A stretch of 64,000 bases of DNA from Thalassococcus sp. S3 (lineage in GTDB: Bacteria > Pseudomonadota > Alphaproteobacteria > Rhodobacterales > Rhodobacteraceae), in assembly GCF_004216475.1 (NCBI RefSeq), contig NZ_CP022303.1:310001-374000 (forward strand), in the 5' to 3' direction. The position numbers were made by a program, and so were the translations under genes. The notes under the pieces were generated by a model. The model saw nothing but the letters and a program-made list of their open reading frames with translations, ran no database searches and was not told the origin of the DNA. This document shows, in pieces, positions 1 through 64,000 of the stretch; the stretch's first letter is position 1; every line of letters begins with the position of its first letter.

Positions 1-1
1 G

Positions 2-292
2 CTGCATGAAACAACCGTCTATCCGGGCACCGAAACCGATCTGTGGTACAAGCATCATGTCGAAGCGGTGCTGTGCGTCGAAGGCGAATGCGAGCTGACC
101 AACCGCGACACCGGCGAGGTTTTCATGATCGGGCCGGGCGATATGTATCTGCTCGACAAGCATGACCGGCACACCTTGCGACCGAAAACCCGTTTTCGCG
201 CCATCTGCGTGTTCAACCCGCCCGTGACCGGGCGAGAGGATCATGATGGTGACGGCGCTTACCCGGCGCCTGTTTCGGCCGCCGCGGAATAG
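2..292 (+). CDS. ectC: L-ectoine synthase, C-terminal part
   Basis: Enters from the left edge, with about 96 residues visible. EctC closes the ring of N-gamma-acetyl-diaminobutyrate to give the compatible solute ectoine in the cytoplasm. The visible part is the second half of a cupin: a histidine pair ([15 protein letters not shown]), the turn [15 protein letters not shown] and the typical EctC tail [14 protein letters not shown]. The family is about 130 residues, so roughly the first quarter is missing. It lies upstream of ectB and an ectoine-type aspartokinase on the same strand, which supports the call. The usual order is ectABC-ask, so ectC before ectB is unusual. Confidence 0.93.
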
Positions 293-474
293 ACGGTTCC
301 GCCGGCTCCCGTTTCAGGCGGGCGCGGCATCCCCGCACCGGCCCTGAACACCGACTACGCAGCCGCAGGCCCCCCTGCCCTCTTTCCGACAAAACCGCGG
401 GGCAGGGGGCATTTCAAACCCGGCGCACCGCGTTGCGCCGCCCGTCTGCCTGCCCCCGAAAAAGGAGAGGAAGA

Positions 475-1758
475 ATGAACATGCAACGCCGTTCCAAGTC
501 TGTCTTCACGCGTCGTGAATCCGGGGCGCGAAGTTACTGCCGGGCGTTCGACACCATATTCACGTCGGCGCAAGGGTCCGAAATGGTGGATTGTGAAGGC
601 CGCCGCTACATCGACTTTCTGGCGGGATGTTCCTCGCTGAATTACGGACACAACGATCCCGATATGAAGGCAGCCCTGGTCGATCACATCTGCCGGGATG
701 GGCTGGCCCACGGTCTTGATCTGCATACGGGCACCAAGGCCGAGTTCATCCAGGCCTTCGAGGAGCATGTTCTGCAACCCCGTGGGCTGAACCACCGGCT
801 GATGTTTACCGGCCCGACCGGCGCCAACGCCGTCGAGGCCGCGCTCAAGATTGCACGCAAGGCCACCGGACGCACCAACGTGATCGCCTTCACCAACGGC
901 TTTCACGGCGTCACCCTGGGCGCGCTTGCCGCAACCGGCAATGCCTATCATCGGGGCGGTGGCGGTCTGCCGCTCGCGAATGTCACCCACATGCCCTTCG
1001 ATGGATATGCCGAAGGGTTGGATAGTGTGGGTCTGCTGCGGAAGATGCTTTGCGATGCGTCGTCCGGGCTGGATGCCCCGGCAGCCTTCCTTTTGGAAAC
1101 CGTTCAGGGAGAGGGCGGGCTCAACGTCTCGGGTGACCGCTGGCTGGCCGATATCGCGACCCTGGCACGCGAGACCGGCGCCCTGATGATTGTCGATGAC
1201 ATTCAGGCCGGGTGCGGCAGGACAACGGGCTTCTTCTCGTTCGAGCGTGCCGGCATAACCCCCGACATCATCACGCTGGCCAAGTCGATCTCGGGGTTCG
1301 GCCTTCCCATGAGCCTTGTTCTGGTGCGGCCCGAATACGACGTGCTGGGACCGGCGGAACATAATGGCACCTTTCGCGGGAACACCCACGCCTTCATCAC
1401 CGCACGTATCGCCATCGAAAAGTTCTGGGCTGGGGGCCGGTTCGAAAAGGATATCCGCCGCCGTTCCGGTATTGTGGAACGGGGCCTCCAGAAGATCGCC
1501 GCCCTTGTTCCGGGCGCGCGGCTCAAGGGTCTGGGGATGATGCAGGGCGTCGATGTCGGGTCCGGCGACCTCGCTGCCGCGATCTGCCGCGCGGCTTTCC
1601 GGCAGGGCCTGATCATCGAAACATCCGGTCCCGACGATCAGGTGGTCAAGGTTCTCGCCCCGCTGACCACGCCGGATGAGATGCTCGAAGCCGGATTGTC
1701 GATCCTGATCGAAGCCACGCGCCACGCCATCACCGCACCCCGCATCGCGGCGGAGTGA
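475..1758 (+). CDS. ectB: Diaminobutyrate-2-oxoglutarate transaminase
   Basis: A PLP-dependent class III aminotransferase of 427 residues. It converts aspartate semialdehyde and glutamate to L-2,4-diaminobutyrate, the first committed step of ectoine synthesis. Visible landmarks are DFLAGCSSLNYGHNDP (about residue 47), FTGPTGANAVEAALK (about 111), FTNGFHGVTLGAL (about 139), the cofactor aspartate region IVDDIQAG (about 239-246) and the Schiff-base lysine in TLAKSISGFG (Lys270). The ATG at 475 was chosen because GGAGAGG precedes it and the family N-terminus starts there; an upstream TTG in frame has no support. The diaminobutyrate transaminase of ectoine breakdown is a close relative, but ectC and ask as neighbours favour synthesis. 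Confidence 0.92.
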   Translation: MNMQRRSKSVFTRRESGARSYCRAFDTIFTSAQGSEMVDCEGRRYIDFLAGCSSLNYGHNDPDMKAALVDHICRDGLAHGLDLHTGTKAEFIQAFEEHVLQPRGLNHRLMFTGPTGANAVEAALKIARKATGRTNVIAFTNGFHGVTLGALAATGNAYHRGGGGLPLANVTHMPFDGYAEGLDSVGLLRKMLCDASSGLDAPAAFLLETVQGEGGLNVSGDRWLADIATLARETGALMIVDDIQAGCGRTTGFFSFERAGITPDIITLAKSISGFGLPMSLVLVRPEYDVLGPAEHNGTFRGNTHAFITARIAIEKFWAGGRFEKDIRRRSGIVERGLQKIAALVPGARLKGLGMMQGVDVGSGDLAAAICRAAFRQGLIIETSGPDDQVVKVLAPLTTPDEMLEAGLSILIEATRHAITAPRIAAE

Positions 1759-1819
1759 CCGCGCCGGGCTGCTTGACGCGTCGCGAAATTGAAATTCTGT
1801 TAGGAGGGGCAGATCAGAT

Positions 1820-3238
1820 ATGACCCATATCGTGGAAAAGATCGGCGGCACGTCGATGTCGCGCCTGAATGAGCTGTGTCACACGCTCTTTATCCGAAAT
1901 GGCACTCCGCGATACGGTCGATATTTCGTGGTTTCGGCCTTTGCCGGGATCACCAACCTCCTGCTTGAGCACAAGAAGTCCGGCCAGCCGGGGGTCTATA
2001 TGCAATTGGCGCTCAACCCGGATGATCGTGGGTGGCGCGATGCGCTCTCCAAAACGTCCCATGCCATGATCGCCGCGCACCAGGCGATCCTGTCGCATCC
2101 CGATGACATCGACGCCGCCACCGGATTCGTTCAAGACCGGATGCGGGAGACCCGAACCTGCCTCGCCGATCTGAAGCATTTGTGCTCTTACGGGGGCTTC
2201 CGTCTGGAGGAACAGCTTTCCCGCGTGCGGGAAATGCTGGCCGGCCTTGGGGAGATGCATTCCGCCTACGCCACCACGCTGTTCCTGCGTCGCCACGGGC
2301 TTGAGGCCCGATGTGTCGATCTGTCGGGCTGGCGGGACAAATCCAACCTGGCATTGGACGACCGGATCCGCAAAAGCATCCGCGATATCGACCCGGAACG
2401 CGAAATGCCCATCATCACGGGATATGCCCAGTGCAAAAGCGGTTTGATGCAAGAGTTCGACCGGGGATATTCAGAGGTGACCTTCTCCCGGCTCGCCGCC
2501 ATCATAAGGGCCCGTGAGGCCGTCATCCGCAAGGAATATCATTTGTCCTCCGCCGATCCGCTTCTCGTCGGGGCCGGCAAGGCCCGCAAGATCGGCCATA
2601 CAAGCTATGATCTGGCCGACCAGATGGCCAATCTGGGGATGGAGGCGATCCACCCCTCCGCCGCCCGGACCTTGCGCCAGGCCAAGGTGCCGCTGCGGGT
2701 CACCAACGTCTTTGAACCGGAAGATCCCGGTACCCTGATCAATGCCCGGGACACCGAAACCCCGGCGGTTGAGATGATCGCCGGGCTGGATGTCTTCGCG
2801 CTCGAAGTGTTCGAACAGGACGAGGTTGATATCAATCTTCTCGACGTGGCGATCCTGAACACGATCGGCGACCATGGCCTGCGCATCGTCTCGAAAACGA
2901 TCAATGCCAATACGATCACGCATTATGTCGACGCCAAGCCCGCTGCCATCGACGCTGTCGCGGACGACCTTGGCGCGCTCTATCCAAATGCCCGCATTTC
3001 GGCCTGCAAGCTCGTTCTCATCTCTGTTCTGGGGCATGATCTGCAAGGATTGTCGGTCCCCGCACGCGCACTGCAAGCCCTGGCCAAGGCGGGTATCACG
3101 CCGCGTTGCGTGCTTCAGGGGCCGCGTGGCGTCGAGACGCAGCTGATCCTCGACGCGGGCCTGCTTGAGACAGGCATCCGAAGCCTGCATGCCGAACTCA
3201 AGGAAGATGTCGCCAAAGCGACCACAATCGCCGCCTAG
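1820..3238 (+). CDS. ask: Aspartate kinase, ectoine-pathway type
   Basis: A 472-residue aspartokinase of the ectoine-linked branch. It phosphorylates L-aspartate and feeds aspartate semialdehyde to EctB. The N-terminus has the class motif VEKIGGTSMSR, then FVVSAFAGITNLLLE for nucleotide binding. The distal part (about residue 300 onward) has ACT-like regulatory sequence such as DHGLRIVSKTINANTITHYV. A strong AGGAGGGG lies about 10 bases before the ATG. It follows ectB by 61 bp on the same strand, so cotranscription is likely. In known cases this paralog is poorly feedback-inhibited; that is family knowledge, not visible here. Confidence 0.9.
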   Translation: MTHIVEKIGGTSMSRLNELCHTLFIRNGTPRYGRYFVVSAFAGITNLLLEHKKSGQPGVYMQLALNPDDRGWRDALSKTSHAMIAAHQAILSHPDDIDAATGFVQDRMRETRTCLADLKHLCSYGGFRLEEQLSRVREMLAGLGEMHSAYATTLFLRRHGLEARCVDLSGWRDKSNLALDDRIRKSIRDIDPEREMPIITGYAQCKSGLMQEFDRGYSEVTFSRLAAIIRAREAVIRKEYHLSSADPLLVGAGKARKIGHTSYDLADQMANLGMEAIHPSAARTLRQAKVPLRVTNVFEPEDPGTLINARDTETPAVEMIAGLDVFALEVFEQDEVDINLLDVAILNTIGDHGLRIVSKTINANTITHYVDAKPAAIDAVADDLGALYPNARISACKLVLISVLGHDLQGLSVPARALQALAKAGITPRCVLQGPRGVETQLILDAGLLETGIRSLHAELKEDVAKATTIAA

Positions 3239-3299
3239 ACGATAAGGGCCCATGCCCCGGTGCCGTGTGGCCCGCAATCGTAGCCCTGTCCCCGACAAC

Positions 3300-3320
3300 A
3301 GCCCGCCGCGCGCGGGTTTT
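3300..3320 (+). terminator. Probable terminator after ask
   Basis: CCCGC (3302-3306) pairs with GCGGG (3312-3316) and is followed at once by TTTT. Outer A-T and G-T pairs can extend the stem to 7 bp. It lies 62 bp after the ask stop, on the coding strand. The short stem makes it moderate. Confidence 0.5.
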
Positions 3321-3429
3321 CGGCTTTCCCGGACCGGGAAGAGGGGGAGAGGGTAACGGCACCGTCAATTCCGGACTGCGCAATCCGCAAACCTGTCCGC
3401 GCTGCCGATGTCCAGAACGCGGCAAAGAA

Positions 3430-3462
3430 CAGCCCGCATGGTCTGTCAAACCATGCGGGCTG
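3430..3462. terminator. Hairpin between convergent ask and the EutA-like gene
   Basis: A perfect 13-bp inverted repeat with a 7-base loop: CAGCCCGCATGGT (3430-3442) and ACCATGCGGGCTG (3450-3462). It sits between two genes that end toward each other. On the minus strand the stem is followed by a weak T-rich tail (GTTCTTTG), so it most likely ends the minus-strand transcript from the MFS/EutA-like pair. Confidence 0.6.
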
Positions 3463-3529
3463 CAAAGTCTGCTCCCAAAAGGGGAACTTGGGGCGCGTCC
3501 GGATCCCCGGACCCACTCACGTCACTGCG

Positions 3530-4288
3530 TCAAATCCGGCGCTCGAAAAGGCTTCCATACCCCTGGGGGTTGTAGTCCTCCAGGCCCGCCAGCCGGCACA
3601 TGGCCCAGGCGCTCGCCTGGTTGGAGGTCACGACCGGCTTTTTCAGTTCGGCCTCGATCTCCGCGATCGCGCCAACCGCCGGAAGCGCGGTGCAGGACAG
3701 AAAGATCGCTTCGGCCTCAGGACAATCCACGCTGCAGGCGGCCCGCACGATAGACGCGCGGCTAACCCGCGCCATATCGCGGTCGTCCTCCAGGCCAAAA
3801 CAAGCCGCGTTGACGACCTCCAGACCGTTCTGTTCGAAATAGGTGATCATCGGGGCCGTCGTCTCCACCAGGTACGGTGTCAAAAGCGCCACCTTGCGGA
3901 CCCCAAGCGCCGAGAACGCCATCAGGGCGGCGTGGGTCGGGGTGACGACCGCGACATCCGGATGGGCTGCCTGCACCGCCGCTGTGATTGCCGCGTCCCC
4001 CAGCTCGACCGAGGCCGAGGTGCATCCGTAGCAGATCGCGCCAAAGACCTCTCCCGGAACCAAAAGCTCGGCCGCCGACGCTATGCGCGGGCCCATCTTC
4101 CTGAGATTTTCCGGGGTCGTCGGGTTCTCGAACGCCACCCGCGTGATGTGCAACGTGGCGTCGCGTTCCGGCAGCATTCGGTTGAAATCCCGCTCTGTCG
4201 TCAGATCGGTCGATAGCGCGACCAACCCGAACCGCGTCATGCCTTCGGTCGGGGTCAACTCCGCCGCGTGCTCTGCAAGAGATACCAT
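3530..4288 (-). CDS. EutA-like Asp/Glu racemase / arylmalonate decarboxylase family protein
   Basis: A 252-residue protein of the Asp/Glu racemase, maleate isomerase and arylmalonate decarboxylase group. Two cysteines stand where this family keeps its catalytic pair: GAICYGCTSAS (about residues 81-91) and FLSCTALP (about 189-196). The sequence best fits EutA, a member of ectoine-utilization operons whose reaction is not settled. The start at 4288 follows AAGGAGGAAC; the in-frame start seven codons earlier has no such site. Its probable operon partner is the MFS carrier upstream, with a LysR gene divergent. The other eut/doe genes are absent here, so an ectoine role is only an inference from the neighbouring ectCB-ask. 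Maleate isomerase is the main alternative. Confidence 0.7.
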   Translation of the reverse strand: MVSLAEHAAELTPTEGMTRFGLVALSTDLTTERDFNRMLPERDATLHITRVAFENPTTPENLRKMGPRIASAAELLVPGEVFGAICYGCTSASVELGDAAITAAVQAAHPDVAVVTPTHAALMAFSALGVRKVALLTPYLVETTAPMITYFEQNGLEVVNAACFGLEDDRDMARVSRASIVRAACSVDCPEAEAIFLSCTALPAVGAIAEIEAELKKPVVTSNQASAWAMCRLAGLEDYNPQGYGSLFERRI

Positions 4289-4372
4289 TGTTCCTCCTTC
4301 CTGGTTCAAGATGACGTTCGAATTGCAAACTTCATGTTCAGTTCAACGATGTCGGCCTCCGTTCCGGGTGCC

Positions 4373-5593
4373 TCATGCTGTGGCCGGTCTTGGAACGCGG
4401 CTGAAGCCCGAAACGACCGCGGCAAGGAAGCAAAACGCTCCTCCGGTCAGCCACATCAGATCATAGGATCCCAGCTCGCTCCGAATGATACCGCCCATCA
4501 GGGCCATGAAGCCCGCGCCGATCTGGTGACCGGCCGAGATCCACGAAAAGATGACCGGCCCGTTGTTGCCAAAGGCCCGGTTGCACAGCAGCACCACCGG
4601 CGGCACGGTTGCAACGTCCAGAATGCCGAACACGATGCCGAACGTCGTGATCATCGGATCAAGCTCGCTCGTGATGATAAGCGGCAGCCAAAACAGCGTC
4701 ATCCCCCGGCCAAAGAAAATGAAGGCCAGGATCGCCCGGGCGGAAAAGCGGTCCGACAGCCAGCCTGATGCGGTGGTCCCGACGACATTGAATATCCCCA
4801 CCAGCGCCAGCACGATGGAAGCCGATGTCGCATCGAGACCTATGTCGCCGCAAAAGGCGGTGAAATGGCTCCAAAGCAGGCCGTTCGTTGTCGCGCCGCA
4901 CAAGAAGAAGACGGCCAGAAGGGCCCAGAATGCAGGATATCTCACCGCCATGAAGAGCGGCTGCACCACGATCCGAAGCGTGCCGCTCAGTTTCGCAGCA
5001 CGGGGCGCCTCACTGCGCGGCGTGTAGCGCAGGTTCAGCAAAAGCGCGACAAACGCGATGGATCCCGCGCCCAGAAGAGGCGCGCGCCATCCCCATTGGT
5101 CGGCGACTTCCGCCCAGAACGGCAACAGCAGAAACTGTCCCAGCACCGACGCCGCCGTCAGCACGCCCGAGATCAGACCGACATTTCTTGAGAAATAGGT
5201 CGTCGCAATCAGCGCTGCATAAGACATCGTGAACGCGCCCACGGCCGCACCGATAAAGACGCCCCATACCACGTTGAAAAGCATCAGGTTCGGGATCATG
5301 CACAGCAGGCTTGAAACGATGAGGACGCCAAGGGCGCAGACCGACACGCGTCGCACCCCGTAGGTTTTCATAAGCGCGACGGCAAAGGGGGAAAACAGGC
5401 CGTAAAGCGCCATGTTGACGGCAATGCCGATACTGATGCTGGTGGCATCCCATTCGATACCGGATGCGATGAACTTGGTGGCCAAAAGGCCCGCGAGCGT
5501 CGTGTAGGTGCCCGCGGCGATGACCGAGAAAACGGCGACAGACAAAAAGCCCAGGTTGATTCTCTCGCCCATATGCATGGTCTTGTCCGTCAT
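4373..5593 (-). CDS. MFS transporter
   Basis: A 406-residue major facilitator protein with about 12 hydrophobic helices, beginning INLGFLSVAVFSVIAAGTYT. The second half has the loop WLSDRFSARAILA, a form of the MFS GxxxDR/K signature. The ATG at 5593 is preceded by CAGGAGGGCC; the longer upstream frame is not membrane-like and was dropped. It lies 84 bp upstream of the EutA-like gene on the same strand and is divergent from a LysR gene, which suggests a regulated uptake-plus-conversion pair for a small organic acid. The substrate cannot be told from sequence. Confidence 0.8.
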   Translation of the reverse strand: MTDKTMHMGERINLGFLSVAVFSVIAAGTYTTLAGLLATKFIASGIEWDATSISIGIAVNMALYGLFSPFAVALMKTYGVRRVSVCALGVLIVSSLLCMIPNLMLFNVVWGVFIGAAVGAFTMSYAALIATTYFSRNVGLISGVLTAASVLGQFLLLPFWAEVADQWGWRAPLLGAGSIAFVALLLNLRYTPRSEAPRAAKLSGTLRIVVQPLFMAVRYPAFWALLAVFFLCGATTNGLLWSHFTAFCGDIGLDATSASIVLALVGIFNVVGTTASGWLSDRFSARAILAFIFFGRGMTLFWLPLIITSELDPMITTFGIVFGILDVATVPPVVLLCNRAFGNNGPVIFSWISAGHQIGAGFMALMGGIIRSELGSYDLMWLTGGAFCFLAAVVSGFSRVPRPATA

Positions 5594-5818
5594 CGGTCTC
5601 GGCCCTCCTGTGGTGCGCCCTTGGCGGCCCGGGCCGATTGACCCGGGATCTGTGCATCGAGTTTTCGGCGGCGTCTTCCGTTCAAATGTCACGCGACGCC
5701 TGTCATGCTTCCGGTCGGCGGCATGCCCTTTCCGTTCACCTTGCAGTCCTTCACGTCCAAGATAGAATGTTCCTGAATGACCGTACATTCCAAAAAATTG
5801 AGATGGAGACTTTCAAAT

Positions 5819-6697
5819 ATGAACAACCGTCTGAACTGGGATGATCTGAGAGTGACCCTCACCGTGGCGCGATCCGGCTCGCTCTCCGCAGCGGCCCGTG
5901 CGCTGGGGGTCAGTCATGCGACGATTTACCGAAAGGTCGTCGATGTCGAGGAACGCCTCGGCACGAAGCTCTTTGACCGCACCAGAACCGGCTACGCCCC
6001 CACGCTCGCGGGCGAGGCTGTGCTGGACGGCGCGCTGGAGATGGAAGCTTACGTTTTTGAAATCGAACGAAAGCTGACGGGGCAGGAACTGGCCCCCTCC
6101 GGCAAGGTTCGCATCACCACGACCGACAGCCTGCTGTTCGGGCCGATCTCGAGGATCGTGGCCAATCTCCATCATACCTTGCCCCAGATCCGGCTCGAGG
6201 TCGTATCCTCCAACAACCTCCTCCGGATCTCGCGCAGGGAGGCCGATATCGCGATCCGGCCATCCTCGGAAAATCCCGAACAGCTCGTCGGCCAATCGGT
6301 CGGACGGATAGAGCAAGCGATTTACGGGTCCCGTCGCTGCTTTGGGGACATGGCTGGGGCAAAGGAATATGCCGACCTGCCCTGGATCGCGGCGGATGAA
6401 AGCATGTCCTACAGTCTTCTCGACAACTGGATGGAGGCCGAAGACCTCAATCCCAGCGTCGCCCAGCGGTACAACACGCTTCTCGGCATGTTCGCCGCGG
6501 TCAGGAACGGGGCCGGCCTGTGTGCGCTCCCCTGCTATCTGGGCGACAGCGACGAAACGCTTGTGCGCATGGGAACATGCGTCCCGGACCTTGCGACGGA
6601 TCTCTGGGTTCTGACCCACAAGGACCTGCAGCAAACCGTCCGCATAAAGGCGGTGGTGGAGCATCTGACGAAGGAGTTAAAGACTGTTTTCTCCTGA
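5819..6697 (+). CDS. LysR-family transcriptional regulator
   Basis: A 292-residue LysR regulator. The N-terminal helix-turn-helix is NWDDLRVTLTVARSGSLSAAARALGVSHATIYRKV, followed by a substrate-binding domain with the usual GKVRITTTDSLL opening of its first lobe. The ATG at 5819 follows GGAGACTTTC and matches the family N-terminus; the in-frame start 14 codons earlier adds an unlikely basic extension. The gene is divergent from the MFS/EutA-like pair across 225 bp, so it probably controls that pair. I see no clear long palindrome there, only AT-rich sequence near the LysR start. Confidence 0.85.
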   Translation: MNNRLNWDDLRVTLTVARSGSLSAAARALGVSHATIYRKVVDVEERLGTKLFDRTRTGYAPTLAGEAVLDGALEMEAYVFEIERKLTGQELAPSGKVRITTTDSLLFGPISRIVANLHHTLPQIRLEVVSSNNLLRISRREADIAIRPSSENPEQLVGQSVGRIEQAIYGSRRCFGDMAGAKEYADLPWIAADESMSYSLLDNWMEAEDLNPSVAQRYNTLLGMFAAVRNGAGLCALPCYLGDSDETLVRMGTCVPDLATDLWVLTHKDLQQTVRIKAVVEHLTKELKTVFS

Positions 6698-6836
6698 CGC
6701 GGTGGCCCGATCTGAAAATGCTCCGCCCCGCCCCGCTCAGCTCCGGGGCCGGACGTCCCCCCAGCCTGTCGGGGGAACTATCGGTTGGCTGCCCATACAG
6801 AATTCCATCGATCTTCGCGCCATGTTCGGCCATGGC

Positions 6837-8000
6837 CTATCGCGACGTCCGCGCAACCACGGCCATGGCGACGGCGCCAATGAGTGCGGCGCCGATCATG
6901 GCCGCGACGAAACCGTGTGGCTGCCAGATGCCCATGGCGATCCCGCCGACCGTTGGTCCAACCATCGCGCCGACCTGGTAGGTGATCAGGAAGGCCGCGT
7001 TCGCAACCGCAAGATCATGGATGCGGACGCGCTGGCCGATATGCGTCAGCCCCAGCGTGTAAAAGCCGATCCCAAGACCGCCCATCACAAAGACCGCCGC
7101 CGCCCGCAGCCAGGGATCCGACGTCATTGGCAGGCTGGCCGCCACCAGCGCGAAGAGCAGGGCCGATCCGATCAGGACCGTGCGGGCAGAGGCCCGGTCC
7201 GCCAGCCATCCGACGACGAATTGCAGCATGATGCCGCCGATCATGAAGAGGGTCAGCAGGCGCAATGCCTCCGCCTCAACAGACCCGGACTGGATCGCAT
7301 AGACCGGCAGCATGGCGAAATGTCCAAGTTCAAGCAGACCGCCGATCACACCGGCAATCATCGCTATGGGCGCCAGCCGGACCGCGCCGAAAATCCCCGT
7401 CTCGGGATGTTCCGGCATGCGCGGCGCCAGGGTCGCCGCAAGGACGATGGGCACCACGGCCAACAGGATGCCCCCCGCGCCGATCGCGAACGGGACCCAC
7501 CCCGCGATACCCACCTGGTCGAGGATGAACGGACCGATTGCAAAGCCGCTAAAGAGTGCCATGGAATAAAGCGCCAGCATGCGTCCCCGGGTCCTGTCCG
7601 TCGCGACCGTGTTGATCCACGTCTCGCCGACCAGCCATGGCAGCGCCAGCCCGGCGCCCATCATGAAGCGCAGGATCAGCCAGGCCTCGGGTGACTGAAA
7701 CACCGGCATAAGCAAGAAGCCGGCGCCGACAAGACAGCATCCCAGCGCCATGGCCGGGATCGTTCCCAGCCGACCCACCAGTTTGGGAAAGAATGGCAGA
7801 CATATCAGTATGGCCAGCGCCGGTGCGCTGCCCACCAATCCGTTTAACCATGTCGGAACGCCCCATTGTTCAAAGGTCAGGGCGGTGATCGGGTACCCGA
7901 TCCCGTACGAGATACCGACGCCGATGGTCGACAGGATCACCGCGGCGAGGCTGAGGTTTCTTTGCCAGGACGTAAGCGAAGGTGCGACAGCGACAGACAT
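6837..8000 (-). CDS. MFS transporter divergent from a TetR regulator
   Basis: A 387-residue major facilitator protein with 12 predicted helices. It opens with NLSLAAVILSTIGVGISYGIG; the mid-protein loop WLADRASARTVL is the second-half MFS signature. The sequence resembles the group of small-molecule exporters often annotated only as MFS. AAGGAGCTGCCCC precedes the ATG at 8000, six codons inside the longest frame. It is divergent from the TetR gene, with an operator-like palindrome between them (8067-8079), a layout typical of a repressed efflux pump. The substrate is unknown. Confidence 0.82.
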   Translation of the reverse strand: MSVAVAPSLTSWQRNLSLAAVILSTIGVGISYGIGYPITALTFEQWGVPTWLNGLVGSAPALAILICLPFFPKLVGRLGTIPAMALGCCLVGAGFLLMPVFQSPEAWLILRFMMGAGLALPWLVGETWINTVATDRTRGRMLALYSMALFSGFAIGPFILDQVGIAGWVPFAIGAGGILLAVVPIVLAATLAPRMPEHPETGIFGAVRLAPIAMIAGVIGGLLELGHFAMLPVYAIQSGSVEAEALRLLTLFMIGGIMLQFVVGWLADRASARTVLIGSALLFALVAASLPMTSDPWLRAAAVFVMGGLGIGFYTLGLTHIGQRVRIHDLAVANAAFLITYQVGAMVGPTVGGIAMGIWQPHGFVAAMIGAALIGAVAMAVVARTSR

Positions 8001-8060
8001 GGGGCAGCTCCTTTTCACGGCCGTGCGGTTCGATTGAGCGATCCCGCAGCAGCATCCACA

Positions 8061-8093
8061 TTGATTTCTACATTGTAGATCATTAATCTCTAC
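8061..8093 (+). promoter_or_regulatory. TetR promoter with embedded operator
   Basis: TTGATT (8061-8066) and TAATCT (8084-8089) form a -35/-10 pair with a 17-bp spacer toward the TetR gene. The spacer holds a perfect inverted repeat TCTACA-T-TGTAGA (8067-8079). A further half site TCTAC lies at 8089-8093, 22 bp on. On the other strand TACAAT (8077-8072) is a good -10 for the divergent MFS gene and sits inside the same palindrome. One repressor could therefore block both promoters. Confidence 0.65.
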
Positions 8094-8123
8094 GGTGAAG
8101 AATGATCAAGAGGAATCTCTACG

Positions 8124-8771
8124 CTGTCGAAAAAGACTGCACGGCCCGGCCCCAGGGGCCTTGAACCGAACGCGATCGTCAAAGCCGGACTAAACCTGAT
8201 GGAGAGCGAAGGTCCCGATGCGTTCAGCGTCCGTAAGCTTGCCACGACGCTCGGCTGTGACCCGATGGCCGTACTTTATCACTTCAAGTCGAAGACTGGG
8301 CTTGAACGGGCGATGGCCGATGCAATCAATGCCGAGATCGCGGCGGTCGATCCCAACGCGTCGTGGCGCAACCGTCTGACCGCTCTTGCCTTCCAGTACC
8401 GGGAACTGGCCCTGAAATATCCCCGGACCTTTCCACTGCTCATGCGGTTCTGGATCACCGGACCGGCGGATTACAGGCATGCCGAAATGATCTATCAGGC
8501 GCTTGCGGATGCGGGGCTGGGCGACGAGCAGATGGTCGACATGTGTTTCGGCTGGTATGCGAGCCTTCTGGGTCTGGCCGCTGCTGAGGTCGGGGGCCTC
8601 CTGAAACCGGCCACGCCCGAGATCATCGCCGAAATCGATCGCCTGCCATCGGCCGACTTTCCGACCATGACGCGCCTGCTTCCGACCTTCGCGGATCAAA
8701 AGGCGGGCCGGTCCTATGAAACCATGGTCCAGGTCATCCTCGACGGGATCGAACATGCGCTGGCCCGCTGA
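8124..8771 (+). CDS. TetR-family transcriptional regulator, non-standard start
   Basis: A TetR repressor with a clear N-terminal DNA-binding domain: helix 1 is RGLEPNAIVKAGLNLMESEG and the helix-turn-helix runs through FSVRKLATTLGCDPMAVLYHFKSK. Helix 1 lies upstream of the first in-frame ATG (8199). The frame is open back to 8106 but has no ATG, GTG or TTG before 8199. The best start I see is CTG at 8124, nine bases after AAGAGGA (8108-8114), giving about 215 residues. An ATG at 8102 is in another frame and soon meets a stop. Use of CTG, a sequence error, or a truncated non-binding protein from 8199 are all possible. It probably represses the divergent MFS gene. Confidence 0.72.
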   Translation: MSKKTARPGPRGLEPNAIVKAGLNLMESEGPDAFSVRKLATTLGCDPMAVLYHFKSKTGLERAMADAINAEIAAVDPNASWRNRLTALAFQYRELALKYPRTFPLLMRFWITGPADYRHAEMIYQALADAGLGDEQMVDMCFGWYASLLGLAAAEVGGLLKPATPEIIAEIDRLPSADFPTMTRLLPTFADQKAGRSYETMVQVILDGIEHALAR

Positions 8772-9051
8772 GGACCACGGTCGTCAAGTCCGCGCTCAGC
8801 CGGAGGCAGTTGCCTTAGAGCGCATTGGCAAAGACGCAGCTTTCCTGATGCTTAAAGACGCAGCGCCGCGTCAAACATGGACGATGCAAAGTCTGTTCCC
8901 TACGCTCCCTCCTGTTGGGGCAGGGCGCCGCCTCACGCACGGCCAGTTATGGCGGCCCTGCCGCGCGCCGCGCCTGCATCGCAACGCCTACAAGATACCG
9001 CCCCAACAAGCTTGGACTTGATTTGCCGGGCGTTTGCCGCAACCTTGCGCC

Positions 9052-9396
9052 ATGACGTTTCAACATCCCACCGGATTTCCCAACGGACCCGCCGCGGTTC
9101 AGGTTTCCTTTGACCGGTCCGAATTGTCAGTCATCCTGTCGCTCTATGGCCGGATGGTCGCGGCGGGCGAGTGGCGGGACTATGGCATTTCCTGCCTGCG
9201 TGACATGGCTGTCTTTTCTGTCTTTCGCCGGACCGCCGAAAACCCGCTCTACCGGATCGAAAAACGCCCCAAGCTGCGGGGGCGTCAGGGGCAATATGCC
9301 GTGGTCGGCATGGACGGGCAGATCCTCAAGCGGGGGCATGAGCTGAAAACGGTGCTGCGTGTCCTCGAACGCAAGCTGATCCGGGCGGTGGAATAA
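9052..9396 (+). CDS. DUF2794 family protein
   Basis: A 114-residue soluble protein matching DUF2794, a family of unknown function found widely in alphaproteobacteria. Characteristic text includes VSFDRSELSVILSLYGRMVA, EWRDYGISCLRDMAVFSVFRR and the basic tail KTVLRVLERKLIRAVE. The ATG at 9052 fits the family length better than the start six codons upstream. It ends 9 bp from the stop of the convergent NlpC/P60 gene. A 280-bp gap before it (8772-9051) shows no gene, only a short repeated AAAGACGCAG. Confidence 0.8.
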   Translation: MTFQHPTGFPNGPAAVQVSFDRSELSVILSLYGRMVAAGEWRDYGISCLRDMAVFSVFRRTAENPLYRIEKRPKLRGRQGQYAVVGMDGQILKRGHELKTVLRVLERKLIRAVE

Positions 9397-9405
9397 GCGC
9401 CTGAT

Positions 9406-10230
9406 CTAAAGGCGTTTATGGGCCAGAACGGGCCCCTCTCCCTGTGCTTCGATCCGGGCAATCGCGCCGCTCAGCGGCTCGTAGGCCACGGCCATGTCAT
9501 GGGCATTGGCGTGCAGAATGCGATCCGGCGCCACCACCCAGGCCACGTGGCCTTTCCAGAAGATCAGATCGCCGCGTTGGGCGCGGGTGCCCTTGGGCAG
9601 CGCCTCACCCAGGCTGTCCATCTGCAGATCGCTGTCTCCCGGGCAGGCCTGTCCGCAAGCCAGAAGCGCCGCCTGCACTAGCCCGGAACAATCGATGCCC
9701 CACCGGCTGTTCCCACCCCACAGATAGGGCGTGCCCAGAAACAGCGTTGCCACCGCAATGGGGTCCTCCAGGGTCTCCTTGAGGTCGCGCAGATGCACGC
9801 TCGGAACAAAGCCAAACGGTGTTTCAGCAAAGTGTTCGGTCCGGTTTTGCACAAAAACCGCGCAGCCAAAGCTTAGCGTCATCCGCTCCGGCGACTTGAT
9901 ATCCGCTTGTTCATAGACATGGCTCGACGGGGCGGCGATCCAATGGGTGGCACTGCGCCTTGGCGCCAGGGCGGCGCTGGGCAGATACCCGCAATAGCCG
10001 TCTTTTGCGGCCTGAACGAAACTCCACCCCTCGTGATCTTCGTAGACCGTCACGCTGTCGCCCAGCAGCAATTGCCGGTCCCGGCGTCCTGCCGGGCCGC
10101 GCAGCAGATCGACCAGCGGGGCGCTGACCTGCATCGCCTCTCCGGTCACGATGCGCTGGCCGTTTTTTCCAGGGCCCAGGTGGGCGGCAATGACGCGGGT
10201 ATTGGCCGGCACACTGCGCGGATCGGTCAT
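9406..10230 (-). CDS. NlpC/P60 family cell-wall peptidase
   Basis: A 274-residue predicted gamma-D-glutamyl peptidase acting on murein stem peptides. The first half has two SH3-like segments (LLLGDSVTVYEDHEGWSFVQAAKDGYCGYL is the clearest part). The C-terminal NlpC/P60 domain has the catalytic cysteine in GIDCSGLVQAAL, the histidine in GHVAWVV and a third polar residue in HANAHD. No signal peptide is visible, so export is uncertain. Its start overlaps the stop of the M17 aminopeptidase gene by 4 bp, so the two are translationally coupled, a pairing that fits turnover of peptides. Confidence 0.85.
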   Translation of the reverse strand: MTDPRSVPANTRVIAAHLGPGKNGQRIVTGEAMQVSAPLVDLLRGPAGRRDRQLLLGDSVTVYEDHEGWSFVQAAKDGYCGYLPSAALAPRRSATHWIAAPSSHVYEQADIKSPERMTLSFGCAVFVQNRTEHFAETPFGFVPSVHLRDLKETLEDPIAVATLFLGTPYLWGGNSRWGIDCSGLVQAALLACGQACPGDSDLQMDSLGEALPKGTRAQRGDLIFWKGHVAWVVAPDRILHANAHDMAVAYEPLSGAIARIEAQGEGPVLAHKRL

Positions 10231-11612
10231 AGGTCAAAGACCTTCTCGACCGCCGCCAGAACTGCACGAGCCCCTTGACCGACCCCGCCCTTGGGGCGCG
10301 CCGGCGCAGCGGTCGGTTGCCAGCCATAGATGTCGAAATGCAGATAGCGCGGGCTTTCTGTGACAAAGCGTTTCAGGAACAGGGCTGCGGTGATCGACCC
10401 GGCAAAGCCCCCCTTCGGCGCATTGTCGAGATCCGCGATACCCGGCTCGATCATGCTTTCGTATGGCTTATGAAGCGGCATGCGCCAGACCGGATCGGCC
10501 ATGTGACCCGCCCCGGCCTCCAGGGTCTCCGCCAGCGCGGTATCGTCGGTGTAATAGGGGGCAAGATCCGGGCCCACCGCCACCCTTGCCGCGCCAGTGA
10601 GCGTCGCCATCGAGACGATCAGGTCCGGCATCTCCTCGTCCGCGAGCGCAAGCGCATCGGCCAGCACCAGGCGCCCTTCGGCATCGGTATTGTTGATTTC
10701 CACCGTCAGCCCCTTGCGGGAGGTCAAGATATCCTGCGGCCGGAACGCGTTGCCGGACACCGAGTTTTCCACCGCCGGAACCAGGACCCTCAAGCGGACC
10801 GGCAAGGCCCGGGCCATGATCATCCGTGCCAATCCCAGCACGGTGGCCGCTCCTCCCATGTCCTTTTTCATCAGGCCCATGGAATTGCCGGGTTTCAGGT
10901 TCAACCCGCCGGTGTCAAAGCACACACCCTTGCCCACCAGGGTCAGCTTCGGCCCTTCCGTACCCCATCGCATATCGATCAGCCGGGGCGGCACCGCGGC
11001 GGCCCGACCGACCGCGTGGATCATGGGAAAATTCTGATCCAGCAGCGCGTCACCAGTGATGACCTGCGTCTCGGCGCCAAAAGCCTCGGCCAGCTTTCGG
11101 GCCTCCGCTTCAAGGGCATCGGGCCCCATGTCGGCCGCGGGCGTGTTTATCAGGTCCCGGGTCAGCGCCTCGGCCTTTGCCAGGGCTTCCACCGCAGCCG
11201 CATCGACGCCGTCTGGTGCCACCAATCTGGCGCCCTCTTTCGGTTCGCCCCGGTAGCGCATGAACTGGTATCCGCTCAACAGCCAGCCAAGACACTCTGC
11301 CGGGGCCACATCGTCGGGCAGTCCGCTTGCAATCCTGTAGGTCCCTTTCGGCAGCTTTGGTGCCGCCGCTGCCAGCGCGAACCGACCCCGGGCGCGGGTA
11401 GCCGGATCCCCATATCCGGCCAATGCCATTCGCACCGTCCCATCGGCGCCGGGGATCGTCAGAACCTCTCCGATCCGCCCGGTGAAACCATGGGCCTCTG
11501 CCCAGTGGCGCACGCTTTCGTCCTGATCGCCCAGCCAGTCGGGCAGCGCAGCCCGGTCAAGCAAGTGAAGATCTGTGGCCGTCGAATCATCTGGTGCGAA
11601 GGTCAGTGTCAT
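10227..11612 (-). CDS. Leucyl aminopeptidase family M17
   Basis: A 461-residue dimetal M17 aminopeptidase that removes N-terminal residues from cytoplasmic peptides. The catalytic half is complete: VGKGVCFDTGGLNLKPG with metal-binding lysine and aspartate, MKKDMGGAATV, and the family signature NNTDAEGRL with its essential aspartate, glutamate and arginine. An AAAGGG precedes the ATG at 11612. It overlaps the downstream NlpC/P60 gene by 4 bp. Length is near that of PepB-like members, somewhat shorter than PepA. Confidence 0.9.
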   Translation of the reverse strand: MTLTFAPDDSTATDLHLLDRAALPDWLGDQDESVRHWAEAHGFTGRIGEVLTIPGADGTVRMALAGYGDPATRARGRFALAAAAPKLPKGTYRIASGLPDDVAPAECLGWLLSGYQFMRYRGEPKEGARLVAPDGVDAAAVEALAKAEALTRDLINTPAADMGPDALEAEARKLAEAFGAETQVITGDALLDQNFPMIHAVGRAAAVPPRLIDMRWGTEGPKLTLVGKGVCFDTGGLNLKPGNSMGLMKKDMGGAATVLGLARMIMARALPVRLRVLVPAVENSVSGNAFRPQDILTSRKGLTVEINNTDAEGRLVLADALALADEEMPDLIVSMATLTGAARVAVGPDLAPYYTDDTALAETLEAGAGHMADPVWRMPLHKPYESMIEPGIADLDNAPKGGFAGSITAALFLKRFVTESPRYLHFDIYGWQPTAAPARPKGGVGQGARAVLAAVEKVFDL

Positions 11613-11677
11613 GTCGGCGGCCCTTTCGTAATCCGGAGAGCTCCGACACTACCGCGCCTGATGCCGGCTGCAAGCGC

Positions 11678-12061
11678 TCAGATCGACAGGTCCTGCAAAT
11701 CCCACACCGCGGTGACCGATCGCTCGCCAACCCGCATAAGACGTGCCAGCGTGGCGGCCGTGGCCACCCTGTCACCGCCGTCGATTGACTGGGTGACGTC
11801 CTTCGCGACCCGCGACAACAAAGGCATGCCCACCTGTTCGGCGATGGCAATCAGTGACCGGGCGCTTTTACGCAATTGCGACCACTCTTCCTGCCGCCAA
11901 AGCCGTTCGCAATGCGTCATCCGCACGGCCAGTTCCTCAACCGCGCGGCAGACCACGTCTTCGGCATTGGCCTCTCCCAATTGACGATACAGCGCCCCCA
12001 GCCGGTCGGGATCCAGACGGACCGCCTCCGATTGCATCAATGTCGTGATCCCGTTCACCAC
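11678..12061 (-). CDS. Conserved hypothetical protein, possibly Hpt-like
   Basis: A predicted all-helical soluble protein of 127 residues starting at tandem GTG codons (12061/12058), five bases after AAAGGGG. A longer frame runs upstream through the divergent carbonic anhydrase gene and is spurious. Segments such as ALYRQLGEANAEDVVCRAVEE and QLRKSARSLIAIAEQVGM recall the helix bundle of histidine-phosphotransfer proteins, but I see no clear phospho-histidine motif. I do not recognise the family with certainty. It is divergent from the carbonic anhydrase gene. Confidence 0.65.
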   Translation of the reverse strand: MVNGITTLMQSEAVRLDPDRLGALYRQLGEANAEDVVCRAVEELAVRMTHCERLWRQEEWSQLRKSARSLIAIAEQVGMPLLSRVAKDVTQSIDGGDRVATAATLARLMRVGERSVTAVWDLQDLSI

Positions 12062-12214
12062 GCTCACCCCTTTTACACTCTTGCCCCCACGGCATTGCGC
12101 AGACTGCACCAGACAGGTTTGCAAAAGGTTGAAGCGTCGCACGTCTTCTCTCTCGAATTTTGTGAGAAATAGGAGTAACGGGACCCCCACCACGAACGAC
12201 AGGCGGATCCGCGC

Positions 12215-12865
12215 ATGCACTTTGCCAAACCTTTGCCCAGTTATCTGCTGCAAAGATACCAGGGGTGGAAAGCCACCTCCTATTCCGAAAACAGGGCCTG
12301 GTATCGCCGGCTGGCCACAGAAGGGCAGCGACCGCGGGCAATGGTGATTTCCTGCTGCGACAGCCGCGTGCATGTGACGTCGATTTTCGGCGCGGATCAG
12401 GGGGAGTTCTTCATTCACCGCAACATCGCCAATCTCGTCCCGCCCTATGAGCCGGACGGAGATCACCATGGCACCAGCGCGGCGGTCGAATATGCGGTGC
12501 GTTTCCTGAAGGTGGCACATGTGATCGTGCTGGGCCATTCCAGCTGCGGCGGGGTGCAGGGCTGCATCGACATGTGCGAGGGGCGTGCGCCCGAGCTGGA
12601 AGAGACGTCGAGTTTCGTGGGGCGCTGGATGGATATCCTCAAGCCGCGTTACGAGGATGTGGCGGACCTGAAGGAAAAGCCCGGTCAGGCGCGCCGGTTC
12701 GAGCATCTGGCGGTGGTGACCTCCCTGGAAAACCTGATGACATTTCCTTTTGTGCGCTCGGCCGTGGAAGCGGACGAGCTGAGCCTGCATGGCCTATGGA
12801 CCGATATCGGAGAAGGAGGTCTGATGTTTTACCATCCGAAGTGCGGAACGTTTCAGCCGGTTTAA
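12215..12865 (+). CDS. Beta-class carbonic anhydrase
   Basis: A 216-residue enzyme that interconverts CO2 and bicarbonate. The zinc site is intact: Cys47-x-Asp49-x-Arg51 in SCCDSRV, then His108 and Cys111 in GHSSCGG. The segment FIHRNIANLVPPYEPDG and the HHGTSAAVEYAV helix are also typical. The Asp-Arg pair is that of beta enzymes that can switch between open and closed active sites. It is a single gene, divergent from the 127-residue hypothetical gene across 153 bp, followed 35 bp later by the ribbon-helix-helix gene. Confidence 0.93.
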   Translation: MHFAKPLPSYLLQRYQGWKATSYSENRAWYRRLATEGQRPRAMVISCCDSRVHVTSIFGADQGEFFIHRNIANLVPPYEPDGDHHGTSAAVEYAVRFLKVAHVIVLGHSSCGGVQGCIDMCEGRAPELEETSSFVGRWMDILKPRYEDVADLKEKPGQARRFEHLAVVTSLENLMTFPFVRSAVEADELSLHGLWTDIGEGGLMFYHPKCGTFQPV

Positions 12866-12881
12866 CGAGGTCTTAAGACTG

Positions 12882-12910
12882 TCTCGCGCATTTTAGAGAG
12901 ATGCGAGAGA
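12882..12910 (+). promoter_or_regulatory. Inverted repeat covering a start codon
   Basis: TCTCGCGCAT (12882-12891) and ATGCGAGAGA (12901-12910) form a 10-bp inverted repeat with one G-A mismatch and a 9-base loop. The right arm begins with the ATG of the ribbon-helix-helix gene. It could be that protein's own operator or an RNA hairpin that hides the start. Confidence 0.45.
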
Positions 12911-13380
12911 TCACGGTCAAACTTCCGGAAGAACTGATTGCCGCCGGCCTGCGGCTGGCCCGCGAGAAAGATACGACTTTCGGTGATGTCCTCCGCGCGA
13001 GCCTGTCGGCCGAACTTAAGCGCGGCAGCCGCAATGCGAAGACGCCCAACCGGGCGGATGAGCTGCTCCTCGCCCCCTTGCGGGTGCTCCTCGCGGTTAA
13101 CTTCGCGGGCGCGCGCAACTGGCACGATCTGCAAAGTGGCTTGAAATCAAAAGGCTACGCACTCCGTGAAGCCGGCGGTGGTCTCGCTCTGCACGCCTAT
13201 CCTGAAGGCACCCGCATGTGCAAAGCCTCCGAGCTCGGATATTCCTACGCCACGCTCATGCGCCGCTTCGGTCAGCCGTTCCCGAACCACAGCCATCGCC
13301 ACCTTGCGGACCGCCTGCTCGGCCCCGCCTGGTCGGCGGAGCCGGATGATGACGATTTCGACCTGATCGAGCCCTTCTAG
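12901..13380 (+). CDS. Ribbon-helix-helix protein with unknown C-terminal domain
   Basis: A protein of 159 residues. Residues 1-40 (REITVKLPEELIAAGLRLAREK and on) look like a ribbon-helix-helix DNA-binding unit with a beta strand and two helices. The middle (NWHDLQSGLKSKGYALREAGGG, then KASELGYSYATLMRRFG) resembles a short module found at the ends of some plasmid relaxases; this is a weak similarity judged by eye. No normal ribosome-binding site is present: GAGAG abuts the ATG, which lies inside an inverted repeat, so leaderless or regulated translation is possible. Its stop overlaps the stop of convergent asd by 4 bp. Function unknown. Confidence 0.7.
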   Translation: MREITVKLPEELIAAGLRLAREKDTTFGDVLRASLSAELKRGSRNAKTPNRADELLLAPLRVLLAVNFAGARNWHDLQSGLKSKGYALREAGGGLALHAYPEGTRMCKASELGYSYATLMRRFGQPFPNHSHRHLADRLLGPAWSAEPDDDDFDLIEPF

Positions 13381-14399
13381 CCCTTCTTCAGAACCCTCTG
13401 GCCCAGCACTTCGGCAATCTGCACCGCGTTCAACGCCGCCCCCTTGCGCAGGTTGTCCGACACACACCACAGGTTCAGACCGTTTTCCACCGTTGAATCC
13501 TGCCGGATCCGGCTGATGAAGGTCGCGTAATCGCCCACGCATTCGCGGGGCGTCACGTATCCCCCCGGCTCACGCTTGTCGATCACCATGATCCCCGGCG
13601 CCTCTCTCAGGATATCGCGTGCCTCGTCCTCATCCAGGAATTCCTCGAACTCGATATTTACCGCTTCCGAATGCCCCACGAAGACCGGCACGCGGACGCA
13701 GGTCGCCGTCACCTTGATCGCCGGATCCACGATCTTCTTCGTCTCCGCGACCATCTTCCACTCTTCCCTGGTTGACCCGTCTTCCATGAAGACGTCGATC
13801 TGCGGGATGACGTTGAACGCGATCTCCTTCTGGAACGTGCTCGGCGGGACATCCTCCGTGGGATTGTATTCCGCCTTGGTCTGATCCCAGAGCTCGTCCA
13901 TCCCGCCCTTGCCCGCGCCCGAGGCCGACTGGTAGGTCGACACCACGACCCGCTTGATCCGGGCCCGATCATGCAGCGGCTTCAGCGCCACGACCATCTG
14001 CGCGGTCGAACAATTCGGGTTGGCGATGATGTTCTTCTTGGCATATCCCTCGATCGCATCCGCATTCACCTCCGGCACGATCAACGGCACCTCCGGGTCG
14101 TAGCGGTAGAGCGACGAATTGTCGATCACCACGCATCCTGCCTTGGCCGCGCGAGGCGCGTAGGCTTTCGTCCCCTCCGATCCAATGGCGAAAAGCGCAA
14201 TATCCCAGCCCTCGAAATCGAACGTATCGAGGTCCTTTGTCTTCAACGTCGTCTCGCCAAAGCTCACCTCTGTGCCCAGAGATTTCCGGCTGGCCAGAGC
14301 GGCAAGCTCATCCACCGGAAACTGGCGCTCGGCCAGGATGTTCAGCATTTCGCGGCCCACATTGCCCGTGGCGCCAGCGACGACGACGCGATAACCCAT
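13377..14399 (-). CDS. asd: Aspartate-semialdehyde dehydrogenase
   Basis: A 340-residue NADP-dependent enzyme making aspartate semialdehyde from aspartyl phosphate for lysine, threonine and methionine, and here also for ectoine. The N-terminal dinucleotide motif is VVVAGATGNVGREML; the catalytic cysteine is Cys130 in ANPNCSTAQ; STYQSASGAGKGGMDEL follows. GGAGTAAAGAAA precedes the ATG at 14399; the longer upstream frame is unsupported. It is monocistronic and unlinked to the ectoine block 12 kb away. Confidence 0.95.
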   Translation of the reverse strand: MGYRVVVAGATGNVGREMLNILAERQFPVDELAALASRKSLGTEVSFGETTLKTKDLDTFDFEGWDIALFAIGSEGTKAYAPRAAKAGCVVIDNSSLYRYDPEVPLIVPEVNADAIEGYAKKNIIANPNCSTAQMVVALKPLHDRARIKRVVVSTYQSASGAGKGGMDELWDQTKAEYNPTEDVPPSTFQKEIAFNVIPQIDVFMEDGSTREEWKMVAETKKIVDPAIKVTATCVRVPVFVGHSEAVNIEFEEFLDEDEARDILREAPGIMVIDKREPGGYVTPRECVGDYATFISRIRQDSTVENGLNLWCVSDNLRKGAALNAVQIAEVLGQRVLKKG

Positions 14400-14538
14400 T
14401 TTCTTTACTCCAGATGCGCCGCAGATTTGCGGCGTGCGTGTCTTATCGGGTCTGACCGCGTTGGAAAAGGCCCCCGGCCCGGTCAAACGAGAGTTTTACC
14501 GCACGCCTCGTTAAAATATGCAATCATGGCGCCATTCC

Positions 14539-15705
14539 ATGGACGATATGTTTCTGATGACCGATCCCTTTTACGAAAGCCTTCCCCGCGTCTCGGCCTT
14601 CAATGCCCTGACGGATCCCGGCGCCTACACCCCGCTGCCCTCCGACTGGAGCCTTGGCCTCTCTGATGTGGTCGCCTCGACCGAGGCCATCGCCGCAGGC
14701 CGCTATAAGACCGTCAACATGGTGGGTGCCGCCATCATTTCGGCCATGATGAACGCGCTGGGCGGACGCCCGTTTCCCTTTGTTTTCGGCGGGGACGGGG
14801 CAAGCTTTGCTGTCCCATCAGCCGATGCCGACGCCGCCCGTACGGCCCTCGCCGCCGTGCAAAGTTGGGCGGCGGCGGAATTCGATCTGACCCTGCGCAC
14901 GGCCCTCGTTCCTGTGACAGACGTCCGCGAGGCCGGTCACGACGTGCGCATCGCGCGCTTTCAGGCCTCTGAGGCCGCGGATTACGCGATGTTCCAGGGC
15001 GGCGGGCTCTCCTGGGCCGAAGAGCAGATGAAATCCGGCGCCTATGCCCTGCCTGCCGCGCCCCCGGGGACCACACCCGATCTGACCGGTCTCTCCTGCC
15101 GCTGGTCCCATATGAAAGCCGTGAACGGCAAGATCCTCTCCCTCGTTGTCGTCCCCCAAGCAGAGGCCGATCCCACGGCCTACCGTGCGGCCCTGACGCG
15201 CGTCATCGACCGGGCCGCCCGTCTTGACCGGGGCGGCCATCCTGCCCCGGTCAGCGGTCCCGGCTCCGACTGGCCCCCGCCCGGCGCCACGCTCGAGGCC
15301 CATGCGACCCGGCGCGGCGCGTCTCTTGGCCGGGCCCGTCGCAAGGTGCTGGTCGAAACCTTCATCGCCTGGCTCCTGATCCGCACCGGCCTCAAGCTGG
15401 GCGGTTTCGATGCTCGCCGCTATGCCCGCATCGTCGGCGCCAATGCCGATTTTCGCAAAATGGATGACGGGCTTAAAATGACGCTGGACTGCGATGCCGC
15501 CACCCAGCAGGCGCTCGAAGCAGAACTGTCAGAGGCCGCCGCTCAGGGCATCCTCCGCTACGGCATCTCCGTTCAGGACGAGGCGATGATGACTTGCATC
15601 GTACCGTCCTTCCTTCAGGACGATCACGTCCACTTCATCGACGGCGCCTCCGGCGGCTATACGCAGGCCGCGGCCCTTATGAAGGGCCTCAAAGACATTG
15701 TTTAG
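14539..15705 (+). CDS. DUF3095 family protein
   Basis: About 388 residues, matching DUF3095, an uncharacterised bacterial family. Typical parts are the N-terminal TDPFYESLPRVSAFNALTD, PFPFVFGGDGASFAVP and the conserved centre CRWSHMKAVNGKILSLVV. The last third has DFRKMDDGLKMTLDCD and MMTCIVPS, which have the feel of a nucleotide-cyclase-like fold, though I see no clear catalytic pair. The start is uncertain: 14518, 14539 and 14548 are all in frame and none has a good ribosome-binding site. The gene is divergent from asd. Confidence 0.8.
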   Translation: MDDMFLMTDPFYESLPRVSAFNALTDPGAYTPLPSDWSLGLSDVVASTEAIAAGRYKTVNMVGAAIISAMMNALGGRPFPFVFGGDGASFAVPSADADAARTALAAVQSWAAAEFDLTLRTALVPVTDVREAGHDVRIARFQASEAADYAMFQGGGLSWAEEQMKSGAYALPAAPPGTTPDLTGLSCRWSHMKAVNGKILSLVVVPQAEADPTAYRAALTRVIDRAARLDRGGHPAPVSGPGSDWPPPGATLEAHATRRGASLGRARRKVLVETFIAWLLIRTGLKLGGFDARRYARIVGANADFRKMDDGLKMTLDCDAATQQALEAELSEAAAQGILRYGISVQDEAMMTCIVPSFLQDDHVHFIDGASGGYTQAAALMKGLKDIV

Positions 15706-16459
15706 AGGCCTTGCTTAGTTCTTTTGTTTTAACCGGTGGCCATCTGCGGCCCCTATAATGGACATTGCAAATGAGAGCCTGAAAAGGCGAAGTATAGTCC
15801 ACTGGCAAAAACCGAAACACCTAAGAAATCCAAGCTATCGCAGACCATGCGCAAAGAAGCGGATCGCAAATATACCTATCCCCAGAAAGAACGTGTACGA
15901 TAAATAGGGCCGAAGGTGAATAAAGCCCACCTTGAGAATGCGCTCGATCGAGGCATCTTCCGGAGCCAAAGAGGCCAATAGAGATAGGGTAAAGACCGCC
16001 AAGAAGGACGAAAATATAGCGTATAGCTTTAACGACCTTAGTATGGGCCACCTTATAAAGATAATAAGCATCGGTATCGCGGATAATGTTATCGCAGGCT
16101 CAACGGCTTGGGTAAAAGATACGAGAGATATCTTTTCTGCTTTGAGAGTTGCAAATAGCAACATACCTATGAACGTGCATAGCAGAAGAAATATATCTCG
16201 AAGATATTTATTGTAAGTCAAGAAGTTATACTTTCTGGCGCTGGTCCTTTACGCCGTTCGCCAAGCAGCATTTTGCTGGTGCATCCTAGCTCTCTGGTAT
16301 GAAGGGCTGTTCTTTTGGGTAAACGCGGTTGCTTGACATGCGCGCGTCAGCATTTCATCGGTTCATGATTGCCCATTAATAGAATGAAATTCATCTACGC
16401 AGATCAAGCCAATCCTTGGTATCGAAAAGGGAATTTCGGCGGGATTTTATCTGAAAATA
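15706..16459. other. AT-rich intergenic patch
   Basis: About 750 bp markedly richer in A and T than the flanks. It holds one likely small membrane protein gene (15835-16221). The right part (16222-16459) shows no gene I can support. No terminal repeats, transposase fragment or tRNA is seen. The change in composition suggests a small transferred or decaying segment. Confidence 0.5.
15835..16221 (-). CDS. Small membrane protein of foreign composition
   Basis: A 128-residue reading frame with four strongly hydrophobic stretches: IFLLLCTFIGMLLFATL, ITLSAIPMLIIFIRW, LYAIFSSFLAVFTLSLLA and LSYTFFLGIGIFAIRFF. Codon use is AT-rich, unlike all neighbours. The only start giving this length is TTG at 16221 with a weak upstream purine run; an internal ATG would remove the first helix. 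The membrane pattern argues for a real or recently real gene, perhaps an immunity or phage-defence accessory protein, but there is no family match I can name. Confidence 0.45.
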   Translation of the reverse strand: MTYNKYLRDIFLLLCTFIGMLLFATLKAEKISLVSFTQAVEPAITLSAIPMLIIFIRWPILRSLKLYAIFSSFLAVFTLSLLASLAPEDASIERILKVGFIHLRPYLSYTFFLGIGIFAIRFFAHGLR

Positions 16460-17230
16460 TCACTCCTGACGCCAGCTCGCCGCCTCCGCCCGTGCCTGAC
16501 CGGCCAGCATTAGAACGTCCACGCCCACCGCCAGAAACCGGGCGCCCCAGTCTCTATAGCGCTCTGCCACATCTCTCTGCACCGACAGGATGCCCGGCGC
16601 CTTGCCCGCTGCCGCGATCCGTCCCAGCGCGTCGCGGATCGTCTCCTGTACCTCCTCCGCGCCGCTATCCCCGCCATGCCCCATGTCGGCGGCCAGATCC
16701 GCTGGCCCGATAAAGACACCGTCCACGCCGTCGACCTGCAGAATGCCGTCCAGCGCCGCGACGCCTGCGCGGCTTTCCACCTGGACCAGCAGGCAGATCT
16801 GCGCATCCGCCGTCTCCACGTAGTCCGGCACCGACGCGAACCGGGTGGCGCGCCCCAGCGATGCCCCCACACCGCGCACGCCCTCCGGCGGATAGCGCAC
16901 CGCGCGCACCAGGTCTTTCGCCTGCTCGGCGCTCTCGACCATCGGCACCAGCACCGTCTGCGCGCCGATATCCAGCACCTGTTTCAGCATCCAGGTCGCG
17001 CCGATGGGCAAGCGGACCACCGGATGGCTCTCGCTCGCCTCCAGCGCCATCAGCTGATCGCGAAGCGAGCGGATGTCGTTGGGCGCATGCTCCCCGTCGA
17101 TGACCAGCCAGTCAAAGCCCGCCGTGCCCATCACCTCCGCTGCGTAGGCGTCGCCGAGCCCCAGCCAGCAGCCGTAAAGCGTCTCTCCCGCCAGCAGGCG
17201 CGTCTTGAACGTGTTTTCAGGGGCCGCCAT
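16460..17230 (-). CDS. hpaI: 4-hydroxy-2-oxoheptanedioate aldolase
   Basis: A 256-residue class II HpcH/HpaI aldolase that splits 4-hydroxy-2-oxoheptanedioate to pyruvate and succinate semialdehyde, the last step of homoprotocatechuate breakdown. Family landmarks are YGCWLGLGDAYAAEVMG, WLVIDGEHAPND, the metal-binding glutamate in LLVQVESRAG and aspartate in IGPADLAADMG. It lies 9 bp downstream of hpaH and is the last gene of the hpa run. No terminator is obvious before the AT-rich patch. Confidence 0.92.
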   Translation of the reverse strand: MAAPENTFKTRLLAGETLYGCWLGLGDAYAAEVMGTAGFDWLVIDGEHAPNDIRSLRDQLMALEASESHPVVRLPIGATWMLKQVLDIGAQTVLVPMVESAEQAKDLVRAVRYPPEGVRGVGASLGRATRFASVPDYVETADAQICLLVQVESRAGVAALDGILQVDGVDGVFIGPADLAADMGHGGDSGAEEVQETIRDALGRIAAAGKAPGILSVQRDVAERYRDWGARFLAVGVDVLMLAGQARAEAASWRQE

Positions 17231-17239
17231 GATCTCTCC

Positions 17240-18037
17240 TTAATCGAATGTCACCGTCACCGTGCCAAAGGGCCCGAAGTCGGCGAAAAAGTCGGCGCCC
17301 GCCGGGGCCTCAACCGGTCGGATGAACGATCCCGACAAAACGATATCCCCTGCCGCGATCTGTTGGCCGTAGCGGTTCAACCGTTCTGCCAACCACAGCA
17401 CCGATGTCACCGGATCGTTCAGAACGCCCGCGCCCAGTCCCGTCTCTTCCACCGTCTCGTCCCGGCGAACGATCGCGCCCACCCAGCGCAGGTCATGAGC
17501 CTCTGGCGCATGTCGCGCGCTGCCCAGCACCAACCCTGCATTCGCCGCGTTGTCGCTGATCGTATCGCAGACGTTGCGCACCCGTCCCTCGGCGTCTTTC
17601 CGCAGGATGCGCGTGTCGAGGATCTCCAGCGCCGGGGCCACATAGTCGGTCGCGGCCAGGACATCTTCGCGCGTCAGCGCTTTGCCCGACAGATCGTCCT
17701 TCATCACAAAAGCAATCTCCGCCTCCACCCTTGGCTGGATGAAGCGGCCCGGCGGGATCTGCGCGCCGTCCTCGAACAGCATGTCGTCCAGCAGCACGCC
17801 GCTGTCGGGCGTGTCGATCCCCAGCGCATCCTGCATCGCCCGGCTGGTCAGGCCGATCTTCCAGCCGATCCGCCGCCGCCCCGTCGCGATCTTGCGCGCG
17901 ACAAAGGTGGCCTGAACGGCATACGCATCCTCCATCGTCATCTCCGGATAGCGCGCCGACAAGAGCCCGATCTGGTTGTTGAGATGCTCCGCCGCGAACA
18001 GCGCCTCTGCGGCCTCGTCAATCTCCTCCGGGGTCAT
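17240..18037 (-). CDS. hpaH: 2-oxo-hept-4-ene-1,7-dioate hydratase
   Basis: A 265-residue member of the hydratase/decarboxylase family that adds water to 2-oxohept-4-enedioate to form the HpaI substrate. Typical sequence is RRIGWKIGLTSRAMQDALGI, the metal-site stretch QPRVEAEIAFVMKDDL and VCDTISDNAANAGLVLG. Length matches HpaH (about 267). The start overlaps the hpaG stop by 4 bp, so translation is coupled. Confidence 0.93.
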   Translation of the reverse strand: MTPEEIDEAAEALFAAEHLNNQIGLLSARYPEMTMEDAYAVQATFVARKIATGRRRIGWKIGLTSRAMQDALGIDTPDSGVLLDDMLFEDGAQIPPGRFIQPRVEAEIAFVMKDDLSGKALTREDVLAATDYVAPALEILDTRILRKDAEGRVRNVCDTISDNAANAGLVLGSARHAPEAHDLRWVGAIVRRDETVEETGLGAGVLNDPVTSVLWLAERLNRYGQQIAAGDIVLSGSFIRPVEAPAGADFFADFGPFGTVTVTFD

Positions 18038-18891
18038 GCCTCGTCCTCCACCGTATTGCGTAGGATGCCGATCCCCTCGGCCTCCACCTCCACCACGTCA
18101 CCGGGTTTAAGGAATTGCGGCGGGTCCAGCCGCGCGCCCGCGCCGGTGGGGGTGCCGGTGACGATGATGTCGCCGGGCACCAAGGTGGTGAAGGTCGAGA
18201 TATAGGCGATCTGCCGCGCCACGGGAAAGATCATCCGACTGGTGCGGTCGTCCTGCCGCACCTCTCCGTTCACGCGGGTGGTCAGGCGTACATCGGTGAT
18301 TTGCGCAGCATGGGTAAAGGGCACCAGCCACGGCCCCATCGCACCGCTGCGGTCGAAATTCTTGCCCTGCGTGACGTTGAATTTCGCGTGCCGGACCCAG
18401 TCGCGCAGCGTGCCCTCGTTACAGAGCGTCAGCCCCGCGATGTGGTCCAGCGCCTCGGCCTCCGGGATGTGCCGCCCGCCCTTGCCGATCACCACGGCGA
18501 TCTCGCCCTCGTAGTCCAGCTTGTCGGACGCGCGCGGCCGGATCAGCGGCTGATCATGGGCCGTGAACGAGCGTGGGAAGCGGATGAAGAGAGACGGGTT
18601 CGGCGGTGCCTCCTGCCCGTCCTTGTACTCGGCATTGCGGTCGGGGAAGTTCACGCCGACGCAGATGATCTTCTCCGGGTTCGGGATCGGGATCGTACGA
18701 AATGTCGTACGAACCTCCCAAGTCTTTGCCTGCCCCACGGCCAGCGCCAGCTCATGCAGGCCATCCGCCGTAATCGCATCCCGCAGGGTCGGCCAGTGCG
18801 GAAAGTGGGGCGAGAGCGGGACGAGCCCACCTTCCGTCTCGGCCCCGTAGAACGCCTCGTCGCCGATGCGGTAGCTGACGAACCGGATCAA
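18034..18891 (-). CDS. hpaG: Fumarylacetoacetate hydrolase family protein, likely HpaG
   Basis: A 285-residue single-domain FAH-fold enzyme. The core has NPEKIICVGVNFPDRNAEY, the metal ligands in KLDYEGEIAVVIGKGG and VPGDIIVTGTPTGAG. In this setting it should decarboxylate 5-carboxymethyl-2-oxo-hex-3-ene-1,6-dioate. E. coli HpaG is a fused two-domain protein about twice as long; here one domain does the decarboxylase step while hpaF supplies the isomerase. It overlaps both neighbours by 4 bp. Another FAH activity is possible, but position and partners favour this one. Confidence 0.8.
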   Translation of the reverse strand: MIRFVSYRIGDEAFYGAETEGGLVPLSPHFPHWPTLRDAITADGLHELALAVGQAKTWEVRTTFRTIPIPNPEKIICVGVNFPDRNAEYKDGQEAPPNPSLFIRFPRSFTAHDQPLIRPRASDKLDYEGEIAVVIGKGGRHIPEAEALDHIAGLTLCNEGTLRDWVRHAKFNVTQGKNFDRSGAMGPWLVPFTHAAQITDVRLTTRVNGEVRQDDRTSRMIFPVARQIAYISTFTTLVPGDIIVTGTPTGAGARLDPPQFLKPGDVVEVEAEGIGILRNTVEDEA

Positions 18892-20309
18892 AGCAGCGCC
18901 CCTGCAATCTCGGTGATCACGTCATAAGCCATGCGCACATCCTCCTCCGTCGTCTCGAACTGCCCCGCCTGAAACCGGATCACCAGCGCACCATCCACGC
19001 GGGTTTGTGTCAGGTAAATGCGGCCATCGTCGTTGATCGCATCGACCAGCCGCTGGTTCAGCGCGTCGCCTGTCCCCGCAGGGACACCACCGTGCGGTGC
19101 ATAGCGAAAGGTAAAGAGAGACCACATGGGCGGGGTCACGATCTCGAAATCGGGATGGGCGGCGAGACGGTCATGCAGGTCCCGAGACCAGGCAATGTGA
19201 TCGCGCAGGCGGGTGCGAAGCCCCTCCAGCCCATAGGTTCGCAGGACGAACCAGATCTTGAGCGCGCGGAAGCGGCGGCCCAGGGCGATGGACCATTCGG
19301 AATAGTTGATGATCCCGTCTTTTCCATGTGTTTTCAGATACTCAGGCTGGATGGCGAGGGTTTTGACAAGGGTCGACGGGTCTCTGAGAAAATGGGCAGA
19401 GCAGTCGAATTGTACGCCCAGCCACTTATGCGGATTGAAAACGATGCTATTGGCCCGATGCGTGCCGGTCCAGTAATGCCGGAATTCCGGACAGATCATC
19501 GCAGAGCCGGCCCAGGCGGCATCGACATGAGTGTAAAGCCCTTCGGCTTCGGCCACATCCATGCAGGCCTCGATGGGGTCAGTGGCCCCTGTCCCCGTGG
19601 CGCCGACGCTGAGGATCAGGCCCGCGGGCAGGTGACCCGCCGCGCGGTCTGCGGCGATGGCGGCGCGCAGCGCGTCCGGATCCATGCCGCGCCAGTCGCC
19701 CGCGATGGGGATGCGAACAAGGTTCTCCTGTCCGATCCCGGCGATCCAGATGGCACGGTCGATGGAGGTGTGGACCTCGGGCGAGCAATAGATGCGCAGC
19801 CGTTTCTGACCGGAAAGTCCATGGCTGTTGCCCGTCCAGTCGAGTGCCTTTTCCCGCATGGTCAGCACGGCGGCAAGGGTGGCCGACGACGCGGTGTCCT
19901 GAATGACGCCCTGAAATTCACTTGGCAGATCAAGGGATTGGCGCAGCCAGTCCATCATCCGCGTCTCCATCTCTGTGGCAGCCGGAGAGGTCTGCCAGAG
20001 CATGCATTGCGGCGCGATGATGGAGGCGAGGTATTCGGCAAGGACCGATGCGGGCGCGGCGTTGGAGTTGAAATAGGCGAAAAAGCGGGGGTGCTGCCAA
20101 TGGGTCAGACCCGGCATCACGATCCGCTCGAAATCCTCCATGATGGCGGTCATATCCTGCCCGTCTTCAGGCGGGCTTTCCGGCAATTGCGCCAGCATCT
20201 CTCCGGGTTCCACCTGAGCCCGCACGGGGCGGTCGGATTTGGTGCGGTGATAGTCGGCACCCCAAGTGGAGAGCCTCTTGCCCCAGCTTTCGAAGTCGTC
20301 CCAATTCAT
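18888..20309 (-). CDS. Aromatic-L-amino-acid decarboxylase family protein
   Basis: A 473-residue group II PLP decarboxylase. Landmarks are the HWQHPRFFAYFNSNAAPASVL substrate region (about 70-90), VDAAWAGSA with the cofactor aspartate (Asp263) and the Schiff-base lysine Lys295 in FNPHKWLG. The family decarboxylates tyrosine, DOPA, tryptophan or phenylalanine. It sits inside the hpa operon, 4 bp overlapping hpaG and 79 bp after hpaD. Neighbours suggest tyrosine or DOPA to tyramine or dopamine, whose oxidation would give 4-hydroxyphenylacetate or homoprotocatechuate; an amine oxidase for that step is not in view. Substrate is inferred only. Confidence 0.88.
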   Translation of the reverse strand: MNWDDFESWGKRLSTWGADYHRTKSDRPVRAQVEPGEMLAQLPESPPEDGQDMTAIMEDFERIVMPGLTHWQHPRFFAYFNSNAAPASVLAEYLASIIAPQCMLWQTSPAATEMETRMMDWLRQSLDLPSEFQGVIQDTASSATLAAVLTMREKALDWTGNSHGLSGQKRLRIYCSPEVHTSIDRAIWIAGIGQENLVRIPIAGDWRGMDPDALRAAIAADRAAGHLPAGLILSVGATGTGATDPIEACMDVAEAEGLYTHVDAAWAGSAMICPEFRHYWTGTHRANSIVFNPHKWLGVQFDCSAHFLRDPSTLVKTLAIQPEYLKTHGKDGIINYSEWSIALGRRFRALKIWFVLRTYGLEGLRTRLRDHIAWSRDLHDRLAAHPDFEIVTPPMWSLFTFRYAPHGGVPAGTGDALNQRLVDAINDDGRIYLTQTRVDGALVIRFQAGQFETTEEDVRMAYDVITEIAGALL

Positions 20310-20388
20310 AATGCGATCCTTGACCTACTGGCCCTTATGGTGCGCGGCTGACAAAGAGGTGCGGTTTTCTGCCGTTCAATTGTAAGCA

Positions 20389-21369
20389 TCACGGGGCTAC
20401 GATGGGTTGAGCCTTCAAGGCAGGCTCTTGCGGTGTGATGTCTTCGAACACGCTGCCTTCCTCAAACCAGCTTTTCGGCGCGGGGGCGCCCCAGAGGGTC
20501 TGGCGTTGCGGGTCGGTGAGGCTCCAGCGGATGGGTTCGAGGTCGGGATCGACGGTCTGGTAATCGGAGCAGTAGATCTCGATCCGGTGGCCGTCGGGGT
20601 CGCGGACATAGAGGAAAAAGGCGTTGGAAATGCCATGCCGTCCCGGGCCGCGCTCGATATTGGCGACGTACCCGGTCGTCGCCATTAGATCGAGCAGGTC
20701 GATGATGTTGAGCGGCGTGGGCACCCAGAAGGCACTGTGATGCAGGCGCGGGCCGCGTCCGTTGGTGAAGGCCACGTCATGCACGCCCCCCTTGCGGTGC
20801 ATCCACGCGGCCCATAGGCGGCCGGTTTCGTCATCTTCGGTATACTCGGTCGTGCGGAAGCCCATGTCGTTGTAGAAAGCGACTGTCTCGTCCACATCGG
20901 CGCTGAACATGTTGAAATGGTCGATGCGCAGGGGTTTGACGCCGTTGTAATGCCGGTAGGTCTGGTGGAGGGAGGGGAGCCGGTCCATCCGAACGTAGAA
21001 TTCAAGCGGGATGCCCCACGGGTCCCGGGTGCGCAAGGTCGGGCCCATGAACGGTTTTTCGATCCATACGGTGGGCAGGCCCTTGGATTTGAAGAAGGTT
21101 TCCGCCTGGTCGAGGTCGGGTTCATCATAGAGTTTGAAACCGAGAACGCCGACATCGGCCCGATTGGCCTGGGTCAGGGAGATGCAGTGATGGCCCCGCT
21201 CTTCCATGGCGCGCAGATATAGGCTTGTGTCGGTCTCATTGGTGACCTGCAGGCCCAGCGTGTCGACATAGAAGGCGCGGGAGGCTGCAAGGTCGGTGAC
21301 ACGGTAGTCGACGTGGCTGAGCCGGACGATGTTGAAGGGCGGGTAGAGGTTGGGCGCGGGGACGGGCAT
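20389..21369 (-). CDS. hpaD: 3,4-dihydroxyphenylacetate 2,3-dioxygenase
   Basis: A 326-residue extradiol ring-cleavage dioxygenase of the vicinal oxygen chelate type. It opens homoprotocatechuate to 5-carboxymethyl-2-hydroxymuconate semialdehyde. Two VOC modules are visible (LSHVDYRVTDLAASRAFYV and DHFNMFSADVDETVAFY). Metal ligands fit the 2-His-1-Glu site: His151 in IDHFNMF, His210 in RLHHSAF and Glu264 in HRIEIYCSDY. Spacing matches the Brevibacterium enzyme. It is unlike the LigB-type HpaD of E. coli. A 135-bp gap with repeats separates it from hpaE. Confidence 0.92.
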   Translation of the reverse strand: MPVPAPNLYPPFNIVRLSHVDYRVTDLAASRAFYVDTLGLQVTNETDTSLYLRAMEERGHHCISLTQANRADVGVLGFKLYDEPDLDQAETFFKSKGLPTVWIEKPFMGPTLRTRDPWGIPLEFYVRMDRLPSLHQTYRHYNGVKPLRIDHFNMFSADVDETVAFYNDMGFRTTEYTEDDETGRLWAAWMHRKGGVHDVAFTNGRGPRLHHSAFWVPTPLNIIDLLDLMATTGYVANIERGPGRHGISNAFFLYVRDPDGHRIEIYCSDYQTVDPDLEPIRWSLTDPQRQTLWGAPAPKSWFEEGSVFEDITPQEPALKAQPIVAP

Positions 21370-21419
21370 GTCCGGGTCCTGTCAAATTGAGCGCGTGCCG
21401 CGCGTGTCTTTTGTTCATT

Positions 21420-21471
21420 GGGGGCTGTCTGCCCCCAAACCCCAGTTCCTTTATGGGGGCCTTCTGCCCCC
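21420..21471. repeat. Two tandem GGGGGC hairpins
   Basis: GGGGGC/GCCCCC stems with 5-base loops occur twice, 35 bp apart (21420-21436 and 21455-21471). Each is followed by AAACCCC. They sit in the hpaE-hpaD gap and could slow or stop transcription or protect mRNA ends. Confidence 0.6.
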
Positions 21472-21481
21472 AAACCCCCGA

Positions 21482-21504
21482 GAGTTTATTCGGCAAGATG
21501 AAGA
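21482..21504 (+). repeat. Dispersed 23-bp repeat, copy 1
   Basis: A 23-bp sequence beginning GAGTTTATTCGGC that recurs with 22 of 23 bases identical at 33630-33652. It abuts the stop of hpaE. Similar short motifs are familiar from Rhodobacteraceae intergenic regions; function unknown. Confidence 0.65.
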
Positions 21505-23019
21505 TCAGCCCTGGCCGAGTTTGGGGATCTTGTGCGGGCCGGTGGCGAAACCGATGTGTTTTTGCTCCATGTAGAACTCAAAGGACCAGTCCCCGCCGTC
21601 GCGCCCGATGCCGGAGGCTTTGACGCCGCCGAACGGGGTGGGCAGGTGGCGGACATTTTCCGAATTTACCCAGATCATGCCCGCTTCGATCCGGTCTGTC
21701 ACCCGCAAGGCGCGGGTCAGGTCATTGGTCCAGACATAGGCTGTGAGACCATAGGCGGTGTCGTTGGCGATGCGGATGGCGTCCTCTTCGGTGTCGAACG
21801 GGATGGCGGTGAGGACGGGGCCGAAGATCTCGTCCCGGGCGATGGCCATATCGTTGGTGGCTTTCGTGAAGAGGGTGGGCGCCACATAGTGCCCCGGACC
21901 TTCCGGAACGGTGCCACCCGCGGCGATGGCGGCGCCTTCGCGGCGGGCGGTGTCGAAGTAGCCCGCGACCTTGGAGAGGTGCGTGGCGTGGATCAGGGGG
22001 CCGATTTCGGTGGCGGGGTCCAGAGGGTGGCCGACCTTGAGGTTTTCGACACGGGCCGTGAGTTTGGCGAGGAAATCGTCGGCGATTGACGATTGCACGA
22101 GCAAACGGGACGAGGATGTGCAGCGTTCGCCGTTCAGCGAGTAGATCATGAAGATCGCGGCATCGAGCGCGCGGTCGAGATCGGCGTCGTCGAAGACCAG
22201 AACCGGGTTTTTGCCGCCCAGTTCGAAATGGACGCGCTTGAGGGTGTCGGCGCCCTGGCGCATGATCGCGCTGCCGGTTTTACTTTCACCGACAAACGCG
22301 ATGGCGCGGATGTCGGGATGTTCGGTGAGCGCGCGCCCGGCCTCCTCCCCCAGACCTTGGACGACATTGAGCACGCCGGGGGGCAGACCGGCCGCTTCGC
22401 AAATCTCGACCAGCAGACTGGCTGTCAGCGGGGAGAATTCCGCGGGTTTGTGAACGACAGTGCACCCGGCGGCAAGGGCCGGGGCAATCTTCCAGGTGGA
22501 CAGCATGAACGGCGTGTTCCAGGGCGTGATCACGCCGACGGGGCCGATTGGGACACGCGTGGTGACATTCATCAATGTGGGCGAAGGGAGAGCGTGCCCG
22601 TCGCGGGCGGCAGGGGCCCGATCGGCGAAGAAACGGAAGTTTTCGGCGCCTCGCAGGGCAGCCTTTGCCATGAAACGGATCGGCTGGCCGGTATCCCAGC
22701 TTTCGAGCACCGCTATGTCGTCTGCGCGTGCTTCGATCGCGTCGGCAATCTGGTGAAGAACGGCCTTGCGGGAGGCTCCCTCGAGGTTGCGCCAGTCCGG
22801 GAAGGCCGCCTTTGCCGCGCGTGCAGCGGCATCAATTTCGTCTTCGCCCGAACGTGCGACGGCACAGATTTCGGTTTCGTCCACCGGAGAAGTATTCGTG
22901 AAATGCGTGCCCGACGTCGCCTGAGATCGCTGCCCGGCGATGTGGTTGCCAACGCCACTTTCCCGGAACTGCCGGAGCAATGGCGCAAGACGATCGAGGT
23001 TAGCGGTCAGATCCGTCAT
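21505..23019 (-). CDS. hpaE: 5-carboxymethyl-2-hydroxymuconate semialdehyde dehydrogenase
   Basis: A 504-residue NAD-dependent aldehyde dehydrogenase that oxidises the HpaD product to 5-carboxymethyl-2-hydroxymuconate. The fold is complete: VGVITPWNTPFM cofactor strand, Glu266 in FELGGKNPVLVF and the catalytic Cys300 in NGERCTSSSR. About 20 extra N-terminal residues precede the core, as in other HpaE-like proteins. Its start overlaps the hpaF stop by 4 bp. Confidence 0.92.
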   Translation of the reverse strand: MTDLTANLDRLAPLLRQFRESGVGNHIAGQRSQATSGTHFTNTSPVDETEICAVARSGEDEIDAAARAAKAAFPDWRNLEGASRKAVLHQIADAIEARADDIAVLESWDTGQPIRFMAKAALRGAENFRFFADRAPAARDGHALPSPTLMNVTTRVPIGPVGVITPWNTPFMLSTWKIAPALAAGCTVVHKPAEFSPLTASLLVEICEAAGLPPGVLNVVQGLGEEAGRALTEHPDIRAIAFVGESKTGSAIMRQGADTLKRVHFELGGKNPVLVFDDADLDRALDAAIFMIYSLNGERCTSSSRLLVQSSIADDFLAKLTARVENLKVGHPLDPATEIGPLIHATHLSKVAGYFDTARREGAAIAAGGTVPEGPGHYVAPTLFTKATNDMAIARDEIFGPVLTAIPFDTEEDAIRIANDTAYGLTAYVWTNDLTRALRVTDRIEAGMIWVNSENVRHLPTPFGGVKASGIGRDGGDWSFEFYMEQKHIGFATGPHKIPKLGQG

Positions 23020-23399
23020 GTTTCGATATGGTCCCGGATTGTGCTGGTTTTGGGCGAAAGCTTGTCGTCGATTTCGCGCAGTTCCAGGGAGAGCGCGACG
23101 GAAAACTCATTCAGGACAGGCGTCATAAAGGCCCGGGCCGCATCGAAAAGCGCTGTGGCGGCGGCCTGACGGGTTTCAAGGTCCCGACCTTCGCGCAGGC
23201 GGACGCAGATGTCGATATATCCATGTGTCTCCGCGCCATCCGCAATGGAAACATGATCGACCCTGAGGGCGCGCACCCGGATACCCGGCATGGGAAACAC
23301 TCCGGTCGCGATGGCGGCTTTTCGCAGACAGTCACAGAGCGCACGGATATCCGCGCGCTCTTCCATGTTGGGTGAATAGTCCAGCGTTATATGTGGCAC
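23016..23399 (-). CDS. hpaF: 5-carboxymethyl-2-hydroxymuconate delta-isomerase
   Basis: A 127-residue tautomerase-superfamily isomerase acting between HpaE and HpaG. The start is GTG at 23399, right after GGAGGGTTC, which gives the family N-terminus with the catalytic proline directly after the initiator (VPHITLDYSPN, Pro2). Upstream in-frame starts would bury that proline and were rejected. It is the first gene of the hpa operon, divergent from hpaR. Confidence 0.9.
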   Translation of the reverse strand: MPHITLDYSPNMEERADIRALCDCLRKAAIATGVFPMPGIRVRALRVDHVSIADGAETHGYIDICVRLREGRDLETRQAAATALFDAARAFMTPVLNEFSVALSLELREIDDKLSPKTSTIRDHIET

Positions 23400-23414
23400 G
23401 AACCCTCCATATAT

Positions 23415-23459
23415 TAACATGTTTAGTAAATTTTGCCACACATGTCAAGTAAAGCATGT
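23415..23459. promoter_or_regulatory. Candidate HpaR operators
   Basis: The AT-rich hpaF-hpaR gap holds AACATGTT (23416-23423), a perfect 8-bp palindrome, and two more CATGT elements at 23441 and 23455. A MarR-type dimer could bind these and repress both directions. Inferred from position and symmetry. Confidence 0.5.
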
Positions 23460-23516
23460 CCGGGCTTGACAGGAAGGTGCATTGCGTCGGGGCGGTTTGA
23501 TCGGCAAAACTCTACC

Positions 23517-23969
23517 ATGTCCACACAAAAGCCCCTGCCGTCCACATCTCGGTCCTTGCCGATTGCGCTTTTGCGCGCGCGTGAACGGGTGATGGGGCCG
23601 ATCCGGATGATGTTGACGGATGTCGGGATCACCGAGCAGCAATGGCGTGTATTGCGTGTGCTTGAGGAAACCGGTCCGCTGGACCCGACCCGTATCTCGG
23701 AAAAGGCGTGTTTATTGCTGCCGAGCCTGACGCGCATCCTTCAGAAGCTTGAAGAGAAGGAACTGATCCTGCGCAGCCGGGATCAGACCGACCGTCGGCG
23801 TCAGGTGATTTGCATTACAGAAGCGGGAGAGGCGCTGATCGAGGCAAATCTGTCCACAAGCATCGCGTTGACCGAACGGTTGCGCCGCGAAATGGGGCAG
23901 GATCGGTACGAAGCGCTTTTGGATCTGTTGAACGATCTGTCGAACCTGGATCTTGATGGGATGCCTTGA
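23517..23969 (+). CDS. hpaR: Homoprotocatechuate operon regulator, MarR family
   Basis: A 150-residue MarR-family repressor. The winged helix is MLTDVGITEQQWRVLRVLEE, then ARISEKACLLLPSLTRILQKL-like recognition sequence and the wing DRRRQVICIT. The N-terminal RSLPIALLRARERVM matches HpaR. The ATG at 23517 was preferred over a start 28 codons upstream, which would cover the presumed operators. In known systems HpaR is released by 4-hydroxyphenylacetate or homoprotocatechuate. It is divergent from hpaF. Confidence 0.88.
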   Translation: MSTQKPLPSTSRSLPIALLRARERVMGPIRMMLTDVGITEQQWRVLRVLEETGPLDPTRISEKACLLLPSLTRILQKLEEKELILRSRDQTDRRRQVICITEAGEALIEANLSTSIALTERLRREMGQDRYEALLDLLNDLSNLDLDGMP

Positions 23970-24096
23970 TTCGGTGTCCGCGCGGAAATTAGGCAAGAAT
24001 TGCATTGATCGCCCAAAGAATGGGCATACCAATTGCTGATATCTGTGCATTCATATGGTTTTTGCCAAAACTCGCTGCCCTGTTAAGGTTTCACCT

Positions 24097-25533
24097 ATGA
24101 CAAATATCCCCGCCTTTTTTAACGAAATGTATGGCAGGCCGGATGCCGATGATGTGCCGCGACCGCCATACCAAGAATATTGCACATGGTTTTCCGGCGA
24201 AGATGTGAGCCGGTTGCGCCGCAAGTCGACCGAGGCCGAGGCCTTGTTTCGGCTGACCGGCATTACGTTCAACGTCTACGGTATGGACGAGGCGACTGAG
24301 CGGCTGATCCCCTTTGACCTTGTCCCGCGTATTCTGACGGCAAAGGAATGGACGCTTTTATCCCGCGGGATCGAACAGCGGGTTCGGGCGATCAACTCGT
24401 TCCTGCACGACATCTATCATCGACAGGAGATCGTGCGCGCGGGGCGGATCCCGGCAGAGATGATCGCGCAGAACGAGGCGTTCCTGCCGCAGATGATTGG
24501 CGTCGCGCCGCCGGGCAACATCTACACCCATATCGTGGGGACGGACCTCGTACGGACGGGGGAGAATGAGTTTTACGTTCTGGAGGACAATGCGCGCACC
24601 CCCTCGGGCGTCAGCTATATGTTGGAGAACCGGGAGACCATGCTGCACATGTTTCCCGAACTGTTCAGCCGGGTGAAGGTGCGTCCGGTCAGCCAGTACC
24701 CCCGAAGCTTGCGCCGGTCACTGACGGCCTGTCTGCCGCCCTGTTGCGACGGGGCGCCCACGCTTGCCGTGCTCACGCCAGGGATCCACAACTCCGCCTA
24801 TTACGAACACGCGTTTCTGGCCGATCAGATGGGTGTCGAATTGGTGGAGGGGCATGATCTACGTGTGGTGGATGGCCGTGTCGCGATGCGGACCACACAA
24901 GGTTACAAGTCGATCGATGTCCTTTATCGCCGCGTGGATGATGACTTCCTGGATCCGATGAACTTCGATCCGGGGTCGATGCTGGGTGTTCCGGGTATTC
25001 TGGACGTGTATCGGGCGGGCGGGATCACCATCGCCAACGCGCCGGGAACGGGTATCGCCGACGACAAAGCAATCTATTCCTACATGCCGGACATCGTGGA
25101 ATTCTACACAGGCGAGACGGCGATCCTTAAAAACGTGCCCACCTGGCGGTGTTCCGAGAAAGAGGCACTGTCCTACGTGCTGGACAATCTCAGCGACCTA
25201 GTCGTGAAGGAGGTGCACGGATCGGGCGGTTACGGCATGCTGGTCGGACCGGCGGCCAGCAAAAAGGAACTGGCCGCCTTCCGAGCCAAGCTGCAATCGA
25301 AGCCCGCCAATTACATCGCACAGCCGACGCTTAGCCTTTCCACGGTTCCCATTCTGACCAAGGCGGGGCTGGCACCGCGCCATGTCGACCTGCGACCCTT
25401 TGCTTTGGCGTCTCCCAAGGGGGTGGAGATCATTCCAGGTGGGCTGACGCGGGTGGCGCTTAAGAAGGGCTCGTTGGTGGTGAATTCCAGCCAGGGCGGC
25501 GGGACGAAAGACACCTGGGTGCTGGAGGACTGA
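24097..25533 (+). CDS. Circularly permuted ATP-grasp protein of the Anbu cluster
   Basis: A 478-residue circularly permuted ATP-grasp protein (family seen as DUF404/407). It has the characteristic ENEFYVLEDNARTPSGVSYMLENR near residue 165 and KEVHGSGGYGMLVGP near 380, both nucleotide-site regions. Such enzymes are predicted to form amide bonds between a carboxylate and an amine, but the substrate is unknown. The ATG at 24097 fits the family N-terminus; an in-frame start 14 codons up has no better site. It is followed 4 bp later by the alpha-E gene and forms the first gene of a four-gene unit. Confidence 0.88.
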   Translation: MTNIPAFFNEMYGRPDADDVPRPPYQEYCTWFSGEDVSRLRRKSTEAEALFRLTGITFNVYGMDEATERLIPFDLVPRILTAKEWTLLSRGIEQRVRAINSFLHDIYHRQEIVRAGRIPAEMIAQNEAFLPQMIGVAPPGNIYTHIVGTDLVRTGENEFYVLEDNARTPSGVSYMLENRETMLHMFPELFSRVKVRPVSQYPRSLRRSLTACLPPCCDGAPTLAVLTPGIHNSAYYEHAFLADQMGVELVEGHDLRVVDGRVAMRTTQGYKSIDVLYRRVDDDFLDPMNFDPGSMLGVPGILDVYRAGGITIANAPGTGIADDKAIYSYMPDIVEFYTGETAILKNVPTWRCSEKEALSYVLDNLSDLVVKEVHGSGGYGMLVGPAASKKELAAFRAKLQSKPANYIAQPTLSLSTVPILTKAGLAPRHVDLRPFALASPKGVEIIPGGLTRVALKKGSLVVNSSQGGGTKDTWVLED

Positions 25534-25537
25534 CGCG

Positions 25538-26479
25538 ATGCTGGGCAAGACAGCGGGCGGCGTCTTCTGGATGCTGCGCTATATGGAGCGGACGGAAAAC
25601 ACCGCGCGGATGATCGATGCGGGGCTGAGGATCTCTCTGACCCGGTCGAGTGCGGCGGAGAGCGAGTGGACCTCGATCCTCACGGCGACGGGCCTTTGGG
25701 CGGCCTATAAGGAAAAGAATGACGTGGTCGAAGGCGGGCGCGTCATCAACTTCTTGCTCCGTGACAAGAGCAATCCCGGCAGCGTGATGTCGGCGGTGGA
25801 GGCGGCGCGGACCAATGCAAGGCTGGTGCGCACGGCGCTGACGCGCGAGGTCTGGGAGGCGGTGAACGAGTGCTGGATGGTGCTCAAGGATCTTCTGGCC
25901 CGGCCTGTCCGGCAACAGGATCTGCCGGTGATCCTGCAAACGGTACGGCAACGGGCGGCCTATGTGCGCGGCTCGCTGCACGGGACAATGGTGCGCAACG
26001 ACATCTATGATTTCGCGCGGATGGGGACGTTTTTCGAACGCGCGGACAACGCCGCGCGCGTGCTGGATGTGAAATACTATATCCTGCTGCCGTCGATCAT
26101 GCATGTGGGCACGGCGAGCGACAATGTGCAGTGGGAAACCATTCTGCGCGCGACCTCGTCCACCCGCGCCTATCAGACGCTGCACGAGGGGGAGTTCGAT
26201 CCGCGCAAGATCGCGCGGTTTCTGATCCTCGACCGCCGCTCGCCCCGGTCGCTTGCCTTTTGCTATGGAAAGATCGCGGACAATCTGGGGTATCTGGCCG
26301 AGGATTACGGGGAACGGTTGCCGTGCCACCGGCTGGTGGATCAGATCTGCAATCGGTTTCGGACATCCTCGATCGATCAGATCTTTGAATATGGCCTGCA
26401 TGAATTTGTCACGGAATTCCTGATCGACAGTCAGGCGCTGGGGCGGCAGATTGAAATAGACTACAGGTTTTACGAGTGA
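25538..26479 (+). CDS. Alpha-E domain protein
   Basis: A 313-residue protein filled by the helical alpha-E domain (DUF403). The opening LGKTAGGVFWMLRYMERTENTARMIDAG is characteristic, as are GTMVRNDIYDFARMGTFFERADNAARVLD and the histidine in HRLVDQI. The biochemical role is unknown. It is always found with the ATP-grasp and transglutaminase-like partners flanking it here. The stop overlaps the GTG start option of the next gene by 4 bp. Confidence 0.9.
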   Translation: MLGKTAGGVFWMLRYMERTENTARMIDAGLRISLTRSSAAESEWTSILTATGLWAAYKEKNDVVEGGRVINFLLRDKSNPGSVMSAVEAARTNARLVRTALTREVWEAVNECWMVLKDLLARPVRQQDLPVILQTVRQRAAYVRGSLHGTMVRNDIYDFARMGTFFERADNAARVLDVKYYILLPSIMHVGTASDNVQWETILRATSSTRAYQTLHEGEFDPRKIARFLILDRRSPRSLAFCYGKIADNLGYLAEDYGERLPCHRLVDQICNRFRTSSIDQIFEYGLHEFVTEFLIDSQALGRQIEIDYRFYE

Positions 26480-27282
26480 ATATGCGTCTGAAGATTTCGC
26501 ACACAACATCCTATTCCTATGATCAGCCGGTGGCCTATGCCCTGCAGCAATTGCGGCTGAGGCCGAAATCCCGGGCCGAGCAAACCGTGTTGTCCTGGGA
26601 TGTCGCGGTCGAGGGCGGGCAACGACAGGTTTCCTTCGAGGATGAGCATGCCAATACGGTCGATCTGATCAGCTTTGAACCTGGTGTCCGGGAAATTCGC
26701 GTTCACTGCGAAGGGGAGGTGGAGGTTGCGGATACGTCAGGTGTGGTCGGCAAACATACCGGATTTGTGCCGCTGTGGCTGTTTCAGCGCAGCACGCCGC
26801 TGACGCGGGCGGGTCCGCAGGTGAGGGCGCTTGTGGCAGCGTTTGAGCGGGAGGAGGGGCTCCTCGAGACGCTGCACGCGCTCTCGTCGCATGTGATCGA
26901 TGCGGTGCCCTATTCCACCGACCAGACCAGCCCGGATCTCAGCGCGGAGCAGGTGCTGGGTGAAGGTCATGGCGTGTGTCAGGACCATGCACATGTGTTC
27001 ATAGCGGCCGCCCGCGCGATGGGTGTGCCGGCGCGCTATGTAAGCGGGTATCTGATGATGAACGACCGGGTCGACCAGGACGCAAGCCATGCCTGGGCCG
27101 AGGCGCATGTGAAGGGGTTGGGCTGGGTCGGCTTTGATATTTCCAACGGAATTTCACCCGATGCCCGCTATGTGCGGGTCGCGACCGGGCTGGATTATCT
27201 GGGGGCCGCACCTGTATCTGGTATGCGATTTGGGGAAGGTGTCGAAAATATGCTGGTCAAACTTCAGGTCGAACAGCAATAA
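26476..27282 (+). CDS. Transglutaminase-like protein of the Anbu cluster
   Basis: A 268-residue cysteine-protease-like transglutaminase-fold protein with the N-terminal beta module (LKISHTTSYSYDQPVAYALQQLRL). The catalytic triad is present: Cys in GHGVCQDHAHVFI, His in ASHAWAEAHV and Asp in WVGFDISNG. It may act as a peptidase or an acyl-transfer enzyme. Either the GTG at 26476 or the ATG at 26482 may be used. No signal peptide, so a cytoplasmic role beside Anbu is likely. Confidence 0.9.
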   Translation: MNMRLKISHTTSYSYDQPVAYALQQLRLRPKSRAEQTVLSWDVAVEGGQRQVSFEDEHANTVDLISFEPGVREIRVHCEGEVEVADTSGVVGKHTGFVPLWLFQRSTPLTRAGPQVRALVAAFEREEGLLETLHALSSHVIDAVPYSTDQTSPDLSAEQVLGEGHGVCQDHAHVFIAAARAMGVPARYVSGYLMMNDRVDQDASHAWAEAHVKGLGWVGFDISNGISPDARYVRVATGLDYLGAAPVSGMRFGEGVENMLVKLQVEQQ

Positions 27283-27354
27283 TACTGGAAAACCGGTAAC
27301 GGGATATCATCCTTTCGATGAGAGGATGCATGGGGACAAACAGGCGAAAACGTC

Positions 27355-28092
27355 ATGACCTATTGCGTGGGAATGCGCCTTGAGCGGGGACTGGTGTTCA
27401 TGTCGGACACCCGCACCAATGCGGGGCTGGACAATATCGCGACGGCCAAGAAGATGCACACCTGGGAGATCCCGGGGGAGCGGGTCATCACCCTGATGAC
27501 AGCCGGCAACCTGGCCACGACGCAGGCGGTTGTCGGTCTGATCGACGAACGGACGAAGGCGCCGGCGGAACGGTCGCCGTCGATCCTGCAGGCGCCGTCG
27601 ATGTTTCAGATCGCGCGCGATGTAGGGCAGACGCTGAAAGAGGTGATCGCCGACAATCTGGCGGGCGGGCAGGAAGCTTCGGCCGCGGCGTTCGGTGCGA
27701 CGATGATCATGGGCGGTCAGATCAAGGGCAGCGCGCCACGGCTTTTTCTGATCTATCCGGAGGGCAATTTCATCGAGGCCTCCGACGAAAACCCGTTTTT
27801 TCAGATCGGCGAAACGAAGTATGGCAAGCCCATCCTGGTGCGGGCATTCGAGCCGGAGATGGGGTTTGAGGATGCGATCAAGCTGCTGCTGGTGAGTTTC
27901 GACAGTACGATCAAATCCAATCTCTCGGTCGGTTTGCCGATTGACTACATCACCTATGACACCGATAGCCTGTGCGTCGGTCAGCAGGCCCGGATCGAGG
28001 AGGGGGATGCGTACTACAGCGCCATCTCCAGCGGTTGGGGCGAGGCGTTGAAGGTGGCCTTCGGACAATTGCCGGAATTTCGCTTTCCCTGA
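27355..28092 (+). CDS. Anbu, proteasome-like peptidase
   Basis: A 245-residue Ntn-hydrolase of the Anbu (bacterial proteasome homologue) group, related to HslV. After removal of Met1 the nucleophile would be Thr2 in MTYCVGMRLERGLVFMSDTRTN; the lysine in TAKKMHTW corresponds to the active-site lysine. Anbu forms helical ring-like assemblies with no known unfoldase. Genes 24097-27282 are its constant neighbours. A clear terminator follows at 28113. Substrates and purpose are unresolved in the literature. Confidence 0.92.
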   Translation: MTYCVGMRLERGLVFMSDTRTNAGLDNIATAKKMHTWEIPGERVITLMTAGNLATTQAVVGLIDERTKAPAERSPSILQAPSMFQIARDVGQTLKEVIADNLAGGQEASAAAFGATMIMGGQIKGSAPRLFLIYPEGNFIEASDENPFFQIGETKYGKPILVRAFEPEMGFEDAIKLLLVSFDSTIKSNLSVGLPIDYITYDTDSLCVGQQARIEEGDAYYSAISSGWGEALKVAFGQLPEFRFP

Positions 28093-28112
28093 CAGCGTGC
28101 GCCTGTTGAGAG

Positions 28113-28133
28113 TACGGCATTTTCCGTATTTTT
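28113..28133 (+). terminator. Terminator after Anbu
   Basis: TACGG (28113-28117) pairs with CCGTA (28124-28128) across a 6-base loop and is followed by five T residues. It separates the Anbu unit from convergent mipZ. Confidence 0.65.
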
Positions 28134-28212
28134 ATCGAGAAGAAGACGGGACCGCGCGCCCGGATGGATTGGCTTAGGCTGATGCGTGCTTGGGCCAGCG
28201 TGTTGCCGGCGG

Positions 28213-29022
28213 TCAGAAGTCGATGGAAACGCCGGGCAATTTCAGCTCTTTCATCATGTCGCGCAACTCCTGACGGGCGGCGATGTTCGAGATGTTGAGC
28301 TGCTTGACGCCGATATCCTTGAGATCCAGCAGGGTCAGTCCGCGGGGGAAAAGCTCGCGGAAGATCACCCGCTCGCTGAAGCCGGGTGCGGTGCGAAAGC
28401 CGATGCGCGATGAGAGCATCGTGATCGCGCGCTCCATCTTTTCCTTGTTCACCATGCGCTGGGTGCCAAGGCGGTTGCGTATGACGATCCAGTCGATGGG
28501 CTTCAGGCCCGCCTGCGCGCGCAATTGCCGGGCGTTCCAGACCATCTCGGAATAGACCGAGGGCCCCAGGATTTTCTCGCCCCGGCTGTCGATCCGGGCC
28601 AGCAGGTCGAAATCGACGAAGCTGTCGTTCAGCGGTGTGATCAGGGTATCGGCCAGGGAATGGGCGACCTGGCTGAGCCGGGTATGCGAGCCAGGGCAGT
28701 CGATCAGGATGAAATCGTTGTCGGGCTCCAACGTGGCAACCGCGGCGGAGAGGCGGTGGTCGTAGATATTCTCGCCGGGTTTGAGGGTGGCGGCGTCAAT
28801 CTCGGGCAGGTCGTGATAATCAAGCTGGGGCAGATCCAGGCCGGCTTTGGCGGTAAAGGCCGCACGGTTTTCGACGTAGCGCCCGAGCGTGCGCTGCCGC
28901 AGGTCGAGATCGAGACAGCTGACCTTGTGGCCCAGTCGTGCCAGGGCGCTGGCTACATGCATCGAGACGGTGGATTTGCCCGCGCCGCCCTTTTCGTTTC
29001 CCACCACAATGATATGTGCCAC
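28213..29022 (-). CDS. mipZ: Division-plane positioning ATPase MipZ
   Basis: A 269-residue ParA/MinD-family ATPase. In alphaproteobacteria MipZ forms gradients from the poles and blocks FtsZ assembly away from midcell. The deviant Walker A is NEKGGAGKSTVSMHVA (about residues 8-23); FILIDCPGSHTRL is the Walker B region; LDLDLRQRTLGRYVENR and DWIVIRNRLGTQRM are MipZ-like. It is monocistronic between the Anbu unit and rpmE. Confidence 0.93.
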   Translation of the reverse strand: MAHIIVVGNEKGGAGKSTVSMHVASALARLGHKVSCLDLDLRQRTLGRYVENRAAFTAKAGLDLPQLDYHDLPEIDAATLKPGENIYDHRLSAAVATLEPDNDFILIDCPGSHTRLSQVAHSLADTLITPLNDSFVDFDLLARIDSRGEKILGPSVYSEMVWNARQLRAQAGLKPIDWIVIRNRLGTQRMVNKEKMERAITMLSSRIGFRTAPGFSERVIFRELFPRGLTLLDLKDIGVKQLNISNIAARQELRDMMKELKLPGVSIDF

Positions 29023-29165
29023 GATCCAGCCCCTTTACCCCATGCGTTCAAACGCATTTTGTTGGCGACACCATATGTTGTGGGCCGTCATATGAAAAGC
29101 GGCGTGGCGTGGATTTGGCGCCGGCCCGTGGCCATTTGGACTCTATTTTTGCGCGAAACGTGAAC

Positions 29166-29196
29166 GAAAAAGGCCGCTCCGGTGGGAAGCGGCCTT
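29166..29196 (-). terminator. Terminator after rpmE
   Basis: On the minus strand AAGGCCGCT (29196-29188) and AGCGGCCTT (29178-29170) make a perfect 9-bp stem followed by TTT. It lies 24 bp past the rpmE stop and ends the long ribosomal/tRNA-modification run. Confidence 0.8.
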
Positions 29197-29219
29197 GCAT
29201 TCCGTCGCGAAGGGATGGG

Positions 29220-29441
29220 TCAGAAGCCCAGACCTTCGTATTTCTTTTTGAACTTCGACACGCGGCCACCGGTATCCATCAGGCGGGTGCCGCCGCCGGT
29301 CCAGGCGGGGTGCACGGAGGGGTCGATGTCCAGCGACAATTGATCGCCTTCGCTGCCCCAGGTCGATTTCATCTGAACCACGGTGCCATCGGTCATCTTG
29401 ACGTCGATGATGTGGTAGTTGGGGTGGATGTCTTTTTTCAT
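29220..29441 (-). CDS. rpmE: 50S ribosomal protein L31
   Basis: A 73-residue L31 that bridges the ribosomal subunits. The start [20 protein letters not shown] and [13 protein letters not shown] are diagnostic. It has no cysteines, so it is the zinc-free form. It follows rplS by 11 bp and is the last gene of the run, with a strong terminator after it. Confidence 0.96.
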
Positions 29442-29452
29442 CTCGCCGCTCC

Positions 29453-29836
29453 TTAAGCCTCGGCGCCCTTGCGGGGCTTGTAGGTGGTGTCTTCTGCGAT
29501 CCGGGCGGATTTACCGCGGCGCGAACGCAGGTAGTAGAGCTTCGCCCGGCGGACACGGCCCCGGCGGACGACGGTGATGCTGTCGATGTTGGTCGAATGC
29601 AGCGGGAACACACGCTCCACGCCTTCGCCGAACGAGATCTTGCGGACAGTGAACGAGCCGGCAATGCCGTCGCCATTCTTGCGGCTGATGCAGACGCCTT
29701 CGTAATTCTGCACACGAGTCCGCGTGCCTTCGGTCACTTTAAAGCCGACACGGATCGTGTCTCCGGCTTTGAAATCGGGAATGTCCTTCCCAAGGGCGGC
29801 GACTTGTTCCGCCTCCAATTGTGCGATCAGATCCAT
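29453..29836 (-). CDS. rplS: 50S ribosomal protein L19
   Basis: A 127-residue L19. The signature [26 protein letters not shown] is intact, as is [23 protein letters not shown]. The ATG at 29836 gives the normal N-terminus ([12 protein letters not shown]). The 243-bp gap between trmD and rplS holds no gene and may contain the rplS promoter. Confidence 0.97.
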
Positions 29837-30079
29837 CGCATCTACTCCTATCTGCTCGTGGTTGATCCACGAAGGTGGTGCGGCCTCAGAACTCTTGGTC
29901 TTCACCGGGTCCCGCGTGATGCAGCCCGCCAGAGGGTCAGGTCGTCTGTTCCTTGTGTTCCGACGCTGACCGCCCGGATTGCTGAAGGGGGCAATGGGCC
30001 AATGTGTCAACACCAGAATATACCGCGCCCGCGAAGGCTGGCCCGGATTGTGGTCGTATAGGAGGGAGTGGCGCGCAGA

Positions 30080-30889
30080 TCAACCCGGATTCTTGCGCGC
30101 CTGATAGAGGGTCCAGAGGTCGGGACGACGGTCTTCGGTCAACGCTTCGGATTGTGCCTGGCGCCAGTCGGCGATTTGGCCGTGATGGCCGGACATCAGA
30201 ACGTCCGGGATGGCATGACCGCGCCATTCCGAGGGGCGCGTATATTGGGGATGTTCGAGAAGACCGTCGGAGAAGCTTTCATCGGTGGCCGATTCGGCAT
30301 TGCCCAGAACGCCCGGAAGCAACCGGACGGTTCCATCGATCAGCGCCTGCGCGGCGATCTCTCCGCCGGTCATGACGAAATCGCCCAGAGAGACCTCCTC
30401 GATCCCGTAATGCTGGATCACACGCTCGTCGAGCCCTTCGAACCGGCCGCAGATGAGCGTGATGCCGTCGGTGCCCGCCAGGGTCTGCATCATCGCCTGG
30501 TCCATCGGCTTGCCGCGAGGGCTGAGATAGATCAGCGGCCAATGGCCATGCGCGGCGGTCATCGCGCTGTCGATGGCCTCGCCCATCACATCGGCGCGCA
30601 GCACCATGCCGGCGCCGCCACCGGCGGGCGTGTCGTCGACATTGCGGTGTTTGCCGATGCCGAAGCGGCGCAGGTCGATGGTTTCAAGCTGCCAGAGGCC
30701 ATCCTGAAGGGCTTTGCCGGTCAGACTTTCGCCCAGAACACCGGGAAAGGCGTCTGGAAACAGGGTGATGACCTGAGCTTTCCAGGCGCCCTTGAGGTCC
30801 AGCGTCTGGGTCAACAGATCCCGCGGCTGGGTCGAAGGTTTGATCGTCTTGCGCCCCAGGGCGCGCGTCGGGGCAGGCGTATCGGTCAT
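30080..30889 (-). CDS. trmD: tRNA (guanine-37-N1)-methyltransferase
   Basis: A 269-residue SPOUT methyltransferase that makes m1G37 in tRNAs and guards the reading frame. The knot and cofactor region are clear: [35 protein letters not shown] and the tail segment [29 protein letters not shown]. About 35 residues precede the usual start ([16 protein letters not shown]), so a later start is possible, but the 4-bp overlap with rimM supports 30889. Confidence 0.94.
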
Positions 30890-31392
30890 TCGAACAATCC
30901 TTCGGGCGGGTCGGCGACGATGCGGCCCGCGGTCAGGTCGACCGTGGGCACGGCGGCGAGGGTAAAGGGCAAAAGGACGGTGTTTTTCAGCCCGGCCCCA
31001 TAAACTTCCAGAAGATCGCTCGCACCATGGTTCTGAACCGATTTCACCCGTCCCAGAGGGGCGCCACCCGTATCGACAACGTCGAGGCCGATCAGGTCGG
31101 CGTGATAGTATTCGTCGTTGGGCAGCGAGGGAAGCTGATCACGCCGGGCAAAAAGTTGCGTGCCTCGCAGCGCGTCGGCCTGTTCTTTGGTGGCAATGCC
31201 AGCGAGGCGGGCCGAGAAGCCGTTCTTGATCGGGCGACCAAGGGTGAGGGTGTAGCTTTGGCTGCCGTCTTCGGTGCTCAGGGGGCTGTAATCAGCAATG
31301 TCTTCGGGCGTCGCACAGAAGCTTTTCAGGCGGATTTCGCCACGTACGCCGTAAGCGCCGGCGATGGCGCCGACGCAGATCAGGTCGGTCAT
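30886..31392 (-). CDS. rimM: Ribosome maturation factor RimM
   Basis: A 168-residue 16S rRNA maturation factor. The N-terminal beta barrel begins [21 protein letters not shown] and the PRC barrel has [26 protein letters not shown] and [14 protein letters not shown]. The start overlaps the stop of a 47-residue membrane protein gene by 4 bp and its stop overlaps the trmD start by 4 bp. Confidence 0.95.
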
Positions 31393-31532
31393 TGTGCGGC
31401 TCCGTGGCAGAGGCCGTCCTGCATGTCGCCGCCCTGGGCGACACAGCGTTCCGCGGCCTGGCTGCGTTCGAAGAGGAGGCCGGCGGTGAAGGCGACGACG
31501 AGGAGGATGAAGGTACGGATCAGGCGGAACAT
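31389..31532 (-). CDS. Small membrane protein, 47 residues
   Basis: Found by reading the bluB-rimM gap. The frame starts at ATG 31532 after AGAGGTTTGAG and codes [20 protein letters not shown], then an acidic-basic turn and a tail with two cysteines ([16 protein letters not shown]). It has one N-terminal transmembrane helix or uncleaved signal and a short outer tail. The stop overlaps the rimM ATG by 4 bp, and the start is 9 bp after bluB, so it sits exactly in register with an operon slot. Function unknown; the cysteine pair might form a disulfide outside the membrane. Confidence 0.75.
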
Positions 31533-31541
31533 CTCAAACCT

Positions 31542-32171
31542 CTAGCGGATTTCGATGGGCAAGTCAGGGGTACGGCGCTCCCAGCCGAGGGTTTCCAACT
31601 CGGGCGTGTCGGAAGCTTGCTCGGGCCAGCCGAGGCAGAGATAGCCGACGAGGGACCACGTGTCGGGGACATCGAGGTCGCGCGACAGGCGGTCGGGGTC
31701 GAGGATTGAGACCCAGCCGAGGCCCAGCCCTTCGGCGCGAGCGGCGAGCCAGAGGAGCGTGATGGCGCCGACAACGGAATAGCGGCGCATCTCGGGCATG
31801 GACTGGGCGCCGAGGCCCTGGCCATTGTCGGTGGCGTCATCGCAGAAAAAGGCAAGCTGCACCGGGGCTTCGGCCATGCCGGAGAGCTTCAATGTGCTAT
31901 ACTTGGCGGCGGTGTCGCCGTCATAGCCCGTCAGCGCCTGCGCATTTGCTTCCCGGTAGTTTTCAAGGGCGGCAGCCCGCGCGGCGGGGCTTTCGATGCG
32001 CAGGATGCGCCAAGGTTCGGAGAGCCCCACGGAGGGGGCCAGCCGGACGGCGTCGAGGCAGCGCGCAAGCACCGCCTCGTCCACCGGATCGGTGCGGAAC
32101 CGGCGCACGTCGCGCCGGAGCCGCATGAGACGGAACAGCTGGGTCTGGAAGTCGTCCGGGAACGCATCCAT
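31542..32171 (-). CDS. bluB: 5,6-dimethylbenzimidazole synthase
   Basis: A 209-residue nitroreductase-fold enzyme that breaks down FMNH2 to make the lower ligand of cobalamin. BluB features are RLRRDVRRFRTDPVD at the N-terminus, GLSEPWRILRIES, and AEGLGLGWVSILDPDRL near the flavin site. It is placed between rpsP and rimM with no cobalamin riboswitch nearby. A general nitroreductase is the alternative, but these motifs favour BluB. Confidence 0.85.
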   Translation of the reverse strand: MDAFPDDFQTQLFRLMRLRRDVRRFRTDPVDEAVLARCLDAVRLAPSVGLSEPWRILRIESPAARAAALENYREANAQALTGYDGDTAAKYSTLKLSGMAEAPVQLAFFCDDATDNGQGLGAQSMPEMRRYSVVGAITLLWLAARAEGLGLGWVSILDPDRLSRDLDVPDTWSLVGYLCLGWPEQASDTPELETLGWERRTPDLPIEIR

Positions 32172-32183
32172 GCCCGTAAGCCC

Positions 32184-32561
32184 TTATTCTGCCGAGGCTT
32201 CTTCGGCAGGTGCTTCGGAGGCTTCTGCTGCTTTGGCGGCTTTCTCCTCGGCGCGGTCCTTGGCTTTCTGGCCGGGCTCGCCCTTCTTGGGGTTGTTGCG
32301 CTGGGCCTTTTCACGGACGCCGGCGGCTTCGAGCATGCGGGCGATCCGGTCGGTGGGCTGGGCGCCCTGGTCGAGCCAGTATTGCACACGCTCCATGTTC
32401 ATCTTGACGCGATCTTCGCTGTCTTTGGGCAGGAGCGGGTTATAGGTGCCCAGCTTTTCGATGAAGCGGCCGTCGCGGGGCATGCGGCTGTCGGCTGCCA
32501 CGATGCGGTAAAAGGGACGTTTCTTCGAGCCGCCACGGGCGAGACGGATTTTCATGGCCAT
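32184..32561 (-). CDS. rpsP: 30S ribosomal protein S16
   Basis: A 125-residue S16 whose core is [18 protein letters not shown], then GTYNPL and the [17 protein letters not shown] stretch. AAGGAGATACCCC precedes the ATG at 32561. It carries a longer Ala/Glu/Lys-rich C-terminal tail (about 40 residues) than enterobacterial S16, as is common in alphaproteobacteria. Confidence 0.97.
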
Positions 32562-32606
32562 GGGGTATCTCCTTGATATGGCTTGAGTTTGGCGGGTGAG
32601 CCCACC

Positions 32607-32903
32607 TTACGTTTGGTGCTGTTTGTGGTGCTGAATAACCTCAGCGATGATGAAGTTGAGGAACTTCTTGGCAAATTCCGGGTCGAGATCGGCCCGGTGA
32701 GCCAGGTCTTCGAGCCGTGCGATCTGGGTGGCCTCGCGGGCCGGATCGGACGGGGGAAGGTCGTGTGACGCCTTGAGCTTGCCCACTGCCTGGGTGTGCT
32801 TGAAGCGCTCGCCCAGCGTGTAGACGAGGATGGCGTCGAGACGGTCGATACTGTCGCGATGCTCTTTGAGGAGCGTGGCGGCGCGGGTGGTGGTGTCAGT
32901 CAA
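32607..32903 (-). CDS. Chorismate mutase, AroQ type
   Basis: A 98-residue all-helical chorismate mutase that would convert chorismate to prephenate. The first helix RDSIDRLDAILVYTLGERF and the following TQAVGKLKASH with a conserved lysine fit the AroQ fold. The only suitable start is TTG at 32903, inside the last codons of the upstream GNAT gene (8-bp overlap). Position between a GNAT gene and rpsP is odd for an amino acid gene but is familiar from related genomes. Confidence 0.82.
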   Translation of the reverse strand: MTDTTTRAATLLKEHRDSIDRLDAILVYTLGERFKHTQAVGKLKASHDLPPSDPAREATQIARLEDLAHRADLDPEFAKKFLNFIIAEVIQHHKQHQT

Positions 32904-33501
32904 GAGGGAAGCCTTTCGGTTTGAAGAGCGGATCGGCGTAATGCCCGATCTCCATCTCGATGCCATGGGCGAGCTGGCTGCCGTCGAGCTGCGCGGGGCT
33001 GGGGTGACGGTAGACAGCATCGTTGCCATCGATGGTCGGCGCGCCCTTGTCCTTGGTCGCGCCGAGGCGTTCGGCCAGGCGAATGCTGTCGAGGTTCTTG
33101 GGATCGATATAGCTCACAGCCCCGGCCCAGCCCTTTTCGCCGTAGAGATAACGGCGCGCGGCATGGGTCGCTTCGAGAGCGAAGCCATGGCCGGCCTTGT
33201 CGGGCCAGATGACCCAGGCCAGCTCGGCCTCGGGCCATTTGGCTGGCTGCCAGCCACCGGCCATGCCATAGGTTTCATCGGTGGCCTTGTCATGGATCAT
33301 CCACATGCCGAAGCCCCGGATCTGCCAATGGCCGATCTCGGCGGCATAGAGCATCCAGGCCTCATAGGCGTTCAGGGGCCCGCCCATGAAGCGGGCGCGG
33401 TAGGAGGTGAAGGTTGCCTTGAAGTCGGGGTAATCCTGAGGCTCGGGCCCACGCAGGACGAGGCGCCTTGTTTCGATCACGGGGATGGAGGCGGCAGTCA
33501 T
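32896..33501 (-). CDS. GNAT acetyltransferase, RimJ-like, copy 5
   Basis: A 201-residue acetyl-CoA-dependent N-acetyltransferase, the most distal of five related genes downstream of ffh. It opens IPVIETRRLVLRGPEPQDYPDF and has GHWQIRGFGMWMI and the KAGHGFALEATHAARRYL acetyl-CoA loop region. Its start overlaps the stop of the 88-residue frame at 33498-33764 by 4 bp. Substrate unknown; relatives modify ribosomal proteins or small amines. Confidence 0.85.
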   Translation of the reverse strand: MTAASIPVIETRRLVLRGPEPQDYPDFKATFTSYRARFMGGPLNAYEAWMLYAAEIGHWQIRGFGMWMIHDKATDETYGMAGGWQPAKWPEAELAWVIWPDKAGHGFALEATHAARRYLYGEKGWAGAVSYIDPKNLDSIRLAERLGATKDKGAPTIDGNDAVYRHPSPAQLDGSQLAHGIEMEIGHYADPLFKPKGFPLD

Positions 33502-33764
33502 GACGCGGCCTCTGCCGGGGTAGGATTTACCAAACGGGCGCGCCTGCGGCGCGAAACGATTTTGGAGCGGTTGAGACGCGACGCCAGCGGGGCAGGTGTG
33601 GTGTGTGCGGAGAGCGAGGCCTCCGGCGGGAGTTTATTTGGCAAGATGAAGAGGGAGGCCGCGGTATCGGGACCGCCGGTTTGTGTTTGCCCAGGGGGTT
33701 GGAGGCATGTGGCGCGGGGGTTGGAGAACATGCGCGTATTCCGGGTGACGGGGGAGGCGGTCAT
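33498..33764 (-). CDS. Uncertain 88-residue frame bridging two GNAT genes
   Basis: The frame overlaps the upstream GNAT stop by 4 bp (ATG at 33764) and the downstream GNAT start by 4 bp (stop at 33498-33500), just like the true genes of this run. The product is Pro/Ser/Arg-rich with no fold I can see, and its middle (LFILPNKLPPEAS) is read through the dispersed repeat at 33630-33652. It may be a translational bridge created when a repeat-bearing segment entered the operon, a decayed gene, or chance. No known family. Confidence 0.35.
   Translation of the reverse strand: MTASPVTRNTRMFSNPRATCLQPPGQTQTGGPDTAASLFILPNKLPPEASLSAHTTPAPLASRLNRSKIVSRRRRARLVNPTPAEAAS
33630..33652 (+). repeat. Dispersed 23-bp repeat, copy 2
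   Basis: Differs by one base from the copy at 21482-21504 and lies in the same orientation on the plus strand. It follows CTCCGGCGG. Here it falls inside the only non-GNAT segment of the ffh-GNAT operon. Confidence 0.65.
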
Positions 33765-34279
33765 TGCAGGGCCTCCGGCGCGGGGTGGCGGAAGATACGC
33801 ATCTCGCCCCAGCGTTCATGGGTGAAGATACCGTCTTCTATTGCGCCAAGTCGCAGGGCGACCGCGGCGGAGGCGTCGTTGCCATGAGCCACGAGGCTGA
33901 TCGCGGTGGGCCAGTTCAGGGTGTTGTAAACGTAGTGGCGCGCGGCCAGAGCGGCCTCGGTCGCGTAGCCGCGGCCTTCGAAGCCGTTCATCAGGTCCCA
34001 GCCGATCTCGGGCTCGGGCCAGCCATGGGGGTTCCAGGGGCCGATGATGCCGGCGAAGCGGCCTGTGGCCGTTTCCTCGACAGCCCAGCGGCCATAGCCC
34101 CGCAGGGTCCAATGGCCGATTTCGGTGGCGAGCATGCGCCAGGCCTGCTCTGTCGTGGCGGGCCCGCCCACGAATTTGGAGCGGTCGGAGGCGTAGAAGG
34201 CGGCGAAGCTGTCAAAATCGTCGATGGAGGGCGCGCGCAGGGTGAGGCGGTCGGTGATGAGGTTCGGGATGACGGTCAT
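33761..34279 (-). CDS. GNAT acetyltransferase, RimJ-like, copy 4
   Basis: A 172-residue member of the tandem set. It opens IPNLITDRLTLRAPSIDDFDSF and shares GHWTLRGYGRWAVEE, WPEPEIGWDLMN and GFEGRGYATEAALAARHYVY, the acetyl-CoA-binding loop and helix. The 4-bp overlap with the gene before it fixes the start at 34279; a longer frame upstream is a shadow of that gene. Substrate unknown. Confidence 0.87.
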   Translation of the reverse strand: MTVIPNLITDRLTLRAPSIDDFDSFAAFYASDRSKFVGGPATTEQAWRMLATEIGHWTLRGYGRWAVEETATGRFAGIIGPWNPHGWPEPEIGWDLMNGFEGRGYATEAALAARHYVYNTLNWPTAISLVAHGNDASAAVALRLGAIEDGIFTHERWGEMRIFRHPAPEALQ

Positions 34280-34779
34280 GCGGCCTCTCCCATCTCGTGG
34301 AGCCATTCGGTTACGTTGTCGCCGTGTTGTGCCGGGCGGCCCGGGCGGGCGCCAAGGCGGCGGGCGAGCGCTTCGGAGCGGGTGTTGCCGTTGATGATGT
34401 AGCTGGCCAGGTGCGGGAAACGGCCGGACCGGTGGGCATAGGCGAGGGCGGCGGAGGTGGCTTCGAAGGCGATACCTTTGCCTTCGGCATGGGCGTAGAC
34501 GGCCCAGCCAAGCTCGGGCAAGGCCTTTTGCGGTGGGTTGTGAAGGCCGCAGAAACCTGCAGGTGCGCCTTCGTACTCGATGATCCACCAGCCGAAACCC
34601 AAGAGGTGCCAGTGCCCCGAGAGGGCGGCGAATTGGCGCCAGACATGGATGCCGTGGGACTGGCCGCCTGCGCCGGCGGCGCGGGGGGAGGCATAGAAAG
34701 CTTCATAGGCGGGGTAGTCCGACAGGGTCGGGGCGCGCAGGAGAAGGCGTTCGGTCTCGAGGGTGGGAATGACGGTCAT
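34276..34779 (-). CDS. GNAT acetyltransferase, RimJ-like, copy 3
   Basis: A 167-residue paralog opening IPTLETERLLLRAPTLSDYPAY, with GHWHLLGFGWWIIEYEG, LPELGWAVYAHAEGKGIAFEA and the asparagine-containing YIINGNTRSEALARRLGAR turn. It has drifted most in the acetyl-CoA loop (AEGKGIAFEA in place of GRGYATEA). Overlaps both neighbours by 4 bp. Confidence 0.87.
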   Translation of the reverse strand: MTVIPTLETERLLLRAPTLSDYPAYEAFYASPRAAGAGGQSHGIHVWRQFAALSGHWHLLGFGWWIIEYEGAPAGFCGLHNPPQKALPELGWAVYAHAEGKGIAFEATSAALAYAHRSGRFPHLASYIINGNTRSEALARRLGARPGRPAQHGDNVTEWLHEMGEAA

Positions 34780-35303
34780 GACAGGGCCCCCGGCCCGGGA
34801 TGCCGATAGATCATAAGGGGGCCATGGTCCGGATGGTCATGATCTTCGTCACGTGTGGCGCCGAGGCGCAGCGCGACGCGGACAGAAGCTTCATTGCCCG
34901 GCGCGATCATACTCATGGCGGTGGACCAGCCGAGCGTGTCATAGCCGTAACGTCGCGCGGCCTGGGCAGCTTCGGTCGCGTAGCCCCGGCCCGTCCCGGA
35001 CCAGATGGCCCAGCCGATTTCGGGCTCGGGCCAATTCAGGGGGAAATGCAGGCCGACAAGGCCGATGGCGGTGTCATTGTCCTTGAGCGTGACCATCCAG
35101 CGGCCAAAGCCGCGCATGGTCCAATGTCCGATCACCTCGCACAGATAGCGCCACGTTTCGGCCTCAGACCGGGGGCCGCCGACATGTTCAGCCGCGTCCG
35201 AGGCATAGAAGGCGGCGAAAGGTGGCAGGTCGCGGGCGGAGGGAGGCCGCAGGATCAGGCGCTCGGTTTCGAGCGTCGGGATGAGAGGTGCTGCGAGCGT
35301 CAT
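34776..35303 (-). CDS. GNAT acetyltransferase, RimJ-like, copy 2
   Basis: A 175-residue paralog. It opens IPTLETERLILRPPSARDLPPF and has GHWTMRGFGRWMVTLKD, WPEPEIGWAIWS and GTGRGYATEAAQAARRYGYD. It is closest to copy 4 by eye (shared WPEPEIGW and GRGYATEA). Overlaps both neighbours by 4 bp. Confidence 0.87.
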   Translation of the reverse strand: MTLAAPLIPTLETERLILRPPSARDLPPFAAFYASDAAEHVGGPRSEAETWRYLCEVIGHWTMRGFGRWMVTLKDNDTAIGLVGLHFPLNWPEPEIGWAIWSGTGRGYATEAAQAARRYGYDTLGWSTAMSMIAPGNEASVRVALRLGATRDEDHDHPDHGPLMIYRHPGPGALS

Positions 35304-35818
35304 GCAGACACCTCATGGGGCAGGGCGAACACATCGCGGGTGATCCCGTCGGGAAAGGGGATCCGGCGCGCCACGGTGCCGCCCAGGCGCGCGGCGAGTT
35401 TGCGCGCGGGCGCGTTTTCATCGCGAATATAGGTTTCAACGACGGACCAGCCGAGATCGGTATAGGCCCAGTCGATCACGGCCCGGCTCGCTTCGGTGGC
35501 GAGGCCAGAGCCGCGTTCGGACGGCATCAGCCACCAGGTCAGTTCATGGCTGGGCCATCCCTTGGGGTGATAGAGGCCGGTGCCGCCTAGAACCTCGTCC
35601 TCATCGCGGCGGCGGAGAAGGAACATGCCAAAGCCGTTCTCGTGCCAATGCAAGATATCGCGGGCCAGGATGTCCTCCACCTCCTGTGCGCTGCGACCGC
35701 CCCGATAACCCCCGGTCGTACTGTCGGAGGCGGCGTAGAAGGCCGCATAGCCCGGCAGGTCGGCAGGCGTCGGACCGCGCAGCGTCAGGCGCGTGGTATG
35801 GAGGACGGGGGGTGTCAT
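35300..35818 (-). CDS. GNAT acetyltransferase, RimJ-like, copy 1
   Basis: A 172-residue paralog directly after ffh, whose stop its ATG overlaps by 4 bp. It opens PVLHTTRLTLRGPTPADLPGY and has HWHENGFGMFLLRRRDEDEV, HELTWWLMPSERGSGLATEA and YIRDENAPARKLAARLGG. Coupled to ffh translation, so it should be made at a steady level. Substrate unknown. Confidence 0.87.
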   Translation of the reverse strand: MTPPVLHTTRLTLRGPTPADLPGYAAFYAASDSTTGGYRGGRSAQEVEDILARDILHWHENGFGMFLLRRRDEDEVLGGTGLYHPKGWPSHELTWWLMPSERGSGLATEASRAVIDWAYTDLGWSVVETYIRDENAPARKLAARLGGTVARRIPFPDGITRDVFALPHEVSA

Positions 35819-37317
35819 TTCTTCTTGCCGAACCCGCTCAGGCCCGGCGGCAGGGGCATGCCTCCACCGCCGAGGCCCGGTAGGCCGCCGGGCAGCTTGC
35901 CGCCCATCTGTTTGGCGGCGGCTTCGAGTTGTTTGGGATCCATGCCACCCATGTCGGGCATGCCACCCTTGCCGCCCATCATCGCCTGCATGGCCTTCTT
36001 CATCATGCCGCCTTTACCCTTGCCGAGCTTCTTCATCATGTCGGACATCTGGCGGTGCATCTTGAGGAGCTTGTTGAGATCGCTGACCTCCATGCCCGAC
36101 CCGGCGGCGATGCGTTTCTTGCGGGAGGCCTGGAGGATCTGGGGCGCGGCCCGCTCTTTCTTGGTCATCGACTGGATCATGGCGATCTGCTGCTTGAGGA
36201 TGCGGTCGTCGAAACCGGCGTCCTGCACCTGTTTGGCCATTTTGCCCATGCCGGGCATCATGCCCATCATCCCTTCCATGCCGCCCATCTTGATCATCTG
36301 TTCAAGCTGCATCTTGAGGTCGTTCATGTTGAACTGACCCTTGGCCATGCGCTTCATCATGCGCTCGGCCTGTTCGGCTTCTATGGTTTCCTGCGCCTTC
36401 TCGACGAGGGCCACGATGTCGCCCATGCCGAGGATGCGGCCGGCGATACGCTCGGGTTCGAAGGTTTCGAGCGCGTCCATCTTTTCGCCGAGGCCCACGA
36501 AGCGGATGGGCTTGCCGGTGACCGCACGCATCGACAGGGCCGCACCGCCACGGCCGTCGCCGTCCATTCGGGTGAGGACCACGCCGGAGATGCCGATGCG
36601 GTCGTCGAAGTTTTCTGCTGTGTTGACCGCGTCCTGACCGGTGAGGCCATCGACGACCAGAAGCGTTTCACGCGGGTTGGCGACGTCGCGGACGGCTTCG
36701 ACCTGGGTCATCAGCTCTTCGTCGATGGACAGGCGACCGGCGGTGTCGAGCATGTAGACGTCGTAGCCGCCGAGGCCCGCCTGGGTCTTGGCGCGCTTGG
36801 CGATGGCGACGGGGTCTTCGCCCTTGACGATGGGCAGGGTGTCGACGCCGATCTGGGTGCCCAGGATCGCCAATTGCTCCATCGCGGCGGGGCGGTTGGT
36901 GTCGAGGGAGGCCATGAGGACACGCTTGCCCTCCCGCTCGGTCAGGCGCTTGGCGAGCTTGGCGGTGGTGGTCGTCTTGCCGGAGCCCTGAAGGCCCACC
37001 ATCAGGATCGGCGCGGGCGGGTTGTCGATCTTCAGATCGCCTGCGTCCTCGTCACCGCTGAGCACGCCGACAAGCGCGTCGTGCACGATCTTGACGACCT
37101 GTTGGCCGGGGGTGACCGATTTGGTGACGGCCTGGCCGGTGGCTTGCTCCTGAACCGTCTTGATGAAGTCGCGCGCGACGGGGAGAGAGACGTCAGCCTC
37201 CAGAAGTGCCACGCGCACCTCGCGCAGGGCGGTTTTGACGTCGTCTTCGGAGAGCGCGCCCTGTTTCGTCAGCCGGTCGAAGACACCGGAGAGACGTTCG
37301 GATAGATTTTCAAACAT
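35815..37317 (-). CDS. ffh: Signal recognition particle protein Ffh
   Basis: A 500-residue SRP GTPase that brings nascent membrane proteins to FtsY at the inner membrane. N domain from MFENLSERLSGVFDRL; G domain with GLQGSGKTTTTAKL, DTNRPAAMEQL, DTAGRLSIDEEL and TRMDGDGRGGAAL; methionine-rich M domain from about residue 300 with GSGMEVSDLNKLLK binding SRP RNA. The tail is long and Gly/Met/Pro-rich. The ATG at 37317 is the family start; a further 19 codons upstream are not conserved in style. It heads the operon that runs to rpmE. Confidence 0.97.
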   Translation of the reverse strand: MFENLSERLSGVFDRLTKQGALSEDDVKTALREVRVALLEADVSLPVARDFIKTVQEQATGQAVTKSVTPGQQVVKIVHDALVGVLSGDEDAGDLKIDNPPAPILMVGLQGSGKTTTTAKLAKRLTEREGKRVLMASLDTNRPAAMEQLAILGTQIGVDTLPIVKGEDPVAIAKRAKTQAGLGGYDVYMLDTAGRLSIDEELMTQVEAVRDVANPRETLLVVDGLTGQDAVNTAENFDDRIGISGVVLTRMDGDGRGGAALSMRAVTGKPIRFVGLGEKMDALETFEPERIAGRILGMGDIVALVEKAQETIEAEQAERMMKRMAKGQFNMNDLKMQLEQMIKMGGMEGMMGMMPGMGKMAKQVQDAGFDDRILKQQIAMIQSMTKKERAAPQILQASRKKRIAAGSGMEVSDLNKLLKMHRQMSDMMKKLGKGKGGMMKKAMQAMMGGKGGMPDMGGMDPKQLEAAAKQMGGKLPGGLPGLGGGGMPLPPGLSGFGKKK

Positions 37318-37381
37318 GCTCGGGCCCCTTTTGCCGGTTGCGATGTGCCCCCAAGGTAGGGGGCGGCGGTTCAATGCACAA

Positions 37382-37397
37382 ACGCCCCCGCGGGCGT
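37382..37397 (-). terminator. Short hairpin upstream of ffh
   Basis: ACGCCC and GGGCGT form a perfect 6-bp stem with a 4-base loop; on the minus strand TTTGT follows. It lies between the lipoprotein gene and ffh, and may end the lipoprotein transcript. A second short stem, GCCCCC/GGGGGC, lies nearer ffh at about 37347-37364. Weak evidence. Confidence 0.35.
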
Positions 37398-37527
37398 ATC
37401 ACGCTGGCGGAGGGCGATCCCCAAAGAAAGGGGACCGGAAGATGTTACACTTCCGGATGTCTGACGCGCAGCTAAGGGGGAACGGATTGGGAGTCAAGAC
37501 ATCGAAGTCTCCGGCGTTGTGGTCGGT

Positions 37528-37564
37528 CTGCGAAGACATAGGCTTATGCCGTGCGTCTTCGCAG
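37528..37564. repeat. 10-bp inverted repeat in the ffh upstream gap
   Basis: CTGCGAAGAC (37528-37537) and GTCTTCGCAG (37555-37564) are perfect arms around a 17-base loop. The 279-bp gap 37318-37596 holds no gene. It is just past the lipoprotein gene stop but has no T-run. It does not contain the conserved apical loop of SRP RNA. Confidence 0.5.
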
Positions 37565-37596
37565 GGTGCCAGCCGGGCGCTTGGGTAAGCTTGACC

Positions 37597-38187
37597 CTAG
37601 CGCTCGCCAACCTCCGCCCGAGCGGCGTTGGCAAAGCCTTGCAAGCCGCCGGTTATATAGCGCTCGATCTCGGGCATGTTGCGGCGCACGATTTGCCGAG
37701 TGATGAAATTGCTGGGCGCGACGTTGTAGGTCCATTCAAAGCGGGTGCCGCCTTCGACCGGGATGAAACGCTGTTCGCCTACGATCTGATCGACGCCGCG
37801 ACCGGTGGAATTGGTGAAGATGAAGACCTGGTATTTGAAGAAATCGGGATCGTTTTCGATCACCCTTTCGATCACGTAGTGCCCGTCGGCAAGGCGCAGC
37901 CAGCGCGCGGCGCCCGGCTGGGGCCATGTCCCGTCCAAGACCTGAGAGGCGACGGGGTTAGAGATGTTCTCGGTCGGTTCGAGAAAGCCAATCAACGGCT
38001 GTTCCTCAAGGAAGGCGCGCAGGCGGGGGACCTCCATCGGAATGGTATCCTCGGCATAAGCCGTCAGAAAACCGCTTGTGGCCACGTCCGGCGGTGTGGT
38101 CATTTGCGGAGGCGATGACGGAACTTCGGGTTCGCTGCAGGCCGCCAGAAATGCGGTGAGGCCGAGGAAGGAGAGGAATGTGCGCAT
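37597..38187 (-). CDS. Putative lipoprotein with SRPBCC-like domain
   Basis: A 196-residue protein with a lipoprotein signal (MRTFLSFLGLTAFLAACSEP; lipobox LAAC, Cys17). The mature part looks like a START/SRPBCC fold: YVIERVIENDPDFFKYQVFIFTN and GGTRFEWTYNVAPSNFITRQIV. AAGGACCTTCAAC precedes the ATG at 38187. It is divergent from a MarR gene, with an 8-bp-arm palindrome between them, so it is probably that regulator's target. Function unknown; lipid binding at the membrane is a guess from the fold. Confidence 0.78.
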   Translation of the reverse strand: MRTFLSFLGLTAFLAACSEPEVPSSPPQMTTPPDVATSGFLTAYAEDTIPMEVPRLRAFLEEQPLIGFLEPTENISNPVASQVLDGTWPQPGAARWLRLADGHYVIERVIENDPDFFKYQVFIFTNSTGRGVDQIVGEQRFIPVEGGTRFEWTYNVAPSNFITRQIVRRNMPEIERYITGGLQGFANAARAEVGER

Positions 38188-38206
38188 GTTGAAGGTCCTT
38201 GTGAGA

Positions 38207-38225
38207 TGATACGGATGCCGTATCA
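38207..38225. promoter_or_regulatory. Palindromic MarR operator
   Basis: TGATACGG (38207-38214), ATG spacer, CCGTATCA (38218-38225): a perfect 8-bp inverted repeat of the size MarR dimers bind. It lies 20 bp upstream of the lipoprotein start and 42 bp upstream of the MarR start. Confidence 0.7.
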
Positions 38226-38266
38226 AATAGGACGGAGTGCGTACTACTTCAATCGGGCGGCCTGTT

Positions 38267-38719
38267 ATGTCCAATGAAACAAGCGCGGATGAGTTGGCCG
38301 GTTACGTCAACATGATCATGCGGGCGATGCTGGTGGCCGGGCGCAGCGGGGCACCGGCGGAGGGACGTTTGCCGTTCAACCCGCTCTATTTCAATATGTT
38401 GAGGGTACTTTCTGCCGAGGGAGGTGCGCGCCCGTCCCGACTGGCGGAGATCCTGTCGGTGCCCCGTACGACGATTTCCACGGCGGTGAAGGCGCTGGAA
38501 AAACGCGGGCTGCTGCGGTCAGAGCCGGACAGTCAGGACCGAAGAGCGCTGAGCGTGGGCCTGACTGGCGAGGGCGAGGAGGTGCTGGCGGCGATCTTGA
38601 GGCAGGACCGGAGGAACGCGGCGGCGATGCTCGCCTCCCTTGAGGAAGAGGAAAGAGCGCATTTTATGCGAGCCATGAAGAAAGTCGCCCGCGGTGTGAG
38701 TGGCGCAGGTGACGCGTAA
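38267..38719 (+). CDS. MarR-family transcriptional regulator
   Basis: A 150-residue winged-helix regulator. The recognition region is RLAEILSVPRTTISTAVKALEKRGLL and the wing DSQDRRALSVGLTGEG. The N-terminal helices (SADELAGYVNMIMRAMLVAG) form the dimer interface. ATG at 38267 is preferred; a GTG 10 codons upstream is in frame. It probably binds the palindrome at 38207-38225 and controls itself and the divergent lipoprotein. Ligand unknown. Confidence 0.85.
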   Translation: MSNETSADELAGYVNMIMRAMLVAGRSGAPAEGRLPFNPLYFNMLRVLSAEGGARPSRLAEILSVPRTTISTAVKALEKRGLLRSEPDSQDRRALSVGLTGEGEEVLAAILRQDRRNAAAMLASLEEEERAHFMRAMKKVARGVSGAGDA

Positions 38720-38818
38720 GCCTTGCCGTCCTTGGCCGGTATTTTGTTGCAAAGAGTGAGGCCCGCCTTCCCCTGAAAGGCGAGCCAGTCTTTGGGTGGT
38801 AGAGGTTGGCGTGGGATC

Positions 38819-39772
38819 TCATTCCAGCCAGCTGTCGATCATGTCCGCGTTTTCCTCGACCCAGACCTTGGCGAATGCGGCGGGATCCTGGTTTTCCACT
38901 TCAAGAGCATAGGCCATCCGGGACAGGTCCTCAGTGCTGAGCACAACCCGGGATAACAGGGCAGCCGCCTTTGGCTGATCGGTTTCCAGCGCAGTGGCGT
39001 AGCTGACATAGAGTTGCGCCGTATCCCAGGCCACACCTGCCATGGATTTCTCCAGCCAGCCGGGCGTGGGCGACGGGGGCACGATCACCCAGCTGCGGGC
39101 ATCGTGGGCGGGTTCGTTCAGGACCACCAGATCGTGGGTCTGGAACATGTGATGCGGGGTGTAGCAGAAAAAGACGGCGTTCTGATCGTTTTCGTCCGCT
39201 GCGGCGACCTGTTGAAGGGCTTCAAGCTCCTCCATGATGTAAAGATCCATCGTCTCGTCATACCCGTAAGAGCGGGCACGGACCTGTTCGATCGGGGTGG
39301 AGCCCCAGCCTTCGGCGCCGATCCAGATGTCGCCTGTGCCATCGCCATCAAGGTCGAAATTGGCGGCCATGTCTGGATCGCTCAGCTGTTTGAGATCGGT
39401 GATCCCTGTTCGCTCTGCCGTGCCCTTGGTCACGCACATCGCCTGCTTGCCGGTGGCCCCATTCGGGCTCATCCGAATGGATTGGGTGCCATCAACATAT
39501 CGACGCTTGAGATGATCGAGATTGGGCAGCCAGGCTTCGGGATGGACATGAATAGACCCGGTATCCATGGCGCGGAAGATTGCCTCGTTGGAGGCATCCT
39601 GAAGTTCGACACCCAGTTCCAGCCGTTCTTCGAGGGTGAGTTTGAGGATATGCGCGGTTGCCTGAACGGAGGGCCAGTTTGGAACACCGATGACGATATC
39701 CTCGGCCATGGCCGTCGTGCCCGATGCGGTGATGGCGGCAGAGCAAAGTAAGGTCAATGTCAGTGTTCGCAT
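38819..39772 (-). CDS. Glycine betaine/proline ABC transporter substrate-binding protein (OpuAC family)
   Basis: A 317-residue periplasmic binding protein with a Sec signal (MRTLTLTLLCSAAITASGTTAMAED). The OpuAC-type fold begins IVIGVPNWPSVQATAHILK; VHPEAWLPNL and FFCYTPHHMF, with aromatic residues, fit a quaternary-ammonium cage. GGAGGATTT precedes the ATG. No permease or ATPase gene adjoins it, so it is an orphan or serves a transporter elsewhere. Related proteins bind glycine betaine, choline or similar osmolytes. Confidence 0.85.
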   Translation of the reverse strand: MRTLTLTLLCSAAITASGTTAMAEDIVIGVPNWPSVQATAHILKLTLEERLELGVELQDASNEAIFRAMDTGSIHVHPEAWLPNLDHLKRRYVDGTQSIRMSPNGATGKQAMCVTKGTAERTGITDLKQLSDPDMAANFDLDGDGTGDIWIGAEGWGSTPIEQVRARSYGYDETMDLYIMEELEALQQVAAADENDQNAVFFCYTPHHMFQTHDLVVLNEPAHDARSWVIVPPSPTPGWLEKSMAGVAWDTAQLYVSYATALETDQPKAAALLSRVVLSTEDLSRMAYALEVENQDPAAFAKVWVEENADMIDSWLE

Positions 39773-39916
39773 ATCGAAATCCTCCGGGGCTTGGGGCGTT
39801 TCGATCAACGCGAGACCGGAGCGTGAGGTCGTCACGTCAATCTTGCCCGCCAAGGTACAATAGCCCGAGGGCGATTACCACTTTGGGTTGAGTTCTTGAG
39901 CGAAGATACGCGCGCC

Positions 39917-40714
39917 TCAGACAGAGAGGTCCTTGATCGGACCACGGTCGAGGCGTCGGATGTGATCCGCCCTGTCTTCGGGAAAGAGATCGCGGACGAG
40001 GGGGTCGTGGCCGGGGATGATCAGCTCGGGGCGGGAGGCGAGGCGTTCGAGTGTGATAAAGCCGTCGAGCATATCCTGAAGGTCGACCACGATGGGGAAG
40101 GGTTTGCGGGCGGTCAGGTTCTCGTAGAAATGCGCGGCGTCGGAGGCGAGGACCATCCAGCCCACTGACGTGCGCACACGGACCGCTTGCAGGCCCCGGC
40201 TGTGGCCCCCGATGCGGTGGAGCGTGACGCCGTCGGTGAGTTCGGTATCGCCGTCATGGAAGGTGAGATTGCCGGAATAGAGCCGCTGGATCGCCTCGCA
40301 GATATGGGTCGCCGTATAGGGCATGCGCAACGTGTCGTGGCACATGCAGGGGCCGGTGGCGAAGGCCATCTCGGCCGCCTGCAGGTGGATATGGGCGTTG
40401 GGAAAGAGGTGAAGGCCGCCGGCATGATCGTAGTGCAGGTGGGTGACGATAAGCTGGGTGATGTCTTCGGGTTTGAGGCCGAGAGGCGCCAGAGCCTCTC
40501 CGGGATCAAGGCGGATGGGACGGTCGCGATTTTGCGCCTCTGCCGCGTCATAGCCGGTATCGACGAGGATCACCTCGGGGCCACGGCGCAAGAGCCACAT
40601 GAAATAGTCCATCGCATGGGGTGCATCGTGGTTGTCGTCGAAAATGAAGCTGTCGGCGCGGGTGCGGGCGTTGCGGTCGGCGTATTTGATCGCGTGCACC
40701 TCCCAGTCGCTCAT
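39917..40714 (-). CDS. MBL-fold hydrolase, N-acyl homoserine lactonase family
   Basis: A 265-residue metallo-beta-lactamase fold hydrolase. The dimetal motif is THLHYDHAGGLHLFP (HxHxDH); further ligands lie in IGGHSRG, LASDAAHFYEN and IPGHDPLV. These fit the AHL-lactonase group, which opens lactone rings. It overlaps a small monooxygenase-like gene by 4 bp, which adjoins tctA, so it is probably part of the same catabolic unit and may hydrolyse a lactone intermediate rather than a signal molecule. Confidence 0.82.
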   Translation of the reverse strand: MSDWEVHAIKYADRNARTRADSFIFDDNHDAPHAMDYFMWLLRRGPEVILVDTGYDAAEAQNRDRPIRLDPGEALAPLGLKPEDITQLIVTHLHYDHAGGLHLFPNAHIHLQAAEMAFATGPCMCHDTLRMPYTATHICEAIQRLYSGNLTFHDGDTELTDGVTLHRIGGHSRGLQAVRVRTSVGWMVLASDAAHFYENLTARKPFPIVVDLQDMLDGFITLERLASRPELIIPGHDPLVRDLFPEDRADHIRRLDRGPIKDLSV

Positions 40715-41001
40715 GATGCGACCTCGGCGAAGGTGGCGATGTGCTTGGCGGCGATCATGTCTGATACGGCGGCGTCGAAGCGTTTGAAATGGGCGCTGGC
40801 GAGATGGGCGTCGAAGGCAGCGCGGTCGTCGTAAAGCTCATAGAGAAAGACCGTGCCGGGCTGGTCCGGATCGGTGCAGACGTCGAAGCGGTGGCAGCCG
40901 CGCTCGTCCCGCAGAGAGGTCTGGGCGTTTTCATGCATCAGGGGCAGGAAGGCGTCGAGGTGCTCCGCATGGATCTGGAACGTGACGGTGACGGCGTACA
41001 T
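40711..41001 (-). CDS. ABM-domain putative quinol monooxygenase
   Basis: A 96-residue dimeric alpha+beta barrel protein. It has the usual YAVTVTFQIHAEHLDAFLPLM, ERGCHRFDVCTDPDQPGTVFLYELYDD and HFKRFDAAV. The family includes small cofactor-free quinol oxygenases such as YgiN, as well as members of unknown role. It overlaps the MBL gene by 4 bp and abuts tctA, suggesting joint expression. Confidence 0.82.
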   Translation of the reverse strand: MYAVTVTFQIHAEHLDAFLPLMHENAQTSLRDERGCHRFDVCTDPDQPGTVFLYELYDDRAAFDAHLASAHFKRFDAAVSDMIAAKHIATFAEVAS

Positions 41002-42512
41002 CAGGCGGTCTTTCTTCTGAGCCGGGAGAACTGGCGTTTGATCGCGGGTATCTGAGCGAGGATCAGCGCGATGTTCAAGGCCAGAAGGATGGTCGCACCG
41101 GGGCGGGAGACGAAGACGGAGAGGTCGCCGTCGGAGATGAGGAGCGACCGGCGGAAGGTTTCGTCGAAAAGACCGCCGAGGATCACGCCGATCACGAGGG
41201 GCGCGATGGGGTAGCGCAGAAGGTGCATGAAATAGGCAACAAAGCCCACGCCCAGCATCAGGTAGAGGTCATTTATGCCACCGCCGACGCTGAAGGAGCC
41301 GAGCGTGGTCAGAACCATCACCACGGGCAAAAAGACGGTTTTGGGGATGCGCAGGATGCGAATGAAGATGCGCGCGGTGAAGAGGCCCATGAGGAACATG
41401 GTGAAGGAGGCGAGCACGAGGATGGCGACGACGCGCAGGATGATCTCAGGGTCGATGGTGGGGCCGGGGATGACGTTGTTGATCTTGAAGGCCCCCATCA
41501 GGGCTGCGGCGGGCGGCGAGCCGGGGATGCCGAGGACCAGAAGGGGGATCAAGGCGCCGCCGATGCAGGCGTTGTTGGCGGTCTCGGACGACAGGAGGCC
41601 ATCGAGGGAGCCTTTGCCGAACTTGTGGCCTTCTGTGGAGACGGTCTTGCCCACTCCGTAGCTGACCCAGCCCGCCACGTCTGCGCCCACGCCGGGCAGG
41701 GCGCCGACGCCGGTGCCGATCACGCCGGAGCGACCGATCGTGGGCAGGTAGCGGCGCAGGGCCGACAGGCTGGGGACGATACGGCCCTTGAGCGCCAGAA
41801 GCTGGCCGGGATCGGCATGGCGCATGCCGTCGATGATCTGGGGGATGGCAAAGGCGCCCATCAGGACGGGCACAACCTGAAAGCCCGACATCATATAGGA
41901 CCAGCCGAAGGTATAGCGCGGCTCGGATAGCAGGGGATCGAGGCCGACCATGGCCATGGCGAGACCGATGAGGCCCGCGATCCAGCCCTTGATGACGAGG
42001 TCTTCGGACATCAGCGTGCCCGACAGCAGGATGCCGAAGAGCGCGAGCAGAGCCTTTTCAGGGCTGGCGATGTTCTGGGAGATCAGCAGGAGGACCCAGA
42101 CGAAGATCAGGAGTGCCAGCGTGCCGATCAGCGTCCCGATGAAGCTGGCGGTGGTGGTCAGGCCCAGAGCCTCGCCGCCCCGGCCCGCCTTGGCCAGCGG
42201 GTAGCCGTCCATCGCGGTGGCCGCTGAGGCGGCGGTGCCGGGGATGTTGAGCAGGATCGAGGGGTAAGAGCCGCCATAGATCGCGCCGACATAGGCGCCT
42301 AGAAGGGCAATGAGCGAATAGTCGAGCGGGATCTTGTTGCCGAAGAACCCGGTCAGGATGGTGACGGCGAGGGTGGCGGTCAGCCCCGGCAAGGCGCCGA
42401 AGGTGATGCCGAGGAAGACGGAGCCGATCAGATAGAGATAGGTCAGCGGGTCGGCCACGAGCCCGGCAAAGGCGCCCGCGAAGCCGGAGAGTTGGGTAAA
42501 GAGGAAATCCAT
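41001..42512 (-). CDS. tctA: Tripartite tricarboxylate transporter large permease TctA
   Basis: A 503-residue multi-span permease of the TTT family. Typical parts are ITFGALPGLTATLAVTILTGF, GAIYGGSYPSILLNIPGTAASAATAMDGYPLAKAGRGGEAL, and GIPGSPPAAALMGAFKI. About 10-12 helices. It abuts tctB with a shared base at its start. Carries carboxylates across the inner membrane with TctB and the TctC binding protein. Confidence 0.93.
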   Translation of the reverse strand: MDFLFTQLSGFAGAFAGLVADPLTYLYLIGSVFLGITFGALPGLTATLAVTILTGFFGNKIPLDYSLIALLGAYVGAIYGGSYPSILLNIPGTAASAATAMDGYPLAKAGRGGEALGLTTTASFIGTLIGTLALLIFVWVLLLISQNIASPEKALLALFGILLSGTLMSEDLVIKGWIAGLIGLAMAMVGLDPLLSEPRYTFGWSYMMSGFQVVPVLMGAFAIPQIIDGMRHADPGQLLALKGRIVPSLSALRRYLPTIGRSGVIGTGVGALPGVGADVAGWVSYGVGKTVSTEGHKFGKGSLDGLLSSETANNACIGGALIPLLVLGIPGSPPAAALMGAFKINNVIPGPTIDPEIILRVVAILVLASFTMFLMGLFTARIFIRILRIPKTVFLPVVMVLTTLGSFSVGGGINDLYLMLGVGFVAYFMHLLRYPIAPLVIGVILGGLFDETFRRSLLISDGDLSVFVSRPGATILLALNIALILAQIPAIKRQFSRLRRKTA

Positions 42513-43252
42513 CAGCGCCTCCAGAGCGGGCGGAGGGTCACGTAGTAGTGGTATTCGATCTGCGAGAAGATCAGCCCGCCACGGTTTGGCACGTTCTGGC
42601 GAAAGCCAAAGGCCATGGCACAGACGAGGATCAGGGGAGCCAGAACGGCGATCCAGGGGATCACACGTACCACCCGGTCGGTGTGGTGAAAGGCCAGCGC
42701 CCAGAGGGTCAGCAGCAGCCAGGCGGCGAGGGTAACGATATCGTCGTCATGGGCTTTCCACTCCGATTGCGGCAGGTGCATGGCCATGGCGTAGAGGCCG
42801 GGCAGGCCCACGGCGCCGGTGGCCAGGATCATGCGGCGCGGATGACCGCCGTGATAGCCGAAGATCAGCGCGGTGATCAGAAGGCCGCTGGACAGGATGA
42901 AATCCACACGTGGCACAAGGCCTGCGATGTAGAAAAAGAGGATCAGGGCGAGGGTGCCGAAGCGCCATGCCTCTGCCCCGTTCCAGCCGATGCCAGCGGC
43001 GGTCAAAGCGTAGCGCGCGCCGCCCGAGCGGATGGAGATGGTCAGAAGGACCAGCGAGAGGACCAGAAGCGCCCCGAAGATGCCGAAGGGCACGATAGCG
43101 GCGGAATTGTACCAGTCCGCCCCGCTCACCCCCGCGCGGTTGGCGCCGAACAGCGGAATGAACGAGGTGCGCCACAGGAAGAACAGCGACAGGGCCAGCA
43201 GCACGAGGGCCGACCAGAAGTCACGGGCACGCAGGGTTGTGGTGTCATCCAT
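42512..43252 (-). CDS. tctB: Tripartite tricarboxylate transporter small permease TctB
   Basis: A 246-residue TctB-type protein with hydrophobic helices such as FWSALVLLALSLFFLW, VPFGIFGALLVLSLVLLTI and FGTLALILFFYIAGLVP, near the usual length range but with an added C-terminal helix. It is downstream of tctC with a terminator-like hairpin between (43272-43299), so its level should be below that of the binding protein. Confidence 0.87.
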   Translation of the reverse strand: MDDTTTLRARDFWSALVLLALSLFFLWRTSFIPLFGANRAGVSGADWYNSAAIVPFGIFGALLVLSLVLLTISIRSGGARYALTAAGIGWNGAEAWRFGTLALILFFYIAGLVPRVDFILSSGLLITALIFGYHGGHPRRMILATGAVGLPGLYAMAMHLPQSEWKAHDDDIVTLAAWLLLTLWALAFHHTDRVVRVIPWIAVLAPLILVCAMAFGFRQNVPNRGGLIFSQIEYHYYVTLRPLWRR

Positions 43253-43271
43253 CGCAGGGCCGTCCGGAACG

Positions 43272-43299
43272 AAAAAGGGGGCGCGGTGGGCGCGCCCCC
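43272..43299 (-). terminator. Intra-operon terminator between tctC and tctB
   Basis: On the minus strand GGGGGCGC (43299-43292) and GCGCCCCC (43284-43277) form a perfect 8-bp stem with a 7-base loop, followed by TTTTT. It lies 12 bp past the tctC stop and before tctB, so it should let only part of the transcripts through. Confidence 0.85.
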
Positions 43300-43310
43300 A
43301 GATGGGAGGG

Positions 43311-44318
43311 TCAGGGCTTTTCGATGCCGAGGGAGGCAGGGTCGACCGTGGTCGCGCCCAGATCCTTCAGCGTATAGGCAAAGGTGCTCTCCAGGGTGGC
43401 GAAGAGCGCCTGCGCCTCGGCCCCGGACTGTCCTCCGATATCGTAGTTGTTGGCGGCGGCCCATTCGGCCACCGTGTCCGAGGCCATCGCGGCATCGAAG
43501 GCGGTGGTCAACGCTGCCTTAACGTCATCTGACGCGGAGTTGTGCACGGCAAAGCCGATGGCCTGCTTGAGGGGCAGATACTGGTCGAGCCCGTCATAGA
43601 TATCGAAGGCCGACGGCACGGTCATCCCCGCGATTTCAGCGCTTTCGGGGGTCAGCATGGCAAGCGGCTTGAGCTGTCCGCCTTCGATCAGCGCGGCCTG
43701 TTCGGCCAGCGAGGTGACGACCAGTTCGACCTCACCCGCGATGGCGGCTTCCTGACCGGGAGCGGAGCCCTTGTAGGGCACAAACCGGAATTCGGCATCC
43801 GCGCCCTGCTGGATCGCGAGCAAGTTGAGATGGTGGATGGAGCCTGCACCCGACGCTGCCGCCGGGATCGTGCCGGGAGAGGCTTTGGCCGCGTCCACCA
43901 GGTCCTGAAGCGTGGAATAAGGGCTGGAGGCGGGAACCGAGATCAGATCGGGCGATCCGCCGACGATGAAGGGATACCAATAGTCGAATGTCTTGTCCCA
44001 GCCGCCCTGCACGGCGGCGGTGACGTTCGACTCCGAAAGGCCGACGAGCGTGTAGCCGTCATCGGGCTGGTTCATCACATAGACCATGCCATTCGATCCC
44101 GCGACGCCACCCGTCTGGTTGATCACGTTGATCGACACCGGCAGGTGTTTTTCCATCTCGGCCATGATCATGCGGTTGATCGTGTCGGTGCCGCCGCCTG
44201 CGCCCCAGACCACGGCGGTGGTGATGTCGCGGTAGGGGTAGTCCTGCGCCGACCCGGCAGTTGCCAGCCCCAGCGCGAGCGCCGCTGCCGCGGCGGTCCT
44301 TGCGAATGTCCGTTTCAT
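43311..44318 (-). CDS. tctC: Tripartite tricarboxylate transporter substrate-binding protein TctC
   Basis: A 335-residue periplasmic receptor with a Sec signal (MKRTFARTAAAAALALGLATA, cleavage near SAQ). The Bug fold has TTAVVWGAGGGTDTINRMI, INVINQTGGVAGSNGMVYV with the carboxylate-binding loop, and FVPYKGSAPGQEAAIAGEVE. GAGGAAGCC precedes the ATG at 44318. It is first in the tct unit and divergent from a dehydrogenase gene. Substrate unknown; sugar acids or hydroxy-dicarboxylates are plausible from neighbours. Confidence 0.9.
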   Translation of the reverse strand: MKRTFARTAAAAALALGLATAGSAQDYPYRDITTAVVWGAGGGTDTINRMIMAEMEKHLPVSINVINQTGGVAGSNGMVYVMNQPDDGYTLVGLSESNVTAAVQGGWDKTFDYWYPFIVGGSPDLISVPASSPYSTLQDLVDAAKASPGTIPAAASGAGSIHHLNLLAIQQGADAEFRFVPYKGSAPGQEAAIAGEVELVVTSLAEQAALIEGGQLKPLAMLTPESAEIAGMTVPSAFDIYDGLDQYLPLKQAIGFAVHNSASDDVKAALTTAFDAAMASDTVAEWAAANNYDIGGQSGAEAQALFATLESTFAYTLKDLGATTVDPASLGIEKP

Positions 44319-44351
44319 ATTGGCTTCCTCCCAGCTCAATGCGTTTATTGT

Positions 44352-44371
44352 TGCATATATTTGCGTATGCA
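44352..44371. promoter_or_regulatory. Candidate GntR operator between tctC and the dehydrogenase gene
   Basis: TGCATA (44352-44357) and TATGCA (44366-44371) are inverted arms with an 8-base spacer in an AT-rich divergent promoter. A GntR gene closes the plus-strand unit (46560-47237) and is the likely binder. Confidence 0.55.
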
Positions 44372-44449
44372 TTAATGAATGTAGTGTCAACTTTTCGATG
44401 ACCGAATTCGAAAAATGTGCCACTCAAAGCAAAAGATGGGCGGGGGATC

Positions 44450-45541
44450 ATGAAAACAGACTTCGAAATTGCGGTCTTCGCGGGTGATGGAATCGGGCCG
44501 GAAATCACCGCGCCGACCGTGGATATCTTGCGGCGCATGGCCGAGGTGTCGGGCGCCTACACCTTGTCGATGACCTATTGGCCGGCTGGTGCTGCGCATT
44601 ATGCAAACACCGGAGACTCCCTGCCCGCCGCGTCGATGAAGGCGGCCCGGGCCTCAGATGCCATCCTGCTCTCGGCGATGGGGCTGCCCGATGTGCGCTA
44701 TGCCGATGGCACCGAAATCTCACCGCAAATCGACCTGCGCAAGGCGCTGGTTCTCTTTGCCGGTGTCCGCCCGGTCACGATCAAGGCAGGGCAGCCTACA
44801 CCTTTGAACCTTCCCGCAGGGCGGGATGTGGACTTTGTCCTCGTCCGTGAGAGCACCGAGGGGCTCTTTTTCACCCAGGGTCGTGGGGAGGTTGAGACAG
44901 ACGAGGCGCGCGAGACGCTGAGGATCACCCGTGACATCTCCGAAAAGCTGTTTCGGTTTTCGTTCGACCTGGCCCGCAGTCGCAAGGCCACAGGTCGCGG
45001 GCCGGGCAAGGTCACCTGCGTCGACAAGGCCAACGTGTTCCGCGCCTTTGCTTTCTTCCGCGAGATTTTCGACGAAACAGCCAAGGCATATCCCGAGCTT
45101 GTGGCGGATCACGCCTATGTCGATGCCACCGCGCTCTGGATGGTTCAGAAGCCTTGGGACTTTGACGTTTTGGTGACCGAAAACATGTTCGGTGACATTC
45201 TTTCGGATCTGGGCGCCGGGCTTATGGGGGGGCTGGGTCTGGCACCCTCGGCCGATATCGGGCTCGATCATGCGGTTTTTCAGCCCTGTCATGGGTCAGC
45301 GCCGGATATTGCGGGGCAGGGGATCGCAAATCCGATGGCGATGATCCTATCGGCGGCGATGATGCTGGACTGGCTTGGCTTGCGGCATGACAACGATGCT
45401 ATGGTGCGTGACGGCGCGCGTTTGCGTGAAGCCGTGGAACGGGTCGTTGCGGAGGGGCGCGCTCTGACCCGGGATCTGGGCGGAGAGGCTGGCACAGCTG
45501 TCGCGGCAGATGCTGTGCTGGACGCGTTGTTCGTGGCATGA
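44450..45541 (+). CDS. Isocitrate/isopropylmalate dehydrogenase family protein
   Basis: A 363-residue beta-decarboxylating dehydrogenase. Motifs: IAVFAGDGIGPEITAP, RPVTIKAGQPTPLN, VLVRESTEGLFFTQG, catalytic lysine in TCVDKANVFRAF, metal aspartates in DATALWMVQKPWDFDVLVTENMFGDILSDLG, and HGSAPDIAGQGIANPMAMI. It differs from typical LeuB and resembles tartrate/D-malate-type members. GGGGGATC precedes the ATG. It overlaps the Gfo/Idh/MocA gene by 4 bp and probably oxidises a substrate brought in by TctABC. Confidence 0.85.
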   Translation: MKTDFEIAVFAGDGIGPEITAPTVDILRRMAEVSGAYTLSMTYWPAGAAHYANTGDSLPAASMKAARASDAILLSAMGLPDVRYADGTEISPQIDLRKALVLFAGVRPVTIKAGQPTPLNLPAGRDVDFVLVRESTEGLFFTQGRGEVETDEARETLRITRDISEKLFRFSFDLARSRKATGRGPGKVTCVDKANVFRAFAFFREIFDETAKAYPELVADHAYVDATALWMVQKPWDFDVLVTENMFGDILSDLGAGLMGGLGLAPSADIGLDHAVFQPCHGSAPDIAGQGIANPMAMILSAAMMLDWLGLRHDNDAMVRDGARLREAVERVVAEGRALTRDLGGEAGTAVAADAVLDALFVA

Positions 45542-46563
45542 ACGGGCAGATCAGGGTCGCCTGCGTCGGGGCCGGATATTTCAGCCGGTTCCACTATGGA
45601 AGCTGGGCTCGCATCGGCCGTGTGTCGCTGGTCGGTGCCTGTGATCGTGACTTGGCCAAGGCCGAGGCGACCGGCCTGCCGGCCTATACCGACCTCGATG
45701 CCATGCTGGCAGAGACCCGCCCCGATCTTCTTGACGTCATTTTACCGCCGGTTGCTCAGGCCGAGGCGATCCGGGCGGCGCTGACAGCGGGAGTTCAAAC
45801 GATTGTCTGTCAGAAACCCTTTGGTCTCTCTCTTGCCGAGGCCCGCATTCTGACAGCCGAGGCCGAGGCGGCTGGCACGCTTTTGATCATTCACGAAAAT
45901 TTCCGCTTTCAACCCTGGTACAAGGTGATCAAGCAGGCGTTGCGCGGCGGGATGCTGGGCCGGGTGCTGCAGGCCACCTTTCGTCTGCGTCCCGGAGACG
46001 GGCAGGGACCGGCGGCCTACCTGGATCGCCAGCCATATTTCCAGCAGATGGAGCGGTTCCTGGTGCACGAAACCGCCGTGCACTGGATCGACACGTTTCG
46101 CTATCTTCTGGGAGAACCGCGTGCGGTCTACGCGGATCTGCGCAAGGTCAATCCGGTCATTGCCGGAGAGGATGCGGGATACATCCTCTTTGATCACTCA
46201 GATGGCGTGCGCGCGCTTTTTGATGGCAACCGGTCGCTGGATCACGACGCGGACAACAAGCGCCGCACGATGGGGGAAGCCTGGTTCGAAGGAACCGAGG
46301 GCACGCTGCGTCTGACCGGCGACGGAATGGTCAGGCTGCGTCGTTTCAACTGCAGACGGGAAACCGTTCTTTTGGAGGCCGACACCTGGGAGGGGTTCGG
46401 AGGCGATTGCGTGCATGCCTTGCAAGCCCATGTGATTTCTGGCCTTCTTGCCAAGACGCCCATCGAGAACCGGGCGCGCGATTACCTATCGGTGATCGAA
46501 ACGGAGGAGGCGATCTATCGCTCTGCCAGGGAAGGTCGGAAGATCACATTGGGGACCGGGTGA
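45538..46563 (+). CDS. Gfo/Idh/MocA family oxidoreductase
   Basis: A 341-residue NAD(P)-dependent oxidoreductase. The N-terminal dinucleotide fold is VACVGAGYFSRFHYGSWARI; the family lysine is in VCQKPFGLSL (about residue 97), and HETAVHWIDTFRYLLGEPR belongs to the C-terminal substrate domain. Such enzymes act on sugars, inositols or sugar acids. It overlaps both neighbours by 4 bp. Substrate unknown. Confidence 0.88.
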   Translation: MNGQIRVACVGAGYFSRFHYGSWARIGRVSLVGACDRDLAKAEATGLPAYTDLDAMLAETRPDLLDVILPPVAQAEAIRAALTAGVQTIVCQKPFGLSLAEARILTAEAEAAGTLLIIHENFRFQPWYKVIKQALRGGMLGRVLQATFRLRPGDGQGPAAYLDRQPYFQQMERFLVHETAVHWIDTFRYLLGEPRAVYADLRKVNPVIAGEDAGYILFDHSDGVRALFDGNRSLDHDADNKRRTMGEAWFEGTEGTLRLTGDGMVRLRRFNCRRETVLLEADTWEGFGGDCVHALQAHVISGLLAKTPIENRARDYLSVIETEEAIYRSAREGRKITLGTG

Positions 46564-47237
46564 AAGAACACAAACTTAAGCCAAAGTCGAACACACAGCG
46601 TGCGGTGGAGGAACTGCGCCAACTGATTTTTTCAGGTGAGTTGCCCGCCGGGTCCGACCACCTGGAAAGCGAGCTGGCCGAGCGTCTGGGCATGTCGCGC
46701 ACCCCAGTACGTGAGGCGGCGCTTACGTTGGAAGGGCAGGGGCTGCTAGAGCTGCGTCCGCGTAAGGGCGTGCGCATTCTGCCCGTTTCGGCCGACGACA
46801 TGCGCGATGTCTACGACGTGCTCACAGAACTTGAGAGCCTTGCCGCCGAGAACGCTGCCCGGCACGGATATGCGGAAGCGGATCTGGTCGAGTTGAGCCG
46901 CGCGATGACCGATATGGACCGCGCGCTCGAAACAAGAGACCTCGAAGCCTGGGCGGAAGCGGATGACAGATTTCATGCGGAATTGGTAATATTGGGGGGG
47001 AATTCCCGCGTGATCGGGATTGCCGCGATGATGAGCGATCAGGTGCGCCGCGCACGGGCCACGACGCTTTACATGCGACCATTGCCCACGCAGTCAAATG
47101 ACGATCACAGGGGCGTCTTGTCGGCGATTCGGGCCGGACGACCAGAGGATGCGCGCACCCTTCACAGGGCCCATCGTCAGCAGGCCAAGGCCATGATCAT
47201 CGGGCTGTTGGAAAAGCATAAACTGCATCGGCTGTGA
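46560..47237 (+). CDS. GntR-family transcriptional regulator (FadR/FCD subfamily)
   Basis: A 225-residue regulator. The winged helix is ELAERLGMSRTPVREAALTLEGQGLLELRPRKGVRI; the FCD ligand domain has DVYDVLTELESLAAENAARHG and DDRFHAELVILGGNSRV with metal-binding residues. The start is GTG at 46560, overlapping the preceding stop by 4 bp. It likely senses an acid intermediate and controls both divergent units through the site at 44352-44371. Confidence 0.88.
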   Translation: MKEHKLKPKSNTQRAVEELRQLIFSGELPAGSDHLESELAERLGMSRTPVREAALTLEGQGLLELRPRKGVRILPVSADDMRDVYDVLTELESLAAENAARHGYAEADLVELSRAMTDMDRALETRDLEAWAEADDRFHAELVILGGNSRVIGIAAMMSDQVRRARATTLYMRPLPTQSNDDHRGVLSAIRAGRPEDARTLHRAHRQQAKAMIIGLLEKHKLHRL

Positions 47238-47266
47238 TACCCGGGGCAGTTTGGTCGTAAAGATCA

Positions 47267-47306
47267 AAGACACAAGACCTCTGCTGTTGCAGAAGGCTTG
47301 TGTCTT
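47267..47306. terminator. Bidirectional terminator
   Basis: AAGACACAAG (47267-47276) and CTTGTGTCTT (47297-47306) form a perfect 10-bp stem, with an inner TCTGC/GCAGA stem in the loop. On the minus strand a T-rich stretch follows (TTGATCTTT). It separates the GntR gene from the convergent small membrane protein gene. Confidence 0.75.
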
Positions 47307-47321
47307 CGAAAAAGGATCTGC

Positions 47322-47465
47322 CTAGCCATCCTTGGCCAAGCTGGACGGCTCGGCGTTTTCGTCGCGCATCCGTTTCTCTACCTTCCTCTTACTGGTCACC
47401 GCGAAAATGATGACCGCCGAAATGGTGAGAAGCGCGAGGCCGCCAACCAGCAATGAAACATCCAT
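47322..47465 (-). CDS. Small membrane protein, EcfG-promoter driven
   Basis: A 47-residue protein: one transmembrane helix (SLLVGGLALLTISAVIIFAV) and a charged tail (SKRKVEKRMRDENAEP). AAAGGAGGCAGCT precedes the ATG at 47465, a very strong site. An EcfG-type promoter lies 38 bp upstream, and a terminator follows, so this is a complete stand-alone stress gene. No family I can name. Confidence 0.72.
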   Translation of the reverse strand: MDVSLLVGGLALLTISAVIIFAVTSKRKVEKRMRDENAEPSSLAKDG

Positions 47466-47502
47466 AGCTGCCTCCTTTCGTTTGCTCCATCTTCGACGGA
47501 AA

Positions 47503-47528
47503 AACGCGCGATCTTCGGCTCTGGTTCC
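47503..47528 (-). promoter_or_regulatory. EcfG-type promoter for the 47-residue membrane protein
   Basis: On the minus strand GGAAC (47528-47524), 17 bases, CGTT (47506-47503). This equals the alphaproteobacterial EcfG consensus and lies 38 bp before the start at 47465. It is within the tail of the amidotransferase gene region upstream. Confidence 0.75.
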
Positions 47529-47544
47529 GTCGGATTTCGCGTTG

Positions 47545-48267
47545 TTAGCCGTGCAGATCGCGGGCAAGACCGGTGACCGCCGGCAATTGTGCCCTGTTGC
47601 GGCGTCCGGCACGCGCTGCTGTCACCAGGGTGCGGAAAAGGGCGCGTTGGCGTCGGGCGTAAAAAAGGTGCTCGGGATGCCATTGCACGCCCAGGGCAAA
47701 GGGTTCACTGGTCCGTTCAATCGCCTGGATCATGCCGTCACAATCGCGGGCTGCAACGCGAAGGCCACGCCCGAGGCTGTTGACGGCTTGACTGTGCAGC
47801 GCGTTGACCCGCATCGGGTTGCAGCCGACGATACCGGCCAGGCGACTGTCTGCTTCCAGCGTGACGGTCTTGCGTGGCAGAATTGTATGATACTTGCGCG
47901 AACGATAGACGCCGTATGCATTCTGATGAAGCGACCCGCCAAGCACGATGTTCATCATTTGCGACCCCCGGCAAATCCCCAAAATGGGCAAATTGCGATC
48001 AAAGGCGGCCCCCAGAAGCGTGGCCTCCATCTCGTCACGCGCCGGGTCGAGGCGCGCCTCAAGGGTCAGCGCGCCGTCGTAAAGCGTGGGCGAGATGTCA
48101 TCTCCCCCACCGATGACAACCCCATCGACTGCCCCCAGTTCGATATCAGACGGATTTTGCCATTTCACCGCGCGTCCGCCAGCCAGCCAGATATTCAGTG
48201 CCATCAGGGGAAAAATCCGCCAGCCAGAGCGCTGAGAAACAGTGACACCAATCACAGGGCGTATCAT
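47545..48267 (-). CDS. Class I glutamine amidotransferase / gamma-glutamyl hydrolase family
   Basis: A 240-residue peptidase C26-like protein. The nucleophile elbow is ILGICRGSQMMNIVLGG (Cys99) and the histidine-glutamate pair is VQWHPEHLF (His197, Glu199). IGGGDDISPTLY is typical of gamma-glutamyl-GABA hydrolases such as PuuD. Its start overlaps the stop of the amidoligase gene by 4 bp. It may hydrolyse the gamma-glutamyl bond that the partner makes, or supply ammonia. Confidence 0.87.
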   Translation of the reverse strand: MIRPVIGVTVSQRSGWRIFPLMALNIWLAGGRAVKWQNPSDIELGAVDGVVIGGGDDISPTLYDGALTLEARLDPARDEMEATLLGAAFDRNLPILGICRGSQMMNIVLGGSLHQNAYGVYRSRKYHTILPRKTVTLEADSRLAGIVGCNPMRVNALHSQAVNSLGRGLRVAARDCDGMIQAIERTSEPFALGVQWHPEHLFYARRQRALFRTLVTAARAGRRNRAQLPAVTGLARDLHG

Positions 48268-49217
48268 GCGCTCTCCCTCCGCTGGATCAGCGGGCGGATG
48301 CGCTCATAAATCGCTTCGTCCCGGCTGCGTTCTGATCGGTCCTCTGCCCAAAGCTCTGCCAGCTCACGCAAAAGGCCATCGCTTTCCGCGATCGTTTCGA
48401 TGGCCACCCAGCGTTGCCATTCCTGAACGAGGGACCAATCCGCTTCGTCGATACGACATTCAGGCAGGCGAAAGTGAAAGGTCGGCCGCGCAGATACAGC
48501 GCTGTCGTTGACGGCACGTGCCACCCGCTCCGGCGCGATCTCGGCAAAAATGCAGAGCATATCGAGACCGTGATCGCGCGACGGCGCATGGGTGAGGTAG
48601 AGCGAGATAAGCTCATCCATGCTGCCGGGGGGCGCCAGTGCAAGGTGTCGCGCAAGCGCCTTTGGATAGGGATCCACGAATGTTGTGATGTCGCGGGTGA
48701 TATCGACTGGATCGGCGCGACGCAGCGCTCGTTCGACCATCGCATAGGCCCTGAGAACGGGAAGGATATCGTCAAGATCCAGCGACCGGACTTCGACGTT
48801 GAAGTGCACCCCCACGCCCAGAAAAAGCGACCGGCGGCTGCCAAGCGCGCCTTCGGCTCGCAGCAAGGTTTCCAACGCGCTGAGTTCGTTCAGTTCGGAA
48901 TGGGAGAGAGGTTTGGTTATAATCTCTACCGGGATCACACTGCGTGCGGCAGCGTCGATCCATTCCGACTGCAGTGCGCTGATATCCTGCCGGAAACGGG
49001 TGTCGAGGTAGAAGGTAACTTCACCAATGGATGTATCTGTGATGCGCCACTTGCCGTTCTTGTTGGTGACAGTACCGCCAAGGGCACGGCCAAGGACGTC
49101 AGCGGTCTCCTCAAGGGTCAGACCGCCGAATTCAATCTCAACGCCGATGCGCCGTTCTTTGCCGCGCCGCGTTTCTGAGACCGGAAGATCGGAAAAGTTT
49201 CGGTTTGTTGTGCTCAT
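48264..49217 (-). CDS. Amidoligase family protein
   Basis: A 317-residue protein of the putative amidoligase family, related to COOH-NH2 ligases with a glutamine-synthetase-like fold. It opens with KERRIGVEIEFGGLTLEETADVLG, which carries the acidic metal-site residues (EIEF), then KWRITDTSIGE and VPVEIITKPLSHSEL-like strands, and GVGVHFNVEV with a site histidine. Substrates are unknown. The paired amidotransferase downstream is the usual companion. It lies between csbD and that gene, in the stress region, though I find no EcfG promoter directly before it. Confidence 0.85.
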   Translation of the reverse strand: MSTTNRNFSDLPVSETRRGKERRIGVEIEFGGLTLEETADVLGRALGGTVTNKNGKWRITDTSIGEVTFYLDTRFRQDISALQSEWIDAAARSVIPVEIITKPLSHSELNELSALETLLRAEGALGSRRSLFLGVGVHFNVEVRSLDLDDILPVLRAYAMVERALRRADPVDITRDITTFVDPYPKALARHLALAPPGSMDELISLYLTHAPSRDHGLDMLCIFAEIAPERVARAVNDSAVSARPTFHFRLPECRIDEADWSLVQEWQRWVAIETIAESDGLLRELAELWAEDRSERSRDEAIYERIRPLIQRRESA

Positions 49218-49270
49218 AAGTTAAAGGTGTGGTGAAGCGCGTGCCCGTTAGAACCGGCCACGCGCGGCAC

Positions 49271-49471
49271 TCACGATTTACTGCTAAGCCACTCATCCAC
49301 ATCGGCACGCGCCTTTTCCTTTGACGCGCCGTACTTTTCCTGGATGACGCCCTCCAATTTCTCCCGGTCCCCATCAATCTGGTCCCAGTCGTCGTCGGTC
49401 AGGCGTCCCCACGTGCTTTGGGCTTCACCTTTGAGCTGTTTCCATTTTCCTTGAATTTGGTCCCAATTCAT
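49271..49471 (-). CDS. CsbD family stress protein
   Basis: A 66-residue hydrophilic CsbD protein: MNWDQIQGKWKQLKGEAQST, then WGRLTDDDWDQIDGDREKLEG. Function is unknown, but the family is a standard general stress marker. GGAGGCGAAGCG precedes the ATG at 49471. A consensus EcfG promoter lies 44 bp upstream. Confidence 0.92.
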   Translation of the reverse strand: MNWDQIQGKWKQLKGEAQSTWGRLTDDDWDQIDGDREKLEGVIQEKYGASKEKARADVDEWLSSKS

Positions 49472-49514
49472 CGCTTCGCCTCCGAATATGTTGCGTTGCA
49501 GCATTCACCTAAAC

Positions 49515-49539
49515 AACGTCCGCAGCCCGCTTCAGTTCC
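49515..49539 (-). promoter_or_regulatory. EcfG-type promoter for csbD
   Basis: On the minus strand GGAAC (49539-49535), 16 bases, CGTT (49518-49515), full consensus, in the csbD-histidine kinase gap. Confidence 0.82.
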
Positions 49540-49582
49540 GTCAAAGCGCGATTTTCTCTGGCGGTCCGCCTTAGCGGGATAA

Positions 49583-51367
49583 TCAGTAGTCCCGCTCTTC
49601 CGGTACGAACTCGCTGCGGGTGAAGGTCACGATCACCCGGTATTCGTCTGACGCTTCCTCGACTATGATCTCGCCGTCGAGTTGATTGACAAAAGCTTGT
49701 ACCAACCGGTTGCCCAGACCTGTTCCGCTTGGCGGGGCGCGTTCGTCTGAGATGGAGTTGGCGATCTTCAGCTCGACCGTGTCATCCTCTTCTTCGATCA
49801 GGCTGACATCAATGGTGGGCGCTTGCCCCTCCGGTGCACGCGCGTATTTCAGCGCGTTCGTCATCAACTCGGACACCAGAAGCGAAAATGGGACCGCCTG
49901 ATCCGGGAAGAGCTGAATGGTCTCGGCCGACACGTTGATGTTCTGCGGCACGATACTTTCAGAACCCAGTCTGGACATCTGACCGATCAGATCCTGGATC
50001 ATCGCGCCGGCGTCGATCTTGTCGATGCGCTCGGTCTGATAAAGGCGCTGGTGGATCTTTGCCAGGCCCAGAACCCGATCCTGAAGCCGGCCCACGATCT
50101 GACGGGTTTCGGAATGGGTCGCCGTCCGCTGCTGCATGTTCATGATCGACGAGATGAGTTGGAGGTTGTTCTTGACCCGGTGATGCACTTCTTTCAGCAG
50201 AATGGATTTTTGATGGACGAGAGCGTCTTTCTGATTCAGCAGCTCATTTTGCGTTTTGATCAGCCCCTCCATCTCGCGCATGACGTTTTCGCGGTCGGCA
50301 TCTTCCAGAATCACGCGATTGGCCATGGCGGCAAAGGTGTCGCGCATTTCGCTAAGCTCGCTTGGGACCGAGGAGCCCTTGAGCGGACTTGGTAAGGTAC
50401 GATTGCGCGCGAAGGAGACCATCTGTCCGCGAAGGGATTTGACGTGGCGGATAACGAGGCGATCCAGGGCATAGACGGCAACGAGAACGCTGGCGATCCA
50501 CATCAGGATCGGAAACGGTACGCTCCACACTGCGGGGCGGACCCTCGACGCGATCCCTTGGTCGGAAGTCCAGGTGCCCAGGGCGTAGACGGTCTCCGGT
50601 ATGATGGAGACAACTGTGTAGACGCGCTCTTGCCCATTGCTGTCTTCAGCGACAAAGACGTCCGAGGTGGATCCGACGAACCTGGTCAGATCAAGATCCG
50701 GGGGAAGTTGCCGCATTGCGGTATCGACACCCCGTTCCGCTGTCAGGATCTGCCCGAACGCGTTGAAGGTCAGCAAGCCGATCGGCTTTTCCAGACGGGT
50801 CAAGTCTGCGGTCGGGTCGATCCAGTCATGAGGTATCGAGAGGGTCAGATATCCGACAAAGCTGTCCTCCTCGAAAACCGGCTGGCTGACGATCACGACC
50901 GAAGTTCCGCTGAGCGGCGCATTGAAATTCGCCTCAACGACCGGGCGGGGGGTCTCCATGATCTCGTCAAAACGGTCGAACGTGGTAAAGTCATATTCCT
51001 GTTCTGTGCTTGAACAGGTCATGATCCCATCTCTGGGAAGGAGCCCGACAAATGAGTACTTGGGGTTGGCTTCGATGAACTGCCGAAGATAACTGTCGCA
51101 CCTTTCACCGTCGCGGCGAAGCGAAAGTGCCACGGCGCCAAGGGCTTCTGCCGCGCCGAAAGCACGCTCAAGAGAGAGTTGTTCGCGCGACGCCGCATCG
51201 CGGGTCAGTGTCAGAACCGACAGTTCGGACGAACGCGCGGTCTGATGCATGACTTCAAGCGTTTGCAGCACCGCGATGATGCCAATCGGAGCAAGCGCAA
51301 CGGACAGGAAAACCGTTACCCGGAATACCAGCCCCTTGCGCTTGCGCGCAGTCGGTATTGTTATCAA
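49583..51367 (-). CDS. Membrane sensor histidine kinase, HisKA_2/HWE type
   Basis: A 594-residue kinase. It has one helix near the N-terminus (VFRVTVFLSVALAPIGIIAVL), a periplasmic sensor domain of about 240 residues, a second helix (FPILMWIASVLVAVYALDRLV), a HAMP-like linker and coiled coil, then KEVHHRVKNNLQLISSIM with the phospho-histidine (His395/396) and an ATPase domain ending GTGLGNRLVQAFVNQLDGEI. The likely start is TTG at 51367, overlapping the ecfG stop by 4 bp; a longer frame upstream is a shadow of ecfG. Such kinases phosphorylate PhyR and so start the general stress response. The signal is unknown. Confidence 0.9.
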   Translation of the reverse strand: MITIPTARKRKGLVFRVTVFLSVALAPIGIIAVLQTLEVMHQTARSSELSVLTLTRDAASREQLSLERAFGAAEALGAVALSLRRDGERCDSYLRQFIEANPKYSFVGLLPRDGIMTCSSTEQEYDFTTFDRFDEIMETPRPVVEANFNAPLSGTSVVIVSQPVFEEDSFVGYLTLSIPHDWIDPTADLTRLEKPIGLLTFNAFGQILTAERGVDTAMRQLPPDLDLTRFVGSTSDVFVAEDSNGQERVYTVVSIIPETVYALGTWTSDQGIASRVRPAVWSVPFPILMWIASVLVAVYALDRLVIRHVKSLRGQMVSFARNRTLPSPLKGSSVPSELSEMRDTFAAMANRVILEDADRENVMREMEGLIKTQNELLNQKDALVHQKSILLKEVHHRVKNNLQLISSIMNMQQRTATHSETRQIVGRLQDRVLGLAKIHQRLYQTERIDKIDAGAMIQDLIGQMSRLGSESIVPQNINVSAETIQLFPDQAVPFSLLVSELMTNALKYARAPEGQAPTIDVSLIEEEDDTVELKIANSISDERAPPSGTGLGNRLVQAFVNQLDGEIIVEEASDEYRVIVTFTRSEFVPEERDY

Positions 51368-51921
51368 AAAGCGCCGGCTCCGTTTGATGCGACGACGGCC
51401 TGTGTGGCCTGATCCGTCAATTCTATGGCATCGTCGGCGTCCAAACTCATAAGTTCGGTTAAACGATTTCTTGCGCGGTTTACCCGGCTTTTGATCGTAC
51501 CGACGGCAACGCCACACATTTCTGCCGCGTCTTCATAGGCAAAGCCCTGCGCGCCGACCAATGTCAGCGCCTCGCGTTGTTCATCGGGAAGCTGATCAAA
51601 GGCCTGCTTGAAATCCATCAGGTTCAAACGACCATCATGCGCCGGCTTCTCGGCCAGGTTCAGAGAGATGACGCCATCGATATCGGCGACCTCGCGGTTG
51701 AGCTTTCGGCGGCTTGAATAATAGGTGTTGCGGAGGATGGTGAAGAGCCAGGCGCGCATGTTGGTGCCCGCCTCGAATTTGTCGATGTTTGTCCAGGCTT
51801 TGACCAGCGTATCCTGCACCATGTCATCCGCGGTGGCGGAGTTCCGGGTGAGCGAAAGCGCAAAGGCTCTCATCGAAGGGATGTGTTCGAGGAGCTCTTC
51901 GCGGGGGTCAGGCGTTGTCAT
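51364..51921 (-). CDS. ecfG: General stress ECF sigma factor
   Basis: A 185-residue EcfG-type sigma factor. Region 2 is LIPSMRAFALSLTRNSATADDMVQDTLVKAW-like, here beginning EHIPSMRAFALSLTRN; region 4 is EQREALTLVGAQGFAYEDAAEMCGVAVGTIKSRVNRARNRL. It directs RNA polymerase to GGAAC-N16/17-CGTT promoters. It overlaps nepR at its start by 14 bp and the kinase gene at its end by 4 bp. NepR would bind and silence it until PhyR is phosphorylated. Confidence 0.93.
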   Translation of the reverse strand: MTTPDPREELLEHIPSMRAFALSLTRNSATADDMVQDTLVKAWTNIDKFEAGTNMRAWLFTILRNTYYSSRRKLNREVADIDGVISLNLAEKPAHDGRLNLMDFKQAFDQLPDEQREALTLVGAQGFAYEDAAEMCGVAVGTIKSRVNRARNRLTELMSLDADDAIELTDQATQAVVASNGAGAF

Positions 51922-52075
51922 TCGACATGCCTCCGGCTGCTTCTTTTTCTTTCAGCTGAGCAAGCAGATCCCGAAACCGATCCGGAACCTCCTCCTCCAG
52001 TGTCGGTTGGAAGACGCGCTTGAGATTTTCGTCTATCGCGATGTCCTGTGGCGTTTTGCCATCGTCGTCAGCCAT
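51908..52075 (-). CDS. nepR: Anti-sigma factor NepR
   Basis: A 55-residue protein found by translating the ecfG-phyR gap. The core IDENLKRVFQPTLEEEVPDRFRDLLAQL is unmistakable NepR: two helices that bind EcfG or phosphorylated PhyR. Its stop lies 14 bp inside ecfG, so the two are translated together and their dose is linked. An EcfG-type promoter lies 57 bp before its start, giving self-amplification. Confidence 0.92.
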   Translation of the reverse strand: MADDDGKTPQDIAIDENLKRVFQPTLEEEVPDRFRDLLAQLKEKEAAGGMSNDNA

Positions 52076-52124
52076 GATACGCTCGTTGCCTTCCGGTCAA
52101 GATAATAAAAAATTCGCTCTCACC

Positions 52125-52157
52125 GGAACCTAACTATGTGATGAGGCGTTAGGTTCC
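52125..52157. promoter_or_regulatory. Interlocked divergent EcfG promoters
   Basis: Plus strand toward phyR: GGAAC (52125-52129), 17 bases, CGTT (52147-52150). Minus strand toward nepR-ecfG: GGAAC (52157-52153), 17 bases, AGTT (52135-52132). The two sites form a perfect inverted repeat, GGAACCTAAC (52125-52134) and GTTAGGTTCC (52148-52157), spaced by 13 bases. Confidence 0.82.
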
Positions 52158-52185
52158 CGAAAAAATTCAAAAAGGTTGGAGTGAC

Positions 52186-52992
52186 ATGTCGGAAAGCGCC
52201 AAGCCAAACAAAACGGACGAGATTGCAACGTCCCTGCCTTACTTGCGCCGCTACGCGCGGGCCTTGACCGGATCGCAGGGAACGGGCGACCAATACGCCG
52301 CTGCAACGCTCGAAGCTTTGTTGACGGATCAGTCGATACTGGAAAGCCATCCGGCCAAGGTCGCGCTCTTCAAAACATTTCATGGTATCTGGCAAAGCAC
52401 CGGCGCGCCGGTCGAAGAGGCGGGCAGCGGGCTGGAAGCGAGGGCGCAGGCCTATCTTTCCAAGCTGACGGAAAACAGCCGCGAGGCGCTTTTGCTTCAT
52501 ACGATTGAGGAATTCAGCATCACTGATGTTGGACGGATCATGGATATGAGCACCGGAGAGGCCGACCAGCTGATCACGACGGCCCGTCAGGAAATGCAAG
52601 ACGCCGTTTCTGGCAAGGTCATGATCATCGAGGACGAGGCGATCATCGCCATGGATCTCGAAAGCTTGGTTGCGGATATGGGGCACCGCGTCACTGGCGT
52701 GGCGCGTACGCATGTCTCCGCGGTGGCATTGGCCGAGCGAGAAGTTCCCGATCTTATCCTTGCAGACATTCAACTCGCCGACAATTCGTCGGGCATTGAC
52801 GCGGTCAATGAAATTCTTGCCGCAAGCGGAGAGCGACCGGTCATCTTTATCACGGCATTCCCAGAACGTCTTTTGACAGGCGAGCGCCCGGAACCTGCTT
52901 TCTTGATCTCAAAACCCTATTCCGAAGATCAGGTCAGATCAGCAATCAGTCAGGCCATGTTCTTTTCGTCAACGGAAACGCTTCTAGCTTGA
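52186..52992 (+). CDS. phyR: General stress response regulator PhyR
   Basis: A 268-residue two-part protein. Residues 1-135 mimic EcfG (PYLRRYARALTGSQGTGDQY; NSREALLLHTIEEFSITDVGRIMDMS), and residues 145-262 are a receiver (VMIIEDEAIIAMDLESLV) with phospho-acceptor Asp194 in LILADIQLAD and lysine in FLISKPYS. When phosphorylated, the sigma-like part binds NepR and frees EcfG. GGAG lies 6 bp before the ATG. An EcfG promoter drives it, so it is part of the loop it controls. Confidence 0.95.
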   Translation: MSESAKPNKTDEIATSLPYLRRYARALTGSQGTGDQYAAATLEALLTDQSILESHPAKVALFKTFHGIWQSTGAPVEEAGSGLEARAQAYLSKLTENSREALLLHTIEEFSITDVGRIMDMSTGEADQLITTARQEMQDAVSGKVMIIEDEAIIAMDLESLVADMGHRVTGVARTHVSAVALAEREVPDLILADIQLADNSSGIDAVNEILAASGERPVIFITAFPERLLTGERPEPAFLISKPYSEDQVRSAISQAMFFSSTETLLA

Positions 52993-52995
52993 ACA

Positions 52996-53023
52996 AAGGC
53001 CCCGGTGTTGACCGGGGCCTTTT
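52996..53023. terminator. Bidirectional terminator between phyR and dps
   Basis: AAGGCCCCGGT (52996-53006), GTTG loop, ACCGGGGCCTT (53011-53021), then TT on the plus strand. A perfect 11-bp stem between convergent genes. Confidence 0.85.
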
Positions 53024-53031
53024 CACATCCG

Positions 53032-53529
53032 TCAGCTTTTAGAAATCGCGCGAAGCATCCAAGCTGCCTTTTCGTGGAAGTTTGACCGCTCGGTGGCCAA
53101 ATCTTCGGTCACCGGGTCCTCGCCTTCTTCCGACAGCTTGATGAGCGCGTGCAGACGATGCGCGATACGCTCGTGATCGGCGGCAAGGTCTTCGCACATG
53201 TCACCGGCGCTGGGCAGGCTGTCGTGATCTTCGATCACCGAGTTCTGCATGATTTCCGCCATCTTCATCGGTGCCAGCTTGCCCAGGGCGCGGATTCGCT
53301 CGGCCAGGTCGTCGGCGGCGGCGAACATGTCCTCGTATTGTGCCTCTGTCAGGTTGTGGACCGAATAAAACATCGGGCCCTCCACGTTCCAGTGATAGGC
53401 ATGTGTTTTGAAGATCAGCCGGTACGTGTCTGCCAGAACATCCGCCAATCCCTTGGCGATTGCATCGATGTTACGCACGCCTGTTTCCACGACATCGGTC
53501 TCGGGAACGACATTCAGTGCATTAGCCAT
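53032..53529 (-). CDS. dps: Dps-family DNA-protection ferritin
   Basis: A 165-residue ferritin-like protein that stores iron and shields DNA from oxidants. The ferroxidase motifs are present: THAYHWNVEGPMFYSVHNLTEAQYEDMFAAADDLAERI. The N-terminus is short and acidic, not lysine-rich, so DNA binding may be weak. A full-consensus EcfG promoter lies 36 bp upstream. Confidence 0.92.
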   Translation of the reverse strand: MANALNVVPETDVVETGVRNIDAIAKGLADVLADTYRLIFKTHAYHWNVEGPMFYSVHNLTEAQYEDMFAAADDLAERIRALGKLAPMKMAEIMQNSVIEDHDSLPSAGDMCEDLAADHERIAHRLHALIKLSEEGEDPVTEDLATERSNFHEKAAWMLRAISKS

Positions 53530-53564
53530 AGCGCTTTCACTCCTTTCGTTGTGGTCGAAAGGTC

Positions 53565-53589
53565 AACGCCGGGGTCGTGAGATTGTTCC
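53565..53589 (-). promoter_or_regulatory. EcfG-type promoter for dps
   Basis: On the minus strand GGAAC (53589-53585), 16 bases, CGTT (53568-53565), full consensus, 36 bp before the dps start. Confidence 0.85.
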
Positions 53590-53630
53590 TGATCTAAATG
53601 CCGCGGCTCACGGCATCCGCCTTCCAGTCA

Positions 53631-53999
53631 TCAGCGTCCGGGAAAGCTGTCGCGCAAGGCCAGCGCCGATGTAATTGCGCTGTTCAGCGTATCCTGGGAA
53701 AAGGGCTTGGTGATGCGCGCCAGGGTCGTCTCGCCTGACATCCCGCCGTCTTCCGACGCGTCGATGACCACCATTGCGCTTCGGATGCGCTCCAGCTGTT
53801 CTATCACACCGGAGGCCGCAAGCTCTGCCGAACTGGCGCAAATCACCGCCAGAATACAATGGCCGATGCGGTCCAGCGTCTCGCGGCACTGCTCGAGATC
53901 GGGCACCATGACCGGAGGGGCGTCAGGGAACCGGGCACCGACAATACTGGCGATATCCTCGGCCACGAACGTGTCTTTTTCAACAATGATGACCTGCAC
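53631..53999 (-). CDS. Degenerate receiver-domain protein
   Basis: A 122-residue single receiver-like domain. The N-terminus VIIVEKDTFVAEDIASIV matches the receiver acidic pocket and the lysine strand is kept in ARITKPFSQDTLNSAI. The phospho-acceptor position (CILAVICASSAE) has no aspartate, and the usual Ser/Thr strand (AMVVIDASEDG) is altered. It cannot be phosphorylated in the normal way. The start is GTG at 53999 with a poor ribosome site. It sits in the stress region between dps and a Crp/Fnr gene and could compete with or scaffold PhyR-type signalling; that is speculation. Confidence 0.7.
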   Translation of the reverse strand: MQVIIVEKDTFVAEDIASIVGARFPDAPPVMVPDLEQCRETLDRIGHCILAVICASSAELAASGVIEQLERIRSAMVVIDASEDGGMSGETTLARITKPFSQDTLNSAITSALALRDSFPGR

Positions 54000-54050
54000 G
54001 GGGAACCGCCTGTTTCGATGTCATGACCGGGAATGCTTCGCCCGCATTAT

Positions 54051-54075
54051 GGAACCTGCTTCGGCGCTGCGCATT
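54051..54075 (+). promoter_or_regulatory. Possible EcfG-like promoter for the Crp/Fnr gene
   Basis: GGAAC (54051-54055), 16 bases, CATT (54072-54075): one base off consensus at the -10. It lies 31 bp before the start at 54107. Confidence 0.35.
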
Positions 54076-54106
54076 AAACTATGACATAGCAATTGAAGGA
54101 ATCGCG

Positions 54107-54835
54107 ATGACCACGCAGTGCAAAGATTGCCCCCTGCGAACCAAGCCGCTGTTTCAGGGCATGAGTGAAGAAGAAGCGCAACAAACACAGCGGTTTAAGT
54201 CGGGTGAGCTGGTTGTCGATCCCGGAACGCCCCTGATGCTTGAGGGGTCAAATGCACCACAACTCTATACCGCGTTGCGGGGTATGGGCATTCGTTACAA
54301 GACATTGCCCAACGGGCGGCGGCAGGTGATCAATCTGATCTTTCCCGGTGATTTCATTGGCCTACAGGCGGGCATCATGGGCGAGATGAGCCATTCCGTC
54401 GAGGCGACCACCAAGATGACGCTGTGTGTCTTTGACCGGAAGGCATTTTTCAATTTTTTTCGCAGCAACACCGAACGTGCCTTCGACATCACATGGCTTG
54501 CCGCAGTTGAGGAGCATTTTCTAGGCGAAGCGCTCACCACCGTGGGGCAAAGAAGCGCCGAATCGTCGGTCGCCTGGGCCATGCTGAAGGTGTATCACCG
54601 ATGTGACGCGCTTGGCCTTGCGCAGGATCGATCCATGCCCTTCCCGTTTCGTCAGCAGGATCTGGCGGACGCTTTGGGCCTGTCTCTCGTTCATACCAAC
54701 AAGACATTGTCCAAACTGCGGGACGCGCAGATGGCGCGCTGGTCCGATGGAGAGCTCAACATCCTCAATTACGACAGACTGGCTGAACTTGCGATGATGC
54801 AGGAAGAGGAAGCCCGACCGCGTCCACTGATCTAA
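54107..54835 (+). CDS. Crp/Fnr-family transcriptional regulator
   Basis: A 242-residue regulator with a cyclic-nucleotide-type beta barrel (FKSGELVVDPGTPLMLEGSNAPQLYTALRGMG; INLIFPGDFIGLQAG) and a winged helix (FRQQDLADALGLSLVHTNKTLSKLRD). The N-terminus has Cys5 and Cys8 (QCKDCPLR), too few with others in view for a standard FNR iron-sulfur site. AAGGA precedes the ATG at 54107. Related proteins in this group respond to oxygen, NO or light-linked redox state; the signal here is unknown. Confidence 0.88.
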   Translation: MTTQCKDCPLRTKPLFQGMSEEEAQQTQRFKSGELVVDPGTPLMLEGSNAPQLYTALRGMGIRYKTLPNGRRQVINLIFPGDFIGLQAGIMGEMSHSVEATTKMTLCVFDRKAFFNFFRSNTERAFDITWLAAVEEHFLGEALTTVGQRSAESSVAWAMLKVYHRCDALGLAQDRSMPFPFRQQDLADALGLSLVHTNKTLSKLRDAQMARWSDGELNILNYDRLAELAMMQEEEARPRPLI

Positions 54836-54860
54836 GTGCCCGTCGCGATCAACGGATGAG

Positions 54861-54888
54861 ACCCTGACTTGCGTACAAGTCAGGGTTT
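54861..54888. terminator. Bidirectional terminator at the Crp/Fnr-BrkB junction
   Basis: ACCCTGACTTG (54861-54871), CGTA loop, CAAGTCAGGGT (54876-54886), then TT. A perfect 11-bp stem. Its right arm covers the stop codon of the BrkB-family gene. Confidence 0.8.
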
Positions 54889-55800
54889 CGTTTCGATCAG
54901 GTTGTCCGCGACATACGCACCGCGCTGACCCATAGGACGATCTTCCCCGACCGTGGTGTCTATGCGCGTCCGCAGTTCCAGATGCGCGTTCAGCCCGGCG
55001 CCAAGCAGAACCAGAAAGCTTGAAAGGTAAAGCCACATCAACATGGCGATCACGGCGCCAATGGATCCATAGGTTTTGTTGTAGCTGTCGAACTGAGAGA
55101 TATAGACGGAAAACGCGATCGATACCGCAATCCAGCAAATCACGCTCAGGATCGCCCCGGGCGTGATCCACGGCAATTTTGGACCCCGTCGGTTCGGGCC
55201 GTAGCGATATAAAAGCGCGATGCCCACAAAGATGACAAAGATCCCGATGAGCCAGCGCAGTGCTTCTGCGGTGATGCTGGCAATGGGGCCAAGGGGTATG
55301 AATGCAAGAATGATCGGAGTGATCACCACCGCAAGCATCGCGACCATGCCAACGCAGACAAGGGCGACCGTAAGACCCAGCGCCGTCGCGTAATGTGCAA
55401 GTCCGCCCCGGTTCTTCTCCTCGAAGATCGCGTTCAGACCCATCATCATGGCGCCTACACCTGCCCGCGCGGACCAGAGTGCTAGAAGAATGGACAAAAC
55501 ACCGGCCCAGCCGAGGGTCTGGTTCTGCGCCCCTGCAATGCCCGTCAACTGCACTTCGATGAGGCTATAGACATCAGCCGGCACCAAGGGCCGCAGCACC
55601 TCAAGCTGCTCGGACACGACGACGGGATCGGAAAACAATCCCCAGATCGCAACAAAGGCCGCGAGCGCCGGGAATAGCGACAGCATGGAAAAAAACGCAA
55701 CCCCAGCCGAAATCAGGCCGAGGTTTTTGTCGCCGATATCGGCGGCCAATCCACGTAACGTGGACCAAAGGATGCCACGAACCTCGGGGACGAGGCGCAT
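54880..55800 (-). CDS. YihY/virulence factor BrkB family membrane protein
   Basis: A 306-residue inner-membrane protein with about six helices. Family features are DKNLGLISAGVAFFSMLSLFPALAAFVAIWG, ILLALWSARAGVGAMMMGLNAIFEE and YGPNRRGPKLPWITPGAILSVI. Role unknown; once mis-named RNase BN. It starts 1 bp after the PLDc_N gene, so the two are cotranscribed, probably from a near-consensus EcfG promoter. Confidence 0.9.
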   Translation of the reverse strand: MRLVPEVRGILWSTLRGLAADIGDKNLGLISAGVAFFSMLSLFPALAAFVAIWGLFSDPVVVSEQLEVLRPLVPADVYSLIEVQLTGIAGAQNQTLGWAGVLSILLALWSARAGVGAMMMGLNAIFEEKNRGGLAHYATALGLTVALVCVGMVAMLAVVITPIILAFIPLGPIASITAEALRWLIGIFVIFVGIALLYRYGPNRRGPKLPWITPGAILSVICWIAVSIAFSVYISQFDSYNKTYGSIGAVIAMLMWLYLSSFLVLLGAGLNAHLELRTRIDTTVGEDRPMGQRGAYVADNLIETKP

Positions 55801-55801
55801 G

Positions 55802-55993
55802 TCAGACCACGCGCTTGGAAGCGCGCGGACCCAGGATAAGCCAAGCGATCACGCCGATCAGCGGAAGGACGAGGATCAGCAGAACCCAGAGCACTTTCGT
55901 GCCGGTGCTCGCAGATGAGCCGATCACCGAAACGATTGCCCATATATTGAGGATGAGCAGGATGAACCCGCCGATGCCTGCGATTTCGACCAT
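55802..55993 (-). CDS. PLDc_N domain small membrane protein
   Basis: A 63-residue protein with two helices (IGGFILLILNIWAIVSVIG and VLWVLLILVLPLIGVIAWLILGP), the pattern of the phospholipase D N-terminal domain found alone. GGGAGACTTATT precedes the ATG at 55993; the longer upstream frame is unsupported. It is first in a unit with the BrkB-family gene. Confidence 0.85.
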   Translation of the reverse strand: MVEIAGIGGFILLILNIWAIVSVIGSSASTGTKVLWVLLILVLPLIGVIAWLILGPRASKRVV

Positions 55994-56090
55994 AATAAGT
56001 CTCCCTTGGTAGTCCGCCGCATGGACACGGCGGAAATGGTAGCAACCGCCTTCGATAGGGATCAAAGGCGCTATTCTATCTCTACCATTA

Positions 56091-56115
56091 AACACCGTTC
56101 TGCCCGCCGGGTTCC
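56091..56115 (-). promoter_or_regulatory. Near-consensus EcfG promoter for PLDc_N-BrkB
   Basis: On the minus strand GGAAC (56115-56111), 16 bases, TGTT (56094-56091): one base off the CGTT -10. It lies 98 bp before the PLDc_N start. A TTCAGGC/GCCTGAA hairpin (56122-56140) stands just upstream and may end the mhqD transcript. Confidence 0.5.
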
Positions 56116-56299
56116 GTCATTTTCAGGCCTTCAGCCTGAAGCCACATTGCGAACGGTTTTTCTTTTTCAAGATCAACGCAGTACGCGGCGTGTGCCGACG
56201 GCAAAGAACAGCTGACCCAGTCCTTCGCGCCCGCGTCGCTGGCGGATTACCCTGGGGGGCGGCATGGATCCACCGGACATCCGCCGGATGGCTGCGGCC

Positions 56300-56905
56300 T
56301 TATTCGGTCAGAAACGTCTGCAACGTCGCCAATTCGGTTGAGCGTAGCTCATGACCACCATCATGCAGGTCGACCGTCAGTTTTGCGCCCTGAATTCCGA
56401 ACCACGAAATCAGGTGTTCGGTCATGGGAAGCGGGCAGATCGGATCCTGCCGTCCAGCGGTCACCAGAACGCGCCGCCCCTTCAAGCCAGGTTGCGGCTT
56501 AGGATCCCATGGGATCAGCGGGTGCAAGAGACCGATCCGGTCAAAGAGATCAGGATCGGTCATGGCAACCGATGCCAGGATATTCGCGCCGTTCGAATAC
56601 CCAAACCCATAGACGGGCGTATTGGCGTACCGCGTCTTATGGGAGGCGACGAAACTGCGCAGCTTTTCGGTGCGGCTTGCAAGGTCCTCCATGTCATAGA
56701 CGCCTTCTCCCGTGCGGCGGAAAAACCGCGCGGCCCCCATCTCTGACACATCTCCCCGTGGGGAAATGACGCCTGCGCCGGGGACAAGCTGCTGCGCAAG
56801 CCTGAAGAACTGTGTCTCATCCCCACCCGTGCCGTGGAAGGCAAAGATCAGCGGCGCGCCTTGGTCCGGCGGGCTGGTCAGTGCCATGTAACTCGTGTCA
56901 AGCAT
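56300..56905 (-). CDS. Alpha/beta hydrolase, MhqD-like carboxylesterase
   Basis: A 201-residue phospholipase/carboxylesterase. Oxyanion loop APLIFAFHGTGGDETQF, nucleophile serine in GFGYSNGANILAS, aspartate in AGRQDPICP and histidine in DGGHELRS. It overlaps the ring-cleaving dioxygenase gene by 8 bp. In other bacteria this pair (MhqO-MhqD) is induced by quinones. The ATG at 56905 fits the overlap; one five codons upstream is in frame. Confidence 0.85.
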   Translation of the reverse strand: MLDTSYMALTSPPDQGAPLIFAFHGTGGDETQFFRLAQQLVPGAGVISPRGDVSEMGAARFFRRTGEGVYDMEDLASRTEKLRSFVASHKTRYANTPVYGFGYSNGANILASVAMTDPDLFDRIGLLHPLIPWDPKPQPGLKGRRVLVTAGRQDPICPLPMTEHLISWFGIQGAKLTVDLHDGGHELRSTELATLQTFLTE

Positions 56906-57851
56906 GCCCCGGCTCCCCATCGTCGCTTATGGCGGGCAGATGCGCCTCGATCCGTGCGCGATGCGGCTCGTACCGCTCGGGCAGTTTCAAGGCCTGACCC
57001 AGATGAGCGGTATCCTCGTCCCGGTCGAAACCCGGCTCGTTTGTCGCGATTTCAAACAGGATCCCCCCCGGTGTGCGGAAGTAGATGGCCCAGAAATAGT
57101 CCCGGTCGATGACAGGCGTGACTTGATACCCGGTGTCAAGCAACGCCTTGCGAACCTCAAGTTGCGCAGCCCGATCCTTGACCGCAAAGGCGATGTGATG
57201 CACCGACCCCGCGCCCTGATTGGCCGCGCGGCCCTCTGGCACCTTCTCCAGGTCGATGGTGTCGGCCGCGTTGCCGCCCTCAATGATATAGCGCGTCACG
57301 TCTCCTTCGGTTTCAGCAGCTTGATATCCCATGAAGCGGAGCAATTCGCCGGTCGCATCCACATCGCGCAGACGGAAACGGGCGCCGCGGAAACCAAGAA
57401 TGCCAACGTCTTCAGACAGGTCCGACCTGGTCCAGGGGGTCCGGTCTCTCATGTCACTCTCCACAAGCGCAAAGCTGTCGCCATCGGGGCCGTCGAAGTC
57501 CAGCCGCTTCTCTCCAAAGGCGTGCTGCTCGGCCAGCCCGCTCACACCTTGGCCGGCAAGGCGATCCGTCCAAAATCCAAGGCTGCCTCGGGGAACCGCG
57601 AATTCGGTCACACCCACTTCACCAACCCCGCGAGCCCCGCGCGCCATTTGGCCGAAAGGGAAATAGGTCATCACCGAACCCGGCGTTCCCTGCGCATCCC
57701 CGTAATAAAGGTGGTAGACGTCGGGCGCATCGAAATTGACCGTTTTCTTTACCCGACGCAGGCCGAGTGTTCCGGTGAAGAAGGCGTTGTTGTCGTTGGC
57801 ATCTGCCGCCAGTGAGGTCACGTGATGCAGGCCTTGGATTTCGTTCAGCAT
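56898..57851 (-). CDS. VOC ring-cleaving dioxygenase, MhqO-like
   Basis: A 317-residue two-module vicinal oxygen chelate protein. It has LHHVTSLAADANDNNAFFTGTLGLRRVKKTVNFD at the start, AGSVHHIAFAVKD in the middle and GILFEIATNEPGF near the end, giving the His/His/Glu metal site. Members open hydroquinone- or catechol-type rings and protect against quinones. It is divergent from a LysR gene, whereas Bacillus uses a MarR-type MhqR. Confidence 0.87.
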   Translation of the reverse strand: MLNEIQGLHHVTSLAADANDNNAFFTGTLGLRRVKKTVNFDAPDVYHLYYGDAQGTPGSVMTYFPFGQMARGARGVGEVGVTEFAVPRGSLGFWTDRLAGQGVSGLAEQHAFGEKRLDFDGPDGDSFALVESDMRDRTPWTRSDLSEDVGILGFRGARFRLRDVDATGELLRFMGYQAAETEGDVTRYIIEGGNAADTIDLEKVPEGRAANQGAGSVHHIAFAVKDRAAQLEVRKALLDTGYQVTPVIDRDYFWAIYFRTPGGILFEIATNEPGFDRDEDTAHLGQALKLPERYEPHRARIEAHLPAISDDGEPGHA

Positions 57852-57907
57852 ATCGATCTCCGATCAAGCTCAGATAGTGTTGCATCTGAACTTAGCCGCT
57901 TGATTGA

Positions 57908-57924
57908 TGTTTTGAATTGAAACA
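57908..57924. promoter_or_regulatory. Candidate LysR box
   Basis: TGTTT (57908-57912) and AAACA (57920-57924) are inverted arms around 7 bases, giving the T-N11-A type layout of LysR sites, in the mhqO-LysR gap. Confidence 0.45.
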
Positions 57925-57963
57925 AAGATACATTTACTGTTTCGATGATTGATAATAATGTAA

Positions 57964-58884
57964 ATGGACGAACTCAGGCCCATTCGCGTCTTCCTTGAAG
58001 TTGCCGATCAAAGCAGCTTTGTCGCCGCAGCGCGCCGATTGCAGATGACGCCTGCGTCCGTCACCCGGATCATTGCCAAACTCGAAGCGGATCTGGGGCA
58101 GCAGCTTTTGGTGCGCACCACGCGGCAGGTTTCCCTGACAAGCGCGGGTGCGATCGTTGCATCGCGCTATCGACCGCTGGTGGAGGAGTTTGATCGCGCT
58201 GGGCGTGATCTGGGCCGCGCGGGGCTTGCCGACCGGGGTGAGTTGAAGATCAACGCGCCGATGTCGATGGGGCTGCGGCTTCTGCCTGGATTGGTCTCCG
58301 GGTTCCGGCTGGCCTATCCGAATATTGCGTTGAACGTTCAGATGACCGATGCGCTGGTCGATATCCTGGAAGAGCCCTGCGATCTCTCGATCCGTATTTC
58401 GGGACCGCCTTCGGACAAATCGACTATCTGGCGCAAGATCTGCGAAGTGCCGCGCCACGTCATTGCGGCACCGTCCCTTTTCGACCGTACCGTGCGGCCT
58501 GCCTCCCCGGACGAGATCAATCCTGAAATCTGCCTCTCCTACAGTGCAAGCGGTACAGCCGAAAAATGGCAGTTTCGCAATGGCAGCGCGCGCCGGACAA
58601 TTACGGCCGGGTCCGGCGTCGTATCGAATAATGGCGATTTTCTTTATGCGCTGGTGAGGTCGGGTAACGGTCTTGCCTTGTTGCCCGACTTCATCTTCGC
58701 GCCCGGCCTTCAAGAGGGCACAGTCGAATGTCTGCTGGAGGGTTGGCAGGTGCTGCCTCTCTGGCTCACCCTCTTCTATCCCCCTTATGAACAATTACCC
58801 CCTCTGGTCGCCACCTTCTCCGACTTTTTCGAGGCTTACATGCGTGACATCGACGGGCTGGATTTTTCCACAGCGCCGTTCTGA
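57964..58884 (+). CDS. LysR-family transcriptional regulator
   Basis: A 306-residue LysR regulator. The helix-turn-helix is IRVFLEVADQSSFVAAARRLQMTPASVTRIIAKLEADLG, then the linker and a ligand domain (GELKINAPMSMGLRLLPGL). The frame starts at an ATG with no strong ribosome site. It is divergent from mhqO-mhqD and probably turns them on in response to an aromatic or quinone. Confidence 0.87.
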   Translation: MDELRPIRVFLEVADQSSFVAAARRLQMTPASVTRIIAKLEADLGQQLLVRTTRQVSLTSAGAIVASRYRPLVEEFDRAGRDLGRAGLADRGELKINAPMSMGLRLLPGLVSGFRLAYPNIALNVQMTDALVDILEEPCDLSIRISGPPSDKSTIWRKICEVPRHVIAAPSLFDRTVRPASPDEINPEICLSYSASGTAEKWQFRNGSARRTITAGSGVVSNNGDFLYALVRSGNGLALLPDFIFAPGLQEGTVECLLEGWQVLPLWLTLFYPPYEQLPPLVATFSDFFEAYMRDIDGLDFSTAPF

Positions 58885-58899
58885 CGTCTGGCAGCGTGA

Positions 58900-59727
58900 T
58901 CAGATCTCCTCGCGGACCTGACCATAGGCCAGCAGGGCGAAGACCACGGTTCCCCCGATGATATTACCGGCCAGCACAGGCAGGAAGAACTGAAGAAGCG
59001 CGTCGGGTATGCCAAGAAGACCTTGCCAGATCAGATAGGCCGCTTCGACGGAGCCCGCGATAATGTGGGTGAAATCGCCTGCCGCGATCAGCCATGTGAA
59101 AGCAACGATCACCCAGAAAGAGCTGCTTTCGGCCTGTGGCAACATCCAGACGATGGACGCGACGAGAACACCGGCGGGGATGGCCCGCATGAAGGCCTCA
59201 GCCGGGGCAAATCCGGTGGCGTGGCGTGACAAGTCCTCGATGGCCGGGCGGAGGTCATCCGGGATCGCGGAGGTCAGCGCAAAAAGGGCGCCGACCGCAA
59301 ATGCGCCCAGAACGTTCGCGCCGAGCACGATAGACCAAAGCCGCATCACGCAGCCAAGCATCCCCAAACCGGGGCGGGCCATGAACGGCAAAACCGTGGT
59401 GATGGTGTTTTCGGTAAAAAGCTGCATCCGGCCAAGGATGACGACAAGGAAACCCAGACTATAGCCCAGGTTCTCTATCAAATACCGCGATCCGGTATCG
59501 GGCAGATAGGTGCGCAAGATCGCCTCACCCAGAACAGACAGGCTGATCATCAGCCCGGCCGCGACACCGGACCAGAACAGCGCGCTGGTCGGTCGCTCAA
59601 GCTCTTCTTCTCCGTCCCGGCGAATGACTTCGTAGATCATTCTCGGCGCCAGTTTCGAGGCTTGTTCGACGTTTTCGTCTTCCGCGCCCTTCTTGTTTTC
59701 GAACGCGTGTGGCGCCTGATCCTTCAT
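58900..59727 (-). CDS. Formate/nitrite transporter (FNT) family protein
   Basis: A 275-residue FNT channel-type protein. It has an acidic N-terminal tail of about 45 residues, then FWSGVAAGLMISLSVLGEAIL, FTENTITTVLPFMARPG, the VLGANVLGAFAVGALFAL helix, and PAGVLVASIVWML. It resembles the YfdC branch, whose substrate is not known. A consensus EcfG promoter lies 32 bp upstream, so this channel is expected to be stress-induced. Confidence 0.87.
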   Translation of the reverse strand: MKDQAPHAFENKKGAEDENVEQASKLAPRMIYEVIRRDGEEELERPTSALFWSGVAAGLMISLSVLGEAILRTYLPDTGSRYLIENLGYSLGFLVVILGRMQLFTENTITTVLPFMARPGLGMLGCVMRLWSIVLGANVLGAFAVGALFALTSAIPDDLRPAIEDLSRHATGFAPAEAFMRAIPAGVLVASIVWMLPQAESSSFWVIVAFTWLIAAGDFTHIIAGSVEAAYLIWQGLLGIPDALLQFFLPVLAGNIIGGTVVFALLAYGQVREEI

Positions 59728-59758
59728 GCAAAGACTCCCGACAGAAAAGATACCGGTA

Positions 59759-59784
59759 AACGCGTGGGCAAAGCTTTGGGTTCC
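59759..59784 (-). promoter_or_regulatory. EcfG-type promoter for the FNT gene
   Basis: On the minus strand GGAAC (59784-59780), 17 bases, CGTT (59762-59759), full consensus, 32 bp before the start. Confidence 0.82.
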
Positions 59785-59939
59785 GCAGGGTGTCAGAAGC
59801 CGGATAGGCGGATTTCAGAGATGGCTACCGCTGCGTCAACTTTTGTTTGCGGGAATCGCCCAGACCGCCTTTGCTGGCGTGACATGCGTGGCCGGGTTTC
59901 GGCCCGTTCGCTCATGATCATCAAGGGAGGACGAAGACC

Positions 59940-61115
59940 ATGCAGAACAGATTGCGTTTCGGTATTTTCCTGGCGCCGTTTCACAAGCCCGGCATTAACC
60001 CGACGCTTGCATTGCACAATGACCTCGAGCTGATCGAGCATCTCGACCGCTGCGGGTACGATGAGGCCTGGATCGGGGAACATCACTCCGCCGGATCCGA
60101 GATCATCGCAAGCCCCGAGATTTTCATGGCCACCGCGGCAGAGCGGACGCGCAACATCAAGCTGGGGACCGGTGTCGTCTCGCTCAGCTACCACAATCCG
60201 CTCTGGGTCGCCGAACGCATTGTTCTGCTGGATCACCTGACCCGCGGGCGCGTCATGCTCGGCGTGGGTCCGGGTGCCCTGCCCACGGACGCAAAGATGA
60301 TCGGGATCGATCCGGGTCAGACGCGCGGGCTGCTCGAAGACAGCCTGGGCGTGATCATGCAGCTTCTGACGAGTGACGAGCCGGTGACGTTCAAGAACGA
60401 CCGCTGGGATCTGCGTGATGCACGGCTGCACCTGAAACCCTATTCCAACCCACTCTTTGACGTGGTCACGGCGGCGGTGGCTTCACCGGCTGGGCCGCGT
60501 CTCGGCGGTCGGCACGGCACGGGCTTGCTGTCCATCGGTGCCACTTCGGCTGCGGGTTTCGACGCGCTGGCGCTGCATTGGGACGTGATGGAAGCAGAGG
60601 CCAAAGCCCACGGCAAAACCGTGGATCGCAACAAGTGGCGGCTGGTGGGCATGGTCCATATCGCCGACACGATGGAACAGGCCTACAAGGATGTCGAATA
60701 CGGGATGGAGCAGTGGTTCCACTATTTCCAGGCTGTCGCGGCCTTTCCGCAAATGGAAGTTCCGGGCAATAACGTGAAGGAGATGATCGAATTCGTGAAC
60801 GAAAGCGGTTTCGGCGCGATTGGGACGCCTGACATGGCGATTGCCCAGATCGATCGTCTGATGAAGCAGTCAAATGGCGGTTTCGGGGCGTATCTGATGC
60901 TTGCCCACAACTGGGCTGACCCGGTCGCGACCCACAAATCCTATGAGCTGATCGCGCGCCATGTCATGCCGCACTTCCAGGGCCATCACCTGCCCACGAT
61001 GGACAGCGCGGCACGGGCAGAGAAACTGCGCCCCGAACTTGCCGAGAAGCATGCCAAGGCTGTTGAAGACATGCAGCAACGCTATGAAGCGGAGGTTGCA
61101 GGTCGGGTGCATTAG
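59940..61115 (+). CDS. LLM class flavin-dependent oxidoreductase
   Basis: A 391-residue luciferase-like monooxygenase using reduced flavin. Family features: RFGIFLAPFHKPGINPTLAL, GYDEAWIGEHHSAGSE, LGTGVVSLSYHNPLWVAERI and LDHLTRGRVMLGVGPGALP. It is closest in style to limonene-monooxygenase-like members. GGGAGGACGAAGACC precedes the ATG. A reductase partner is not next to it. Substrate unknown. Confidence 0.88.
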   Translation: MQNRLRFGIFLAPFHKPGINPTLALHNDLELIEHLDRCGYDEAWIGEHHSAGSEIIASPEIFMATAAERTRNIKLGTGVVSLSYHNPLWVAERIVLLDHLTRGRVMLGVGPGALPTDAKMIGIDPGQTRGLLEDSLGVIMQLLTSDEPVTFKNDRWDLRDARLHLKPYSNPLFDVVTAAVASPAGPRLGGRHGTGLLSIGATSAAGFDALALHWDVMEAEAKAHGKTVDRNKWRLVGMVHIADTMEQAYKDVEYGMEQWFHYFQAVAAFPQMEVPGNNVKEMIEFVNESGFGAIGTPDMAIAQIDRLMKQSNGGFGAYLMLAHNWADPVATHKSYELIARHVMPHFQGHHLPTMDSAARAEKLRPELAEKHAKAVEDMQQRYEAEVAGRVH

Positions 61116-61594
61116 CCTCTGACGGCGTCCAACCATTCGTTCGCGCGCTGAAGATCGCTCAGCGAGGCTTCGGCGAGATCAAAGCCGCGGGTCAGCAGAT
61201 GCTGGCCCGCGCTCATCCCGCGCCCCACCTCAAGGCGTGCGCGGTAAGCCGGGTTCCCTTGCGATGTAAAGCTGCGTTCGATGCCGATCTGGTCGATGTC
61301 GGACAAATCATAGTTGATGCTGCGATAGCCGAACGGGGTCTTCCTGCGATGTTCCGCGAGGCCGGTCGAGGTATCGAGGATGAGTTGGCTCCGTTCCGGA
61401 AGGAAAAGGGTCACAACAAAGGCCGCGACGCTGGCAAGGCCGACGATCAGCAAGGCGCGCAGCTCAAAGCCTTGCGTGGTCATCAACATCAGCAGCCAGA
61501 AGAACAGCAATGTGACGATGCCGGCGGGGAGCACATATGCAAAATTCCGGTGCTCCAGGATCAGTTGATCCGGCGTGTCACGGGTGATCTTCAT
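61112..61594 (-). CDS. Hypothetical membrane protein
   Basis: A 160-residue protein with two adjacent helices (FAYVLPAGIVTLLFFWLLML and LRALLIVGLASVAAFVVTLFLP), then a cytoplasmic domain of beta type (SQLILDTSTGLAEHRRKTPFGYRSINYDLSDIDQIGIER) that looks like a small PH-like fold. Its stop overlaps that of the convergent LLM gene by 4 bp. Family not recognised. The 266-bp gap to azoR holds only one hairpin. Confidence 0.75.
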   Translation of the reverse strand: MKITRDTPDQLILEHRNFAYVLPAGIVTLLFFWLLMLMTTQGFELRALLIVGLASVAAFVVTLFLPERSQLILDTSTGLAEHRRKTPFGYRSINYDLSDIDQIGIERSFTSQGNPAYRARLEVGRGMSAGQHLLTRGFDLAEASLSDLQRANEWLDAVRG

Positions 61595-61818
61595 CTGGCC
61601 TGGTCAATGTCACGGCAATTGTTCACTCTCACCAAGATACGCCCTCGTAAGCTGTCTTCAACGGAGAGCGGCAAAAATGGAAATTGCCCGACGGGCCAGT
61701 TTGCTCGTCACTCAAAGATCTATGGACCGCCTCCTGCCACTCGCAGATCGAAAACGGAACAGATCAAGGTCAGCCGCCGCGCGGCCTGCGACCGGATCCA
61801 TCCGGTCGCGCATCCTTG

Positions 61819-61843
61819 CGGGCCGATCACAGGGATCGGCCCG
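61819..61843 (-). terminator. Hairpin downstream of azoR
   Basis: CGGGCCGATC (61819-61828) and GATCGGCCCG (61834-61843) form a perfect 10-bp stem with a 5-base loop, 18 bp past the azoR stop. No T-run follows, so it may be a stem-only terminator or an mRNA end stabiliser. Confidence 0.5.
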
Positions 61844-61860
61844 GTGCGGTCTGAAGGACC

Positions 61861-62442
61861 TCAGGCGGCCAGCTTGTCAAGCGCATCTTGCGCGGTCGCC
61901 AATGCCGCGTCCGGGTCGACCATCATGCGATCCGCCGAGATGATTTCCACATCGGTGATGCCAATGAAGCCCATGATGTGCCGCAAGTAGTCCGAGGCGA
62001 AATCCGCCTCCGATCCCACTTCCGTTCCGCCAGAGGCGATGGCGATGATGGCTCGTTTTCCGCTCAGCAATCCCTCGGGCCCGTTCTCGGAATAGCGAAA
62101 GGTTTTACCGGCGCGTGCGACCAGGTCGATCCAGGCCTTCAGGCTGGCCGGGACGGCAAAGTTGTAGATCGGCGCACCGATCACGATCGTATCTGCGGCC
62201 AGAACCTCTTCCACGATCTGATCGGACAGGGCCAGCAGATCACGCTGAACCGCATCGCGCTGATCTTCTGGTGTGAAATTGGCGGCAATCCATGCGTCCG
62301 TTACGAACGGCAAATGGTCGTTGAGGTCGCGCCGCATTACCTGCGTCGCATTCAGCTTCGCCACGATTTTGGCTGACAGGTCGCGTGAAACCGATCCGGC
62401 CTCGCGGGCCGAACTGTCGATGTGAAGAACGTGTTGGGTCAT
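61861..62442 (-). CDS. azoR: FMN-dependent NADH:quinone oxidoreductase / azoreductase
   Basis: A 193-residue flavodoxin-fold enzyme that reduces quinones by two electrons and can cleave azo dyes. It has HVLHIDSSAREAGSVSRDLS, GAPIYNFAVPASLKAWIDLVARAGKTF and IASGGTEVGSEADFASDYLRHIMGFIG. The ATG at 62442 fits the family. It is divergent from a LysR gene. Together with mhqOD 4 kb away it suggests quinone defence. Confidence 0.92.
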   Translation of the reverse strand: MTQHVLHIDSSAREAGSVSRDLSAKIVAKLNATQVMRRDLNDHLPFVTDAWIAANFTPEDQRDAVQRDLLALSDQIVEEVLAADTIVIGAPIYNFAVPASLKAWIDLVARAGKTFRYSENGPEGLLSGKRAIIAIASGGTEVGSEADFASDYLRHIMGFIGITDVEIISADRMMVDPDAALATAQDALDKLAA

Positions 62443-62558
62443 GTCCAAGGCTCCTGCTGGTGTGTATGGTCTTAGAATTGGCCCTTGCAAAAACGAACGC
62501 AACGTACGATTAGAAACAGCCAATGTGAGTAAATGCACAATAAGGCTTGGAGTGTTTG

Positions 62559-63437
62559 ATGGATAACTGGGATGAAGTCCGCACAGCCTATCAGGTTGCC
62601 CGCATGGGAACGGTCAGTGGCGCCGCCGAGGTTCTGGGCGTGCACCATGCAACCGTCATCCGTCATATCGATGTGATCGAGGCCCGATTGGGCGTGAAAC
62701 TCTTTCAACGCCATGCCCGTGGATACACGCCAACCGAAGCGGGCGAGGATCTGATGCGCGTCGCCCAGACGACCGAGGATCAGCTCAATCAGCTCTCCGG
62801 CCGGATCAAGGGGCAGGGGGACGATGTTACCGGCGAACTGGTGGTCACCTCGCTGGTCTCGCTGGCACCGATGCTCGTACCCACCCTCAGCGCGTTCCAG
62901 GCCGAGAATGAAGGGCTGATCGTCCGATATCTGACCGGAGAGCGGCTCTTTCGCCTGGAATATGGCGAGGCGCATGTCGCGATCCGTGCCGGGACCGCGC
63001 CGGATCAGCCTGACAATGTGGTTCAGCCGCTTCTGCGGCAGCGCATGGCGCTTTATGCCAGCCCCGACTATATCGCCCGGTTCGGCAAGCCCGCCAATCC
63101 GTCGGAGTTTGCCAAGCACCGCTTTGTCAGTTCCGACAATGAAACCAGTCGCGCCCCTTTCAACCGCTGGCTGCGGGCCCATGTTCCGGCGGAGGCCGTT
63201 ACCTTCCGCAGCTCCGACATCCGCGCGATGGAAGAGGCGGTGGCCGCCGGGGCCGGCATCGGCTTTGTCGCTGTTTGCGACGCGGCGCGCCGGTCGGATC
63301 TGGTGGAAGTTCATCCGCCCATGGATGATTGGTCCGCGCCGCTCTGGCTGGTTACCCATGTCGATCTTCACCGGACAGCCAAGGTGCAGAGTTTCCTGAA
63401 ATTTCTCAAGGCAGCCGCCAAGGATTGGGGTGCATGA
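62559..63437 (+). CDS. LysR-family transcriptional regulator
   Basis: A 292-residue LysR regulator: helix-turn-helix WDEVRTAYQVARMGTVSGAAEVLGVHHATVIRHI and ligand domain from GELVVTSLVSLAPMLVP. GGAGTGTTTG precedes the ATG at 62559. It is divergent from azoR across 116 bp and its stop overlaps the EamA gene start by 4 bp, so it may govern both. Confidence 0.88.
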   Translation: MDNWDEVRTAYQVARMGTVSGAAEVLGVHHATVIRHIDVIEARLGVKLFQRHARGYTPTEAGEDLMRVAQTTEDQLNQLSGRIKGQGDDVTGELVVTSLVSLAPMLVPTLSAFQAENEGLIVRYLTGERLFRLEYGEAHVAIRAGTAPDQPDNVVQPLLRQRMALYASPDYIARFGKPANPSEFAKHRFVSSDNETSRAPFNRWLRAHVPAEAVTFRSSDIRAMEEAVAAGAGIGFVAVCDAARRSDLVEVHPPMDDWSAPLWLVTHVDLHRTAKVQSFLKFLKAAAKDWGA

Positions 63438-64000
63438 CCCCACAATTGCAGGGCCACGCGGCCATGCTGCTCTTTTCGGCACTGGTCGCGGGGTCCTTCT
63501 CGCTGGGCGCCTTGGCCGCGAACGAAATCGCGCCCACCGCGCTGAATGCCGCGCGTTTCGGCATCGCGGCCCTGGTGATCGGCGTGGCCGCCCTTGCAAC
63601 GTCCGGCCTGCGCGCTCAGCATTTCGTCGCGCCCTGGCGCTACCTTGTTCTGGGCGGTCTCTTCGCGACCTATTTCGTGTTGATGTTCGAGGGGCTGAAA
63701 ACGGCGGCCCCGGTCAGTGCCGCGGCTGTCTTCACGCTGACGCCGGTCATGGCAGCGGGGTTCGGCTGGCTTTTGCTGCGCCAGATCACAACGCCGCGTA
63801 TGGCGCTGGCGCTGACCATCGGGGCGGTCGGCGCGCTTTGGGTCATTTTTCGCGCAGATCTCGCCGCGCTTGCCGCGTTTCAGATCGGGGGTGGGGAAGT
63901 CATCTATTTCTGGGGATGCATGGCGCATGCGGTCTATACGCCCATGGTGCGCAAGCTGAACCGCGGTGAGCCTGCGGTGGTCTTCACCTTCGGAATGCTT
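63434..64000 (+). CDS. EamA/DMT-family transporter, N-terminal part
   Basis: Starts at the ATG that overlaps the LysR stop (ATGA) and runs off the right edge; 189 residues are visible. Helices such as AAMLLFSALVAGSFSLGALA, FGIAALVIGVAALA, YLVLGGLFATYFVLMFEGL and AAVFTLTPVMAAGFGWLLL fit the 10-helix drug/metabolite transporter fold, first repeat and part of the second. The typical motif around APVSAAAVFTLTPVMAA is present. Substrate unknown. Confidence 0.85.
   Translation, partial: MTPQLQGHAAMLLFSALVAGSFSLGALAANEIAPTALNAARFGIAALVIGVAALATSGLRAQHFVAPWRYLVLGGLFATYFVLMFEGLKTAAPVSAAAVFTLTPVMAAGFGWLLLRQITTPRMALALTIGAVGALWVIFRADLAALAAFQIGGGEVIYFWGCMAHAVYTPMVRKLNRGEPAVVFTFGML

Follow-up and report, generated by a model that had tools for sequence, protein, structure and literature searches.

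The alphaproteobacterial general stress response (GSR), PhyR-NepR-sigmaEcfG, is the closest described system to the locus analysed here, and its phyR and nepR-ecfG units are usually divergent, both under EcfG- or GSR-dependent promoters (PMC4814048, PMC8103513). In Rhodobacteraceae this response is little studied, and the present analysis supplies a testable promoter set for it. According to a 2018 report, no earlier study had analysed the role of PhyR in the Rhodobacterales (PMC5830050). The Rhodobacter sphaeroides locus of that report has the same gene order as ours, with a Crp-Fnr gene downstream and a nepR-like gene cotranscribed with ecfG; its phyR and ecfG mRNAs respond to different stresses, and its phyR mutant shows membrane and UV effects only, without a broad stress phenotype. 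Later GSR biochemistry comes from Rubellimicrobium (PMC12148442): R. thermophilum, of a related genus, has two GSR loci in its genome and predicted promoters with the same consensus, and the accessible part of that report makes no mention of interleaving. The Rubellimicrobium loci in our own set (L096, L100) hold only a faint remnant of the two-way element described below. Outside this response, Escherichia coli bidirectional promoters are pseudo-symmetrical DNA on which RNA polymerase can be engaged in either of two orientations, though never in both at once; they share a -10 element, their starts lie mostly 18, also 10 or 23, bp apart, and they compete only once activity rises (PMC12825309). 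In the divergent hrpL-hrpJ region, binding of an ECF-sigma polymerase to one promoter interferes with the opposite, sigma-54-dependent promoter (PMC5263251).

We analysed a stretch of 64,000 nucleotides from Thalassococcus sp. S3 (hereafter the window), which is best explained as a Rhodobacteraceae GSR locus surrounded by a group of genes that it probably controls itself (Table 1). It shares with the described response the three control genes, their divergent layout, a HisKA_2 kinase and the GGAAC-N16/17-C/GGTT consensus, which stands before control genes and candidate targets, the AGTT of nepR being a one-base variant of it. The phyR product joins a sigma-like domain to a receiver, and the solved chains matching it include 4qic, named PhyR; nepR accompanies the ECF sigma gene, with which its frame overlaps by 14 bases, and is divergent from phyR; an HWE/HisKA2 sensor kinase lies nearby and does not reach the NCBIfam PhyK equivalog cut-off. 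In these family searches the minus-strand proteins were entered minus their first residue(s). Here the core promoters form an interleaved 32-33-bp near-palindrome, whereas in other families' loci they stand back-to-back or apart in 23 of 65, and the candidate targets cluster around the control locus, unlike those of the described response. Our literature search, which covered mainly papers outside subscription journals, met no description of an interleaved ECF promoter pair.

Table 1. Features of the locus (positions in the window). Exact, GGAAC-N16/17-CGTT; gap, nucleotides between the -10 box and the start codon.
Feature	Position	Strand	Evidence and remarks
p47, 47-aa protein, one hydrophobic stretch by eye	47322..47465	-	ORF; no Pfam or NCBIfam family
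p47 promoter-like site	47503..47528	-	exact, gap 37; orthologues n=7: 1 exact + 6 variant
C26 glutamine amidotransferase	47545..48267	-	Pfam
Amidoligase_2	48264..49217	-	Pfam
csbD	49271..49471	-	Pfam CsbD
csbD promoter-like site	49515..49539	-	exact, gap 43; orthologues n=10: 9 exact + 1 variant
HisKA_2 sensor kinase, PhyK-like	49583..51367	-	Pfam HisKA_2, HWE_HK above cut-off; NCBIfam PhyK 202 bits, below 750-bit cut-off
ecfG, ECF sigma factor	51364..51921	-	Pfam Sigma70_r2, PhyR_sigma2, Sigma70_r4_2; NCBIfam NF009198 above cut-off
nepR, anti-sigma factor	51908..52075	-	Pfam NepR 52.1 bits (cut-off 25.7)
33-bp near-palindrome GGAACCTAAC-N13-GTTAGGTTCC	52125..52157	.	two interleaved divergent EcfG-type promoters: phyR rightward, nepR-ecfG leftward
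phyR promoter-like site	52125..52150	+	GGAAC-N17-CGTT, gap 35; orthologues 71/79 (45 exact, 26 one-base variant)
nepR-ecfG promoter-like site	52132..52157	-	GGAAC-N17-AGTT, gap 56; called orthologues 64/64 (25 exact, 39 variant)
A-tract just past palindrome, phyR side	52160..52165	+	probably among first bases of phyR transcript
phyR, anti-anti-sigma response regulator	52186..52992	+	Pfam PhyR_sigma2, PhyR_sigma-like, Response_reg above cut-off
dps / ferritin-like	53032..53529	-	Pfam Ferritin
dps promoter-like site	53565..53589	-	exact, gap 35; orthologues n=13: 8 exact + 3 variant
crp/fnr-like gene promoter-like site	54051..54075	+	GGAAC-N16-CATT, gap 31; CATT in 11/24 orthologues
Crp/Fnr-type regulator	54107..54835	+	Pfam
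brkB	54880..55800	-	Pfam
PLDc_N membrane protein	55802..55993	-	Pfam
PLDc_N-brkB promoter-like site	56091..56115	-	GGAAC-N16-TGTT, gap 97, weakest; orthologues n=34: 16 exact + 5 variant
formate/nitrite (FNT) channel	58900..59727	-	Pfam Form_Nir_trans
FNT channel gene promoter-like site	59759..59784	-	exact, gap 31; orthologues n=24: 7 exact + 3 variant

A pattern scan of the window found five exact sites and no others; among 100 shuffles of the window (mean 1.02 exact sites) one reached five. The original prediction had placed full-consensus sites before phyR, csbD, dps, the FNT gene and p47, and all five are present with gaps of 31-43 nt. Its three one-base variants, AGTT before nepR, CATT before crp and TGTT before PLDc_N, also exist. 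The TGTT site is weak in Thalassococcus sp. S3, being the worst placed of the set, and the AGTT site is not the lone variant that it had been taken for, since it forms half of an element shared with the phyR site. Ten other gene starts were examined over 160 nt, and none of them has an exact match or a one-base variant. From the genes and sites together, RNA polymerase-EcfG is likely to use these GGAAC-type sequences.

The phyR and nepR sites make up a single near-palindrome, in which each -10 box falls within the spacer of the opposite site. The arms of the window element are perfect over ten bases each, and 20 of its 33 positions are identical to its own reverse complement (mean 0.64 over 75 elements). 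The shared near-palindrome did not figure in the original prediction. No -10 element is shared in the window, where 11 bp lie between the two -10 boxes. At 118 lone sites, a C and then an A resembling a start site appear at offsets 11 and 12 counted from the -10 box start, and this profile would place the phyR and nepR start sites about 36 bp apart. The likeness to the E. coli bidirectional promoters lies in the pseudo-symmetry, whereas the wider predicted start distance, the implied ECF sigma factor and the lack of a common -10 set the two-way element apart; it may act like a bidirectional promoter without being one in the narrow sense. In contrast to hrpL-hrpJ, the same ECF-type signature stands on both arms. 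A role of the A-tract beside the palindrome in activating nepR from upstream was also considered and is disfavoured: lone sites show no A-richness ahead of the -35 box but are A-richer at the expected transcript starts.

With phyR anchored on its tblastn alignment, interleaving at 32 or 33 bp was found in the window and in 74 of 80 named relatives (75/81 loci); the count based on called phyR starts, some of which are misplaced and one locus having none, was 70/80. The two-sided element is missing in 6 of the 81 loci, one of which (L066) lacks even a trace. By gene starts, 58/58 phyR pairs were interleaved versus 0/23 other divergent pairs of the same loci, whose values lay between 0 and -175. 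Indels have occurred in the elements, in which span and 16/17 spacers are combined in five ways, yet the register was kept, which argues against its being mere inheritance. In a second locus set of the same family the span was 31 in 4/14, and among the 65 loci from other families the register occurred in 4, all from one family. The -10 boxes vary: across 70 elements, the consensus was present on the phyR side alone in 27, on the nepR side alone in 10, on both in 18 and on neither in 15. The class sample listed 84 phyR places, and the examination covered 70 of them (of the 14 omitted, 11 were extra copies; the L212 stretch ends at a contig end). A strict palindrome pattern gave three matches in 387 class genomes, namely Thalassococcus sp. 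S3 itself, its family member G146 and, outside the family, G188, in which the neighbouring gene is a single-domain response regulator rather than phyR. Since it matched only 2/4 phyR-bearing family genomes in that sample, it was too strict as a detector, and the register was therefore measured from the sites.

Genome-wide (5.0 Mb), the exact motif had 67 matches and a reversed control pattern 137, which means that the motif by itself is no rarity. By a simple gene caller, 17 of the 67 are noncoding with a gene start no more than 250 nt downstream, and 41 lie in coding sequence; three further exact matches precede short ORFs that were spotted by eye. Whole-genome density was dropped as a functional test, because counts are similar in phyR-lacking relatives and the reversed control is often commoner. 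Among proposed-target orthologues in the 80 named loci around phyR, 111/255 carry the exact motif within 150 nt (mean 0.37 and maximum 20 for 359 composition-matched permuted patterns), compared with 92/1294 other genes there (permuted mean 1.35, maximum 13). Approached through relatives in this way, the test of equal frequency before unrelated genes did not refute the original prediction. Many of the 92 read as further stress-type genes. Orthologues inside operons are nearly without exact sites (ecfG 0/78, C26 0/27, brkB 1/29). Matches within 10 kb of phyR, counted by eye from site listings, exceeded expectation in all eight phyR-bearing family genomes tested (42/472 matches, each P < 0.003), which bears out the proposed stress island around the control genes. 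The cluster is real, but the regulon is not only local as first proposed, as a second site cluster lies at 4.64 Mb.

By analogy with the published pathway of other Alphaproteobacteria, and from the genes and sites seen here, stress would cause the PhyK-like kinase to phosphorylate PhyR, which would remove NepR from EcfG. Polymerase-EcfG would then transcribe genes preceded by GGAAC-N16/17-CGTT (or NGTT/CATT), that is, its own control genes together with csbD, dps, FNT, p47, PLDc_N-brkB and crp. One polymerase would cover both interleaved promoters, and each binding event would yield either phyR or nepR-ecfG transcription. Whether the two units are in fact served one at a time is, from the element's layout, an even bet; if so, exclusion would be a simple means of holding the sigma factor : inhibitor : activator ratio. 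The -10 boxes (CGTT for phyR and AGTT for nepR in the window) would set the phyR : nepR-ecfG split. More tentatively, the Rhodobacteraceae element could be an either/or divider, in which DNA geometry, not a repressor, fixes the ratio of PhyR to sigma/anti-sigma and damps noise, and which species retune through one -10 box. As the E. coli promoters compete only at raised activity (PMC12825309), exclusion may have no effect while activity is low.

A serious contender, to which we give somewhat less than an even chance, is that two ordinary EcfG promoters overlap by chance, the register being inherited without regulatory consequence and both genes co-induced. Competition between the two directions is not a given when activity is low (PMC12825309), both units are described as GSR-dependent, giving amplification (PMC8103513), and the family tolerates a span of 31; the 32/33 register kept through indels and the scatter of the other divergent pairs speak against it. 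Quite unlikely is a palindrome that serves first of all as an operator for a dimeric transcription factor, with the promoter-like letters secondary. The perfect arms would suit an operator, and 34/46 of the 32-bp elements have T in column 26, against 31% T just after the -10 box of lone sites, so not all conserved bases are explained by promoters. Otherwise, however, the strongly conserved columns coincide with the -35 and -10 boxes, these boxes vary in a promoter-like way (NGTT, CATT) and recur in lone sites elsewhere, the spacers stay at 16-17, and the centre is unconserved.

That the sites are chance matches in a GC-rich genome, selected post hoc, would fit the 67 genome-wide matches and the one window shuffle that reached five sites, but orthologue conservation with its permuted controls and the enrichment in other genomes make this extremely improbable. 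The sites might instead serve an ECF sigma factor other than the adjacent EcfG, since -35 boxes of the GGAAC type occur in several ECF groups. A GGAACTT box is named for E. coli RpoE (PMC8103513). This reading is quite unlikely, because the sites concentrate near phyR-ecfG in every genome tested, their consensus matches the published one (PMC4814048, PMC12148442), and DUF1328, a typical target, tracks phyR. Exact or variant sites are present at 9/10 DUF1328 loci, as they are at 6/6 CsbD loci, and DUF1328 occurs in 67/78 phyR-positive versus 3/81 phyR-negative family genomes (raw counts, phylogeny ignored), the response and this target family being present or absent together across genera.

The original prediction placed five exact EcfG-type sites (GGAAC-N16/17-CGTT) in the window, and all five positions were borne out, with 31 to 43 nt between the -10 box and the start codon and no further exact match in the 64 kb. 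Its one-base variants were also recovered (nepR AGTT, gap 56 nt; Crp/Fnr gene crp CATT, 31 nt; PLDc_N TGTT, 97 nt), and 10 other window gene starts examined by the same script carry neither exact nor variant site. Both the observation and the inferred use by EcfG hold, and this class of mechanism is already known; what is new is the interleaved geometry of the phyR and nepR promoters and its near-fixation in Rhodobacteraceae.

The phyR and nepR sites overlap in a single near-palindrome, such that each promoter's -10 box lies two bases inward of the opposite -35 box. We measured the register from tblastn alignments of PhyR, requiring both sites with at least 3 of 4 bases in the -10 box, and found the outer ends exactly 32 bp (47 loci) or 33 bp (28 loci) apart in the window and 74 of the 80 named relatives. 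Among the six exceptions, L058, L063 and L078 retain the register in decayed form, the Rubellimicrobium loci L096 and L100 a faint form, and at L066 a two-sided element was looked for and no form was found. Five combinations of the 16 and 17 spacers were seen; indels therefore occurred without the register being lost, and none of 23 other divergent EcfG-type site pairs at the same loci is interleaved (spans 0 to -175). A class sample (70 of 84 listed phyR places plus 9 family loci) gave 14 same-family loci, seven with spans of 32-33, four with 31, two with the nepR-side site only and one with none. Its 65 other-family loci comprised 12 tight back-to-back pairs, 11 divergent and apart, 1 other pair, 4 interleaved at 32 (a single family), 4 at span 27 (another single family), 9 phyR-side sites only, 8 opposite-side sites only and 16 with none; many other families are without one or both recognisable sites. 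Together with the named loci, these counts make interleaving the rule in Rhodobacteraceae and uncommon elsewhere. The span-27 pair of family f29 (L191, L194, L195, L203) is a different one, with a GGTT -10 box overlapping the opposite -35. In another family, the gene for a single-domain response regulator has a close form of the phyR-nepR palindrome some 70 nt upstream (L146, G188 C17).

Features of the locus and of the second cluster (window coordinates unless stated)
Feature	Position	Strand	Remarks
Overlapping phyR and nepR sites	52125-52157		GGAACCTAAC-N13-GTTAGGTTCC
A-tract, phyR side of palindrome	52160-52165		Offsets 13-18
PhyK-like HisKA_2 kinase, ecfG, nepR, phyR	49583-52992		Pfam, NCBIfam
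Receiver-like protein, 122 aa	53631-53999	(-)	Between dps and crp
Amidoligase_2 and C26 amidotransferase	47545-49217	(-)	Also in loci L032-L068
MhqD-like carboxylesterase overlapping glyoxalase/dioxygenase gene	56300-57851	(-)	Divergent from LysR gene
Second cluster (L142), three exact sites	C1:4641000-4648000 (own genome)

At 118 lone exact sites, offset 11 from the -10 box start is C in 51% and offsets 12-14 are A in 47-53%, while A-richness upstream of the -35 box was looked for and not found; this base profile is what would be expected if transcripts began 8-11 nt past the -10 box. The A-tract falls within the same A-rich zone and is thus probably near the phyR transcript start. Three columns of the tract are mostly A in relatives (45, 40 and 40 of 46), and column 26 of the 32-bp elements is T in 34 of 46, a conservation above the lone-site prediction. 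Slippage or start-site control at the A-tract is possible.

Because 33 bp should not hold two polymerases facing opposite ways, each binding event should feed either PhyR or NepR-EcfG. Cereibacter flavus (L106), which we take to be a relative of R. sphaeroides, has its consensus -10 box at nepR and AGTT at phyR, the opposite of the window. The available text of PMC12825309 states that bidirectional promoters show steric exclusion, but it also has those of E. coli competing only once activity rises, which counts against the either/or idea. So does the usual account, as given in the accessible part of PMC8103513, that the phyR and nepR-ecfG units amplify together. According to the portion of PMC5830050 available, R. 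sphaeroides phyR mRNA rises with singlet oxygen, superoxide and diamide and not with membrane stress, whereas ecfG mRNA rises only with membrane stress and needs PhyR; these data loosely fit an either/or promoter.

Conservation was scored as exact plus one-base-variant sites in the 160 nt upstream of best-match orthologues in the 80 named relatives. The control genes gave 45+26 of 79 (phyR) and 25+39 of 64 (nepR), and the targets 9+1 of 10 (csbD), 8+3 of 13 (dps), 16+5 of 34 (PLDc_N), 7+3 of 24 (FNT channel), 1+6 of 7 (the 47-aa protein, p47) and 0+12 of 24 (crp). Genes expected to be operon-internal gave 0+0 of 78 (ecfG), 0+0 of 27 (C26), 1+0 of 29 (brkB), 2+2 of 80 (kinase) and 4+1 of 27 (amidoligase). 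With all target orthologues pooled, the exact motif stood within 150 nt in 111 of 255 (359 permuted motifs: mean 0.37, maximum 20), and before other genes of the same loci in 92 of 1294 (permuted motifs: mean 1.35, maximum 13). Those 92 include many that read as additional stress-type genes, e.g., DUF1328-type small membrane proteins. Eleven of the twelve crp variants are CATT (11 of 24 orthologues, as at window site 54051-54075), two of these at 82 and 87 nt; the remaining one, at 116 nt, is CGTC. With phyR, nepR and crp set aside, promoter-position -10 boxes are CGTT (118), GGTT (31), TGTT (15), AGTT (7) and only rarely CATT (2); the recurrent off-consensus CATT of crp may reflect weaker or different recognition.

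The genome (5.0 Mb, 4 contigs; the window is 310001-374000 of the main contig) holds 67 exact matches vs 137 of the reversed pattern. Relative to genes called from codon usage, with the window as training set (69 rows minus 2 duplicates), 41 matches lie in coding sequence, 3 more in coding sequence yet before a start, 17 outside it and at most 250 nt before a gene start, and 6 are intergenic without a called gene. Three of the last stand, by eye, before short ORFs, one of which resembles a small entericidin lipoprotein. Three of the roughly 20 promoter-type sites form a second cluster at 4.642-4.646 Mb, which includes DUF1328 along with PRC-barrel-like and phospholipase D-like proteins and a fragment of an AI-2E-type transporter (names by eye except DUF1328).

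The proposed clustering into a stress island extends beyond this genome. Within 10 kb of phyR we counted by eye 5, 3, 6, 3, 7, 8, 6 and 4 exact motifs in this genome and in seven others of the family (G001, G002, G006, G008, G009, G012, G014; G002 among the matches listed, 62 of 66, phyR contig included), i.e., 42 of 472 matches, where 0.24-0.42 each were expected (P 0.003 to 7e-10); G004, a phyR-bearing family genome in 1160 contigs, was omitted. Density was 0.186 per kb over the 80 named loci vs 0.0134 per kb across the own genome. In 159 family genomes, one per genus, phyR was present in 78 (not found in 81 at E 1e-40) and DUF1328 in 70; 67 genomes had both, 11 only phyR, 3 only DUF1328 and 78 neither (Fisher P 4.5e-29, phylogeny uncorrected). 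Of the 67 with both, 52 have a DUF1328 gene no more than 11 kb from phyR. Among 15 genomes sampled first, DUF1328 was present in 8/8 and CsbD in 5/8 of those with phyR, and each in 0/7 of those without it. An exact or variant site stood within 170 nt at 6/6 CsbD and 9/10 DUF1328 loci.

The nearest phyR relatives are Rhodobacteraceae at 72-75% identity (first four listed: one uncultured member, two Salipiger, one Roseivivax). Around the control genes lie csbD, amidoligase, C26 amidotransferase, dps, the Crp/Fnr regulator, PLDc_N, brkB and the FNT channel (Pfam, NCBIfam). The receiver-like protein had no match in Pfam and NCBIfam searches and usable orthologues in only 2 of the 80 loci; its phospho-acceptor Asp position reads ICAS by eye, so it may be a pseudo-receiver. 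The MhqD-like carboxylesterase (NCBIfam 119.5 bits, under the 325-bit cut-off) and the glyoxalase/dioxygenase may be a quinone-degradation pair. Of the 27 relatives having amidoligase, 25 have it 3.5-3.7 kb before phyR, where it immediately follows the apparent kinase gene (by eye), i.e., within the nepR-ecfG-kinase run; in the window, kinase and amidoligase are separated by csbD, which has a site of its own.
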